This document shows positions 1 to 64,000 of a stretch of DNA of 64,000 bases, piece after piece. Location: NCBI GenBank assembly GCA_030248295.1, contig JASANH010000082.1, forward strand, positions 186,001 through 250,000. The letters run 5' to 3'. The translations under genes and the position numbers were made by a program. Source of the stretch: Mesodorylaimus sp. YZB2_4 (lineage: Eukaryota > Nematoda > Enoplea > Dorylaimida > Dorylaimidae). The notes beneath the pieces were generated by a model that saw only the letters and a program-made list of their open reading frames with translations, did no database searches and was not told where the DNA came from. Every line of letters begins with the position of its first letter. Within the stretch, counting starts at the first letter, position 1.

Positions 1-2100
1 CCGAAGTCAGCCTAGCCACACGTCATTTTCTTTTCGCCTGCAGTTTTTTGTTGCTGCTTCGTCAAAAATGGTCTAAAAAACCGGGCTCGTTGGGCCGCAG
101 TCTCACGGGCAGCCCTGGGGTCCCTAAAGCCGAAGGCCGCATGGTCTTCATGGAAAAGTTGATAAGATCATCTCCAGTCATGTTTTATCCCAACATAAAC
201 CATAAGCCCCCCTCGATGGTCATAGTTTGCTCGGCACAGCTGGAGTTGGCCTGAGTTCAAATCTGGCCGTCTGAAAACTTGGTCAAGCTCTCTCTGCGCC
301 TTGCACGCCTGCTGATGGGTGACTCACCTTTCATCCCTCCAGGAGAGGTCTTATGGGGAGGGAGGTCCCCTCACGGGGCACACGGGGTAACCACCGACAT
401 CGCGGGGTAGCGACTAACACGCACCCGTGCCCGGCACGCATCCCGGATCGACCCTAGTCGAAGGCAAGATAGGGTCAACTAACAAGCTCCCTAGCCCGCG
501 GGTACTGGGCCAAAATCGACCCCCCCTTGGACCGACCACGATGGGTAAGAAAAGTCCGACCCATCAGACTATGGCTGAGAAAACGAGTGAATTGTCCCCA
601 GCATGTGTTTTCATTCAATCATAGGGGGGGAACAAATTTTTTAACTTCAGGAGAGATGTCACTTTCACCTAACATTCAAATTTAAAAATGGCGGGGAAAT
701 TCACGCTCAGTAAGCAATCACTTCCCGCACAAGGGCCTAGGCCTAACCTTACTATAACGACACGGGCGAATTCCGCATCCACCCTGACGACGTGAGCGCA
801 GGGGGTCTGGATTAGGGGCCTTGTATAAGCAAGCCTGGCCTCCGACGGGAGGCCAGGCGAGTCTCGCGACTGAAACATCAAGACGATGGGTTGAGGCGGC
901 CAAACAGGCCCCAGGTGCGCCCCCTCCAATACCTTATCACCGTCATATCATCGAGGCTGGGCAAGGCTGCCTGCTCTTCCACCTTCTTCCGCCTGCGGAA
1001 CGAGAACTTGGTGCCGAGCTGTCTCAACGGCAATGGCGAGACGGAATTGCTACGAGTCGATCTGCCAGTACCGCCATCGACACTGTGATGATCGCCGACC
1101 ACGGGCGTAGGTTGGTGATAGTGAGAGTCGTTTATGGAACTCATTGGCAACACGACTAGGCAAAAGCGGGTTTATTATCTGAACAAGAAACCAGGCCACG
1201 ACTAGTCCGACTAATGACTAGCTGCCAGCACGACCGAGCCGAGCCGAGCGTGTCAGATCGGCCTCGTTTCCTGCTAACTACACCACCCACTCTTCCAAAC
1301 CCGGCATTCATTTGATCCAAATGGGATCCACAAAAGAAGACATCCGACCGGAATTAGCTTCCACTAAAAACCATCATCTAGCTTGCTTCCCTCCATTCAT
1401 TCTACTCACACCAAAAAAAAAACAACCGACCAAATGCCACCAGCCACGACTGCACCGTGACGTGCATTCTCATTTCATTTTCAAGACCGAGTGCCCTTTC
1501 GCTCCAATGACTCCCAATAATACAATCTAACGAGTTGGCTTGCTCGTCAACGACACGACATTTCCTCACTGCCATCTTCAAACATGAAACATAGGCCACC
1601 CCCGAGCCAACATTAGTCTTACTCGACACTACTCCCCCCCCCCCCCCCAAATCAATATTCATGCCTTACTTCAAATATCGTACCGCGCCCATTTTCGAAT
1701 GCACAAATCGATCGATATTTCTCGTCTGCTTCACCAAATTCACAAAGATATACGACAATGAAATATATCGACCACCAATTATTGACATCGAGCTGCAACA
1801 AGTGATTTCAATCCTGGCCCAAATTTCACCAAAAAAGTGAACGATGCCTTGAAGCACAGTCAATCAAGGACAACCAAATCAAACGATTCGACACTTTATT
1901 CAAACCAGTTCAATTCCTATTAGAAGAACATTCAGGCAAAAAGTACAAAAAATAAGAATCTAACAGCGAATTCCATCCGCCGCAAAATCAATAAGTAGAC
2001 AGTAGCACGAGAGGGAGCATTCCTCGCCCAATAAATTATAGCCCGAGAAGAAAGGTCGACTAGTTCACACTCATTCCCGATCGCCCTTGACCCGCTGGAC
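1..2100. other. Non-genic flank, mostly unassigned
   Basis: I see no exon that I can support here. There is a 15-base poly-C run at 1634-1648. A stretch near 240-370 weakly resembles the body of the tRNA-headed repeat family B described elsewhere (its 'gggtgactcacc' block), but the match is too degraded to call. Short open frames on both strands show no recognisable domain. Confidence 0.5.
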
Positions 2101-5100
2101 TCACAATTGGTACAACTGATCGTGGGCTTCTTGCAACTTCTGCAACGAGTACTTGCTATGCGGCCTGCGCACTTCGGTACGTATCTCGGTGGGCGACGAT
2201 GCTGCATCGCCCAAGGAATGACGACTCGTCGAAGCTGACATCGAACTTCGTCCAACCGGTTCGTTATCATTCAGATATCGTTCCACCCTGAAACAAACAA
2301 CCGTGTATTCCACACACCTCAAATAAGGCCAAGATAACAAAAGTCTGGGGGGGACCATCGGAAGTGGCCGAGAGAAGACGCCAAGAATTCAGCGGCAAAA
2401 CGCCAGCATCGACACACCCGCGTCAAAAAATAAAAGATTGACGGAGATGACGTCTTTGGCACTGCGTCCTCGCCAACCCGCCCTGTTTCCTCGCTGCCTC
2501 TCTTCCAGGTCCGACCAACAATATCGGTTCTCAGCCGATACCGATAATTTAGATTTGCCTGTCAAGAGTTTTTGCGAGCATATGGCCTGTTGATAGTGAG
2601 TATGACGAGGAGCAGGGAGCTACGGATCCTTGATCAAAGAGTTCAGTGGCTAAGTCTGGGGCTAAATCGCAATCGCCATGACCATGACTTGTCTTGTTGG
2701 GATGCCCGCGATGGCGTCAAAGCAGGCTACTCTTAAAGACAAATGGCTGAGTGTGTGGCTAGGGTAAGGGAAGGAGGCGGGGGTTGGGTCCTGTATTATT
2801 ACTTGCATGGTTACAAAGGCCTCCTCCTGGCTTACTGCTAGTACATATACACCCAGAAGCAACAGAGTCCATCAGGCCCCTAGCACAATACAAACAAGGT
2901 TAGTATGCCTCAGAATAAAGGCAATGACTACAAATTATCACCGCGGTCCTAGCGTTCGACCTGGGGTGAGTTTTTTTAGAGACCGGGTTATTCTTTTCCC
3001 CTTCGTGCTCAGGGACGGGGACAGGCATGGCCCTCTTGGTTTTCCGAAGGAGATAACTTCGCTGGGGACGGACACGAGAAAAGCCTTTCCGGTTGTCCAA
3101 GTCTGCTCGTTCCTTGAAATATTCGAGAAACTTCATAAAGTTTGTCCTGCATTGAATCATTTGTCATCTATCATGTTTGTGGGTCGCTTATCTGGAAGTA
3201 AGAACAGGACGAATCCCCGATACATTTTTGCAAAGGCGGGAACGAGAATTGGGGATGGAGCCCCAGTCGAGCACTGCAGTCCTCGAAAAGTTGTGAACGG
3301 ATCTGACTTTGATTAATTATCCCTACCTCGAGTCTAACAAAATAAGTTTTGGAGGGTGCTGGCTCTCATGCAAGCTTCGAAGGTGTGCATGCGCTGCAGC
3401 TCTGCCTAGTTGCAGCGAGCATAATTTAACTACTGTACAATCCAATTTAAGTAGAGGCAACTTCGCCAGCTCACAGATAACTGGTTCTTTATTCAAGCAT
3501 TCAGACCCTGCCCATACGTGCTGGATGGCCATCGCCTGACAGTGTCTCATAGTTGATCCTAGAAGTGTCATGAGTAGCCTGACATCTGCGAAGAACAGCG
3601 AACAAGGATGTTATTTGGATGTTATGGGATTTTGCAATTTAGTTTTGGGCTTGTAAATTTATGCTTCCAGAATACTACAAATTGCTAGAGAAAGCTTGGC
3701 TTGCGGAATTAAAAATTGCATGTTTACGGAAAGGCAAAAATTTAAATTCCCCGCCACAAAATTTAAAAAATTATCGGTATTATCGGCTGATGATTGCACT
3801 ATCAGTTATCGGTCGGACCTTGGCCCCGTTTCACCACGTCTCCGTTCCTCCCTCCGTCCGTCCCAGTACGGATCCGTTAACAGAGGACGGACGGCTGGTG
3901 AAACAGGCCCCTGGTCTCTGTCAGACCACTTCGAAGGACACAGGAGAGCTAAGTAGCACCCAGTGGGATTAAATGCTGATTTTAGAGAAAAATGGGATTT
4001 TCTCATATAGATGCCACACTTTCTTCATCATTCCCAGCAGAACCGCGAAAAATATTAGTTGCTGATCCGGCTGATCCAGCAGTCAGATCGGATTTGAAAC
4101 CGATCCACCCATCGGATCGGTGGATCGGGCCATGCAGGGCAAAAAGTGCGCTGACGTGCATGAATGACAAAAATTGGCAAACCCTTAAACTGATGCGAAT
4201 TCTATCCGCAAGCCCCTTCCTAAGTCACCCGATCAGGGTTCACTCAAGAAGCGGAAAATGATTTTCCCTGAGTTTTCCACGTTTTCCAGACCAAAAATGT
4301 GATTTTTCCCCCGATTTTTCGCACATTGTCCAGCGACTACTAAATAAACTTCAACTAATTTTCTGACTTCCAGAATGATCAGCAGCTACATAAAAGGCAG
4401 GTGATCCGAAATTTATAACTTCAACATGCAGCCTCAGTTTTTCCTGATTTTGGCTCCAAAGTTCCCATTTTCCCAGGTTTTCCAGGCACTCCTCGCAATA
4501 CCTGACTTTTCCAGCCTTGTATAAACCCTGTAGATAAACGGGCACCTCCTGGGCTAGGTCGGCTAAAAAGTTGTAAGGGCCTCACTGTGCACAGATAACG
4601 GATACAAAATGGATTCCGCTAGAACGTGCAGTTATGACATTTTGTACAAAAAAAGCGAGAAACAGCCTCTTCCAAAAAGTACCCCAGCACCCGATCTTTC
4701 CCAAACTTGATCGAGAATGGCACACCATTTTGCCAATCGAAGCTTCCTCGGAAAAACCATTTTCCATACCTTCTGCTTTTCAGGTGCGCCTTCGCTACAT
4801 CATAGAACATGATCATCCTCGAATACCCCCTGAGAACCTTCAAGTAAACGGGGCTATCTTTATTTTAAGGACAAAATTTTGAACTATTAGCCATAGAAAA
4901 CGGCTGAAACACCATGGTTCACTGAGAGCGCATCAACCCTTGCATCTCAGGGCACACACCACCTAGGACCAGTGCCGTCCCACGCATGGAATTGCATTAA
5001 TATTTCAACTCTACGCAATCAATTAATGTATTCCGTGGTGGCCCCCTGTCAATCACCCGACATGGGTACATGAGTTTTTCACGCTAAATTAGGGTTCCAA

Positions 5101-6692
5101 TAAGTCTTATGAATTATTGATCAAGAAGCGGCTATCAGCTGGTTTGTATTTTATGACAAAAATTCGTTGCTTTATCTTGCATTCTTTTGCTTGTTCTAAT
5201 TCTACTAAGAGTGATTTTGAATTCGAATTTTTAGATTGCTTTATTGCGCTGCCGGGGCTGCGGGGAAAACAATGCTTTTTTTTCACTTCCCTCTAACTTC
5301 GAGAACGTGCAGGTCAGGGCAAGCAGTATGTCTCATTTCCACAGTTGCCTCAATTCACTCAATAACTCTAGCCTTCTTGCTTACTTCGAGTACACAGCAT
5401 ATGAAAAGCATATCTTGAAACTGTACCAGCCACTAGCAGTTAGGACAAATCAACGAGCAGAGGACGGGTCCTGCAACCATAGGTACCCAGGGGAAACTTA
5501 TCCACATGACACTACAGAGGATTCCCCCCGAACTGCATCATCCAATCCAGTCCTGCAGAATCAGGTATGACCTGAACCTGGCTCAACTATCTTATCATTC
5601 CTTTAATTGCGCCTCCCTCGTTTTGCCCCGACCAAATCGACCGAGACAACACCATAGGGACAGGATGGGACCTGGCTGATTGTAAGTTAAAACAAAGCCA
5701 TCTTATCTCAAAGGCGCAACTATTTCCGCTTGTGTAAAAAAAAAGAACAAGACGCGTTTTGCCGATAAGACGCATTGTGACATAAGATATTAGAATTCAA
5801 AAAAGACTCACGTAGATTGTTTTTCCAGCCTTTTGACATTAGTTGCTGTCAATTTGATGCTCGAATCGATTTTGCTTAAAAGATCTTTGATTGAACAATC
5901 AGATTTGTCGTAACTGCTCGCCGTTGCCCTTTCCTTCGACCGATCACCAATCGACTGTCGTTTCGATCCTAAGCCGCTTATCGTGGTCGTTGAGGTTGAA
6001 CTTTCGGCTCCTTCATCCCGTTCGCCCACACTCATCTTCTGCCCTATCCTCTGATGGTGATACTGATCTTCGGTTTCGCTCATGCTATCGTAGCAACTGT
6101 CTCGTCCATTCGAAACTACTGCATGCGTTGAATAAACACCGGCGCTGGCTGATGATGGAGAGGAATCACTTTTCGAGATTGGAATGTGCAAAGTTTCCCG
6201 CAAGTGAATGCTATCATTGGACCATAGTTTGTTCAGCCGCTTGATTTCCGTAGTCTAGAACGAAAAACACATCTAATTAAACAGACCCCATTGCTTGCTT
6301 GATCCATGGAGCTCGGCACGATGACCCATAGACGTCGCGAGACATCAGCATACAAAACATGTATGAGTCTGAGCCTACGAAAGTTCACCCTCTCTCGGCC
6401 CACGTGGCGTAGGTCTCAATCGAGCTTGGAAACTAAAATTAGCACAAGAAACAACACCGCTTTGGTTGGACCTCAGGCCGCGATAATAAAGAGAGCATTG
6501 TCCCAATCGAACCAATTACCAACATACCGAAGCTCCATATTTCAATGCAATGCCTTGTAACGTATCGGATGGAAGAACCTTATGCTTGATTATCGAAGAA
6601 TAAGTCGGTTTTTTCGCACCCGCCGACGATGTCGTTCCGTATCGTCGAAGTCCCTTGTAACCGCATAAAAATGTTGTTTCGTCTTCCGCCAT
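2101..6692 (-). CDS. LysM-domain protein, LYSMD1/LYSMD2 type
   Basis: Three exons (6692-6528, 6254-5812, 2287-2101) join in frame to 264 residues. The N-terminus starts MAEDETTFL. One LysM domain lies at about residues 36-83 and is split by intron 1: KVLPSDTLQGIALKYGAS on one side, then EIKRLNKLWSNDSIHLRETLHIP. This is the pattern of cytosolic LYSMD1/2 proteins, in which LysM is near the N-terminus and the rest is low-complexity and Ser-rich. No signal peptide or membrane segment is visible, so a secreted chitin-binding role is unlikely; the role in animals is poorly defined. A coiled-coil-like stretch (SIKDLLSKIDSSIKLTATNV) precedes the last exon, and the protein ends in KLQEAHDQLYQL. The splice sites are canonical. 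Intron 2 is about 3.5 kb. At 264 residues it is slightly longer than the usual ~215-230. Confidence 0.85.
3822..3911. repeat. Foldback (MITE-like) element of ~90 bp
   Basis: The outer arms read GGCCCCGTTTCACCA (3822-3836) and TGGTGAAACAGGCCCC (3896-3911), which pair over TGGTGAAAC and partly beyond. The inner arms CCGTCCGTCC (3854-3863) and GGACGGACGG (3885-3894) are perfect complements. The nested inverted repeats suggest a non-autonomous DNA transposon remnant. No clear target-site duplication was found, so the limits are approximate. Confidence 0.5.
4100..4128. repeat. GATCCG-rich hairpin
   Basis: CCGATCCACC (4100-4109) and GGTGGATCGG (4119-4128) form a perfect 10-bp stem around a 9-base loop that also contains CGGATC. 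Similar GATCCGATCCGAA stretches occur near 54.7 kb and 55.8 kb, so this may be part of a low-copy repeat. Confidence 0.45.
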
Positions 6693-8389
6693 CAAAATTC
6701 CAAAAATGCAACAACCAGAATCGCTAAAAACCTCCCGATCATGAATTGCTGATTCCCAAAAAATATTCGAACGTATGTCAAAAATTTTGATTTTGATTTC
6801 AACCTTCCACCAACACGAATGCAAGGAAGAATGCCACAATCAAAACCGCACACTCGCCGCCTGCGAATGGGTTACAGTAATAGTTTCAGATTCAGATTCA
6901 GACTCATATGGTGGTATCATTTGATTGGCTGAATACTTGTTGCGTAATTTGACTTTGTTCGCGGGAAAGGCGCGTCTGTTGCGTGCCTCGCCCATAGTTG
7001 ATCCACTCTGTGCCTCTGCCTACGGTTCATGAAACCGAATCTCTCAACTTTTTGAATTGCCAAAGCCGTTGAGCACTTTTTTTCGATGTTGAGGTCCTAC
7101 TTACGGCAGGAGTGAGGACTTGGTTGGTGCTACAAATCAAGAATTTTGTTAAACATTGACTCTTCAGGCTGAATGAATCTGATTGGAACTTTGTAGTCGA
7201 GGAAGAAAGGTACAAAAAGTCTAGTCTAACCTCCCATATCTTCAAACTGAGTCTAGTTTCCTCATAATAACGTTATAGGCCCATACTCTGTACACTCATA
7301 CTCAGCGTTTTTAAGCAGTATTTTAAATTCGCTGTTTTCTGGTCAAATTTGTGGACCCATGTTCTACAGTACAAGTGCATAAATAGGGTCCACACTGTAG
7401 ATGACGTTTTCGAGCGACATCTCCCGAACCGATTGCATCTCCCGAAATTTTGTGGAATCCCATCGTGGTATCTCCGATACTTGTCTCGCATATGGATTAG
7501 GGCAAAAAATTGTCGAAATCCATCAGGCGGCGCTTAGGTGGCGTCAAAAACCCTTTTTGAGGAATAAACTTCGTTTGAAACGAAACCGTATTTCTGTTGA
7601 GCGGCAAGAACCAGGCTAACAAATTTCACCGAGTATCGCCCCGGCTCTGGTTATTGTCTTCAATCGATCAATCAATGACGACATTTACCCCGATTATTGG
7701 AAGCGCGCCCAGATCACTGCCATTCCGAAACCTGGGAATAAAAATTCTGTCAAGTCGTATCGTCCAATCTCGCTGCTTTGTATTGTCTCTAAAATTTTGG
7801 AGCGGCATATGGATAAACTACTTCGCTCATATTTGTCATTGTCTCCAAATCAGCACGGTTTCTGCAAGCGGCGTGGCACGAATACTGCGCTAATATCTAC
7901 AACACAATTCATCCATGATTCTTTGAACTCGAGAAATTCAAAATTCGTTGTTAGAATATTCTTGGATCTCCAGAAAGCCTTCGATCGTGTGCCCCGCGTA
8001 TTATTATTAAATCGCCTAAAATCCGATCGTCGCATACCATCGAAAATTATAAGGTGGTTGGAATCCTATTTATCTGATCGATCTCAACACGCCGTAGTTG
8101 ACAGTTCTGCTTCTTCACCTGCGCATGTGTCCTCAGGCGTGCCCCAAGGCGAAGATTATTATTACGAAGATTCCTACCATCTGTTGCCAGTTACCCCGAT
8201 TAACGAGGAGGAATGGATGGGGCTGACGATTGGGAGCTTCATCACGATGGATCGACCGGAATGGCAGTATGTTATGCTCACGTACCGTCACATTTTGGAA
8301 TGGGTCTCGAGTCGGAGGTGAGTCAATACGAATTGTGCGGCTTCTGGCGATTCGAGGATGGCTTATACGGGCAAGTGCAATCGTTCCGC

Positions 8390-8956
8390 ATGGGGAATTA
8401 CCTCACGAAGATAATCGAAAACTTGAACAACATCCGAGACAAGCTGGCGAGCGCTGGACACTCGGTTCCGGCAACTGTGATCGAAACGACGGCGGCGCAT
8501 TACGAAAAGTTGAACACCGAGTTTGTGGCTAAGCAACCAGCCGAATTGCCGCACAAGATCAATCTCAACGTCATCCCCGGAGTTCGTGAACAAGTGGTGC
8601 CCGACCTGCAGTCGATGGTGGTCGCTCTGACCCGTCTTACCAGGGCGGATCCGGAAGAAGTGAAGAAGTATGACGACATCGGCAAGCTGAGCAAGGCCAA
8701 GAGAATCGCATGCTTCCTGTCGTTGCTGGACGTCGCCAAAACTCTCGGAATTATACCATCAGCTGATTACCAAACCAACGGTCAGGCCGACTCAAGGTTC
8801 CGAAAAGTGGTCGCAACGGTGTACGTCAATGCCTGGGACGAAGCGGTGAAGGCTGGACACGCCACTCGACGCGAGTTTTGCTCCATTCTCAACAACATGG
8901 CAACGAGATTGGGACAAGACAGCATCGTTGACCTCGAGGCTGTGGTCGACACTTAG
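8390..8956 (+). CDS. Orphan ORF within the LINE insert
   Basis: An uninterrupted frame runs from at least 8213 to the TAG at 8954-8956. I chose the Met at 8390 (MGNYLTKIIENLNNIRDKLA), giving 188 residues; starting at 8213 would give 247. It looks protein-coding: third positions are GC-rich and residues such as RADPEEVKKYDDIGKLSKA suggest a soluble, mostly helical protein. No signal peptide, membrane segment, zinc site or known motif is visible, and I do not recognise the family. A GTGAGT at 8320-8325 could be a splice donor from an upstream exon (frame EEWMGLTIGSFITMDRPEWQ), so the true gene may have been spliced. It could be a retrogene or cargo of a mobile element. Confidence 0.45.
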   Translation: MGNYLTKIIENLNNIRDKLASAGHSVPATVIETTAAHYEKLNTEFVAKQPAELPHKINLNVIPGVREQVVPDLQSMVVALTRLTRADPEEVKKYDDIGKLSKAKRIACFLSLLDVAKTLGIIPSADYQTNGQADSRFRKVVATVYVNAWDEAVKAGHATRREFCSILNNMATRLGQDSIVDLEAVVDT

Positions 8957-9210
8957 TCAGTGGGTACGGCAGCGGAGATACGAAAGGGATATGAGTGTCA
9001 TGATAGGCTCAGAGCCATATTAGCGTTTACCTTTGTGTTTTCCTTTGAGTATAAAAACGTTGAGACGTCTCTTGTTTAGCCGATAAACATGTTTTGTTTT
9101 TTACCGCTTTTTTGATACTGAAAGATATCGATGATATCACAGTGGTGTTGTGCTGCTACTTGGTTGTGGAGTGTGATGAGACGTAAAGTAAATGCGGGCG
9201 AAAAAAAAAC

Positions 9211-9360
9211 CGGCCTCGTGGCCTGGTGGGTTAGGCGTCTGCCTCTCACGCCAGGTGCGCAGTTACGGGCGAGTGTTCGACTCGCGGGCCAGTAAATCAT
9301 TTCGTGTAAAATGTGTCCCTTCACCCTCGAGTGCGCATAAGCGTTTGGTGATGTGGTAAA
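9211..9360 (+). repeat. SINE family A, copy 1
   Basis: A tRNA-like head has a box A-like segment (TGGTGGGTTAGGCG near 9224) and a box B-like segment (GTGTTCGACTC near 9273). The body ends with CCCTCGAGTGCGC, then an A-rich end. The same layout is seen in the copies at 10.6-10.9, 28.2, 45.7 and 47.5 kb. Confidence 0.7.
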
Positions 9361-10595
9361 ACATGAACATGAAAGGCAGTGTTCTTGGTCCGACATTATT
9401 TATCGCCTTCCTTGATCCGCTCCTGCACGAATTCAAATTGCGATTCCCGCACTTTTTATTGCCTGCTTACGCTGATGATACGTCGTTAATTGCACCGCTC
9501 AAAAACCTTAAAGAAGCCGAGAAATTAATTCAGCCTGCCTTGAATTTTATCATGATGAGGTTTGGTCAAGCTGGATTAAATATCAACGTGGAAAAAACGC
9601 AAGCCATTATTTTTCGCTATGGTCACAACCGGCTCAGTCAACTCCCGAATCTCTTTTTGCAGGGCAGCAAGCTGGAATTTGTCGATCAGGTAACTTACTT
9701 AGGTATTACGTTTTCTGGTGACCTCAAATTCAGTGAACACGTGTCCATTGTTGCTCGTAAATGCAACTCTATGATTGGTGCTTTACGACGCAGACTCGGT
9801 AAAAATGTGCATCCACGTATTTTTGGATCCGTTTATAATGCATGCATACGTTCTGTACTGGAGTATGGCTGTGTTGCGTGGGATCCTGTTTTGCAATCTG
9901 ATGTTGATGAGTTGGAGAAGGTACAGTTTTACGCACTGCGGTTTCACGATTTCAGTAATCGATTTTTTATTCACAAAGATGGTAATTCACGTGCAAGTGA
10001 TAAGCGCTGTGATATCGATCATCATCTAATTGTGCCTAAGCCAAACTTTGAGTCTTATCGTCAATGTTTTACATATTCTGGTATTTTGCTTTGGAATAAT
10101 GTGCCACTGGATGTCGCCTGGGAAACGTGTGGTTGGTTATACCGTAATATCAACATGTGCTTGTAAATTTCTCATGTTTTATTTTTATGACTATGTCTTT
10201 TGATCCTCGAGTGCACTCTTACGTGTTTGATCAAAAGTAAAGATTGATTGATTGATTGAACCGTCTTCCAGCACAGGCCAGCATGTTCCAGACGACTATT
10301 ACTGTATGATGAAATAAAATCTATACTGGAACATGCTGGAGCATGTGCATCGAAGAATTAAAATACTTGAAGTGTATACTAAAAGGGACCCGCGTCTTTT
10401 CAGTATCGTGCGCATAAGAACAATCACTTTACTTGCTGCTTGTCTGAAAGGCAGGGGACCCTCTCCAGTAAGCAAGACCTGCAGAGGGAGGGGAATCGGT
10501 GGACGACATCTTTTGTCGACGATACATGACGATCGAGACCAGATAGCATGATACCAAAGACCTCAATTGCGCCGAGACTACCCACACTTATCCTG

Positions 10596-10938
10596 TCATG
10601 CCATAATTTATCCACAGCCAAGCACCATGGCCACTCGAGGGCTAAGGACCACATACAGTCGACCTCGGATAATTGCACCTCGGATAATTGCAACAAGTTC
10701 CCATTCCCCGATTTTTAAGCTATACATAGTATGTTATACGGTTACTTCAACCTCGGATAATTGCAACTTGGTCTAATTGCAACTCATTTTGGCGTCCCGA
10801 ACGGTTGCAATTATCCGAGTTCGACTGTATTTGACAATCATTTTTTACCCAGGCGGGAGTCGAACCCTCCCCTCCAATCGTAAGTGCGCACCCAGGGTGA
10901 GAGGCAGGCGCCTCAAGCGCTAGGCCACGACTCGGACA
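10596..10938 (-). repeat. SINE family A, copy 2, split by a MITE
   Basis: Read on the minus strand, the tRNA-like head comes first (box A near GCGCTTGAGGCG, box B GGGTTCGACTCCC ending near 10865). The 3' body with CCCTCGAGTGG lies at 10596-10655. The two halves are separated by the element at 10656-10827. Joining across the TA target restores the layout of the uninterrupted copy at 45.7 kb. Confidence 0.7.
10656..10827. mobile_element. 172-bp MITE, pogo/Tigger type
   Basis: The terminal inverted repeats of about 22 bp begin CAGTCGACCTCGGATAATTG on the left. On the right they end TTATCCGAGTTCGACTG, the complement with one mismatch. TA flanks both ends (10654-10655 and 10828-10829), the target duplication of the Tc1/mariner superfamily. 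CAGT ends and the CGGATAATTGCA motif, repeated several times inside, fit pogo-like non-autonomous elements. There is no coding capacity. Confidence 0.75.
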
Positions 10939-11278
10939 CTATGCCTTCAGTAATTGGTTTTTTCAGCTCTGGCAAAACTCGTTTTGCTGAACCCTGGCAT
11001 CGCCGATATCAGGAACTCATCCTCAATCAAGGAAAAGCTCCAAAATGAAGCCGCGCTACGATTGAAAGTGCACACCAGGTCGGATGCAAGGCCTCACATC
11101 CAGTGCAGCACTGCGCTATCGCAGCAAGTAGTTTGTGTAGCCCAAGGGAGAGTGTGATACTCTCTCCTCTCCTATCAGCCCTTCACATATTGATCAACGA
11201 ATTCGCATAAACATGAAATTCGGGCGATGACTGTTGCTGCTGGTCTCCGCAACATTCCGAGTGAAAACGACAGCAAAG

Positions 11279-12150
11279 CGGCCGCGGTGGTGCTGGTGGT
11301 TCGGCACTCTTCTACCCATTGCTTGGCACCGAGTGGCCAGGTTCTCGCGGACTCAATCCCCGCTGATGGAGGTCAGCTGGCGCGCCATAAACCCTCACGC
11401 CAGTCCGTGGGTGACTCACCCGGTACCCTAGAGGTGCTCCGAGTGGACAGACGGATGCCAAACGAGTAGCGTCTCGGCTGTCGAACACCCACACGGTTCA
11501 GGGCTCACAAGCCATCGTCCAAGGAAGTCGGTATCCTGTCCAGGATGCCCTCGCGTGGAGTGTGGCCCAAGTGAAGACGCGCAGAGGGAGCCTGCCGTGA
11601 GACCTGGTCACCCCACGGCCTTGCTCATAAAGTTTGACCTGCCGCCGGAACGAGACAAAAAGGGACAAGAACCCCCACATCACAATCAGTTCCATGCCAA
11701 GCGAAGGAGTATTCACCTCAACTGTTGCTGGATTCAGAGTAGCACAGTTGAGGGTCAACGAGACTTCGCGGGGTGTACGCCATATTTGGCAATCATGGAG
11801 TCTTCAAAAGCGGGTATCTGGACGACAGCACAGTAGAGACTGCAGCGACCCTGGTGGTACTCGGCAGCCACCACACCACCAGGAATGTGTGCCTTTGCAA
11901 AGCCACCACTCACCTCAACCCCGACCCGAGTGTGTTGTAATACAGCCTCCAGTGAACAAGACCTGCACAGGGAGGACGAAATCTATGGTCAGCGAACGGG
12001 TAGTGTCTCGGTGGGAAATCGGGTCTCCCAAGCACGGTGTCCAAGGCCACTGCTATGATCGCGAGTTCTATGCGGCATGTGCAAGTCCCCAGTCTTGTCT
12101 CCCAAACAGTGAATCTCCAACTCACTTCAGGGTCGAGGGTAGCCAATACG
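11279..12150 (+). repeat. tRNA-headed repeat family B, long copy 1
   Basis: It begins with a tRNA-like head (GCCGCGGTGGTGCTGGTGG, then a degraded GGTTCGATCCC-like box B) and continues with a body containing 'GGGTGACTCACC', 'GTCTCGGCTGTCGA' and 'AGGATGCCCTCGCG'. The downstream part, from about 11660 to 12150, is similar to 63190-63638. The homologous block is therefore roughly 0.8 kb, longer than a normal SINE. No open frame is conserved between copies. Confidence 0.6.
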
Positions 12151-12817
12151 CACCGCACCCTCTCCTCTTGTCAAACCATCTTCCCTCTGAAACCATCCTT
12201 TCTCCTCACCCAACAAATGGGCCTTTCCCTTCCTTTCCTGCCCCCAGCTTGCCGAGACCACCATCCATCCTCACCCTATGACACACGCTTTTCACCAAAT
12301 CAGTTTTCACTGCAATCCAAAAAAATTTACAACGGAACTTCCAAAAATGCTTCCAAAACCTGTCCGAGCCTTTAAACTAAAAAGGGAATCTCATTTCAGG
12401 AATCACAATCAAACATTTCTCGCGCGTCCGAGCAAGCATAAAAAAGCAACCCTCAAAAAACCCCGACCCAATAAACAAGACAATATCATCCTATGACGCG
12501 CTCGAAACTCCACCTCAAACCTACCCTCTACGAAAATTCCCATAAAAAAAGGCAAGAATATAAAAACCAGAAAAAACCAAAATACTGCCCAAAAACATTA
12601 TCCACATATTACTATTGTACAAACTATACAGTACACGGATATGGCTCGCGACTAAATGATTGTTCCACGTGGACACGTGGCCAGGAACTAAAAGCATCTA
12701 GCACCAAACCCATCCAAGCAACTAGTAAATCAAGGACACAAACCAGGCTCTAGCCTAATTCTCCATCATCAGAACCCACTTTTAACAAGCGCCTGTTGCA
12801 TCGCGATTATGCATTGC

Positions 12818-15800
12818 CTACAACATCGAGTCGTCGCCGTACTCGTCGGACGAGTCGTTGGCCGATCGACGACGGCAGCCCGTCTGCGGCGACATAGAGG
12901 GCCGGAAATGAGTGCCAGTCGGCTTCTTCGGCACTGGCGGCTTTGGCTTGCTGCTCGTCATTGCTCCAATACCCGAAATGCTGTGCTCGTACGGTTGCGG
13001 TTTCCTGCCGTAACCTTGGACCGATGATAACGGCCCTGCTGGCAACCCTTTCTTCAACGTATTCTCCTTATTCTCAGCGAATCGTTCGGCCGTCGAAGAC
13101 AAATTCGAGCAGCTGTTCTCCGATGGAATCGATGCACTCACCAACCCGACGGCGGTCGGACTAGCGGCGTCTCCTTTCGGCGAGGGCAGATTCTGCACCA
13201 AATCGGGGGGACTGACCGGCGAAGACACGACCAATGCCTCGGGCGAGGACAATATGAACGGCGCCTCCTTCGTTGTTCCGCTGCCATTCAATCGCGTATG
13301 TTGTTGCATAGTGAACGTCTCCAACGAATTCAATACGGCTTTCAATTCGACTTGGATCTCTTTGAGAGAACTCGGCGACAGGCCTTTAGGCACTTGATGT
13401 TGCGAGTGGTAAGCCGGGCGCACCAGTTCCGAATCTGGATATTGGTAGCAATACTCTTCATCCGTGATTGGAAGCGACGATGGAGGAGCGGGATCTGCAA
13501 TACAACACCGATTAGCCCCATTATACCAGTCTAATTGACCAGGCCCTTACCAATGTGATGCGTCTCTCCGACCGAGCTAATCGGTATTCCATACGACGAC
13601 AGCGACAGCCGCTTGATCGACCCAACACCGTCACGGCGATTAGCTTTGGGGGAGTCCGGGTTCGTTCCCACGCCGTGCCTCGTGTACGCCGTCGAGGAGC
13701 TAATCGCCGCCGCCGTCAAAGGTGCTCCGCTCATAGCACTCGGAGCCGTATGGTATGAACGACTAGGGCCGTACGAGGCTGCCGGCGGTGGCGGCATTTT
13801 GAACAGAAACGGTGCCGCATTTCCCATTGCACCCGCACTGCTCGGCAGGGAGCTCGGGTCGCGAGGTGAATTAGAACAGCTCGATGGACCGGGCGAAATA
13901 TCCGACGACGTCTTTTCCGAATCCGGCTGATCGCACGATGGTAATCGTTTGACGCGCGGTACGTTATTTACTCCTCGACGAATACTGTCCGTAGCAAGAA
14001 CCAGAGGCGCTTGACCAAAATATTGACCCTTTTGTACCGATGCTGCTGCCCGATTCTCGTTTTCATGAACCATCTCCGAAATTATGCTCTCATCTTTCTG
14101 ACGCTGACCATTGAGTTTAGGTCGATCGCTCTCCGCTCTTCGCAACCAAACTGCGTTGTACGGTCCTTCTCTTCCCGGACCACCCCCATTGTCCAACACG
14201 GTCTGACCAGGCGAATCGGCGTCTTTCAGACTGACGTGGCCGGATAAGTTCAAATCGGAATGCGTGCGGACAATGATCCCATCGTCGACGCCTCCTTTCG
14301 ATTCCGCTGCAGCTGCCACGGTTGACTTCGGTGTCGCCTGCCACGTTTGAGGCGCGGGTCCCTTCGCCATTAAATCTACAATAACCGTGTTCGTACACTG
14401 TCCAATCTAGAGCAAGGACAAGGAACATACCTTCCTGACTGCAGTTCAATCCCGCACGACCCCCCTCGCCCATCATGTCGTCTTCCACGCCATCATCCTC
14501 GTCATTCGTCACGTCACCAGTGGCGCTATCCGTCAGCAAGTACTTCTCGTAAACGATCCCTCCAACAAGGGGGTCATTCTTCGGGAAGATCTCCTCGTGA
14601 TACACAATCATGTTCCTGACCAACTCGTTCACGTGGTTATGGAAGAAGACTTGGTCCCTCGATTCGGGTATCGGCACCAATGTCGGCCCGAAGCAGATGG
14701 CCAGATTGTACGGGTCCATCATATTCTCGTCACTGAATTCTGACAAACTAAAATCCAAAATCCACTTCAAAACCAGGACCCCCACGAAAAGTTACAGCCA
14801 CTTACTGGTTCAGGAAAGCGAACAAATAACGCATAACTATGAACACTGGTCTCGGCAGTGTCCTGACCAAGTCTTTGATCTTCTGCACCACTTCCGGTTT
14901 CGATTCGCATCCTGCAATCAACACGAATGTGACACCTTGGCTATGTAAGACACCTTCCAACTTACGAGTGCAATCGACAAACTGATCGAACATGAATATC
15001 GGGAACAGCGGCTCGCGCAATTCACGGAAATAAAGCTTCAAAACTCCTGCCACTGAATTCACGTCGCTTGCATCCGTCACGTCCGCCAGAGGATCTTCGC
15101 CTGAAAAGCAGGCAGGTAAGGCGACAAGAAAACACAACGTTACTTACAAAGAAACCCCAAAAATTTTAGAAAATCCCTTTTCTCTTCGCCCCGCCCAAAC
15201 AATCTTAAACCAGGTCGACAAAAAAACAGACGTACCTCGTTCAAACGACTCCTTGAAAGCATTGATTTCAATCTGCGATCCGCTCACCCGAAACACGCCT
15301 TGATGATGTAGTCCGAACAGACTGAGATAACGCACGCAACTGCGGATAATCAATGGGATCTCCTCCCCGGTCGCCTCGACATATTCTTCTAAACTGCCCC
15401 CAAACAATCGAGGACGATGATTATCGGCCGCCGTTTGTCCAACTCGTTTCTTTCTCGGCTTTGGTACGACCGAAGGCGGCCGACTGTGTTGCGTAATAGT
15501 CGACGAACAAAGCAAGGCCGCCGTTGAACCAGTCAAATCCCCTGTCCCGGCCATGGCCGTATGATCAGTCACTGTCGACGAGGCCAACGAGTGCCACGAA
15601 TCGTCTCGAACGACCCCATAGCCCATGTAATTTTCGTGCCCGTTTGATGCCGTCGACGAGGCACCTGGCACTGGCTGGATGCCCAGAGAACTTTGTATGG
15701 CGTCATGGCGAGCCTCCAGTCGATGAACCAAATTGCAAGTCAACAAATATTGATTAAATTTCTACAATATAAAGTCCACTGCAGCAAAGTTCCTGCCCGT

Positions 15801-18800
15801 ATGTGCCAAAGGTGCCATAAAGCCAAAAAGGTGTCAAGGCATGTGGCGGGTCTGTGCATGTTTCCTCCACTTCCCTTTAGTCTCATCCCAAGTGCAATGG
15901 GCGTGCTTGGCCTGTGAGGAAGGTTATTTGGTTGCCTGAGCTGGCCACCTTATACGCGGAGCAGTGTAGGCCTGCCTTCGTTGGCCGCCCGATACATTCT
16001 CTCCAGGCGAGCCAGAAACCCGTCGGGCTGATGTCTCAGGCTACTACGACTAGGAAGTCTGCCTGGAGTGGTTCAGAGACCATCCTCTGCGCGCATTACC
16101 TCCTCTAATGTAGCGCTACTCCGTCCGTTGCACAACACCCGAACCTTGGCCGCACATGGTTTCAGCATACCTGCAACAAGTATTCCTCCATTTCGCACAA
16201 GTCCATTTTCCGCTTTTGCTGAGCCGCTTCCGATTCGCGACACGAACTTCTTCGAGGGGTCGTCGGTTCATTATTGTTCAAACTGGCAATTGTTGAGATT
16301 GTGCCCGTCACCGATCCAAACGCGTTATTCGTCACGTTCGATGTGGATGCCGTGGAATGCGGGGGCGGCGAAGGAGGCGGATTAAATAATTCTTGTATTT
16401 TCAATTCAGGCAATCGTTGTATTTCCATCAATTTTCGTTCGGCCGTCGCGTAGGTTTTCCAAATTTCTTCATTTTCCGTTTTCAATTCACGCAATCTTCG
16501 TTGCAGTTGGCCGTACCGTTGCACAAGCTCTTCTTGCACTGGTTTCAAAGCTGATACGTAGCGAATTTCATCGCCGCCGTGGGGTCTAAATTCAAATTTT
16601 CTCGGCAACATAAACGTGCTGTGATTTGCTTCCAAGAAACGGCGTTTATCCGATCGAGCATCCACATCTTGCAACCACGATTTACTAGCATCGATATGTT
16701 TCGTTTCCATTTCGGCGATAGTCCGTCGCGCCTCCAACACCGTACTCACCAACGACCGCAGCCACTGCTCCATCCCAACGTCCATACACTACAAAAGAGT
16801 CCTAATCATCATCATTCATCGAAAAATCTTCCAACAGCAGGCATAAAAATCTTGTTCCCGCGTGTAAAACGAGCGAAAAGATTTTAGAACACAGGTGTCA
16901 AAAAAGGATTCGTTTTCCCACTCCACCCTTATCTAGCATGCCACTGCCACATGCTCTTTTCAATCACAAGTCTCTTTTCCAAGCCCACGCCAAAAATAAC
17001 AATCCAACAAGCTTACGTCAATCAAATCTGACAAATCGTCCGCGAAATATTTGTGGAGTGCCGCGTTCGCCGCATCGATGCATAGCAAATATTCATTCCT
17101 CGCTTTCAAGGCTTTTAATTTGAATTCTAAATATTTCGATTGTTTCTACAAAAAAGAGCCTTGTTCAAACATTGCTACACATTCGTCGGTGTTCGACAGC
17201 CAAGACTGCCCTCGTTTGTCTTCCTCTCTCAACTCGGAGCACCTCGATGGTACTGGGTGAGTCACCCACGACCTGGCGTCCATGACCGGGGATCGAACCC
17301 GGAACGAGTCCAGCCACTCGCTACCAAACAAACCCCTGCACCACCACGGCCGCCTACACATTCGTACATGCCCATTCCTTACTCACTTTTTCAAATTCAC
17401 GTTCTAAAAATCGATGTTTTCTATTCCCGATTTTCTTCGGAAACGATTCTTCGAAACGTGATTTCTGGGTCTCGATCGTCCGAAACTTCGTCTCGGCCAC
17501 ACATCCGGCAGCGTAGCATAATTGATAGGTTTTCATAGCCTGCAAGAAACCAATGTTCAAAGCATCTCCCACCCTCCTCATCCCCCTTACCGTATGCAAT
17601 TCTCCCAATACGCGTAATATTTCTTGATGCGCCGCAGCCCCGATTTCTCGACACTAAAAAAACAACAAAAGAACCTGTTAGACTTGGTGTTAAAACCAGC
17701 TTATATTTTTCAAGTGCGGGGCACACCCCGTCGGCACCTGTCATTCATCATGAATTGATTTAGTGACCATTGGTCAAACAGACGGCTTTTAGTAAACAAG
17801 GTGCGGCAGCTGTGACTAAGCCGAGCTATTACAGCTGCTCGAGAATGTGCTCACCAGATGGCTTCTATTTTACCAGCCACCAGTCCACTCCGTGCTCGTC
17901 TATATTTCATCCACCCACCTAAATCGATCCTAACAACACTCATTCAAACATTTTCAAAACCCAGCCGACGGTATGTACTCGGTCCAAGATGTGGTAGCAC
18001 TCGCACGGACTCTGGCTAACGGAGCCAACGCGGTGCAAAGTCGGCCTTCCCACGAGATCAATCGAGTCTTTTTTTGTCAACGCGTGATGCATAGCGTCTC
18101 GCGCGCTCTCAGCAATCAAAAAGCTTACTCTCCCAGGAACCGCCCCATCGTTCTTAAACCATGTTTTGTAAATTGCTTTTTTGCGAGCAAGTTCAACGCT
18201 GCCTGTTTTTTATCCGCACGTTTCATCATGGTCTCTTTCTACATATTAGCCCGCCTCCGCCCGCGCCGCTTCATCGATAATCTTCCAACATGCCCCCAAG
18301 CTCGTTATTACACGCACGCATTACCATAAGCAATGAGCTGGCTCCAGACTAGCTTATGGTAATCATGTCGACCTTCACCCCCCCCCGCTCCCCCTTGCAC
18401 GCTCTGCGCATTTGCATTCGCAATTATATTTTAGCTTTGACAAAGCCGAATGGTGCCTTGGGCAAATTAGCAACACCCGCCGACCAACCGTATCAAACAA
18501 ATGTTTACAAAAACCACCCACTGCCATGACCGGAAGCATGCGCCTTTCAATCGCGCCTACGCTTTCTGCCTATTCTCTCATCTCGATGAATCAATACAAG
18601 ACCATTCCCCAAAACAAACACACCCAATCCAGCTTTGGCGACCGTTTTGAGAACGAAGTGACAGGCGGCGACTACGAGCACAAACGGGCACGTTTCCCAT
18701 TTTTGATTGCTTTCCTCCCAAATTCAATCAAAAGCCTGGAGAAGAGGCAACAAAAAAGATCGAACCCTCCTAGTCATTGCAATTTCGTTACACAAGCCGA

Positions 18801-21800
18801 CATTCCACCGTTTTCTCATCAAGGCTATCCTCGCCTCCCGCCGCCCCGATAATGATATCTGGTCTTACACAAACTAGAGGACAGGCCGTAAAATCTTATG
18901 CATCTATAATTTATGATTCAAAATCCTATTTATAGTCGCATACCCGTTTCGATATTCGTTGCAATTCCTCCGCTTGGCTGGCCATTTTCGCAGCCGCATG
19001 ATGCGTGTATATATCGGCCACTACGGCTCGATACCGGGCCTCCGTTTTGGTCTCGTTGATCATTTGTTGCCACCAAGAATACAACGAGAATAAAGGCCAT
19101 GATTCCCGTCTAAAATCCAACAGTTCTTTTAAAACCCATGTTTTTAAAACCATAAAATTTTCTTCTTACTTTTGCTTTTCCGCTTTATGCTTTGTTGAAA
19201 CTTGTTTGGCCAACTTTTCTAAATTCCTCGAATATTCCAATTCAACTTCGGCTTTTCTTTTAAAAAAATCTTGTATCTCCGACAACAATGCCACTTCCAC
19301 GTCCGTCCTCGTCTCCAGACATCGTAATTGCTCGACGAACTGTTGTCTTATGTCTGAAATGGAATCAGACTCCATACCATACTAGATAACTCATTCCAAC
19401 TCCACGTCATGCCTCATTCGACAGCTGCAAAAACGTCTTGTTTTCTGTTTCTGCACAAAAACATGTTGACACGACCAACTGGCAAACAAAACACTCGCTC
19501 CTGGCAGCCACCACGAAATGAAATATACTTCCAGACAAGAAAACCCTCTTTTTTTTTAAAACGAGCTACGTTTCTACAAGACGTAGAAGTGTGTCAACTC
19601 TTGCGCCAACTGCAAGAAAAACCTTCCAAAGCTCCGTATATTCATAAAGCTAACAGAAGCACTCTACAGTACCCCTTCGCCTGCTTCTCGCCAAACGTCT
19701 TCATTTCCTATTCTCCATATATTCCTGTCATAAAAACCGTAAAAGGGTCACAATAGCTCCGCTGCGTCAACAGTAGACATCATGGTCGTCCATCAAATCG
19801 CCAGATGCCTCCTTTATCCAATACGACACGCAACTACGGCCAGCCCAGCCGACTCACCGATGGCAGGTGCACAACACACCAGAACCTCCACCAGAGCACT
19901 ACACGCTTGGTAGATGATCGGGCCAAGAAAAGTAGCACCTAGCAAGCCCAACGACCCTCAATGCCTCCATTTTTTTCAAGAGTCCAGACGGAAATCTATG
20001 GCCAGCACGTACTCCAAGAAAATATCTCTTGTATACAAGTCCTCTCGCCTCATTAACACATCTGGCTCGAGAAATGGGCCGAGACGCCTCGCAAAAATCT
20101 CGCACCAAGCACAAAAAGCCACAAATCCTTGGCCATAGGGCATGACCTACGATTAATCACCACCCTCGCTCCCATACGCATTTCTCATCAGCCAGAAATG
20201 TGGAATTTGTAGAAAAACTCTTTAATTTACACTCTCTCTCCTACCACCCGCATTTCTTTAAAATTCAACCAACCTTGAACATAAAGAAAATCTTCGTCCA
20301 ATAAATCTTGTTTGCTGAAAAATAACGGCGACACCCAACCGCACAAGGCCGCCATCTTTGCTCGATTCTCAAATCAGTCACTCGTCAACCGTACACTCCA
20401 AATTCGGGCATAAAACTACGTTGTCGATTCGACACGACGCACTTGAGCCCCGGACGTTCGTCGCTAGCGGCTTTCCTTTGACGTGCTTCGAAATAAGCCT
20501 CGGATACGTGGTCGAATGTTAGAGCAAGCAAAATGCCCGTTTCTCCCTTTCTCCAATGTAATAACGCGTGTAAGCGAATATGTAAAGAAGAAAAGTACAT
20601 AAGCAAGCAAACACAGTCCTCGTCCGACCACTGTCCAAGCCGGTTTCACCAATTCACTTCTTTCCGTCCTCGTTGGTTAAACGACCACTATTAATACCAA
20701 CTAGTCGAAAGAAGAGGACGACAACGACAACGTGAATCGTCGAATGTACGCGAAAAATACAGGCGGTAATTTTTCCAACCTTTCACCAAGTTCGTCAAAC
20801 CAAACCGCGCAATCATCACACCGAATTGCGCCCAAAAGTTAAACGTTTTCTACTCTAGACATAATAACTAACCACTTTTTCCATACGCTCACTGACGAAT
20901 GAATACTTTCCACCATCACCTACTTCCAACATAATCTCATCACCAAACGCGCCTGATGACGATCAAATTTATGTATCATCTTTCCTTTGAAATATTACCA
21001 ACTTCCTCGGGCATCAACAAAGCCAGATTATAGATAACAATTCACCCCCAAAAAATTACCAACTTTTGCATCTCGTCGACTTTCAAAAAACCTTTTTTCT
21101 TGCGCCACTAGAATTTGGACCAGGCGAAATACAATGCTTGGAAGAAATAAAATGGATCCAAAAAACCACTCGCCAAGCGTCCACTGGTGGTTTGTGTTGT
21201 TGAATAGAATTGCGCCACCCGCGCCAGTCGGTACAACGCAAAACGACAAATGAGGCACGAACAACCGTCGGTCGAGCGAGACGAGAAAAAATTTACAGCC
21301 CACCCTTCCCCACCACGCCGATATACTCAGGCCGGCTTCGATCGACAGCTCAACCTTATATGGAAAACAGTGCATAAAAATACGCCTTGGCAACCAAATC
21401 ATTCATCGGCCCTTTGACCAAAACAACTTGGCTAGTCGAGTCGATGAAATGCCCCGAGCAAACCCAATGGATTACGTAATAGACATGGGCGCCAACAATG
21501 TTTTTTCCATACCCATTCGTCCAAGCTCCATCATCCGACAGATTATGAAACTGGCATGCTAGACCACGTGAGTAATACTATTTTAAAGCCATGTAAAAAC
21601 GCGTTTCGAGCCAGTTATTTAGCTGGACGTTTTGTAAATGCAACAGCCGAGTTGGCGAGCAAAATCGCAAAATATTCCATCATCCAAGACGGGCACCTGC
21701 GAGCACGCTAAACACAGAACTGAATCCACCGAGTCGTTTTTCAAATTCGTTCCTCCTTTACCTCTCCGGCTGCGCAAAATTGACGCGTACAAAACGAGAA

Positions 21801-23144
21801 CCTACTAAATTTCACTCGACCGTCATGGCAGTCGCGGTCTCACTAGAAAACAAAGACATGTTTTACTTGCAGCAAATGGTAAAATCATGCGCCAATATGC
21901 GCTGCAAGCTTACGATAAGAGGAACAAAAACTGGCAAACAAAGCTGAATATTTCGACGGAAAGGATTTAGCTGCATGGGTGAGTGGAGGACGAGCGAGAA
22001 GACTGAGGTCCAGTCGAGTGGCATCGGAGAAATAGGGCTTCTCTTTCTGTTATTTCCCTAGTTCCTCTTCACTTCAGCTTGGTGCAGAAATCTCGTTCGA
22101 CCGCGGCCAGTCTGGGGGTTAGCTTCGTGGCCAATGTGGCCCGTCCCATTTCTATTCTTCCCTATCTCCTATTTCTAAGGCTGTCGAGCGCAAGAATTGA
22201 AAGCCGTCATTACATTAGGCTGCTGTGTCTGTCTGAATCGATGTCCGTATAGGAGCCATGGCCGTCGACTGAATTACGCATAGTCCACCATACACAACAA
22301 AACAAACGTGCCCAACTCGTCTCACAGCCTCCGAATGATGAACGGTTTCAAGGACGCAATTGGACGCGTCGGCCCTCGCTGCAACCCCGTATCAATGGTG
22401 CCCCCTCCCTCTCCTTCACGTGCAGTCTACTAGTGCTGAGTCGAGAGACGAGAATGAGAGAAAGCCCGTTGTCGTCATTGTTGTTGATGACTGCGATGAC
22501 GAGGCGCTCATCGTCGACTCACCCCTCGGAACACAGTAGCCGCTTGGTACGACGACCAACAACACAGGTACCTACTTCCGCCCGTCAAGAGCACTCCCGG
22601 TCAAAAAAGTCAAATTAATATATGCCAAAATAAATCCCAGACCAGACATGAAGCGTCCGAATAGAATTCAAACTCTATAAAAACTAGTTTTTGAGAACAA
22701 AAACCTTGTCTGAAGATTAATCTGTCTCGAGTCGCACCCTTCGATCTGTCACTAGACCAAGGCAAAATGCTAATTCAGCTGCGCTTCAAATTCCCATCCA
22801 CATTGCTGATCGTTCACCTATTTCCACCAACGCCGGAGCAAAAAACTCAAAAGCTAATTCCCGTTCCAGACGGGATCAGATATGCAGCACAACCACTCTG
22901 CATCCGGTTTTGAATTACCTACTCGTGCCTAGATCGACGATAATGGAAAACTAACCGACCAAAGGTCCAGAGATAAAATACTAGACAATCCCCACTCGCC
23001 AAATGTCCTTTGAGATTTTTCTATTTTTCAAACCCATAAACAAACGAAACTATTAATTTTACACCACTTACCTTTGACTTGTCCTTCAAATTCCTGAATA
23101 GCGCTCTTTTCCTTTTTGACCGATCCTTTCTTCACCTCGGCCAT
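12818..23144 (-). CDS. srgp-1: SLIT-ROBO Rho GTPase-activating protein
   Basis: Twelve exons join in frame to 1341 residues: 23144-23072, 19353-19170, 19109-18944, 17653-17591, 17539-17387, 17145-17017, 16788-16171, 15761-15236, 15100-14806, 14747-14431, 14375-13551, 13494-12818. The F-BAR domain covers roughly residues 20-400 (EIQDFFKRKAEVELEYSRNL, KALKARNEYLL). The RhoGAP domain is at about 560-740, starting LFGGSLEEYVE, with the arginine finger in GVFRVSG and the core FLNHLSEFSDENMMDPYNLA. The long C-terminal tail is Ser/Pro-rich with MPPPPAAS and KPKPPVPKKP, and I see no SH3 domain, unlike vertebrate srGAPs. The predicted role is membrane curvature through F-BAR and inactivation of Rac/Cdc42-type GTPases in cell protrusion and junction formation. 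Intron 1 is 3.7 kb and may hold an alternative first exon. Splice sites are canonical throughout. Confidence 0.93.
15926..16090 (+). repeat. Repeat family C, copy 1
   Basis: Inside the srGAP intron between 15762 and 16170. It shares ordered blocks with 46258-46440: 'CGGAGCAGT.TAGGCCT', 'GTTGGCCGC.CGATAC', 'CAGGCGAG.CAGAAACCCGT' and 'CTACRACTAG'. The copies are diverged and have no evident terminal repeats. Confidence 0.5.
17183..17356 (-). repeat. tRNA-headed repeat family B, short copy
   Basis: Minus-strand copy within the srGAP intron between 17146 and 17386. The plus strand shows the complement of a tRNA-like head: 'CCGGGGATCGAACCCGG' (box B), then 'CTGCACCACCACGGCCGCC' at the head end. 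The body is truncated near 17183. Confidence 0.65.
17654..18943 (-). other. srGAP intron 3
   Basis: 1.3 kb between the exons ending at 18944 and starting at 17653. I found no exon, repeat family member or RNA gene in it. A 146-codon frame on the plus strand at 18412-18852 is low-complexity and judged fortuitous. Confidence 0.5.
20274..20355 (-). CDS. Possible alternative first exon of srGAP
   Basis: An ATG at 20355 opens 27 codons (MAALCGWVSPLFFSKQDLLD...) that end at CAA G followed by GTTGGT. The exon ends in phase 1, the same as the main first exon at 23144-23072. Splicing to 19353 would therefore keep frame (...FLYVQ-DIRQQFVEQ). It would give an isoform with a different N-terminus from a downstream promoter. 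The donor is weak and no TATA box is obvious, so it may be fortuitous. The rest of the intron (19354-23071) shows no other supported exon. Confidence 0.35.
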
Positions 23145-25770
23145 TTCCTCTCTTCGTCCAACCACCGCTCTTCCCTAATTTTATAAAGCTGGCGATAGCA
23201 GCCCGAATACGAACTAGGATAAGCCAGCTTAGTCCAAGAGAATTAGGCAATAATTTATTGAGCCTTCGGCAGCATCTTTTTTCCGTTGAAAATATAAATG
23301 AGCAGAAAAATCTTTAGTAATCTAATAAAACCGCCCAAGCCAACATGAACACACAAGATCTAGTCGGTAGGCAGGTAGTAGACCATCGCTTCGACACGCA
23401 TCGCCGACCAACGAACACCGTGAAAATAGGCGACAGACGGGATTGCGGAAAACTGGTCCACTGGCGCCAAGGGGCAGCCGCGCACTCGTTTGTCATAGGT
23501 TGTTTACAAATTGGCGCCAACACGGTCTTGAGCCTGGGGAGCAATAAGCACGGACGCGTGCGTTCGGCGCGGAAGAAAGCTTGCGAAGGCGACGAACCGG
23601 AAACGATGCCTGAGTGGACCACTCGAAAATGGCTAATATACACCAGGGTCGAGTTCGTAGTCGAAAAAAACTCGTGAAAACCATTTTCCTCTCGCAAAGC
23701 GTGTGCGAAAATCGATATAAAAAGAAAACGAGTGTAATTTCACGCTGCGAACAAGGAAAAGGGCATGAGTGTCGAGGTGAATGTGATTGAATTCGAATGG
23801 AGTTTAAAGAGTCTATTATCTTTTTTCGCCCATCCGGCTCAGCTTGTTCGAGAATAGATTCGATTCGATTCGATTCGACGAGCCCCCTCGTGCCGTCGTT
23901 TGCTTCACCTACATTTTTTAAATCTTTTCACTAAGGAAATATTTTTGCGAAAATAGACTAAATATACTTCTCTAAAATATGGGTTTTTAGTTTAGCGTGG
24001 TAAATTTCTATTGAGCAATTTTCGCCTAACAATTTGCCAAGACGCCCTACATCGCAAATTATCGCGATTCAAACCCATTTGAAACTAATTCCTTTTGGCG
24101 AGGTGTCGAATTGGAACGAGCGCTTGATGGTGATATATAGCAGAAAGTGACAAGACAGCTTGGAGGCCCGCGCACAAATAGACATTGAGCCCGTGGGAAA
24201 AAGCACGGCCAATTATCGCACACGAATCGGAGCATGTATTCCCCCAGTATTCGTTAATTGTCGATTTTTAAATTCCCGCCCTCAATTTATACTTCCTTAT
24301 CCAATCCAGTTGCAAGTGGACTGGCTGGATTGGACTTGACTATGACTGAACAGGAAACAGAATACAGCCTGATGCTGCCTCTGTTCGTCTCGCCACAACT
24401 TCTGCATTATATCGCCTAATCTCAGAGAATGGCAGATGCGAAGATTTGCGATGGAGATTAGCAAGATAAGCATCCGCAGGAAGAAGTTCCTTGGTCTAGA
24501 GGGCCCTGGTCAAACGCGGAGTTACACCAGTGTCTAACCGATGACGGGTGGTGGAAGACGGGCCATTGAAGATGATCTTCGGCCCCGACAACGGATTAGC
24601 AACAGACGTGCTTCCAATCGAGAGCAAACAAATGCCGACCCACCGCCGAGTTGAAGGCGCACGAATGACCAAACTGTCGACTCCTGCTCCCTTTGTTTAC
24701 CCTCTAAAAAGGGCCTAGGCGTTGGTGCTTAGAAATACTAAATCCAAACCTTCTCCCTAAAAATGGAATAAAAACCTTCCCCCTCTCCACAAGCTTGTCT
24801 ATTTGTAAGCCCTGACAATAGCCTTCGTAAACGAAATTCTGGCATGTCGAGGCAGGCTAAGAAGAGAACCACTGACAGCTCAGGTAGCCACGGCCCGCGA
24901 TCGCTCGCTCCGTCAAGGTGACCCGGAGTCATGACTGCCAACAGTGCTGGCAACTGATCGTGTGCCGATGCCTGTATGCTCGGTCGCACTGGTTTCGAAA
25001 CCATGGATGGACATGGGATGGCAGTGGTCTCAAATACACAACCTGAAGACTACTGTATGCCCGAATTTCCTGTCGCGGCAAATTTCTGCCAAGTTCGCCA
25101 TGACCTTTTCTGCTGCTCACTGATCATGCCGCCCAAAGTGGGTGGACAAGTGATTTTCGGGTTGACTTCTTAAAAAACGGGAACGTTTACAACCCAAAAC
25201 CACCTCCCTGAAACTCCGACCAAATGCAACCCGAAAAACGGGTTGGGTCTTGGGACCCAGTGTTGGACCCCTTTGAAACCTTGTAGCCTTACAGGATTTA
25301 CAATGCGAACTATCACTTACATCGTATGCTTGGCTTGCTCTAGAAGCCTTTTTTTCTTGCGATACGAGTTCTGGACTTGCCTTCTTCGATTTTCATTGAA
25401 TCAACTGTTTGGTGATCCTGGGGCCCGGGAAACTCCATAATATTTTCCTGCAGGAACTTCCAACCAACACGAAACCCAAACTGCACTGACTCAATTTCCC
25501 ACCTGCTCTGCCACCTGAACTAAAGTTAGTGTTGCTCAGTCCTCTCGCGTGAGCACGCTCAACCCCGCATCATCTTCCCAACATTGGCTAATTTGCCGTG
25601 GCCTAAGGTTTTAACCAACGAACGACAGTACTGTACGATTTGTCGTCCGTAGTAGCGGAGTCACTGGGGCGCAGGGGTGCCCAAGCACGTCCACATTCAC
25701 GGGGCGGTCTGCACGCTATAGGACGGACCTGCTGATGCTGTAAAGTCACTGAGCCACTTTACACTGCCTT
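23145..25770. other. Intergenic region upstream of srGAP
   Basis: There is no supported gene. A short ATTCG tandem array is at 23857-23880. A 110-codon frame at 23345-23677 and its antisense overlap each other without any recognisable domain. This stretch is presumed to contain the srGAP promoter and the MSP upstream region. Confidence 0.5.
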
Positions 25771-25781
25771 CACGTGGTCTC

Positions 25782-25789
25782 TATAAAAG
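25782..25789 (+). promoter_or_regulatory. TATA box of the MSP gene
   Basis: TATAAAAG lies about 100 bases upstream of the MSP start codon, in the context CTCTATAAAAGGGCCAC. It is the only good TATA match in the upstream region and has the right orientation. Confidence 0.6.
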
Positions 25790-25890
25790 GGCCACCCCCG
25801 CGCGGATCCAGTCATTCTGCTTTCGAGCGATCATCTGTGCGACCGAGTCCGATCCTCTCTCGTGTTCGATCAAGACCTCGTTCAGCGACC

Positions 25891-26262
25891 ATGTCGATCC
25901 CCGGCGACATCAAGACCGTGCCGTTCGACCAGTTGTGGTACAACGCGCCGTTCGACGAGTTCCTCAAGGTGCGCATTCGTCTGACGAACGGTGGCGTGCG
26001 ACGCATCGGCTTCCATCTGAAGAGCACCGTCGGTCCCGACCGCATCGAAATCGACCCGGCCAACGGCTGCCTGGACCCGAGCGAGACGACCACGCTGTGG
26101 GTCACCGTCAAACCATTCTCCGGCGCCGACACGTCGTCCGATCGCGTCACCATCGAGTGGACCGACTCCCCGGCCGGTGCCGCCAAGAAGTACAGCCGCG
26201 ACTGGTTCACCGGCGATTCCATCGTCCGCCGCAAGAACATGGCCCTCAAGTACAACGAGTGA
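25891..26262 (+). CDS. msp: Major sperm protein (MSP)
   Basis: A single-exon gene of 123 residues, close to the 126-127 usual for nematode MSPs. The start MSIPGDIKTVPFDQLWYNAP lines up with the MSP N-terminus (PPGDI.T.P...VFNAPYD). Conserved features follow: RRIGFHLKST, DPANGCLDP, DRVTIEWTDSPAGAAKKYSR and the terminal [12 protein letters not shown]. MSPs form an immunoglobulin-like beta sandwich that polymerises into filaments driving sperm crawling, and they also act as an oocyte maturation signal. GC-rich third codon positions, an intronless structure and a TATA box fit a strongly expressed sperm gene. No second intact copy is in the window, but a 3' fragment of a paralogue lies in the ARIH2 intron at 28376-28478. 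Confidence 0.93.
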   Translation: MSIPGDIKTVPFDQLWYNAPFDEFLKVRIRLTNGGVRRIGFHLKSTVGPDRIEIDPANGCLDPSETTTLWVTVKPFSGADTSSDRVTIEWTDSPAGAAKKYSRDWFTGDSIVRRKNMALKYNE

Positions 26263-27521
26263 TCTCGATCGTGATGACCTCGTGCTCGTCTACTGATTCT
26301 CACCTCGTGCCTCCTTGTCTGCTGCCATGTAAAAGATGAAAAGCGTTGGCGTGCTCCCTGATCAGACAAGGCGTAAGCATGAAGGAAAGGGGAACCAAGT
26401 CACCAAAGCCCCTCTGATGGGGCAGCAGGCATTTCCCACCATGCCTTCAGACAGAGCTGGTCGAATCCCTGGTTGAGGTCGGACATGGGGCCGATGGGAG
26501 CCGACATAGTACGTTATGGTCGCACTTGAATATTAGCCAGGTGCAGTTCACAAAATAGTCTTCTTTGCCCGTCGCATCAGCGTTCCCCGCCAGGTGTCAC
26601 TGCAGTCGCGCTGGAGACGGCGCTTATCTCTGCGCCCGTTCGATCCCCGTTCGTGCAATTTGTTTTGGAGGCGTATTTGAGCCGTGCCAATCCATCGGGT
26701 CATGTGTTTTCTGGTTTGGACTAGGTTTCTCGCAGGACAGTGGCCAGGTGGGATGGTCGACGAGGAGTGCCCCCTCGGTGCTAGTGTGGTTGGCTGGGCG
26801 TCGTGGCGGGCGCCTGCAACCTAGCTACTAGGGGGCCGGGACTGGTGGACGGTTTGAGGTTGGGAGCCCTCCGGCGCGCCTGCCTACGTTGACCGAGCGT
26901 CCGCACCAAGCACGCCGTCAATATGGGAGGCGGGGAGGAGTCCTCGACTGCCAGGTTGTCCAAGGATCGCTGTACCGGCCGAGGCCAGAAATGGAGCAGG
27001 CAAAAGGCGACGCGGCGTGACAGTGGTGGGATCGCGCTTGCGAGCAGACGGTTCTTCGGAGCCCAGCCGATACAATCGGACCCCGTTCTTTTGCACTCGG
27101 ATCGTCCATGACGGTAAGCTCGCTCGATGATGACAGGACGGAGCTTCTTATGGACGGATAATTGGTTATCGTCATCCTTTCAACACTTATGATTAGACCA
27201 GTCCGTCCAACACGCGCTCCCATCCGGCTTCTCCTCACGTCACCACTTCCGTCATCCACATATCGACCATTTCCACTCACGTTCAGCTGCATCTTGGACG
27301 CAGCCATTACTCACGTGCACGAAACGCCGTTTACTCTGACGTCAATAGAAATTCACAAGACTGCACAATTCCACACGTACAAGCCATTGGACACGGGGAC
27401 AGCCATGAACACAAGGTGGTCACTCAACTCTCAATGCTTACATTTTGTACACGAATGAATGCAGAGGGAAATATTACAAAATCAAAAAACACCAAAGCCC
27501 AACCTCGTCGTTTATTTCACC
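26263..27521. other. Intergenic region between MSP and ARIH2
   Basis: About 1.2 kb separate the MSP 3' end from the ARIH2 stop codon. Several overlapping frames exist on both strands at 26565-27310, but none carries a recognisable motif. No repeat family member was found. Confidence 0.5.
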
Positions 27522-30146
27522 CTAAGCCAGAAAGTCTTGCAGTAACGTACGACGCTTCATTTCAGCCACGTGCATTTGACTTTCCATATCGCCTCGATCC
27601 ACAGTCTCTGCTCTTTCCACTTTCCACGATAAATTCTCGATTTCGCGCTCCAATTGAGCTTGTTGATATTCAAACTAAAGAAAAAACAAGAAAATCTCTC
27701 AAAACACCTACAGTAGTAGCAATTTAGCACCGCACTTACCAGTTCCTTGCGCGATCCACCCTCCAAGTAGTAGGCGAACGGATAAGTGTATTGCAAAGTA
27801 TAACGACACTGAAAATCCGACTCTGAGCGCATGATCCGAGGGAACTGCCTCCCATTCTTACCTTCGTCAACAAAGCAGCCGCGTCGTACAAGTACTGCCA
27901 GTCAATCCACGTGCCCTGGTGCGTATTCACTTTCTCCTCGATGCGCGTTTTGATTTTTTGCATCAATTGTTCTTCCAATTTCAAACTTTTGTTGTGATTC
28001 TCCCACTGAAAGTATCAAAACAGGTTCCTATTGCCCCAGGAATGTATTACGGCGCCACAGTACATACCCGTTCGAAATAGAAGAGATATTTTTCCAATGC
28101 TTTACGCGCCTTGACGTGGACAGTATCCTTGGCCACATTCGGATTCTCCTTGTAACGCGAGCATTCGTAATATTCAGCACCATGCGTTTTCCAATCTAAA
28201 ATTCCAAATAAGTCATATCATGTCACAGTTTATCCAAAGCCGAGCACCATACAGCGCACTCGAGGGCTAAGGAAAATCATTTTGTACCGAGGCGGGAGTC
28301 GAACCCTCCCCTTCAAGTGTGCACCAAGCGTGAGAGGCAGACGCCTTTTGCCTAGGCCTTTTGGGATACAGAATTCCGGCGATTCCATCGTCCGCCGCAA
28401 GAACATGGCCCTCAAGTACGACGAGTGATCTCGATTGTGACGACCTCGTGCTCGTCTACTGATGCTCATCTCGTGCCCATATCTGTATCCCGAATGACAC
28501 TATAACCAAGCTCACCTCCTAAGCACATCCAGCAAAAGTGATGCTTGCACTTGAAGCATTGCATATGGTTACACCCGCCACTTTTCTCGATGCAAATTTG
28601 ACAATTCGGACAATCTTTTGTATTAGCTGTTATATAATTCGCTGTCTCTGAATCGTCAGCGCATTTCACCAACCATCGTTTGATCGTTTCACAATCGGAC
28701 GGTGCGTGATAATCCATTCCGCACGAAAAGCTAAATATTTACGTATTTTTGTCAAACATGGGCGAATTATAAATACAGAATAAAAACTTACCAAAAAGAC
28801 AGATGACACGTTTTGCAAACCACTTTCTTCGCTTGAGCGACTTTAGCACGTATAACAGTTTGACAATCAGCACCAGGACAAAATCGTAGCTGAGGATGGC
28901 TCTGAAAAAAGAGATGCCTTGTTTTTCCATCCCACCATCTTCTCATTAGATATCAAATCAACTCTATCAAAGCGCTGACGATGAGATCCCCATCAGATCA
29001 GGATCCCTGGGATCTCAGGACCGGCCTCATCCTTCTGAAAGCTTTCGACGGCTCCCATTGTTCCATAGCCTTCTTTCCTGGCTGTTCCTAAATACCCGTG
29101 GTTCTTATTTCCCCACTTGCCTTAACGTAATCTTGAAAAGCAAACTGTTGATATTTCGCACGTAAAACGGGAACGGTTAATATATTTAATACGAAATCTT
29201 CTGGCGCTAAAATTGGGCACTTTGGCTCCATACATTCGATGGCAGTTGATACGCCACTCATTAATTGCGTTTCTACATGCGTGCGCCAACATTGAATACA
29301 AAATCGATGTTGACAAGATAAAGCCGGCGAATTATGATCGATTATATTGACAGCACAAACCGAGCAATTTGATGGAATTCCAAATGTCGACGAACGTATA
29401 GCGTGACTGGCCGACGTGGATGCCGATAATAAGGACGATGGTGGTTTCAATTTACTGTCGACCAATAATTGAGTAAAATCGCGTCGATAACGTTGTATCA
29501 AATCTTCCAGATTCCATTTATTGTTATGCAACAATAATTTTGCTAATGCCGGGGATATCTGAAATTGGAAATTGCATCGACCGATAGGAAATAGGACGCG
29601 AGTTACCCGTTGCACATTTTCTACGATAGATAAGATGCTCTCCCGGGTTTCGTGAACATTTTCAGAACAGTTGGGTCATTTTACTTCCCCCCCCCCCCCA
29701 ACGTCCCTTAATTAACACCAAGATCATCCTACCTGAGTCCTTTCGCACAAAGCTTCCACGGTTTCGTTCAAAACACGTTCGACGTTTTCGATTTCTAAGC
29801 AATCATAAGCGAAATATTCCGGATCGGTGAACTCTTGTCGAGTAGGTGAAAGTCCAAGTGGCCCGTCAGTCGATGAACTTAAAATACTCAAGTTCTGATC
29901 ATCGGGATAATCAGGCTGGTTGTAGTAATCTGAAAACACCACCAATGTGTATCGAGCTAAGAACATTTAGAAGGCAAATCTTAATCTATGTAGACCTATT
30001 TTCAAGATCATCCTTTCATCCTACGGGAAAATAGTTTTTAATTTTTACATGTATGTACAGTATGAATTCATATATACTTCAAACTCACCGCTATAATCGA
30101 CATCATCTTCTCCATCGGATAAGTCACTATTTTCTTGAGACTGCAT
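27522..30146 (-). CDS. ari-2: RBR E3 ubiquitin ligase ARIH2 (Ariadne-2/TRIAD1)
   Basis: Nine exons join in frame to 503 residues: 30146-30089, 29929-29733, 29558-29121, 28901-28792, 28730-28516, 28195-28068, 28005-27862, 27808-27740, 27674-27522. The domain order is an acidic N-terminus ([12 protein letters not shown]), a RING1 with CSVCAVNI and [10 protein letters not shown], an IBR with RFCPGADC and [10 protein letters not shown], and a RING2 with [20 protein letters not shown], whose Cys after GG is the expected catalytic residue. The Ariadne domain follows ([59 protein letters not shown]). [17 protein letters not shown] and the C-terminus mark it as ARIH2 rather than ARIH1. It should transfer ubiquitin through a thioester and work with neddylated cullin-RING ligases. 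The intron at 28902-29120 has a GC donor (AAG|GCAAGT). Confidence 0.95.
28215..28358 (-). repeat. SINE family A, copy 3
   Basis: Minus-strand copy in the ARIH2 intron. The plus strand shows GGGAGTCGAACCCTCCC (box B complement) near 28294, GTGAGAGGCAGACGCC (head) and CACTCGAGGGCTAAGG (3' body). Its head end abuts the inverted repeat that brackets the MSP fragment. Confidence 0.65.
28360..28494. mobile_element. Small element carrying an MSP 3' fragment
   Basis: TTTGGGATACAG (28360-28371) and CTGTATCCCGAA (28483-28494) are inverted repeats with one mismatch. They enclose 28376-28478, which matches the MSP gene from 26210 to about 26311. The captured piece encodes [16 protein letters not shown], the stop codon and the start of the 3' UTR. 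No clear target duplication was found, so the capture model is inference. It lies entirely in the ARIH2 intron 28196-28515. Confidence 0.5.
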
Positions 30147-30541
30147 ATTGGCATCGACCAAAATGTTATTTGAGCCCATTATTGGACAGCAATCTTGTTG
30201 GGAACAACAAAAAGTAAAAAATCTGAATCAAGACTTGCCAAAACACCAGCAGCTGCCAACCTGCATATGCTGCCAAGCTACGCACATGGATCATGTCTGC
30301 GCACACACTCAACCTTGCTCCCCCCTTCACCCCCGCACGCGATCGCAACCCATCATATGCGGTAAACTATAGTTTCAGCTAAACTAGAAGTAAAATAGGA
30401 AAAACCAGCTTTTCCGCAGATACGCCAATAAAATAGGCTACCTAAATTTTTACTGTCACAAAGCATCAAAATCTTGCTTTTAAACCCGATTAAAAGAGAA
30501 GTTCTACCAAAGGTATCCTAATATACAATTTGACTTCGTGC
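30147..30541. other. Spacer between MFF and ARIH2
   Basis: The 395-base gap between the MFF-like stop codon and the ARIH2 start codon carries no supported feature. It would hold the MFF 3' end and the ARIH2 5' end. Confidence 0.4.
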
Positions 30542-31387
30542 CTAAAATCGATTGCTAATCGACTTGAGTACAAGGACTGTTACTAGAATGCCACCCAAAA
30601 GTTCGATCCAGGAAACGTGTCTGCTCGTATCTTGCACTTCTTCTTCCAACTTTTGCAAACGCGTTGTCAATTTTCGCACTTGATTTCGAAGCAGTACGAG
30701 TTCTTCGCTTGGTGACAGAACGGACATCGCTGCTGTCGATGGAAGACTATCAGAGTATTGGTTGACCCTGAAATGCAAAACTGCGCTTATAATCTTCGCA
30801 CAAATCATTGTAGAAAACGTACTTATCAGCATGGTTTTGAAGATGTGATGCCTTCTCTTCGGTGAAAGAATTTTCTGCCCGTTGATGCAACTTCTGTTCG
30901 TCTTGAAAACGTTGCTGTTGCTGACGATACAGGGTCGCTTCGTCGACAGACGGGAAAGCCCGATTATGAAGAGTTAATTTTTCGGGGGGCGTTTCCAGCA
31001 GAGTACCCTGAGCGTAACGACCGGGAGCAAAGGCTTGCATGTCCAGAGTGATTTCTCGAGGCGGTGGCTTATCGGCGATAGTTTCATCACCGCCTAAAAT
31101 AATCAATCAAAAGTAAAAATAAAATTCCGATTCAGAGATGGGTAGGCTCTCCCTGTATTCACTGCCAGTTACTCAAACACCCATGCATTACAGTACAATT
31201 GAGGGCAACTCCAAAACTCTGCTCTCGACTCGAGCGATCACTTACCCGCCACAATGATCCGATCAGGCACAATCATTCGATCGCGAGCACTTTGAGCGTC
31301 GTCACCATTCAATAAAGTGTGACCGATCCCAGGCACGAACGTATCGTCGTCGGCACCCAGTGCACCGATATGCAGAGGAACGTTCAT
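30542..31387 (-). CDS. Mitochondrial fission factor (MFF/Tango11) family protein
   Basis: Three exons (31387-31246, 31093-30823, 30767-30542) give 212 residues from the Met in MNVPLHIGALG. Family features are the short motif DRMIVPDRIIVAG, like the MFF repeat ending VPERIVVAG, and the following PPREITL. Towards the C-terminus a coiled coil (LVLLRNQVRKLTTRLQKLEE) precedes a tail anchor (ELLGGILVTVLVLKS). MFF proteins sit in the outer membranes of mitochondria and peroxisomes and recruit the dynamin DRP1. The first coding exon is preceded by an acceptor (TTATTTTAG at 31421-31429), with 33 bases between it and the ATG. This is either a trans-splice site or a sign of a missed upstream exon. Frame is open through the acceptor (VTSPLKSVRTR), so a longer N-terminus is possible. 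Confidence 0.8.
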
Positions 31388-32001
31388 TCTCGTTCGAACG
31401 GATTTCAGCGGGCTGGTTACCTAAAATAATGATAAGCGCATATTTCACCTCGATTTCTTATAGGTAATAATCACAATCAGGGGCGAAAAAATCGTTTCAT
31501 TGCCTTGCAACATTTCATCACTAAAAGGACACACGAACATGGACCGCGCACCACAAGGCACGTCAGGGTATTCCCGCTTCACAGCAGACAATTCTGTACG
31601 CACAAAATCTTCTTATTGCATTTCTCTACGTATTCTAAGTTTATTTCTCCACAAATTTAGTTAGCACGTCCAAACCTCTACAAAATTTTTATTCCAAGAT
31701 CACCAGTAGGAAGGAAGCAGAAACATTTTTTTTAAATACTCAAACTGCGATCAATTATCGATAAAAATTTTCAATTCAAGATTATGCGTAAACATATTAA
31801 AGAAATAAATTAGAAGAAAAAAGTTATTCTAAACAAACACTGACAGTGCAAACGACGAAAAGTAAAATTGACTTGACACGCCATCAAAACAACAAGTTTG
31901 AAATCAATGAATTCACGGAATAGTGGAGACCGGAATAAAAAATCGGAATTAGAAAGCATCACTCAAAGTATTGCACGCCGCACAGACACGGCCAACGCGA
32001 C
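31388..32001. other. Spacer between ACSL and MFF
   Basis: About 600 bases with the MFF splice acceptor at 31421. The remainder is A+T-rich and I see no further exon in it. Confidence 0.4.
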
Positions 32002-35000
32002 CTAGATTAACGTGCTATACATATGACTAAGTTCCTTTTTGAAAAAATCCTTGAGCGCCATTCGTTTCGACTTCATTGTCGGTGTTAACAAACCTGCTTC
32101 CACAGTGAATGGTTCCGGGTATAAATAGATGTCTTTCACTTGCTCGAAAGACTGCAGTCCGTGTTTCTTCCCCTCTGACGTCATGTCATCCAATATGAGT
32201 TGCTTTATCTTCTGAAAACAGAACGTCATCTTCTCATCAAACCCTCCAACTGGCATTTGCCTGGACCCTGGTTACGGACTCGATGAAACCTGCATCTGGT
32301 TCCAGCTCGTCATGGGCTTGCGGGTACACAATTAGACACACCGAGCTGACGTCGGATTCGGTACATTAGACGGGAAACTACAACGTGTGCCTGTGCACAG
32401 TACTCCCCCGAAAGATACCACTACAACTTTTAATTTTAATGTATTGATTTTGCACCTCTAATAAAGGTGAATCGGGGGGGGGAGTAAGTTAGGGCCTAAT
32501 ACCTGGCATTGCAAATTTTCTACAACGCTCAACACTTACCTCATTCTTGCATAACTCGACCATGTCCTGTTCGAGGCCCTCTGTTTGGGCATACTTCAGT
32601 AACACGTCTGGGTCGGGAGACACAATAGCAATCAGCGATGATTTCAAAGATTCCCCATGCACGTATATTTGACCAACAAATTTGCTGCGACCGTAAATGT
32701 TCTCGATTTTTTCTGGCGCGATGTATTCTCCCTGAAAGACGAACAGTAATCCGTGATCAGGGTTTGACAAATCAGGGTGTACTGGCTTCCCACACCCCAC
32801 TCACAGCTTCTCTTTTACTCAAGTCTCTTAAAATTTTTGTGAGTTGGGCCCTGCTTTTTTAATTTTTGTGGGCTCTCGCCTGTTTTGCCTCTAGCCGGCC
32901 AGCAGTCAAACCTTATAAGCATGCGGGGACCAAGACACACAGCAGCGTCCCTCTGCGTGCCTCCACTAGGAGCACCTCCTCGCGAGGGCATCCTGCACTG
33001 GACACCGACTTCCTCGGACAATGGCGGGTGGGCTTTGAACCCTGACAGCCTGACCCTGGTATTCGACAGCCGAGACTGTCTACTTGGCTTCTGTCTCTCC
33101 ACGCGGAGCCCCTCTGGGGAACCAGGTGAGTCGCCCATGGCCAGGCGAGAAAGGTCAGCGAGGGTTTGTGGTTCGCAAACCGACCTCCATCACCGGGGAT
33201 CGAACCCGGGACGAGTCCAGTCTTTCGCTACCAAGCAACACGGAGAGAAGATGCTGAGCCGCTGCACCACCGCGGCCGCGGGTTGGCCCTGTACCGCTCC
33301 CGTTTCTCCACGATACTTCCGAACCGTTTGCCCTATAGCCTAGCCGGCCAGCAGTCACGACATGATACGCGAGGCCGTGAGGCGACCAACTCACACGGCA
33401 GCTTTCCTCTGACGCCTCCACTAGGAACACCTCCACCGAGGACATCCTGTGTCGGGCCCTTCCTTCTCGCCCGTATGATCGGGCGAGAAGGAAGGGAAAT
33501 TCTCGACTGCAACATTCGAGAAACAGTCAGCTGATTTTCTGCGGCCAACTGAGCCATCGCAGCTCCCCTTCTAACTGAGTTGAGCACAAACGATCCGACT
33601 TCTTAACAGCACAGCACGGCACCAGCTAACCTAGCTCAAGCCCGCCAGCAGAGGATTAGGGTTGGACGTTCGAAAACTCCTGCATCCCAACTTACTTGAG
33701 CCAGTTTGAAGATATGCTTCTTCCGATCGACCAATTTTATCGCACCCGTTTCAGTCCAACGTCCAATGTCGCCCGTATGAAGCCAACCATCCGCGTCCAA
33801 TACCTCGGCTGTTTTCTCCGGATCTTTGTAATAGCCTTTGAAGACATTATATCCTTTGATGCAAACTTCGCCCTGCCCATCCCGAGCATAGTAATTCATA
33901 TCCGGTACATCGGCCAATTTGATCTGGCAGCACGGAATCGGTGGGCCCACGTGACCTGAAATCAAAGCGTGATTTCACCTCACATCATCCGCCCCATACT
34001 TGAGTCACATACCGGGTACATGATCGCCCTCCACAGTCACTGTACACGGTGCCACGCATTCAGTCTGCCCATATCCTTCCAATACGACGCATCCCATGGC
34101 AGCGCGCATGAAAATCAAAACTTCTTCCGAACAAGGGGCACTGCCGCAAATCATCAATCGGACACGGCCCCCCATTCCTTCACGCACACGTTTGAAAACG
34201 ATCTTATCCCAATACGAGTTGTTGCGAATGATACACCTAAAAACGAACGAGTCATGTATTGCATAAGCGCATGTTTCATCCCCCACGACGACGGATGAAT
34301 CAGCAACGGGTCCCATTGCCCTCTTTTCGGTCTCACGCAGCGAAAAGAGTCAACGATATGGAAATTGCCCCACAACCATCATCCATGCCACTCACTTTTT
34401 CATTTCTTCCATTTTGACACTGACTGCCTTCTCGATCAGGTACTTCTTAATACGACTTTGACTGGCCTCTTGCGTAACTTTGTCATAAACACGATTCAAC
34501 AGGCGCGGCACCACGGGCACCAACGTTGGTCGTAGTTCCTTCATATCTTCGCCCAACGTTTTGATATCTCCTCGATAGAACCCGACTCGACCGCCCACGC
34601 TGTACATGATCGCTTCCAGCAAACGTTCGAACATGTGAGCCAAGGGCAGGAACGAAATCATAATGTCGTTCGTATCCACAACTGCGTATTTCAACACTGC
34701 AAAGCCAGTACAATCGGCTACCACATTGGCGTGCGTAAGCATGACACCTTTCGGCAGGCCAGTCGTGCCACTCGTGTAAGCGATAGTCGACAGATCTTCC
34801 GGACTTGGTGGTCGAGCAGTGGGCGTAATAGCCACGGCAGCGGCGCCTTGTTTCTCCAATTCCGCAAAGGAAATAATCTCAACGCCCACTTGACGGGCCA
34901 TCTTCTTTAAGCTCGCTTCAGCTGGTTCAATCAATGCAATCACTCGTAGCGACGGGCATTTATCGTATTTTTTCAACAATTCTTCCGCCTTGGTCGATTT

Positions 35001-35817
35001 GTCGACGACGACTAATTCGATTTCGGCTAGAAAATACAAAGTTGACTATTCCATGTCCAAAAGCTCTTACCTATTCTTACTGTGATTGATGATATACGAA
35101 CAAGTGTCTGGACCCAACGTGTCGTACAAAGGCACGATAATCATCGAATAAAAATAGCACGCTTGCTCCGTAATAATCCACTAAAACAAACCAATTTCAG
35201 TCATAACCGCCTCGATTTACATATCCTTCCACTAAGCCTTACCTCGGGACGATTCTGAGAATAAATGCCGACGAAAGTTGATTGACCAGGTTTGAGACCT
35301 TTCGTAATAAAGCCACGTGCTAAATTTTCGCTTTGTCGGATCGCGTCGTCGTACGATAACCATTTATAAGGACCAGGAGCGCCTTTTTTGCCGTTCACCA
35401 TGGGGGTTTCGCGATAGCCGAGACACGGCCCATTCTTCGATACCCTAGCGCCTCGACGAAAACCTTCGTACAACGTAGTTGCGTCATCGAACAGCCTTTC
35501 TTGTAACTTTTTCGTCTTTCCTATCTGCGCACTCACTCGTGCCCCTTCTTCGCCCTGAAACGAAAAAACACTTGTATTCATGCATTGTCTGTAGCCTAAA
35601 AGCTAGAACATTCTGCATTATTCGTTTTCACAAAGAACTGATGGGCCAGCAGACAGTCACTTACGGGCATGGGCACTGTTTGATTGTTCAAGTCGACAAT
35701 CGGATCTATTTTCAAAACGCCTCGCCCGGACGCCCCTGAGGAATAGTACATTGCAGCTGCTCCCAGACTGATTGCACCTACGGCGCCAATTATCGGTACC
35801 ACTGTCCCAGTCGCCAT
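32002..35817 (-). CDS. Long-chain acyl-CoA synthetase (ACSL)
   Basis: Eight exons (35817-35665, 35554-35243, 35180-35081, 35026-34396, 34236-34013, 33955-33696, 32731-32540, 32211-32002) join in frame to 693 residues, against ~698 for vertebrate ACSL1. The N-terminal hydrophobic segment (IIGAVGAISLGAAAMYY) is a probable membrane anchor. The AMP-binding motif is YTSGTTGLPKG, followed by SFLPLAHMFER, GYGQTEC, the fatty-acid signature region DGWLHTGDIG and DRKKHIFKL. The C-terminus ends DGLLTPT-like (AGLLTPTMKSKRMALKDFF) and MYSTLI. The enzyme activates C12-C20 fatty acids to acyl-CoA with ATP, on the ER or mitochondrial outer membrane. It resembles the ACSL1/5/6 branch rather than ACSL3/4 by overall pattern, but this was not tested by tree. 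Intron 6 (32732-33695) is expanded by retroposons. Confidence 0.94.
32876..33288 (-). repeat. tRNA-headed repeat family B, SINE-length copy
   Basis: The best-preserved head. On the minus strand it reads CGGCCGCGGTGGTGCAGCGG (box A), then CGTCCCGGGTTCGATCCCCG (box B) near 33200, then a body to 'CTGCTGGCCGGCTAGAGGC' near 32888. It lies in ACSL intron 6. Confidence 0.7.
33340..33446 (-). repeat. tRNA-headed repeat family B, 3' fragment
   Basis: The plus strand shows CTAGCCGGCCAGCAGTCA and a GGCGTCAGAGG-like body block, equivalent to the 3' end of the neighbouring copy. The head is missing. Confidence 0.5.
33457..33496. repeat. Perfect 17-bp hairpin in ACSL intron
   Basis: CCCTTCCTTCTCGCCCG (33457-33473) is followed by a 6-base loop TATGAT and its exact reverse complement at 33480-33496. 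It lies between the truncated family B repeat and exon 6. Confidence 0.75.
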
Positions 35818-37882
35818 GAATCGGTTTACGAGATCAACGCAACTGAAAATAGAAGCGTATTAAATTACAAAGTTCGAAAGACCTCCCGTCCAGTCCAGTC
35901 TACTGCTGCTAATACTGGATCAAGTTAAAGTTCAGGTATTAGCAGTAAGGCCTCGAAGACAGAAAGGTTAGCACCAGCATGATTCCTCCGAGACGCGAGT
36001 TTGAAATAACTTACCTATCCGCTGCCTGACCGAATTGCGTTGCAAGATCACGAAGTAAGTGATGAGCGAATGATGGCGATACGGGAGGAAGAGAAGCGCC
36101 GCCGAAATAGTTTTCCATACACGATACGTTTTGGGGAATAAAGCGTCAGGTTACCAACGGGATCGACTAGATCTAAAATCAAAAGCATAGTTTTCTGTTT
36201 TCGGAATCTAAAAGTACTCCAGTTCGGGTTTATCTGGCCGGGCTGGTTTGCGAGATAGCACTAATATGATGAATGAATTTGGGAAAGTACAGCGCATATG
36301 ATAGATACCCTAATAAGCCACGTCATCATACATCGCAACCAACTAGCTAAATGACACGTAGACAAGGAAAACTAAAGGTCATGTTACTTATAGAGACATA
36401 TAGGGATTAAAAATATTTTTCGATTAAAAAATTAAAATAATTGCCGCTAATTCGTCCTGAGAATAGGCGACATTTTCGCACGGTCAATCTATCATGGCTT
36501 CGACACGGCATCGTTGCGACAGCATGGTCGGCTACATACACTGCCGTATCCAAACATAGCTACGACGACGGGGTCTAGGCTTTTCGAGGACAGCATTGGA
36601 AAACCATGTCTACGAACAGGGTAACAGAGAAAGCACAGAAAGGGCTCAGATCGATATTGCCTGCTTTCGGCTCTCAAGAGAAAACCTAGAAACGTGGGCA
36701 CCGCGTGGGGGCTCCTCACTCTAACTAAGCCGTTATTCCAACGTAGCCGTATCGGACGATTTCGTCCTCTGACGTAAATCCGATTCCTCAACGGCCTTTA
36801 TCGATAGGGAGAAAGAAACGGCAAAAAGACACGCGTCACCAAACCGATTTCGGGGACGCCTGTAGAAGACAAAACGCCAAAAAAGTGCTACAGGAGCAAA
36901 ACACTCCTCTGTGACCGTTTGATCGCTCGAAAAGTATCGTCAAGCGGCAGCCAGTGTCCAAGGCAATAAGCTACACGAACTCATTACACGAGAAAGTCGA
37001 TTCTGCGTAGAAGGCTTGTAGTGCGGAAACGTTTCTCATTTCCTCAGTCTGGCATGTCAGACCATTATTTTGCGTGGAACGAACAGTTCTTGAACGCTAC
37101 TGTGCGTAGTTCAAGGAATGATACAGCCATAACAAGCAGTCGAATGTAAGCAGACAACCCCTAAATGGTCTGTTCGCTAAATGCCAAGGCAACCAGACCA
37201 GACTGGGACTCCGCGTTCGCAAGCTGGCAAGCCACGTGTTCGTTTCAAGCTGCCCGCCCACTTCAACGCATCACGCCACCATTCCGCCTAATCGATAATG
37301 AACTGCCACAACGGCGGCAAAACCAAATGCGGAAGGAAAGACGGTCGACTGACAGGTTAACATGACCACAACCGACAACCGGTAAGATAAGCCCTCACGT
37401 AGACAACGCTGAAGAAGCAGATAAGAACACAGCCGCCAACCGTCACGTTACGGCTAACGTCGTAAACCCGTAAAGGTTGCTGGGGCAGCGAGTCAAGTAA
37501 TTAGACGCACGTAAGCCTACTACAAGGTACTAGCAGCTAAGTGAGCAGCAATAGGTACCAGCATTTCATTTTCAACAAAGAACAGAATCGCTTACGGAAG
37601 TCTCCTTCTTCTTTCTTCCTCTACCAACAAACCAGACAAAATATAGAAAAGAGAATCAAATACTAGCGCCGATTTGCGCTGAGCACACTTGCATAAATGA
37701 TATAAGCAGTTTCATTTCAGCTGCTGTCTGCTAAAAAGAGCGGGAATGTTTGGGGCCACGTCAGTACAAGAAACACGTGGTAAGAAAATAGGTCGACCAA
37801 ATCCGAAGAGGTTTCCAATTTTTTTTATGGTGGCATCCATTTAAATAATTTTTGTGGATCTTTTCGGACAAAAGCCGCTATC
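35818..37882. other. Intergenic region between ACSL and selenoprotein K
   Basis: These are divergently transcribed genes, so this 2 kb should carry both promoters. I see no exon or repeat that I can support. The stretch ends with an ACGTGG-containing segment near 37777-37783, a motif seen in unfolded-protein-response elements, but the match is too short to call. Confidence 0.4.
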
Positions 37883-39149
37883 ATGCCTTATATTTCAAGT
37901 AGTGAGTAGCCTTTTTTGCCTTTTTTGAGAAATCGACCTTGAAAACTTTGTTCTTTTTTTTAGCTGGTGAATTGCGTGAATCGCAAACACCGCTCACTCC
38001 CGGCTGGTTCTGGAATTTGATACTTGGAATCTGGAGCTTCTTCTATTTGCTGTAAGTTATTCCAAACGAAGTTTTCTAATGACGTTTTCTATCTAGGGTT
38101 TCGTTTTTCAGATTTTACACATTGATATCGGTAAGTCTACTGTATCTCCTGTACTGTACTGCATGTTTTGTTTCTTAGGTTTAGGGGATGTACGGGTTTC
38201 TAGACTGCGTGAAACCTCTGGGCATATGATTGGAAGCAAGGCCTACTGACTGGCAAGTGACAAGTTAGGGGGAACAGATGGGATTCGCGTCGGGTCACTG
38301 TCGTACGGCAGTTTGTAGTATTTTCCACAGCCTGTTCTTTTCAGCCCGGTTATACGAAAAAGGACGAAAAGGATCGGGAACAACGACGAGGATACGGAGG
38401 CGGTGGTGGGAGCGGTCAAGGAGGACCCGGAGGTGGCGGAGGGTGAGTGGACCATTTATGCCTTATCTCTATAAGATAGACTTTGCCTTGGTTTATAATG
38501 GACACCCGCGAAATTTCCACCGGCTGTTTTCCCGCTGAAATCGAAATGCTTCTTATGTTTTTACTGTGTCTATTCCTACTCCAGTTTTACCATATCACCG
38601 AAAGTTAAGCATCTCACTCGAGGATGAAGGGACGCATTACACAAGAAATAATTTTGACTAGAAGCTTGCTGTGAAATACGGAGATCTAAGACTTTCCCAA
38701 AGTCATTCCATTTCGTCCCTGGTCCAGGTGTCACCGCACCTCGGCCGGAGGTATGATCGCAGCCTTTGAAGTTTACTGCAGGTTATGACATCGTGCTGCC
38801 TTACATCCGAGGGTGATTGATTGTCCCATCTGATGACAGCAAACTGGTCGTGAGTTGGTTTACTGTCATGTTCTGTCTGATCAATGAGCTTTATCCCTGC
38901 CCTGTTGAGATTCTAGTGCCACCCCAGAAGGTCTCCCAAGCCACTGGCATTTTACATACTTGGTGTCCCTCCTGATTCATGCATAATGAATCATTAGTCT
39001 TTTTCAGTACGGTAGCAATAGCGCTATGTTGGCTTGCTATGATACCAATAAAATCTTATTTTAGCCGTAGGCCGATCGGACGATTAGGAGGCGGAGGTGC
39101 TGGGGCGCCCGAATGCCCACCGATGGCTGGAGGAGGATGAGGTCGGTAA
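37883..39149 (+). CDS. selk: Selenoprotein K (contains selenocysteine)
   Basis: Five exons (37883-37901, 37964-38051, 38112-38130, 38345-38442, 39065-39149) encode 102 residues including one selenocysteine. The start MPYISSTGELRESQTPLTPG matches the SELENOK N-terminus (MVYIS.G...DSRSQSP). A single membrane segment follows (FWNLILGIWSFFYLLFYTLI), then a basic Gly-rich tail (KKDEKDREQRRGYGGGGGSG) and the C-terminus PPMAGGG-TGA-GR-TAA. The in-frame TGA at 39138-39140 aligns with the Sec codon of the family (PPPMAGGUGR). SELENOK is an ER membrane protein linked to ERAD and to DHHC6 palmitoylation. A SECIS lies 57 bases past the TGA. Exon 1 could end at 37898 or 37901; the frame is kept either way, and I chose the stronger GTGAGT donor. 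Confidence 0.92.
39138..39140 (+). other. UGA selenocysteine codon
   Basis: TGA in frame, followed by GGT CGG TAA. The residues on both sides match the conserved end of SELENOK, and a SECIS follows. A standard gene caller would stop here and lose the last three residues. Confidence 0.9.
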
Positions 39150-39179
39150 ATGGCGACACGCATTCGCGGTTGTCGCCAT
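39150..39179 (+). other. Hairpin directly after the selenoprotein K stop
   Basis: ATGGCGACA (39150-39158) and TGTCGCCAT (39171-39179) form a perfect 9-bp stem. The inner CGC/GCG adds three pairs after a GT bulge and leaves an ATTC loop. It starts one base after the terminating TAA, 9 bases after the Sec codon. Confidence 0.6.
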
Positions 39180-39196
39180 AGTCTAAAGTCGTGACG

Positions 39197-39270
39197 GCGC
39201 CTGAAACCGTTGGTGATGCGAACATGCTCAACTCCGACTCGGAGGGTACGTTTGCTGATGCGTCAGGTGT
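39197..39270 (+). promoter_or_regulatory. SECIS element, form 2
   Basis: All SECIS parts are present in order. Helix I pairs GCGCCTGA (39197-39204) with TCAGGTGT (39263-39270), 8 bp with G-U pairs. The non-Watson-Crick quartet is TGAT (39214-39217) against TGAT (39256-39259). Helix II pairs GCGAAC/GTTTGC and TGCT/GGTA with one A-C mismatch, 11 layers in all. The unpaired AA (39230-39231) sits in the apical bulge. An extra mini-stem CTCCG/CGGAG with loop ACT makes it form 2. TGA-to-AA spacing is 13 bases, in the normal range. Confidence 0.88.
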
Positions 39271-39770
39271 CCGAAACGACCGTGCTTACTCGTACCTGTT
39301 CAATATGTAAATGTACTCCGTGCTCATATTGTATGGATTATTTTGGTCGTAGAGGTAGGACTTGATTTTATACTGTAGATTGCTATGCGCTGTGTTTTTG
39401 CCACTAGATGCGTACATACAAGCTTACTTTGTGCCCATTTTATTGTACCAGTGCATATCCTATTTCGACTTGTGTCCATCTACGCAGTATGCACGAATTG
39501 CGAGGAGACATACCTGCTGTTCGGATGCAATATCGTGGTTGGGGTGTGCACTGACTGCGCCCTTGGAAATGAAATATGTTCGATGCAACAGTGAGGCAGA
39601 CGTGTCCCGGGCCTACGTACTGTACAGTGTGCTTGTAATGGAGTCGCCCCGCGCGGATATGCAGTCTGGCCAAAGGGCTCGTTATCAGTGTTATTATGTG
39701 CAGCTGTATAGCGAGGCAAGGCAAAGTGTCAGGTTATAATGAGAAGCCCCTAATGACATTAGGACAGTGG

Positions 39771-41234
39771 TTACAGCTTGAAATCTCTGTGTGTGTCCAA
39801 CAAGCTAACATGGCGGTCCTTGTCCGGCACCCGATCCGTGTCACTGATCTCGATGAGCGGGATGAGCAGGTGTCGACTCAGCTCCATCAACTCGTTAACA
39901 TTGGCCAGCAGGGACTGGTTGTCGGCGTTGCTCCCGCTACGGCTGCCGTTGTCGGGCGAGGTGTCGTTGGATCGACTGAGACAACTGCTGACCGATGTGG
40001 CGGCGATGTCCAACCCCTCATTATCACCCAGTCGGTTCGGGTCCCGGTGCATTTCGATGGGCGCGATCAGAGCGTTGCTGGCCATCTCCGCCTTGCACTC
40101 CCCCTTGACACTGGCCCTGGACTGTCGTCGGCAGCCGCCTTTTCTCAATCCGCACAGGGCCAGGATCTGGGACCTGCGTTTGGCCCTTATCAGCTCGTAG
40201 TTCTCTTTGATCTTCCTGTTCAGAGCGATGTAGATGAGGGGGTAGCCCAGGCAGTTGATGTAGGGCAGCAGGTGGGTCAAGTAGGCCAAGGCCAGCGTGA
40301 CAGGATTACGGTCGGTCACTTTGTACTGGGGTCTGGAGTTGGTGTAGAGAAGCATGACCCAGAAGGGGGTCCAGCATAGTAGGAAGAAGGAGACCAGGCC
40401 GAGAACAGTGCGCGCCACTCGCCACGAATTGACTAAACTGCGTGCACGCCACGAGTGGCGCCTGACATACTGCCATAGGAGCAGATAAAACAATGTGAAC
40501 GCGGTGGCCGGCAGGACGTAGCCGATGACGAACGTGTAGAGTATGAAGTCGGACACCCGTCCGTAGGCCCTGTTCTGGTCTTTGTGCATTTGGAACATGC
40601 ACTTGAGGGCCAAGTACTTGACCACGGACGTGCTATTCGAGTCGGGTGGCTGTTCGAAGACGACCACGTAGTGCAGCCCGCCGTACACGTAGACGGGTGC
40701 CATGAGCACGATCAGGACACCGGCTGCCAATACGACCACGCTGAATCCGGCTCGCAAATCATCGGGGAAGGCGCCGCACTGGCGTCTGCACACGACCATG
40801 TAACACGTCCCACTCAGGGCCATCAGTATGAAAGGGGCGAAGAATTTGTTGAGTAGCTCGGAGCACAAGTACAACTTGCACATGATGGACGAAGGGAGCA
40901 GCGTCCACTGGCCGTGCAGGGCGTCGTCGATCGTGAACGGCATGAAGACCAGGACCACGATGTCGATGACACACAAGACCAGGATGTACAGCTGCACGTT
41001 GCGGGGTGGCTCTTGGGAGCGGTTCCTGATCAAGGACAGAATGACCGATACGGCCCACATGTTGCCCATGATGCCGCCCAGGAAGAGTAGGATGTAGAAC
41101 GTGGCCAGAAAGTAATTGAATAAGCCGAGGGGGCTCAGTGGGATTTGATTCTCGTACGTCTTGTTATTAGCGAATGTCAGATGGGTCAAATAAGGGTGCA
41201 GTGTTTGGTAGGGGTATATGGCAACCACAGCCAT
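39771..41234 (-). CDS. Rhodopsin-like (class A) peptide-type GPCR
   Basis: A single open exon of 487 codons. Seven membrane segments can be placed at roughly 40-68, 79-102, 125-150, 163-186, 228-256, 276-298 and 312-338. Class A marks are the GN in TM1 (57-58), Asp91 in TM2, the TM3/ECL2 cysteine pair (119 and 212) and CWTP at 287-290. TM3 ends CRR instead of DRY and TM7 has YPLIY instead of NPxxY. The N-terminus is short without a signal peptide, and the Ser/Asn-rich tail is about 145 residues. It resembles nematode neuropeptide-receptor-type proteins (somatostatin/allatostatin-like branch); the ligand cannot be inferred. The Met at 41234 is the first in frame before TM1. It is intronless in a window where every other well-identified gene except MSP has introns. 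Confidence 0.85.
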   Translation of the reverse strand: MAVVAIYPYQTLHPYLTHLTFANNKTYENQIPLSPLGLFNYFLATFYILLFLGGIMGNMWAVSVILSLIRNRSQEPPRNVQLYILVLCVIDIVVLVFMPFTIDDALHGQWTLLPSSIMCKLYLCSELLNKFFAPFILMALSGTCYMVVCRRQCGAFPDDLRAGFSVVVLAAGVLIVLMAPVYVYGGLHYVVVFEQPPDSNSTSVVKYLALKCMFQMHKDQNRAYGRVSDFILYTFVIGYVLPATAFTLFYLLLWQYVRRHSWRARSLVNSWRVARTVLGLVSFFLLCWTPFWVMLLYTNSRPQYKVTDRNPVTLALAYLTHLLPYINCLGYPLIYIALNRKIKENYELIRAKRRSQILALCGLRKGGCRRQSRASVKGECKAEMASNALIAPIEMHRDPNRLGDNEGLDIAATSVSSCLSRSNDTSPDNGSRSGSNADNQSLLANVNELMELSRHLLIPLIEISDTDRVPDKDRHVSLLDTHRDFKL

Positions 41235-42573
41235 GGCGATGGGTCAGCGTCTTCTCCAGTCGGCTCAAGGCGATGTACTGGCGCAGTGAACAGAGCTAGC
41301 TCGGATCGCAATAAATATACTTGATTGAAGGCGAATAAGATAATGTATTTATTGAGAAAAAGCCGAGCACTGGCCGCCTTTGATCAATGTAATAACTAAA
41401 GGCAAAAAGGTGCGTATGTGTGATGTAGGCACGGATACGCCATCAAGACCCTCTTCCTACGACTTACTCACGCCCCTTCGAGTTCCAGTTTTTTATCCAA
41501 TGCCCGTCATTCCTTATCTAGTCAACACTAGAAAAAGCAATGAGAACGGCTTTCTAAGCTCGACGGGCGCCCGAACAGACAGCTTGAAAATGGCTTTTTC
41601 CAAATCCATAATGGGCCAAAAGGCAAGAAAAATGATTCCATCAAGTCGAGAACGTAAGCCAAACTCGAATACATAATAACCTCACAACAGCCCGCACACC
41701 TAGCCCAGCCAAAAAAGTCCCATTTCTCTGATAGTTCATTGCCAACATGGCAACGTCCCCTTTCAAGGCCCACCCATTTTTTCAATATCTTTATTCCTAT
41801 TTGCAATTTCTCCGCGTACCATCTCCAAGCCTGACCACGGAAGAGGCTGAATTTGTTTCTTTGCGAACGCGGGATGGGATGGCTAATAAATTCAGGTGGC
41901 TCCGTTGGGGATTGGTCACAGTACGGATATGGACTGGGAGTGTCAGCTCGCCCTCATATCCCTCCACGCACGCTTATTCAGGCAAGGTGTGCCCAGGACG
42001 AGACAAGGTACGACCGAGCAAAGGACATGAAATCGAATAGTCCGCCTTTCTGTCCGTCAAAGGCATGTCGGGACACTAAACACCATATTTATACAGCTAA
42101 TAAAAAAGTGAGCACAATTTGAAGCTGCCAACTTGCAGGCTCGGCCATTTGAGAGATGCATCTTCTCACACTCTCGTCAGTCCTGAACAGTAGGCAGTCC
42201 ATGTAAGGCAGCCAACTCTACGTGATGCAAAAACGAGTCTGGATTCACAAAAAAACACGTGCGAGTAAATTGAGTACGGCCCACGCAGCCTCCCGCCTCA
42301 GGTCTATCGACTTTAATCAAAGTAAAAACGTCAGCAAATTTTTCATAAACTCAATTTTCATTTTCCTAGACTCATCATTTACGAGTCTGGAGTCGATGTT
42401 TTTTGTATTGCCAGGCCTCATTACTGAACTGCCAACCCGAGTTGGGATGGAATGATAAGAGGGCGCACGGAATAACACGGGCATTAAACTAAGGAAGTGC
42501 CAAGCGTGTCTAATTAGCCTTTCATTATAGCCTTCTAAAACGAGCCCACATTGAATAGACTTTTGTTTTTATT
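41235..42573. other. Intergenic region upstream of the GPCR
   Basis: This spacer holds no supported exon. It should include the GPCR promoter and the 3' flank of the small secreted protein gene. Several short open frames around 41380-42122 are on both strands and lack motifs. Confidence 0.45.
42568..42573 (-). terminator. Polyadenylation signal AATAAA
   Basis: AATAAA on the minus strand immediately after the TAG of the small secreted protein gene (TAG AATAAA). It supports the chosen last exon. Confidence 0.55.
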
Positions 42574-43372
42574 CTACGGAAGTGCAATCTTCTGCTTCAA
42601 TGAAGAGTGTTGAATGCGGCGCCTGTGTTTGGCCAGGCGGTGCTTCCTTTGAGGGCGCCACTGATCCCCAATCTTCGTCTCAGATACATCATTCACTGAT
42701 CCGACGGGTCTCCATGGACCTAGAATAGAAAGAGCTGTATGTCAGATACGTGCAGTAGAAAATATCAAGTCCAGCTCCCATCGCAGCCAGCGGGCCCCCG
42801 TGGAGTCCACGAGGCCCCTGTTACAGTGCCCCAGGCCCCGAGGGCAACTCATTACTTCGTCAAGCCATTAGCAACTGCAACAGCAACATTAATCAGAGGA
42901 GTCCAATCATTGTCTACGTCACACACAGACACATCCAATTACGGGACAGACAGCCAGTGCCTGCAGGCACATGGCGTCTATGTATTTCGGAGTGATTTAC
43001 TGCCCCCCCCCTCCCAAACACATGCTTACCCTGCTTGCTACCCAATCTGGCCACTTTTGCGTATCTGCTCCACACAACGCTTCCATTACCGCCGCTTGAA
43101 TCCAATATGGGTGATGGAAGTAGTAATTGAAATTCGGCCAGTTCGCTCTCATTGCCTCGCGTTGTCTGCTCAACGACCATACTTTCGTTCATTGAAAATT
43201 CATCCAAAATTTTTGAAGGAGTATCGGTATGATTGACGAAGACGATGGACATTGCCAGGCCAGGCCTGAGTGCTTGTTCTTGCACCAAGCATAGCAAGCA
43301 TATTGCAACTAGGCCGGTGCACGGAGCCATTAGAGTCTTCAACTGCTGGCCTCGTCTTTCATGTTCGACCAT
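42574..43372 (-). CDS. Putative small secreted protein with a basic C-terminus
   Basis: Two exons (43372-43030, 42719-42574) join in frame to 162 residues. A hydrophobic signal-like segment (CTGLVAICLLCLVQEQAL) lies near the N-terminus; a second Met (MAPCTGLVAI) 14 residues in may be the real start. Three Asn-x-Ser/Thr sites (NHT, NES, NGS) fit a secretory route. Exon 2 adds a strongly basic tail (RPQRKHRLAKHRRRIQHSSL). An AATAAA signal (42568-42573) directly follows the stop. I do not recognise the family. It could be a peptide-hormone precursor, given the dibasic sites, or a heparin-binding secreted factor. Confidence 0.6.
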
Positions 43373-43724
43373 TCCGTAATCAAATGCCTCCTCGTCCCAT
43401 CTTCACACACAGCCCATTCTGATCATTGATCTCGCACTAGTCGGTTTGTCATTCGGGGAAAAAAAGGAAAAGACAAGCTCCTAACGCCTGTCTTGCTTTA
43501 TCCCTTCGCATGCCACAGTCTCGAAGGAGTTCGAGCAAAACGAGAAGACATCAATCGCAGTTAATTTTCCAGCCTCCTTCCTCTTTCACCCGACGGACTC
43601 CCTCGCTCCAATGCATTCGCTTATTTTTAGCGTGAAAAAGATCTTGCACAAAAAACATCCATCTACAAGTAAAGCACCAAGGCTAGGCTTGTTTCAAGGC
43701 GTGCTGAGATAAACTGACACTTTA

Positions 43725-46700
43725 TCATTGCCCATCACTATCATCACTCTCGCCCAAAACCATTTCCTCCTTCCTCCCATTCAACCCTTTTAATTGTATG
43801 GCCATGGCCAGTTCGGATGCAAATGTTTTGCACTCAGACCTTGCTTCTGGCCGCTCAGTGTCCTCGATTGTGGCTTCTATCCTGGATTCCTCTTTCTGTC
43901 TCACTTTATCTTCCTCTTCTTTCATCCGTTGAGATTCTTCTTCGGCCAACAAATCTTCCATAGGCACGCCCCGTCGAGCCGCCAAGGCCCTCAGTTCACG
44001 TTCGTGCATCGCACTCGATCGAACTGACAAGACAGATTTCAATTCGTCCAACACGTGACGTCGACCAGAAATGAATTGCCCATTGTCCAAATCCAGGGAC
44101 TTGTCCGATGCCAAACTTGCCGCCATTGGTTCGTTGCCATCCGTAAAATCTTCAAAAACCTAAAACGACAAATAATAATTACTGTAAGTAAAATTACGGT
44201 CCTAAGCTCATCCTAATGAAACTAACTAGCAGCGAAGGGAAAACTTTTTTTTCTCGCCCATTATTCTCATCGACTACAAACCCTCTTGCGTCAATCTACA
44301 ACAAAATGACACACTTTGCCCTGTCCATACCTGATCAAGGATTTCTGGCTTTGTTTCATCAAAAAGAAGCATTTCTTTTCTCAGAGCGTTCTCATTAGTC
44401 TTAAAGGGCAGTAATCCCGGATCCGCCTTCTCTTCTTCACGATCTAAAACAAAAAACTATTCTTTTTTCGAAAAGATAAAGCCTTTGACCAAAATTCATA
44501 CCCGCTTTATTCCTTACGCTTCTCATTAGTCCATCCATTTCGTCCAAGCACACTTGACATTTCTTCAGGATCGATGTCAGCTCAAGGCGACAGGAATCGA
44601 AACCAGCCAGCTCGTCCTCTCCAAAGTTTCTAATCGAAACTTTTTCTTCCAATTCAGCAGCTCTAGAAAAACACTGCTAGTTTCAAAAACATCTGCAAAT
44701 AACCGCGACACTCACTGCTTCAGAGCTGTCCTCAAATGCAACGCTAAACTGTGCACGTGATCGTAAATTGGCCAAGTCGACTCCTCATCAAATGCCAACT
44801 TTCTTGTCGATACTGTCCGATCGTCCGCTACTGTTTGATGGCTGTAATAGAGTAATATCCGTTGTAAAATTTGTTCCCACTTTGCCGCTAGCTCGATCGT
44901 CTTTGACAGAACACGACCCGAATAACGGCTGTTGCTCATTGCGAACAAACGTAGGCATTCTGATCTTTGTAATGCCATACAATAACAACAAGTCTGAAAG
45001 ACAAGTCTTGGTTTTTAGATTGCAAATATCTAGAAAAAGCGAGAATAAAATTTTTGGACGAGTGGGAAATCTGTTTCGACATAGAAAAAACGCAGATTTT
45101 AATCTTACAAGTGTCTGTGCTCCCACCCGTCAAGCGCAATTATTTTTTTGTGCAATCGGTAAAATAAAGATGGAAAAATGGAGAAAAACTTGAAATGAAT
45201 GCAAGGACAAAGCTATAATCAACTTCTCCTGATTTCACCTCTCAGGCCAGAAAGACAATGTCAGCTCATAACGAGACCTCGGGGCTGGCACAGGGAGTTC
45301 CCACAGAAACAAAAAATCCAATTACTTGCAGAACATTCAAGCTAATTCTGCAATCCTCTTTCTTCGAGTAGTCTCCGAACACTGCTTGCAACTCGTCGCT
45401 ATCAGCCAGCAGAAATTCCCCATAAATCACGGTCGCTCTCTCCGACTGGCTGGACCTAGAAAGCAGCAGCAGCCTCATCAGTCACACTCACGTCAGACCT
45501 TTTTCTATACAGTACCTCAGCCAGAGTAGGTTCTTTGTTTGACGACGAAAATGAGTGAACAGTTCTTCGGCACCCGAATGAACGCACTTCCGCAGTTGGA
45601 GGCAAGGCGCAACGTCATCCAAGTCGGTCGCTGGTTTATTGCTTACGACAGTGTATTTGGTGACCCTGAAACAGTCACAGCTCCTGGCTCGTTACGAGTG
45701 AGGTCACATCAGCAAGTGATAAACACTGCAAAGAAATGTGGGTCGCGGTCTAGTGGGTTAAGGCGTCTGCCTCTCACTATGGGTGCGCACTTACAGGGTA
45801 GGGTTCGACTCCCGCCTGGGTAAAAAATGATCGTCAAATGTGTTCCTTAGCCCTCGAGTGCGCTGTATAGGGCTTGGCTACGGATTAAGTATCACATGAC
45901 ATGTGGGGACTTGAGGAGAATTCCACCCTTTCAAACTGACTTGACATTATTTACTCCCAAGACCAGAGTATAGAGCCTACGCTGCTATGTACGGTGTGCT
46001 AGACTGATGCCGAGGAGACATACCGGAAATCATCCAACGGCCATTTCATACCTGTGGGCCTGGTTTCCCAGGGGGAACCTTGGGTACTTCCCTTCTAAGA
46101 CAAGGAGACCGGGTCATCTGGATAATCGCTACCATTGCCTTTGATGTTCGCTATGACATCGCTGGCTGCCCTGTCAAGTGCACATATATTTGCTTGGGTG
46201 ATGAGTCTTTTTGGTGGGAAGGGCGGCACTGGGTTGTTCGGCCTGTGGAGAAGGTAGGGTATTTAGTTTCCTACTGCCCGCCTTATGCACGGAGCAGTAG
46301 GCCTTGACTGACTGCCTCATATATATGTCATTGTTGGCCGCTCGATACGCTCCTACAGGCGAGGCAGAAACCCGTAGAGTTGATGTATCTGCCTCCTACA
46401 ACTAGAAGGCCTGGCTGGAGGGTTCTCGAGACCGCGGTAATGTAAGCTATAACAGTCAGCCAGGAGGTATCCCTTACAATCCCCGAGCCGCCCCAAAGCC
46501 TACTAGTTAGTCCTGCAATGAATGCTTGCATTCGAAAGGCCTCAACATTCCCCCACCGCACTCACGCCCAAGGCACCCTGTGCCATCCCGACACTACTCA
46601 CACTGTGTATCCCCTCGCTAAAATTTCGTATTCTCGAATCGTCTTTAAGGCTTTACGAAACGCTGCATCAGCCGACTTGCAGCTTTCGACCAAAACTGCC

Positions 46701-47394
46701 AGTTTATTCGACTCGCCGAGTGAATTTCGATGACTGAAAATACGAATCCCGCTGCCAGCCGATATCAGCAGAACGAAGGCATCCAAAATAAAGAAAGCCC
46801 TGTTAGTGAGATGGTACCGAAATATCGCGTATGGCACGAGGCCGAGTACAGGCAAGTAGTTAAGTCTAGAAGCCAGAAAGCCTTAGAAATGGTCGCACGA
46901 ACGAAAGACATCATTTTACCTTGGACTCTGTGGCCGTACTATCGCCGTATGGTCGGTCTCCGCCACATCTTCGACCACCCGTTCATATAGACCCGTCAGA
47001 ATCTGCAATTCAGCTCTCAACACGGCCTCGTCATCTTCGTCCAAAAGCTTCGAATTGAGTAACAGTTTGATCATGTGCACTCGCCATTGAATGTCCTGAA
47101 CCCACAACTTGTGAGAGGACCCAAATAAAAGCTGCCAACCGCCTTTACCTCCGAGTTGCCAAAGATTACTTTTGTCCACCGCCAGTGTGAAATACCGTTG
47201 CTTCTTAGCCAGGCCAACATCCGACGAAAAGGAGACAATAATATTCTAAGTGAAGGGAACCAACTCGGAGATGTGGTAGGGACACAACGGCTTTCCTTCT
47301 CTCGAAACTGTTCCAAAAGAGCTTCTTTTTCGGCCTTGATCACTTGATCCTCTGATTCGTCCACAGCGAGCAAATACGAATAGAGGGCAGAATT
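43725..47394 (-). CDS. Vezatin-like adherens-junction membrane protein (5' end incomplete)
   Basis: Well-supported exons, all phase-compatible: 46920 up to about 47091 (GAC ATT CAA start), 46865-46602, 45455-45326, 44993-44716, 44662-44502, 44443-44331, 44159-43725. An upstream exon begins at 47394 (NSALYSYLLAVDESED), like the vezatin N-terminus FENSPLYQYL. The middle has a membrane hairpin region (LPVLGLVPYAIF, FFILDAFVLLISAG) followed by KTIREYEILARGYTV, the position of the vezatin motif IQE.E.ISRGFT. The C-terminal exon carries HVLDELKSVLSVRSSAMHERE and ends SDDSDGQ. Vezatin links cadherin-catenin complexes to myosin VIIA and also acts in dynein cargo transport. The link between the first exon and 47091 is unclear, and the true start codon was not found. 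Confidence 0.72.
45739..45898 (+). repeat. SINE family A, copy 4
   Basis: Head GGTCGCGGTCTAGTGGGTTA (box A), GGGTTCGACTCCC (box B, near 45806), then CTTAGCCCTCGAGTGCGC. It lies in the vezatin intron between 45456 and 46601 on the opposite strand, and is the cleanest uninterrupted copy. Confidence 0.75.
46258..46440 (+). repeat. Repeat family C, copy 2
   Basis: Shares ordered blocks with 15926-16090 (GGAGCAGTAGGCCTTG, TTGTTGGCCGCTCGATACGC, CAGGCGAGGCAGAAACCCGT). It lies in a vezatin intron. Confidence 0.5.
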
Positions 47395-47490
47395 CTGGAA
47401 CAAGGACGTTGTAGATTAGAGGACACAGACTCCAGACCATGGTCCAGTGAATTTGGGTGCCTACATCACGCATATCCCGCTACACTAACC

Positions 47491-47632
47491 GGGCTCGCGG
47501 CCTGGTGGATTAGACGTCTGCCTCTAACGCCATGTGTGCAATTACGGGCGAGTGATCGACTCGCGGCTTGGTACCTCAATTCTTGTGAAATGCGTCCCTC
47601 ACCCTCGAGTGCTTTTGGCGATGTGATAAAAC
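47491..47632 (+). repeat. SINE family A, copy 5
   Basis: Same head (CGCGGCCTGGTGGATTAGAC), box B-like ATCGACTCGC, CACCCTCGAGTGC and an A-rich end GATAAAACAG. It is nearest to copy 1 at 9.2 kb. Confidence 0.7.
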
Positions 47633-48725
47633 AGAAACAGGCCTAAGAACTAACACAGCTCAAGAAAGGTGCCTATTTTCTTCATGTGACCTCAGCTAAG
47701 GCACAGTGTAGCTGCCACTTCCTCCTCAAACCCATCAAATTAAATCCTCAGACACATGGAAGGCAGACCTGCGAAACATGGAATTTCAGAAATCCTTGTA
47801 TTTCACATCTGTAAGACCTCCGCTTGTTGCTATAGGTTAGTATTCCATCCCCTCATGGCCTTTCCCTCGAACAAGAAGTTCCGTATTCTGGTGATTGCAT
47901 TCTGATTTGGTCGACCAGGGGGCCGACTCTGGTGCTGCAACAATGCCTGGCAGACGAGGACAGAATGCAACCGACAGAAGTCGGTGGGACAAAGTCAGGG
48001 AGCAACGCAGTCTTGCCACCACCTGCGGCTGAAGCATCGACCCAAGGGGTCTGCGTCTCCCAGCCAGGGGGTCAAAAATTCTTTTCATACGCCATAAGCC
48101 ACCAGGCAGAGAGCTTCCAGAGCTGGTATTGCCCCACACTCTCGAGCTACTACCATTGTAAACAGCGTTCCGGGCAGTCAGGACTAGGGAAATCGATACT
48201 ATCCCCTGGCTGAGAAATGCCAATCACTCCAGTTGATGTTTCAGCTGCAGGTATAGTCGAGATAGGTCTCTCGTATCCACCACCGCCTGGGCACCAGAAT
48301 AAAACAGGACATTCCGTGCCGATGAGCTTACCTTTGATATAACTGTTTCTTCTTCCTCTTCCATCTTCAGGCCTAACCTCCGAACTACTGCACCGATTCC
48401 CAAGTGGATGCAACGCAGCAGGAGGCTGCACAAAAAGCCTAAAAATGAACATAAATCCTGAACCACTCGTGACCGGTCTCCACGAAGACCCAAAACCAGT
48501 CATGTATCACAGCCATGTAGAGGCGTTCATGATAAGCACAGGCACACTGCATCTTTCTTTTACTAACCAGACTAGCACCGTCACAACCCTAAAAATAGCA
48601 CCCAATAAAAATCACTTCATGATCATGCTCATGAAGACTGCAATAAAACATTTTCCCACATAAGTGAAAACCTATCAAAACTACAGACTATCTGTACCTA
48701 CTTTCGACTCCGTCTGAAAACTCTG
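47633..48725. other. Intergenic region between vezatin and the methyltransferase
   Basis: No supported exon. Frames on both strands (47837-48223 and 48150-48503) overlap one another and lack motifs. Confidence 0.45.
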
Positions 48726-49977
48726 CTACTCAGCCGCCTTGTAGCACAAGTAATGCACCTTATAGCGCACATCGATTTCCTCCTTGATCGGCGTATCGAG
48801 GATCTCTACTTTTTCGAACCCAGCACCCGTTATTAAAGCCTTGGCTTTTTCGATACCCCACATAGCACCAAGTCCAAACCCCCCGGGTCCGTTCAGGGAG
48901 ACGGGAACGCAAACGAAGAGGCTAGCCGTGTAAAGGAAATTGGCTTTCTTGTCATCCTTGTTCTCGAACACGTTCGAATGAGCGTAAATGTCAGAAACGG
49001 ACAAACGACCTGTCGGCTTGAGAACACGTTTGATTTCTACTAGAGCCAAATCGGGTCTGGGCAAGTCGTGAATACAATCGAATGCAGTTACGTAATCGAA
49101 TTTCGATGTCCAATCGCCAGGCATTTGCTTGGCATCGGCCGCCACAAAATGCGCGTTGGTCAGTGATTGGTCGCGGGCTTTACTGATTGCCTTGGCGATT
49201 GCTTCCTCGACAACATCCAAACCATAAAAGTGGCTATTCGGAAAATGAGCGGCCAAAAGAATAGAAACAGTGCCAGTTCCGCATCCGACATCCAAACATG
49301 TGATTCCTTTTTCTAAAACAACAAATTGTGAAGGCATTGTCAGGGAAAATTAGTGATCATACCTAATTGCTCGATCAAACCAGGAACTGTGGGAAGGAAG
49401 CGTGGAATGAGTGTCGATACGAATTCAGGATCTGACCAAGCAGCCATCATTTCGTAGAAAGAGTCATAGGCGGAATATGGCATTCCTAAAATGCAATCTT
49501 TGAGGGACTTGCAAAAATGTAGTCGAGTTCAATTACCTGCAGGCCCATCCATCTTAAAACACTCGCAAAGTTCATTAAGTACCGGCGAAAAAAAAGGAAC
49601 CCAAGTCGTCAACCTCAAGGCACGTTGTACACGTTCGTTTTTTAGAGCTTCTTTGGCCGACGAAGTCAGCCAGTATGTCTCGCCTGTTGTATCGCATTCC
49701 ACAAACCCGCTAGTCACCATGCCGTTCAACCATTCACGCACATACCTAGGTCATATACAATCGGTATACACCATCCGAATACAATCAAAGAACGATCAGC
49801 ATACCTTTCTTTCAAGCCGGCCAGCTTCGCTACTTCAGCACTGCTTCTCGGTTCTGATTCAGAACCCAGATGATCGAAAAGCTTTATTTTTTGTCCAACA
49901 ACCAGCAGCAACGATTGAAATCCATGATCTACTGTTAACATAACCTTATTTTGATACTCTTCTGCATTCGCTGCCAT
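48726..49977 (-). CDS. SAM-dependent methyltransferase with winged-helix N-terminus
   Basis: Four exons (49977-49805, 49745-49537, 49485-49363, 49312-48726) join in frame to 363 residues. The N-terminal ~110 residues (LFDHLGSESEPRSSAEVAKL, REWLNGMVTSGFVE) are a winged-helix-like segment. The class I methyltransferase core begins CLDVGCGTGTVSILLAAHFP (SAM motif I), with GLDVVEEAI (motif II), DYVTAFDCIHDLPRPDLALV (motif IV region) and RVLKPTGRLSVSDI. This matches the Rv2258c-like family, expanded in nematodes (C. elegans R08E5/R08F11 type). The substrate is unknown. The HDLPRP segment is typical. There is no signal peptide, so it is probably cytosolic. The start MAANAEEYQNKVM is the first Met after an upstream stop. 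Confidence 0.88.
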
Positions 49978-50674
49978 TTTCCTCCAGACCGAATCAACAT
50001 GCAGACGATCAACAAACAGCTCGAATCCTTGGATGGATACGCTTGAATGTCAGAGGTAACCTTCCCGCGATCTAGCAGACACCGAGCCATCACCGCCAGG
50101 GGGCGCTCGGGTCATTTTGCGCTTTTTTCTGCCTCATGAGAGCTTTTTGAAAAAGTGACTGGCTGGGAAAGTTCAAATCAAATGATCAAATGTGGGCCTC
50201 TGCTACCAATGTTTTTCATACGAAATTTCTGTCCTTGACACTAATAATGCACTGGATATCCCAGATTGGTTTTTTGCAAACGCTGCGGCGTCCAGTATCC
50301 TGTAAATAGCTGATAGATAATGCTTGTTTAGGAAACACTTGTTATCACAACAGCATCAGCATCGCGTGACACCTGTCTCCCAGTGTCCTTGGGTGTGACT
50401 TGAATTCCCTCCTTATCACCCTTTTCCTGGTTACCGTGCCGCTCGTAACAGTCGCTCTTATCGGTTCAATCACTCAGTGCAGTATTTTAGAGCACGTGGA
50501 GTCACTCTTATCGATGCCAGCACTCGTCATCAGTGCAATGTATTTTACAGCACGTGGCTTACAAAGAAGACGCCTGAATTCAATGAATTTGTTCCGCAAT
50601 CACAAGTGCAGTCATATCATAAAGGGAGTCATTACAACACGTTTGTCGAGCGTATCCAATATGGCAGTTTCTCT
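49978..50674. other. Spacer between lipase and methyltransferase
   Basis: Mostly unassigned. It holds the lipase 3' flank and the methyltransferase promoter. I see no TATA box I would defend. Confidence 0.4.
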
Positions 50675-52684
50675 TTACTTCTTCTGAGCGCTGAGTTGTT
50701 TTTGTAGATCCCTGACGATAGGCCAATAGACTTCGGCTGATGCTCTCATTCCCCAAACGAAGTCCAGATGATTGAAGTCAGTCAAATAAGTGTTGCCGAC
50801 CAGATTACTCAATTTGGGGATCAGATTTTCCACATCTTTTGGATCGGCTAACCAGTCTGACTGGCCCCAGAACAGATGAATTGGCACGCTAATTTGGCTG
50901 ACATCGTATAAAGGCGGTGTGTCCTTGAAAGATATTCATGAGGTGCGGTGAGGAGCATTGAATACACTTCTCACCGCCTCAATTGAGACCGAATTACGGA
51001 CAATGGTCAGCCTTTCCCGTCTTAGCTTCCCCTATTTTCACTCTCGCTAGCTAATGGCACAGGCTAGAGCTTCTGAACTTTTCCGTGCCTCAGGCCTCTT
51101 GGAGCACTCTGAAGGCAGACTCGCCTTCAGACCATGTGGATGCCACATAACTGGAAGTCCTGGGCGGGAGGTGTCGGGTGCGCTATCTAGGTTCGCTGCT
51201 TACACTGTGAAGAGAGTTTCAAACAGGCTGGCAGGTCGTGCCGGGCCATTTCGTCAAAGCTAAACAAATACTGTACCTGTCCATATTTTTGCCTATTGTC
51301 ACGCCGTCCATAATCAAACATATCGAACTTTCCACTATTCACCATTTGCCCATAATGAACGATGGTCTGCGTCGATGAACCGGCTGGTGTGTGTGCCACA
51401 TAAACTGGCATGCGTGTCTGAAACCCAGTCTCTATCTGTTACCCTCATTGGACCCTCTGCCGCATGGCACGAAAATGTCCTACACATCCGAGAACTCACT
51501 TACTGTATTCAACTGATGCGAATCTGGACCGCAGAGCAAAAAAGCCACATCATCACAGACCAAGTTGCTGACTGGATTGTTGCAGAAGTACTTGGCCAGA
51601 ACATGCATGAAAGGAGTGCTTGGTGCAAAGTCATCGTAGCCAACCAATTTCGCAAGTAACTGCAACAATGTCTGTTCCACTTCCACACTTCCGATCCATG
51701 ACAATAATACTCACATCGATTTCCGAGGTGAATGGTGCCATATATTTGATCGGACCATTGATATTCTTGACGGTGGCGACTGGAGCCAAGGCATAAAAAG
51801 TTTTGACCTAAAATGGCATTATTTCCAATCCTAGGTGGCATGGTCATTTGCCAATTGTACCTTCTTTTCGAGATTTTTATTCCTTGAGAATGCTGCGAAT
51901 GCTGCCGTGGTGCCCATCGAATGGCCGATGTAATACAGGCTCGACGCCTTGCTAACATTCAGTGCGAAGTTGATCGTGGCTGGCAGATCGTGCTGGGCCA
52001 TTTCGTCAAAGCTAAACAAATGACCATAGTTGTACTTGTGCACCCCAGCCTCATGTGCTGCAGCCCTGATTCAAGAAATGCATACCTGAATTCCCAAAAG
52101 GCGTGCTAAAAAGACACGCACATTGGTGAGTACGCGGAGTCGCCAGGTTAGCTTCGAACTTACATTCTTAGGATTCAGCGTCACGTGCTTCGACCCGTAC
52201 ATGTTCCCTCGGAAGTTGCCCAGCCAGACATCGAACCCGTTGTCGGCAAAGACGAACCCTGCAGCTTCGTTTGGCAGATTATTGATCCAGTCGTACGAGC
52301 TGCAGATCAGACGGGCTGCACTAGCTGGCTGGCCTGCGACCATCAGCGTCCTACCTGCTCTCCAATCCGTGCTGGAAGAAGACGACTGGCTTTGACTTTG
52401 ATTGACTGACTTGGTCTCGCCCATGCGGGATGCGGAATATGGTCAGGATATAGCCATCGTCCGTGGTCACGTCGTACTGTTCAACGGGGTATCCCCAACG
52501 TTGGATAATCTGGGCCTGCAATGGTGCACAGTCTGTACTCCGCCGGGTCGGCACGGCAGTGTGTACTCACGCATGACATCCAGATTTCTGGGTCCTGGCT
52601 TCCCGCCTTCTCGTCACCACCATTTGCCACTGGCGCAGTCCAGCTGGCTCCGATAGCCGCGGCAAGAATAACGAGCTTGATCAT
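50675..52684 (-). CDS. lipl: Lysosomal acid lipase-type (LIPL) enzyme, intact copy
   Basis: Nine exons (52684-52571, 52515-52355, 52320-52164, 52105-52086, 52011-51861, 51807-51715, 51671-51504, 51417-51277, 50923-50675) join in frame to 417 residues. The signal peptide is [15 protein letters not shown], followed by [20 protein letters not shown], the classic lipase pattern. The oxyanion-hole region is [10 protein letters not shown], and [20 protein letters not shown] and GSKHVTLNP follow. The nucleophile Ser is in GHSMG, the acid Asp in LADPKDV and the His in FNHLDFVWG. This enzyme hydrolyses neutral lipids, typically in gut lysosomes or secreted; nematode LIPL proteins act in fasting lipid mobilisation. 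A 20-nt microexon (HAFWEF) is conserved in the duplicate. Intron 2 by my reading is only 34 bp; its exact acceptor is the least certain site. Confidence 0.9.
52086..52105 (-). other. 20-nt microexon of the lipase gene
   Basis: CACGCCTTTTGGGAATTCAG with a TTTTTAG acceptor and GTATGC donor. It supplies HAFWEF plus part of the next Ser, the segment between NPKN and [12 protein letters not shown]. The frame fails without it. The same microexon is in the duplicate at 57905-57924 (start CGCGCC). Confidence 0.8.
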
Positions 52685-52741
52685 GATAGGTTCTTCGAGC
52701 GATGTTGCATTGATCTCACTGCTCGGTCCATACCACCTCGG

Positions 52742-52750
52742 CCTTTTATA
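52742..52750 (-). promoter_or_regulatory. TATA box of the intact lipase
   Basis: On the minus strand TATAAAAGG lies about 60 bases upstream of the ATG. The duplicate has TATGAAAGG at the same place (58561-58568 region). Confidence 0.6.
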
Positions 52751-52763
52751 CCCGGTCTGTGGT

Positions 52764-52841
52764 CTTATCACGCCGCGCGCCTTGGTTTTGTATCAAAAAT
52801 GTGAACGCGTGGACCAGCTGCCAATCAGCAGGCCAGATAAG
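52764..52841 (-). promoter_or_regulatory. GATA-type sites upstream of the lipase
   Basis: CTTATCA (52764-52770), which is TGATAAG on the gene strand, and AGATAAG (52835-52841) are both conserved in the duplicate at 58582-58588 and 58652-58658. TGATAAG matches the preferred site of intestinal GATA factors such as ELT-2, fitting a gut enzyme. They are not tested functionally. Confidence 0.5.
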
Positions 52842-52899
52842 CAATAACAAACACAAATGCTAGGCCCGCATGAATAAAAACTTGACGCCAAAACCCTCA

Positions 52900-55800
52900 C
52901 TTTGCGTCAGAAGCGTTTATTTTCAGATGTCCTCGGGTCGAGTACAAGGTGCATTTATTATCTGCCGTCTAAACAAGCGGACCCAATCTTGCGAAGCTAC
53001 AAACTGGGCGTTGGCCGTTGCTTATTTTCATACAGTCAACCAAAAAGGACAAACAGACTAGGGCAAAGGCTAATCCGTGATTGTGGCACACGTTCCTTGA
53101 ATACTATTTATTTAAGCCATATTTGGTAAAATTTATCTGTTTGACGGACAATGTCGAAAATATGCAGACGTACTTTGCTCTGTTGTAATCTTGCATTGTT
53201 AAATGTGCTTCAACAGCACCTGGTCGTCGCGGCTGAGAATGCGCAGTTGGGCTAGTTGTTTGAATGGGGGTATGGATGGGGGTAAACGCAACCTCGTCCG
53301 CTGCATGAAGAAAAGGTCAGACCTTATTGCAGGTGCAGATTCAAGGGTTTGCCTAGATCGTCATGGGCTAATTCTTGGATGTGCAATCTGTACAAAATGA
53401 CCCTTTGCACTTCGCTTTTTGGCAAAGCAGGCATACTGTAGTAATGTAAAGGCTCGTCTGGCGGTCCTCTTTGTGGACGTCTAGTCACGGTGACGGTTCA
53501 GATCGGAAGACTACGTTGGTCCCTCGTAGGTGGGGTAGGCACAACCTCGTTATGCTGTGTCACCAGGTGCAGGTTCATAGGTCCATGCACCTAAATCAAA
53601 AATTTTTGCGTGGGTTTCTGAAGTCTGTACAGTAAATTTTGTGAAAATATGCACCCATAAATTATAGTTCTGATCTCGAGTCAAGACTAATGAAAAGGTA
53701 TATCAGAAAATAGGTGGGTGGCTGTCTTTTTTAGGTACTTGCACACCCGCGCGCTCATACACGCCTTTCGTTTGCAGTACCTTCATAGACTCAAAGCCGC
53801 AATAACTCCAAGTCGCCAGGTGCTCATTTGTGCAACTTGGCCATAAACGCGCCCCACTTGACCACTACTGCAATCACTTTTGATACTATCACTACTGATA
53901 GTGGGGCCGTGATAGTAGTGAGCTCGGGACGTGTTAATCGGACCTCTGTTCAGAGCTGGCAGCTACGAACGTCACCCAAGAATAGCTCTTTGCTGGGTTG
54001 GATATCGCCTCGTTCATCGCCCTCCCTACATCGCCAGGAACGGTTTCATGTGAGGCAGATAAATGATTGCCATAGGGTGTCCAGTCCAGTTATTCGCCAA
54101 GTACATTCGCAATTGTTCGCCTAACAATTAGTCAATTGTAGGGCGTTGTTCGCAGGGACTATTGTTCGCCAATTAGTCGTCATTACTTGTTTACCTGAGC
54201 ATCCCGAGGTACGCCTGGATCATTTCACCAACATGCGTCAGTCAGCCTAGGCGAGGCAATAATCGCTCAATCACACTGTTATGCCTTGCCTGGGACCTTG
54301 GCTTTTTCTTCATAGTCTATTCGGGCATACCCCACGCATCTTTTTGCTGATTGTACGGATGTAATCATGGTTACAACTACTGTGCGTCCCACACTCCCGC
54401 CACTCGACACACCTTATTCTCATTCTGCAGGCACAAGGAATCACTTCCTTGGCCAGCATCTCCACCTGGTTCCAAAACTCGACACTTTATGGCACTCAAT
54501 AAAACCATAAAAGACATCTTCATAATTATCTCTCCTTGATATGCTTGTACAGTATGTATATACAGTACTTGCAGTGCAATGCTATACATATCTGCGGCGT
54601 CACTCTGCTCCTCGTGTAGTACATACAGCGCCTTGAATAAGAGTGCGCAATGCAGTACGCTTCTGATATCGCCGTCAACACATTTTGTTGTACTGTTCCC
54701 AATAAGCACTACAATGATGTCCGATCCGATCCGAAAAATCGCCATCCGAAAATTCGGATCGGATCATTCGATCTGAACTCTCCGATCTGACATTCTAAAC
54801 TGATGATGTTTTTCTCCAACCCACTAGTGAAATGATGAGATGAATATCTGCATTGATGCTTCCGTTTCTCCGCTCATAATTAGAGTTATAAGTCATTGTC
54901 CCCTTATTATTGCTTGAGACCAGAGAAAACATGGATGACTTTCAAGGGATTATGTACGAGTACTGTATGGCGTGCGTAAGCGCAAAAAGATACCAAACCC
55001 GAAGACCCACAACTCAGAGACGATGGAAGCAAGGGACCGTGCGATGCATATGCTATGCGTGCTATAGGAGGCGGCGGGTGGCACAAAAGGAAACATCGCC
55101 TGCCGTCAAACTTTTAAAAACCAAAAATTGCTTTTTGTTGATTGTTCCTAGGCGCAAAAGAAAGCTTTCCGCAAAATATCAGAGGTGCCTGGCCAACTGT
55201 TTAGCAGCGGCGGTGGCCTGCAGTAAAACCATGAGAATTTTTGAATAATTGTGTGGTAAGGAACCCGCAGAGCGTTGAGAAAAACGCGCAGGTTTCTTTC
55301 AAACTCGCTTTTCGGGTTTCGGCTTCGAGTTCAGCCTTCCAACACTCGCTTTTTGGGTTCTTCTCTCTAAAAAGCCCAAGAAAGCCAGAAGAATTTTTTA
55401 AATTCCTAGGACTTTAGGCGCTGACCACTGCTGACCAATTGGTCAGACGCCTCTAGTTTTTTTCGGAGTGCTTTCTTTTGCACATAGGAACAAATTACAA
55501 TTTTTGGTTTTGTTAAGTTCGAGTTCACGGTTGGCAAGGTTTCCTTGGCAGATTTTGCATATGTTTGGAGTCGGACGACAGATATTAGTGAGGAGTGAAA
55601 AAAGGGGAAATATCCGTTTTTCGACAAAGTTGAAAAGATGGTCAGTCATTTATGAGCATCACGCAATGCATCTTTTCTACTTGACTTACGTGAGAGGGGC
55701 GCTGCTTGTGCCTTAGCACCATGATAATAATTACTGTATGTTTATCATGGGAGAAACCTTTCGAAAAAAGTTAATGCGTTATTGATTGTTCAAAAAATTA

Positions 55801-56600
55801 CATGCATGTCACATGATCCGATCCGAAACTTATCCGATCCAATCCGACAATCCCGCATTCGATGTGGTCGTGATCCACAGTATTCCCACGAATACAACGG
55901 CACTCAATCACACAACAATACAAATGACCAGGTCAGCATTAGTCATCAACACGACGCAGGAAAGAGAACCACCAAGACCATTCATAGGATTTCGCAACTC
56001 TGAAACCCTGGGTGGAAGTCACTTTATGTCGGCATGAATCGACGGCATCAGATTCAAACCTTTTCATTCATCCCATTTCATCAATTTTTTAAGAAATCGC
56101 AGAAAGAATGAAAAAAGAGGCAGAGACCACATGCTGGAGCAAACCCGATTGATGTGCCACACCAAGTCACAGATTCATTTTCTTTAGTATTTTGTTAGCA
56201 CAGACAAGACGGCTCCCTCGCAATGTCTCAGTTACCGCGCTCTACTTTAGCCTTCGCCAACTTTTCAGAAAGTGAGTAGCAACTCAATGAAATTATGCAC
56301 CATTGTAACCTGATTTTTCCAGTTTTCGAGTTTTGCCAAGCATATTACAGCACATTATCGCACTCACTAGCATCGCAGGCTTTTGTTATGCAAAATGCTG
56401 TTGTGTCTTTAGCTGATAAGGGCATTTTGCTACCTTAGCCCATCTGCGGCGGTATCTCGTGTCTTTTATCTGCTTTTGCGCGGATCAACGTCTTTTGCAT
56501 TCCCTCCCTATCTCACCGCTTTCCCAAGTTGACGTGCCAGCCGTCAACAGTCACTTTTATCTGCTTGGTGCCATGTGTTTGAGCTCGTGACTTGCAGCGA
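52900..56600. other. Region between the two lipase copies
   Basis: About 52.9-53.47 kb is the distal part of the duplication shared with 58.7-59.1 kb, with about 200 bases inserted at 52955-53165 in this copy. From there to 56.6 kb I see no supported gene. GATCCGATCCGAA repeats occur near 54.72 and 55.82 kb. Frames at 53828-54124, 54377-54745 and 54910-55248 have no motif. Confidence 0.5.
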
Positions 56601-56603
56601 TAC

Positions 56604-58502
56604 TCATCGGCATCGATACATGGATATGTGCAACAATGACGATACCCCGTCATGCAAGTAATTTTTAAACATTATTGTATATTCAATACGACAGAGCAGC
56701 CTCACTTGACTTTGTCTGATAGTACGTAGCTGCGATTGAATATCGCGGACAATAGGGAAAAAAACTTCGGCCGAAGCTCTCATCCCAACAACAAAGTCCA
56801 GGTGATTGAAATCAGTCAAATACGTGTTGCCGACCAGATTACTCAATTTGGGGATCAGATTTTCCACATCTTCCGGATCGGCTAACCAGTCTGACTTGGG
56901 TCAGAACAGATAAATTGGCACGCTGATTTGCCTCACATCGTACTTCGGCGGTGTGACCTAGAAAGGTCTCGAATAGATACTGTCAAATGCGCTGAGTACA
57001 AAACCGAACTGGCAGTTAGCCGTCGGGCCAAACTAGTGACCAAACAGGCTGGGGAAAGGTAGTACTTGTCCATATTTTTGCTTATTTCCGCGCCGTCCGT
57101 GATCGAACATTTCGAATCGTCCACTGTTTACCATTTGACCATATTGGGCGACAGTCTGCGTTGATGCGCCAGCTGGTGTGTGGGCCACATAAACTGGCAT
57201 GCCGGTCTAAAGTCAAATATGTACGCGCTTTTGGATCATTCGCAGCATGGGCACGCACTAACATGGACATGTATACAACGTTGTCTCTTACCGTATTAAA
57301 CTGGTGCGATTCCGGACAGCAGATCAAAAAGGCCACATCATCGCAGACCAAGTTGCTGACTGGATTGTTGCAAAAGTACTTGGCCAGGACATGCATGAGA
57401 AGAGTGCTTGGCGTGAAGTCATCGTAGCCAACCAATTTTGCAAGTAACTGCAACAATGTCTGATCCACTTTCACATAAGAGATTTATGCCAGTGACAACC
57501 TACATCGATTTCCGAGGTGAATGGTGCCATATATTTGATCGGACCATTGATATTCTTGACGGTGGCGACTGGAGCCAAAGCATAAAAAATTTTGACCTTA
57601 AATGGCATTATTTCCAATCTTAGGTGGCATGGTCATTTGCCAACTGCATCTTCTTTTCGAAATTTTTATTCCTTGAGAATGCTGCGAATGCTGCCGTGGT
57701 GCCCATCGAATGGCCGATGTAATACAGGATCGAAGCCTTGCTAACATTCAGTGCGAAGTTGATCGTGGCTGGCAGGTCGTGCTGGGCCATTTCGTCAAAG
57801 CTATAAAAAGACCTCTCGCTGGGCCACACTTTGTACTTGCGCACCCTAGCCAGCCTTATCTCCTGCAATTCTGATTCAAAGAGACATGCATACCTGAATT
57901 CCCAAAAGGCGCGCTAAATAGGCATGCACATTGGTGAGTACGCAGAGCTGCCAAGTTAGCTTCGAACTTACATTCTTAGGATTCAGCGTCACGTGCTTCG
58001 ACCCGTACATGTTCCCTCGGAAGTTTCCCAGCCAGACATCGAACCCGTTGTCGGCAAAGACGAGCCCTGCAGCTTCGTTTGGCAGATTATTGATCCAGTC
58101 GTACGAGCTGCAGATCAGACGGGCTGCACTAGCTGGCTGGCCTGCGACCATCAGCGTCCTACTTGCTCTCCAATCCGTGCTGGAAGAAGACGACTGGCTT
58201 TGATTTTGATTTTGATTGACTGACTGACTTGGTCTCGCCCGTGCGGGATGCGGAATATGGTCAGGATATAGCCATCGTCCGTGGTCACGTCGTACTGTTC
58301 AACGGGGTATCCCCAACGTTGGATAATCTGGGCCTGCAATGGTGCACAGTCTGTACTCCGCCGGGTCGGCAAGGCAGTGTGTACTCACGCATGACATCCA
58401 GACTTCTGGGTCCTGGCTTCCCGCCTTCCCGTCACCACCATTCGCCACTGGCGCAGTCCAGCTGGCTCCAATAGCCGCGGCAAGAATAACGAGCTTGATC
58501 AT
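56604..58502 (-). pseudogene. Acid lipase pseudogene, tandem duplicate
   Basis: It has the same exon order as the intact copy, from the signal peptide at 58502 to a C-terminus near 56760. Exon blocks include 58502-58389, 58333-58163, a 20-nt microexon, [16 protein letters not shown] with GHSMG, and [15 protein letters not shown]. Two clear lesions exist. First, exon 2 has 10 extra bases within 58199-58230, so the reading continues [12 protein letters not shown] instead of [10 protein letters not shown]. Second, an in-frame TGA at 56901-56903 replaces the Trp codon in [12 protein letters not shown], before the catalytic Asp and His. The original stop codon is also lost. The TATA box is mutated (TATGAAAGG). 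These changes fit a recently dead copy, though transcription is not excluded. Confidence 0.88.
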
Positions 58503-58560
58503 GATAGGTTCTTCGAGCGATGTTGCATTGATCTCACTGCTCGGTCGATACCATTCCGGC

Positions 58561-58568
58561 CTTTCATA
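58561..58568 (-). promoter_or_regulatory. Degenerate TATA box of the lipase pseudogene
   Basis: TATGAAAG on the minus strand replaces TATAAAAG of the intact copy. The surrounding promoter bases are otherwise nearly identical. Confidence 0.5.
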
Positions 58569-59565
58569 CCCGGTCTGTGGTCTTATCACGCCACGCGCCT
58601 TGGTTTTGTATCAAAATGAGAACGCTTGGAGCAGCTGCCAATCAGCAGGCCAGATAAGCAATAACAAACACGAATGCTAGGCCCGCATAAATAAAAACTT
58701 GACGCCAAAACCCTTACTTTGCGTCATAAGCGTTTATTTTCAGATGTCCTCAGGTCGAGTACAGAAAAATCCCGTCGTAGTTACTTTGCTCCTGTAATCT
58801 TGCATTTTTACACTAGCTGTACAGTAGCAGCACCCAGTCGTCGCGGCTGTGAATGCCTGATTGGAGCCAAATGTTTGAGAGGTGCAAACACAATCTCGTC
58901 CGCTGCATGAAGATTGCAAGGTCAGGCCAGGTGTCAGGTGCAGTTTATGTCTGTGCCTAGATCATCATGAGGGCTCTGGGATGTGTGTACTCGTGCGTTC
59001 TGTAGATGACGCTTCCCATTTACCTTTGGCAAAGTGGGCATGCTGTAAGCCTTGTAGAGGCTCGTCTGGCGATCGATCTCCTGCATGGAACAATTCTTGC
59101 TCGGATGATAGGTCAGCTATGGAACAGGTCGGATGACTTGGCTGCCGCTCTGGGTTTATCCGTCGTGGTGACCCATGACGGAGGCACATGTCCTTGTGCA
59201 CAAGACGGACTGTGTGCATCCCAAAACACCAATCAAGTACCGTGTGCCTCGAAAGTCTCCCTGCTGGAAATAAAATTTACCTTGGGGCCCAGGCGGGAGA
59301 TATAATTAAGGGGGCAATTTTCTTGGTGGACGTCCGTTTCATCCGTTTTTGAGCAATTTTTGCAATTCACAAATCGAATTCTCGAATAAACATCTCTAAT
59401 TTACTCCCAAAAGCTCTTCAGACCCCAGAACAGAATCAGCTAATCTAATAATTGATTCTACAGTACAGTACAGTAATGTGCGAAGCAAATCTACACGTAT
59501 GACATAGGAATATTCGAGTAAACACGGTAGATTTCAAATCGATCAGCGGATATTAAACTTTTGGT

Positions 59566-59904
59566 CTAACCTACTATTGCTCCAGCGGCTCCTTGGGCAT
59601 TGTCCACTCGATGCTGTGCGATGTCCGGGACGCGGTTAGCTCGGTGATTGGCAGTGCCTTGAGCATTGTTGCCAGTACCGACTGCGTTGGCAGTTTGCCG
59701 ATCAGCCGTGCGATTGGTCTTGTCTTCCCTTCGGTCAAGGTTAACCGGGGCGCAGTCTGAAATGAAAGTTCAGTATGTACATCATATTGTGTTCAACCCT
59801 GTAGCTCCACAAAGACAGTAGCATCCGCCCTGACAGACATGTGGTGACTACTTACGAGCAACAGCCAGCATCAAAGCCAGAACCAATCCTTGGTAGACGG
59901 CCAT
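59566..59904 (-). CDS. Small secreted protein, 79 residues
   Basis: Two exons (59904-59856, 59756-59566) join in frame to 79 residues. A clean signal peptide (MAVYQGLVLALMLAVAHCA) is followed by PVNLDRREDKTNRT and a Gln/Asn/Ala-rich body (NAVGTGNNAQGTANHRANRV, then VDNAQGAAGAIVG). Repeated NAQG and TAN/HRAN units suggest a low-complexity secreted peptide. There is one Cys, which should lie next to the signal peptidase site. The splice sites are canonical (GTAAGT, TTTCAG). Exon 1 is only 49 bases, so length-filtered gene callers could easily miss it. The function is unknown; a cuticle, glycoprotein or host-facing secretion are all possible. Confidence 0.65.
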
Positions 59905-60398
59905 CGTTACAGGCGCCAGTCCACTTGTACTGTATGTTCAGTCGCCGAATCTTTGCTGCCAGTCCGAGCGCCTCCTTGAGTAGCCCCGTAACCACGCGTT
60001 TCTGATGCCCAAAACAACAAAACCCTCGCAAATGCAAAAATGCGTACTGCGAGTCCGTTTTTTTCGACGTTCACATCGATCGTGCCCTAAAAACCTATTT
60101 GTCGACGGGAACAAAAGATAGTCAACTACTCGTAGAAGACAACGGAAAGTTCTACGACTGGCAATGTTACCGGATCTGACCCAATTTAAGACTGTGTTTG
60201 AGTTTCAAATGCCTAAAATACCATTCGTAAACAATACAGGCATTCCAAATTAGCCAAAAACGCTTTTGACAAAATCTTCCACAAGCAGAAAAAAGCACTT
60301 TATCTTGTCAAACATGTTGTTGCAAGGTCGATATGTCACCAGTGCATGTTTCGAAGAGGAAGCATCGAAACCAACAGTTCGCCATAACCATCGCTATT

Positions 60399-61127
60399 TC
60401 ATTTCTTTGGTTCATCAGCGACGTAATCGGAGAATGGGGGCGCAGCGTGCAAGGTTGCTGCTGGTGGCAGATGCAGACTAATCGGTGTCTTGGCCGTGGG
60501 TGGCAACGTGGGGCAGAGAGTGTTACAAGACAGGTTCGATGCCCTGAATGGCGATGCTGGCCGGATACTCGACTGACCTTTCGACACATCCCTCGTAGTC
60601 GTAAAGCCCGCCGCAGCGCTGCTGTCTAGCTGAAACAAGGAGTACCCACCACGTCCAAACTAGCTCCCAAGCTCGAAACCACTTACACTATTACTGTGCA
60701 ATAGTTTGCCGCCGTCTCCAGTTTTCGACTGTAGTGATCCCATATGCGCTTCACGACCAGTCTCTTCCGCTACTACTGCTACTGGCGGCTCGTTCGGCTT
60801 GTCCCCTCTGCAGCACGCGCAATTCAAGAGCGTTATAACGGCAGCAGCGACCACAATTACGAAACTAGCGATTAGTCCTGTTCCAATATCGAGCGAATAA
60901 GCTTTGGTTATCATCACCACTGAACTCTCGCCCTCATCCCATCCGACCGGCACTATCGGAGCCATTGCCGCCCACCACTTCCCCAGGACACAACCCAACC
61001 TGAACATCGACGTACACAATGACGTGGAGGCCACCATCCCAGTTGCTGGTGCCAGTGTAAAGTGACCTCCAACACTATCCGTCACCACTTGACCACTTAA
61101 CTGACCAATCAACTTCCGAAATGCAAT
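60399..61127 (-). CDS. Putative single-pass membrane protein (5' end incomplete)
   Basis: Two exons join in phase: 61127-60687 (open from an acceptor ACGCAG) and 60629-60399, together 224 codons including the stop. The first part (GQLSGQVVTDSVGGHFTLAP) could be extracellular. A membrane segment follows (DIGTGLIASFVIVVAAAVIT), then a Cys-rich juxtamembrane end (LLNCACCRGDKPNEPP). The cytosolic tail is Ser/Pro/Thr-rich and ends FSDYVADEPKK. The donor GTAAGT follows HSNS. No family was recognised, and no start codon exon or signal peptide was found upstream; the region beyond 61127 merges into repeats. It could also be an open stretch kept by chance, but the two exons agree in phase. Confidence 0.45.
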
Positions 61128-61169
61128 CTGCGTGCGTCAGGCTGTGTGCCTCTGGCCGTCTTACGCGGA

Positions 61170-61265
61170 CCAGGGCTCGCCAACACACCCACTCTGGGCG
61201 AGGCAGAAACCTGTGCTTTATTTCTCTGCTCCTACAACAAGGAGGGCTTGCGGCCTTCCCCAATT
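61170..61265 (+). repeat. Repeat family C, fragment
   Basis: GGGCGAGGCAGAAACCTG and CTCCTACAACAAGGAGGG resemble the GGCGAGGCAGAAACCCGT and CTCCTACAACTAGAAGG blocks at 46.3 kb. It is short and diverged. Confidence 0.35.
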
Positions 61266-61429
61266 TACGCCTATCAGACTGTTGCAAGATCAAAGGCTGT
61301 TCTGGAGCGGCTGCGGTGGTGTAGTGGTGGTGTAGCTAGTCGCAACTAGCCGCCCGCACTAGCCGCTCCCGGATTGCTTTGATTGTGGGGTATCGATCTC
61401 GTTTGTCCGAAGAGAAGCGGAATCATTGC

Positions 61430-62800
61430 GCGCTCGAGGTGCTCCAGGGATATATGGGTTGACTGGCCCTATCTTACGTGGCATTGCACCAATAATTCCT
61501 TCTTCTCTAGCATCGCTATGCAATCGACCATTGCGAGACTGCCTCTCCCATCTGCCTGGAAGGAAGCAAATTCTGTTGCAGTTCCAAAGTCTGGCGATCA
61601 TCACAATTCTTCTAACTACTGTCCAATATCGTTGCTGCCGATATTATCGAAAGTTATGGAGAAGCACATAGAGCGCCTTTTAAGTTCTCAATTGCAGCTT
61701 TCTCCAAACCAACGTGGTATTCGCTCACGTCATTCGACTAATGGCGCCCTGATCCGGTCGTCGCAGTGGATTTTGGAGGGCCTAAACAGTTCGACGTCTA
61801 AATGTGTTGGTGGAGTGTTCTTTGACTTGAAAAAAGCGTTCGACCGTGTCCAGCATAATAGACTGTTAGAAGTGCTGGAACAGTATCATCATCTTCAACC
61901 TCGTCTTCTGCAGTGGTTGGCTTCATATCTCGAAGGTCGCACCCAACTCACTGTCGTGGGAAATGCAACTTGCCGTTTCAGTACCGTCTGGTGTGCCGCA
62001 GGGTTCTGTCCTGGGGCCGATCTGTTTGTCGCGCTGATTGATCCGCTGCTAGTGAAAGTTGACAAAACGCAAGCTTGCATTTTTCGTTTGGATTTGAAGG
62101 CTCCTCGCCAAATCCCGCAGATTCACCTGTGTGGTTCGCCGATTCAGTTATCTGATACGATATCATACTTGGGGGTCACGCTGTCTTCGAACATGCATTT
62201 CGCAGAGCACTGTCACGAAGTTGCAAAATCAGCCAGAGGGATGTTCAGAAGAAAGTTTGGGAAGTTCGCAAGTAAAATTCTGAGAGTGGTCTTCACGCAG
62301 TGTGTCCTCCCGAAGCTCGAATATTGGATGCTGCGCTTGGTCACCAACCCATTCTAATCTAATCCAAGATCTTGAAAGTGTGCTCCCCGATCAGTTCTAT
62401 TAACGATTGGAGCAAGTCTTATTAAGAGGCTATGGCAGAATTGGGTTTTTCTACGTTGGAGACACGCCGTAATCAGTTGAAGGTAATTCCGTTCTACAAA
62501 TATTACCACGGTCATGCCTGCTATCCGAATAATCGCTTCATCCACACTTCGGACTCAGGGAGGCGCTTCAGCGAGCAGTTAGTCAAAGAGCACTTCCTCG
62601 AAATTCCAGTTGTTTTCAAAAGCACATACGCGCAATGCTTCGAATATTCTGTTTTAAAGAATTGGAACACTGACAAGATGCTCAGTGATATTGCTCTTGG
62701 TTCATTCGCTGCGTCTGGATGTTTCTCAGGTGATTTTTTGGACATTCAGCTCGTTTTATCGTTCTTTGTTCACATGTTCTCTGCCGTTCAAAAGCACTGA
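61430..62800 (+). mobile_element. CR1/Jockey-like LINE fragment, reverse transcriptase degraded
   Basis: Reverse-transcriptase blocks are clear: LPSAWKEANSVAVPKSGDHH, SSNYCPISLLPILSKVMEKH, LSPNQRGIRSRHSTNGALI and FFDLKKAFDRVQHNRLLEVL. A frameshift then replaces the SGVPQGSVLGP stretch (present in another frame near 61985-62020). The sequence jumps from ALIDPLL to VKVDKTQACIF, deleting the YADD catalytic segment. A C-terminal block (STLETRRNQLKVIPFYKYYH) follows after a further break near 62360. The sequence differs from the copy at 7.6-10.3 kb, so it is a second lineage or an old copy. It is not active. Confidence 0.8.
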
Positions 62801-62835
62801 TAAGTGTTTGGCCAGAGAGTAAATTGCATAGCATA

Positions 62836-63638
62836 GCGGCTCGGCATTTGTATTTCCTATTGCTTTGGAGCGAGTGGCTGGACTCGTCCCTTTCGATTCC
62901 AAGTGATGGAGGTCCCCATGCGAGCCATAAACTCCCGCTGACCTTGCACGCCAGGTCGTGGGTGCTTCGAGTCAACCAATCGAGGAGACAGTCTCGGCTG
63001 TCGAGCACCGCTAGGGTTCACAGCCCGCCCGTCATCGTTCGATGATGTCGGTACCCTGTCCAAGATGCCCTCGCGTGGAGGTGCTCCCAGAAGAGGCACG
63101 CATGGGGACGCTGCTGTGTGTGCTGGTCCCCGCATAGCCTTGCTTACAAGGATATACCTGCTGGCAGGCGACAGCAGCCTTCAAGTGCCAAATGGCACCC
63201 CCTCCCCAACCCCAATCAGTTCCATGCCAGGCGAAGGCACACTCACCTCAACTCTTGCAGGATCCATAGCACGGAGGAAGGTCAACTTGCCTTCTCTCCG
63301 AGCCTTCGCGGGAGTACTCCATATTGGCAATGATGGCGCCCTCCACAATTGATGGTCAGGACGACAACAGTAGACTGCCGTGACCTGGCTCGTACTCGGT
63401 AGCCACCTCACATCACCAGAAATTTGCAGAAATTTGTTTCCCTGCAAATCCAACACTCACCACAACCTCGACCCGAGTGCGTGCTGTAATAGGCTACGAC
63501 CCAGTAGAGATCAGTGTCTTAACATAGTAAAAGGGCACTGCTCAGACTGTGAGTTTCAATGCGGCATCTGCAAGCTCCCAAAGTCTAGTCTCCAAACACT
63601 CAATCTCCAACTCACGTGACGGACTGAGGGTAGCCAAT
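62836..63638 (+). repeat. tRNA-headed repeat family B, long copy 2
   Basis: Starts GCGGCTCGGCATTTG and GGACTCGTCCCTTTCGATTC (degenerate box B). It continues with GTCTCGGCTGTCGAGCACC and CAAGATGCCCTCGCGTGGAG. The second half (AATCAGTTCCATGCCAGGCG to GGGTAGCCAATC) matches 11.68-12.15 kb. The ends correspond to those of copy 1. Confidence 0.6.
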
Positions 63639-63734
63639 CATACACCCTTCTAGTCCAAAAGTCGTCATATTCCATTCCTTTCCTCCCTTCCCATCGGATC
63701 CTTGCCTGCACATCATCCATGCACCCTCATCCTA

Positions 63735-63872
63735 CACCATCGTCCGAGGAAGTTGGTGTCCGGTCCAGGATGCCTTCGTGTGGAGGTACTTCTATCGGGG
63801 GACGCTGCTGTGTGTGCTGGCCCCCGAACAGCCTCGCTTACAAGGTTTGACTGCTGGCCGGCTATAAGCAAA
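63735..63872 (+). repeat. tRNA-headed repeat family B, 3' fragment
   Basis: CATCGTCCGAGGAAGTTGGT through GGTTTGACTGCTGGCCGGCT matches the body and 3' end of the copy at 32.9-33.3 kb. The head is missing. Confidence 0.6.
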
Positions 63873-64000
63873 ACGAACTCCGGCCCACAACAATGGAAGA
63901 AAGTGCTGTCCTGGGATCACGCGCTGCTACGTTACTAGGTACTGCAGCTTTCAGCCAGCCACGTGATACTAGCCTGCTGCTGTTGTGCCCTGTGAGTGCC

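Follow-up and report, generated by a model that had tools for sequence, protein, structure and literature searches.

SELENOK (SelK) is a membrane protein of the endoplasmic reticulum (ER) with DHHC6 and p97 as partners; its usual C-terminus is GUGR, and two glycines precede the selenocysteine (Sec) of the human protein. The form-2 SECIS is defined by helix I, an internal loop, a UGAN/NGAN quartet, a helix II of about 10-13 layers, an apical AA and a mini-stem. Among nematodes, C. elegans has tRNA-Sec, eEFSec, SepSecS and SBP2. A 2014 study by Otero is said to have described nematode SBP2, including that of C. elegans, as devoid of the Sec incorporation domain (SID), and Sec-using nematodes as having only a Cys form of SPS2. 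Thioredoxin reductase (TrxR) is the sole selenoprotein of C. elegans according to PMC6155587 and PMC2375036, and the latter states that nematodes have a Cys homologue in place of SelK. Furthermore, PMC4561486 states that SPS-Cys is confined, among animals, to nematodes.

The DNA analyzed belongs to Mesodorylaimus sp. YZB2_4 (Nematoda; Enoplea; Dorylaimida; Dorylaimidae), assembly GCA_030248295.1, with a size of 145 Mb. The window, that is, the whole stretch of 64,000 nt under analysis, corresponds to positions 186,001-250,000 of the forward strand of JASANH010000082.1 (contig C152 in our numbering), and positions are counted from its start. SELENOK is found at 37883-39149 on the plus strand, as five exons with GT/AG borders whose joined reading gives 102 codons followed by TAA. 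The predicted product is MPYISSTGELRESQTPLTPGWFWNLILGIWSFFYLLFYTLISPGYTKKDEKDREQRRGYGGGGGSGQGGPGGGGGRRPIGRLGGGGAGAPECPPMAGGG-U-GR (102 residues). The last exon ends in CPPMAGGG-TGA-GGT-CGG-TAA, in agreement with the earlier note, which had read it as MAGGG-UGA-GR-TAA, and shows a near-C-terminal UGA followed by GR and the stop codon (Table 1). The joined protein matches Pfam PF10961 (SelK_SelG) in residues 2-98 with an E-value of 1e-13 and 52.1 bits (cut-off 23.3), which assigns it to the family, and the best match in a sequence search against solved structures was no better than E 0.2. The claim that standard callers truncate the gene holds in that a UGA taken as stop loses 3 of the 102 residues, and in no other sense. 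As in animal SELENOK, the protein shows a short N-terminus, one hydrophobic stretch, a basic Gly-rich tail and a third-from-end Sec before GR, with a SECIS in the 3' UTR; however, three glycines precede the Sec instead of the two of human SelK. The single match of a genome-wide PF10961 search, L011, scored below the threshold (19.4 bits) and was rejected as a second copy, being low-complexity sequence with stops; the same search missed the short exons of the window SELENOK, and therefore it does not demonstrate a single copy. A single long minus-strand frame at 39771-41240, tail to tail with SELENOK, encodes a rhodopsin-type 7TM receptor.

Table 1. Features of the SELENOK locus of Mesodorylaimus sp. 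YZB2_4, in window coordinates.
Feature	Position	Strand	Basis
Exon 1 (ATG, MPYISS...)	37883..37901	+	GT donor 3' of exon; joined frame open
Exon 2 (hydrophobic stretch begins)	37964..38051	+	AG/GT borders, joined frame
Exon 3 (19 nt; hydrophobic stretch ends)	38112..38130	+	AG/GT borders, joined frame
Exon 4 (basic, Gly-rich)	38345..38442	+	AG/GT borders, joined frame
Exon 5 (Gly-rich tail, PPMAGGG-U-GR; TAA 39147-39149)	39065..39149	+	joined frame, Pfam match
Predicted Sec UGA, third codon upstream of the true stop	39138..39140	+	computed position; SECIS downstream; Sec machinery in genome
12-bp hairpin, candidate SRE-like element, directly 3' of the stop, starting 9 nt past the UGA	39150..39179	+	-16.9 kcal/mol
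Form-2 SECIS in 3' UTR (helix I, internal loop, quartet, helix II, apical AA, mini-stem)	39196..39271	+	fold, scanner, shuffles, model without SelK (E 0.0018)
SECIS core between quartet strands; flanks GUGAU ... AA ... CUGAUG	39214..39259	+	CTGATG invariant in six aligned elements

The SECIS starts 55 nt after the UGA, and all the parts that the earlier note had listed (helix I, quartet, 11-layer helix II, apical AA and mini-stem) are found where it had placed them. When 39150-39275 is folded without constraints (z -2.66 for this segment as a whole), helix I is formed by 39196-39204 with 39263-39271 (9 bp), and helix II and the mini-stem are also present. The quartet consists of UGAU 39214-39217 and UGAU 39256-39259, helix II of 10 pairs and one A.C mismatch, the apical AA is at 39230-39231, and the mini-stem CUCCG/CGGAG at 39232-39236/39240-39244; together with the internal loop, the element thus has every part of a form-2 SECIS. 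A custom scanner, which requires UGAN ... AA ... NGAN with paired helices, scored it -31.1, the best of 11 matches in the window (six on the plus and five on the minus strand). When the SELENOK 3' UTR was shuffled 5000 times with dinucleotides preserved, two of the resulting sequences reached an equal or better score, and one equally good match arose in 2.56 Mb of shuffled window. Since this rate implies many chance SECIS-like sites in a 145 Mb genome, gene context matters, and the score alone would not convince us without the SelK gene beside it.

A covariance model of helix II and its flanks was built within the genome from the SECIS of three TrxR genes and SPS2, leaving out SelK. SelW/Rdx12 was also excluded, because MAFFT misplaced its apical region in the alignment. 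The sole match of the model in the window (both strands, E<=10) was 39210-39263, in the right register, with 21.5 bits and E 0.0018 (E-values are rough), and this result, with those of the scanner and shuffles, bears out the claim of a SECIS beyond chance. In 12 other loci, the model found the four training elements and those of the Rdx loci L025 (26.3 bits), L026 (26.3 bits) and L023 (20.5 bits), and did not find that of L024; its noise is represented by two sites of L020, with 12.8 and 11.9 bits (E 0.41 and 0.71). Rfam SECIS_1 (RF00031) did not recognize the SELENOK element, either in a search of the gene region with E<=10 or in one of the window at the gathering threshold. Across five other SECIS of this genome, it passes that of SPS2 (36.8 bits; cut-off 35), remains below the cut-off for two TrxR elements (29.8 and 27.4 bits) and gives no match for the third TrxR element and that of Rdx L025. 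The covariance-model check that had been proposed for the SECIS thus had a mixed outcome, with a match from the in-genome model and none from the Rfam one. The latter misses likely nematode SECIS elements, a point of relevance to surveys that used it and reported no SECIS. In relation to eukaryotic form-2 SECIS (GUGA_AA), the SELENOK element has the same quartet (UGAU/UGAU), AA and mini-stem, and differs in the lack of a SECIS_1 match and in the CTGATG at its 3' quartet strand, which is common to all six aligned SECIS (SelK and five other UGA genes). A G precedes the 5' UGA in two of the six, SelK and TrxR C147; a G in this place is noted for genes of nematodes and zebrafish in PMC2375036, and the GUGA form for sponges and algae in PMC3473315.

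Absence of the Sec machinery from the assembly was the main ground on which the earlier note was ready to give up its reading; tRNA-Sec, eEFSec, SepSecS, SBP2 and a UGA-containing SPS2 are all present, and this ground therefore falls away. The tRNA-Sec is found on contig C75 with 76.4 bits (cut-off 47), and ARAGORN names it tRNA-SeC, with anticodon tca; the same search in 14 control genomes gave a match in all 14, above the cut-off in five. A second, sub-threshold match was discarded, as ARAGORN names it tRNA-Leu. On contig C3, eEFSec is a single frame of 608 amino acids whose best PDB matches are the solved eEFSec 5izk and 7zjw (E about 7.5e-166), far above EF-Tu, and SepSecS is found as seven pieces on contig C64, each above the cut-off. 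The assembly contains 12 L7Ae matches, and two pieces on contig C8 read as SBP2 (L039, about 116.0-118.4 kb and upstream, minus strand). When joined with upstream exons, this reading matches SBP2 and no other PDB sequence at E<=0.001 (E 8.6e-34). The alignment falls into two segments: the RNA-binding part matches residues 636-756 of the solved SBP2, and a second one, outside it, matches residues 505-564 with LDSSxPxxxKGKQRE (29.1 bits, i-E 8.6e-6). We take this second motif to be the SID, a difference from C. elegans SBP2, which is reported to be devoid of it. A PF08433 search of the assembly did not find PSTK; its two matches were a KTI12 and a weakly scoring kinase of 210 amino acids, presumably AK6-like.

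The genome carries several UGA/SECIS genes beyond SELENOK, and the earlier note understated the case. Including SelK, there are nine UGA loci, or eight if L026 is an allele, in a count drawn from the SelK, SPS2, TrxR and Rdx models, with SelT covered through the Rdx model and families such as GPx and MsrB outside it. SPS2, on contig C283, shows a UGA at the catalytic place (RLTNLSDLRG-U-GCKVP). The model recovers it in four pieces, none of which reaches the cut-off set for the whole protein, as expected of exons, and the first exon matches the solved selenide, water dikinase 1 (E 2.3e-8). Four TrxR loci (L016, L017, L018 and L019) comprise three with Sec, which end in NCUS, KCUS and ACUG before the stop, two of them thus with CUS instead of CUG, and a Cys-Cys TrxR on contig C45 (L018), which ends in ECCPA. 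The latter was kept as control, and scanning its gene strand gave no SECIS. At L017 the scanner gives a weaker second match, and at L019 its second match (3894-3937, -24.8) was taken as SECIS instead of the best one (4211-4262, -27.3), because it is nearer to the UGA and shows the CTGATG of the other elements, a choice made after seeing those. The TrxR count leaves out contig C11, which has two weaker TrxR-model matches. Another match, C33 (L020), was set aside as a glutathione reductase (GR), judging from both of its ends. All four Rdx loci of SelW/Rdx12 type (L023, L024, L025 and L026) show an in-frame UGA and a SECIS-like fold; L025 and L026, which share 97.6% identity over 2051 bases, may be alleles. 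In the PDB, the entry nearest to the L025 exons is C17orf37, presumably Rdx12/MIEN1, followed by SelW, and these exons pass the SelT/SelW/SelH model; the Cys before GGU in L025 is predicted from a splice acceptor.

Directly after the SELENOK stop codon, the sequence is predicted to form a hairpin, and only 14 of 42648 sampled 30-nt windows fold equally well. According to PMC4561486, SRE stem-loops near Sec codons promote readthrough and are found in all UGA-containing SPS genes studied; the SelK hairpin, known from its predicted fold, is likewise a stable stem-loop near the Sec UGA, although it is located wholly 3' of the stop codon. With offsets counted from the first UGA base, we compared the best 30-nt fold at offsets 3-19 with 1000 shuffles, in a test devised post hoc and on six Sec genes that include paralogues. 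Shuffles as good as the real sequence numbered 0 for SelK, 1 for TrxR C147, 3 for TrxR C1b and, as a weaker signal, 25 for SPS2, with no clear signal in TrxR C1a (144) and SelW/Rdx L025 (200), and no signal in the controls (Cys TrxR 250, GR stop 536 and EFSEC stop 589). Against the 2240 real TGA sites of the window, SelK reached 0.0018 and the other seven from 0.0036 to 0.063. Fisher values were 4e-8 for eight genes and 1.4e-5 for five without SelK, both post hoc and treating near-copies as independent. Stable hairpins in four of the six tested Sec genes, with the best-folding 30-nt window beginning 9-13 nt past the UGA, suggest that predicted folds of this kind may act as a second recoding signal beside the SECIS.

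Altogether, we consider it very probable that the locus is a functional nematode SELENOK whose UGA is read as Sec through the form-2 SECIS and the Sec machinery, translation being deduced from the sequence. The ribosome would decode the UGA, which precedes the true stop by three codons, as Sec because the SECIS of the 3' UTR would recruit SBP2, eEFSec and Sec-tRNA-Sec; the hairpin just 3' of the stop may assist by disfavouring termination, and the product would cross the ER membrane once and carry a Gly-rich tail, with Sec close to its C-terminus. We consider it very unlikely that the UGA is a plain stop, the SECIS a decayed remnant and the product a Sec-less SelK ending in MAGGG: the GR and TAA right after the UGA preserve the usual SelK end, the SECIS core is intact, shares CTGATG with other UGA genes and is found by a model that had not seen SelK, and the genome carries the principal genes of the Sec pathway. 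Such a protein would nonetheless lose only three residues, and it would fit both the lack of an Rfam SECIS_1 match at SelK and the report of nematode SelK as a Cys protein (PMC2375036). Readthrough without Sec that needs nothing but the hairpin at 39150-39179, a mechanism put forward for the hymenopteran SPS1-UGA, could appeal to the strength of this hairpin 9 nt past the UGA and to the readthrough elements described in PMC4561486; however, the hymenopteran genes of that source have no SECIS, while the SelK one is present and intact, and further UGA/SECIS genes are found in the genome, and we regard such readthrough as extremely unlikely.

We give just as little credence to a non-nematode contig, derived from contamination or from a misplaced piece of another animal. 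The Sec gene set does differ from that of C. elegans, and no SL1 leader RNA was found by a family search, run without positive control, or with a 22-mer allowing up to 2 mismatches. SL1 is not universal in Nematoda, and we infer, without a tree, that the lineage lies outside the well-known SL1-using groups. Against a foreign origin, a major sperm protein (MSP) reading at 25753-26262, about 12 kb from SELENOK, scores 112-114 bits to four solved MSP and at most 31 to VAP-A, and the assembly contains 133 matches at E<=0.001 to the nematode cuticle-collagen N domain (PF01484). None of these was seen on C152 itself; the contigs that carry them include C1, C3, C8, C44 and C75, on which TrxR, eEFSec, SBP2, an Rdx locus and tRNA-Sec are found as well. 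The presence of nematode MSP and cuticle collagens supports the nematode identity that the earlier note had assumed.

As a Sec-decoded gene, SELENOK is ordinary in anatomy and mechanism, and its host is unexpected; the interest resides in the ancestral-looking Sec set of Mesodorylaimus sp. YZB2_4. This nematode has tRNA-Sec, eEFSec, SepSecS, SBP2 and a Sec TrxR in common with C. elegans. The two differ in that UGA is found here in SelK, SPS2, the Rdx loci and three TrxR, and TrxR is the sole selenoprotein of C. elegans (PMC6155587 and PMC2375036). As one of several UGA/SECIS genes, SELENOK indicates that the lineage retained a larger share of the ancestral animal Sec system than did C. elegans. 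The statement of PMC2375036 that nematode SelK is a Cys protein does not hold for this species. A UGA at the SPS2 catalytic place in one nematode means that SPS-Cys is not phylum-wide, and does not contradict the statement of PMC4561486. The literature matches listed, judged by title and start of abstract, include no report of a nematode with Sec-SelK, and we do not claim priority.

We lean towards a reading in which this is an early-branching nematode, probably from before the Sec losses, with a largely ancestral set of Sec-SelK, Sec-SPS2, Sec Rdx12/SelW, three Sec TrxR and a SID-bearing SBP2; SelK and SPS2 would then have changed from Sec to Cys, and SBP2 would have lost its SID, inside Nematoda and not at its base, and the hairpins would be a second recoding signal. 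A nematode with Sec-SelK and Sec-SPS2 lets the Sec-to-Cys changes be placed on the tree, and allows asking if they coincided with losses elsewhere in the Sec gene set and with the shortening of SBP2.

Elsewhere in the window, a metazoan SRP RNA gene is found at 26793-27091 (230.5 bits), and reverse transcriptase fragments at 7620-8321 and 61383-62357. Furthermore, 51264-52442 and 57020-58298 show two alike sets of readings about 5.8 kb apart, likely a local duplication, in which one minus-strand pair is nearly identical and lipase-like by eye.
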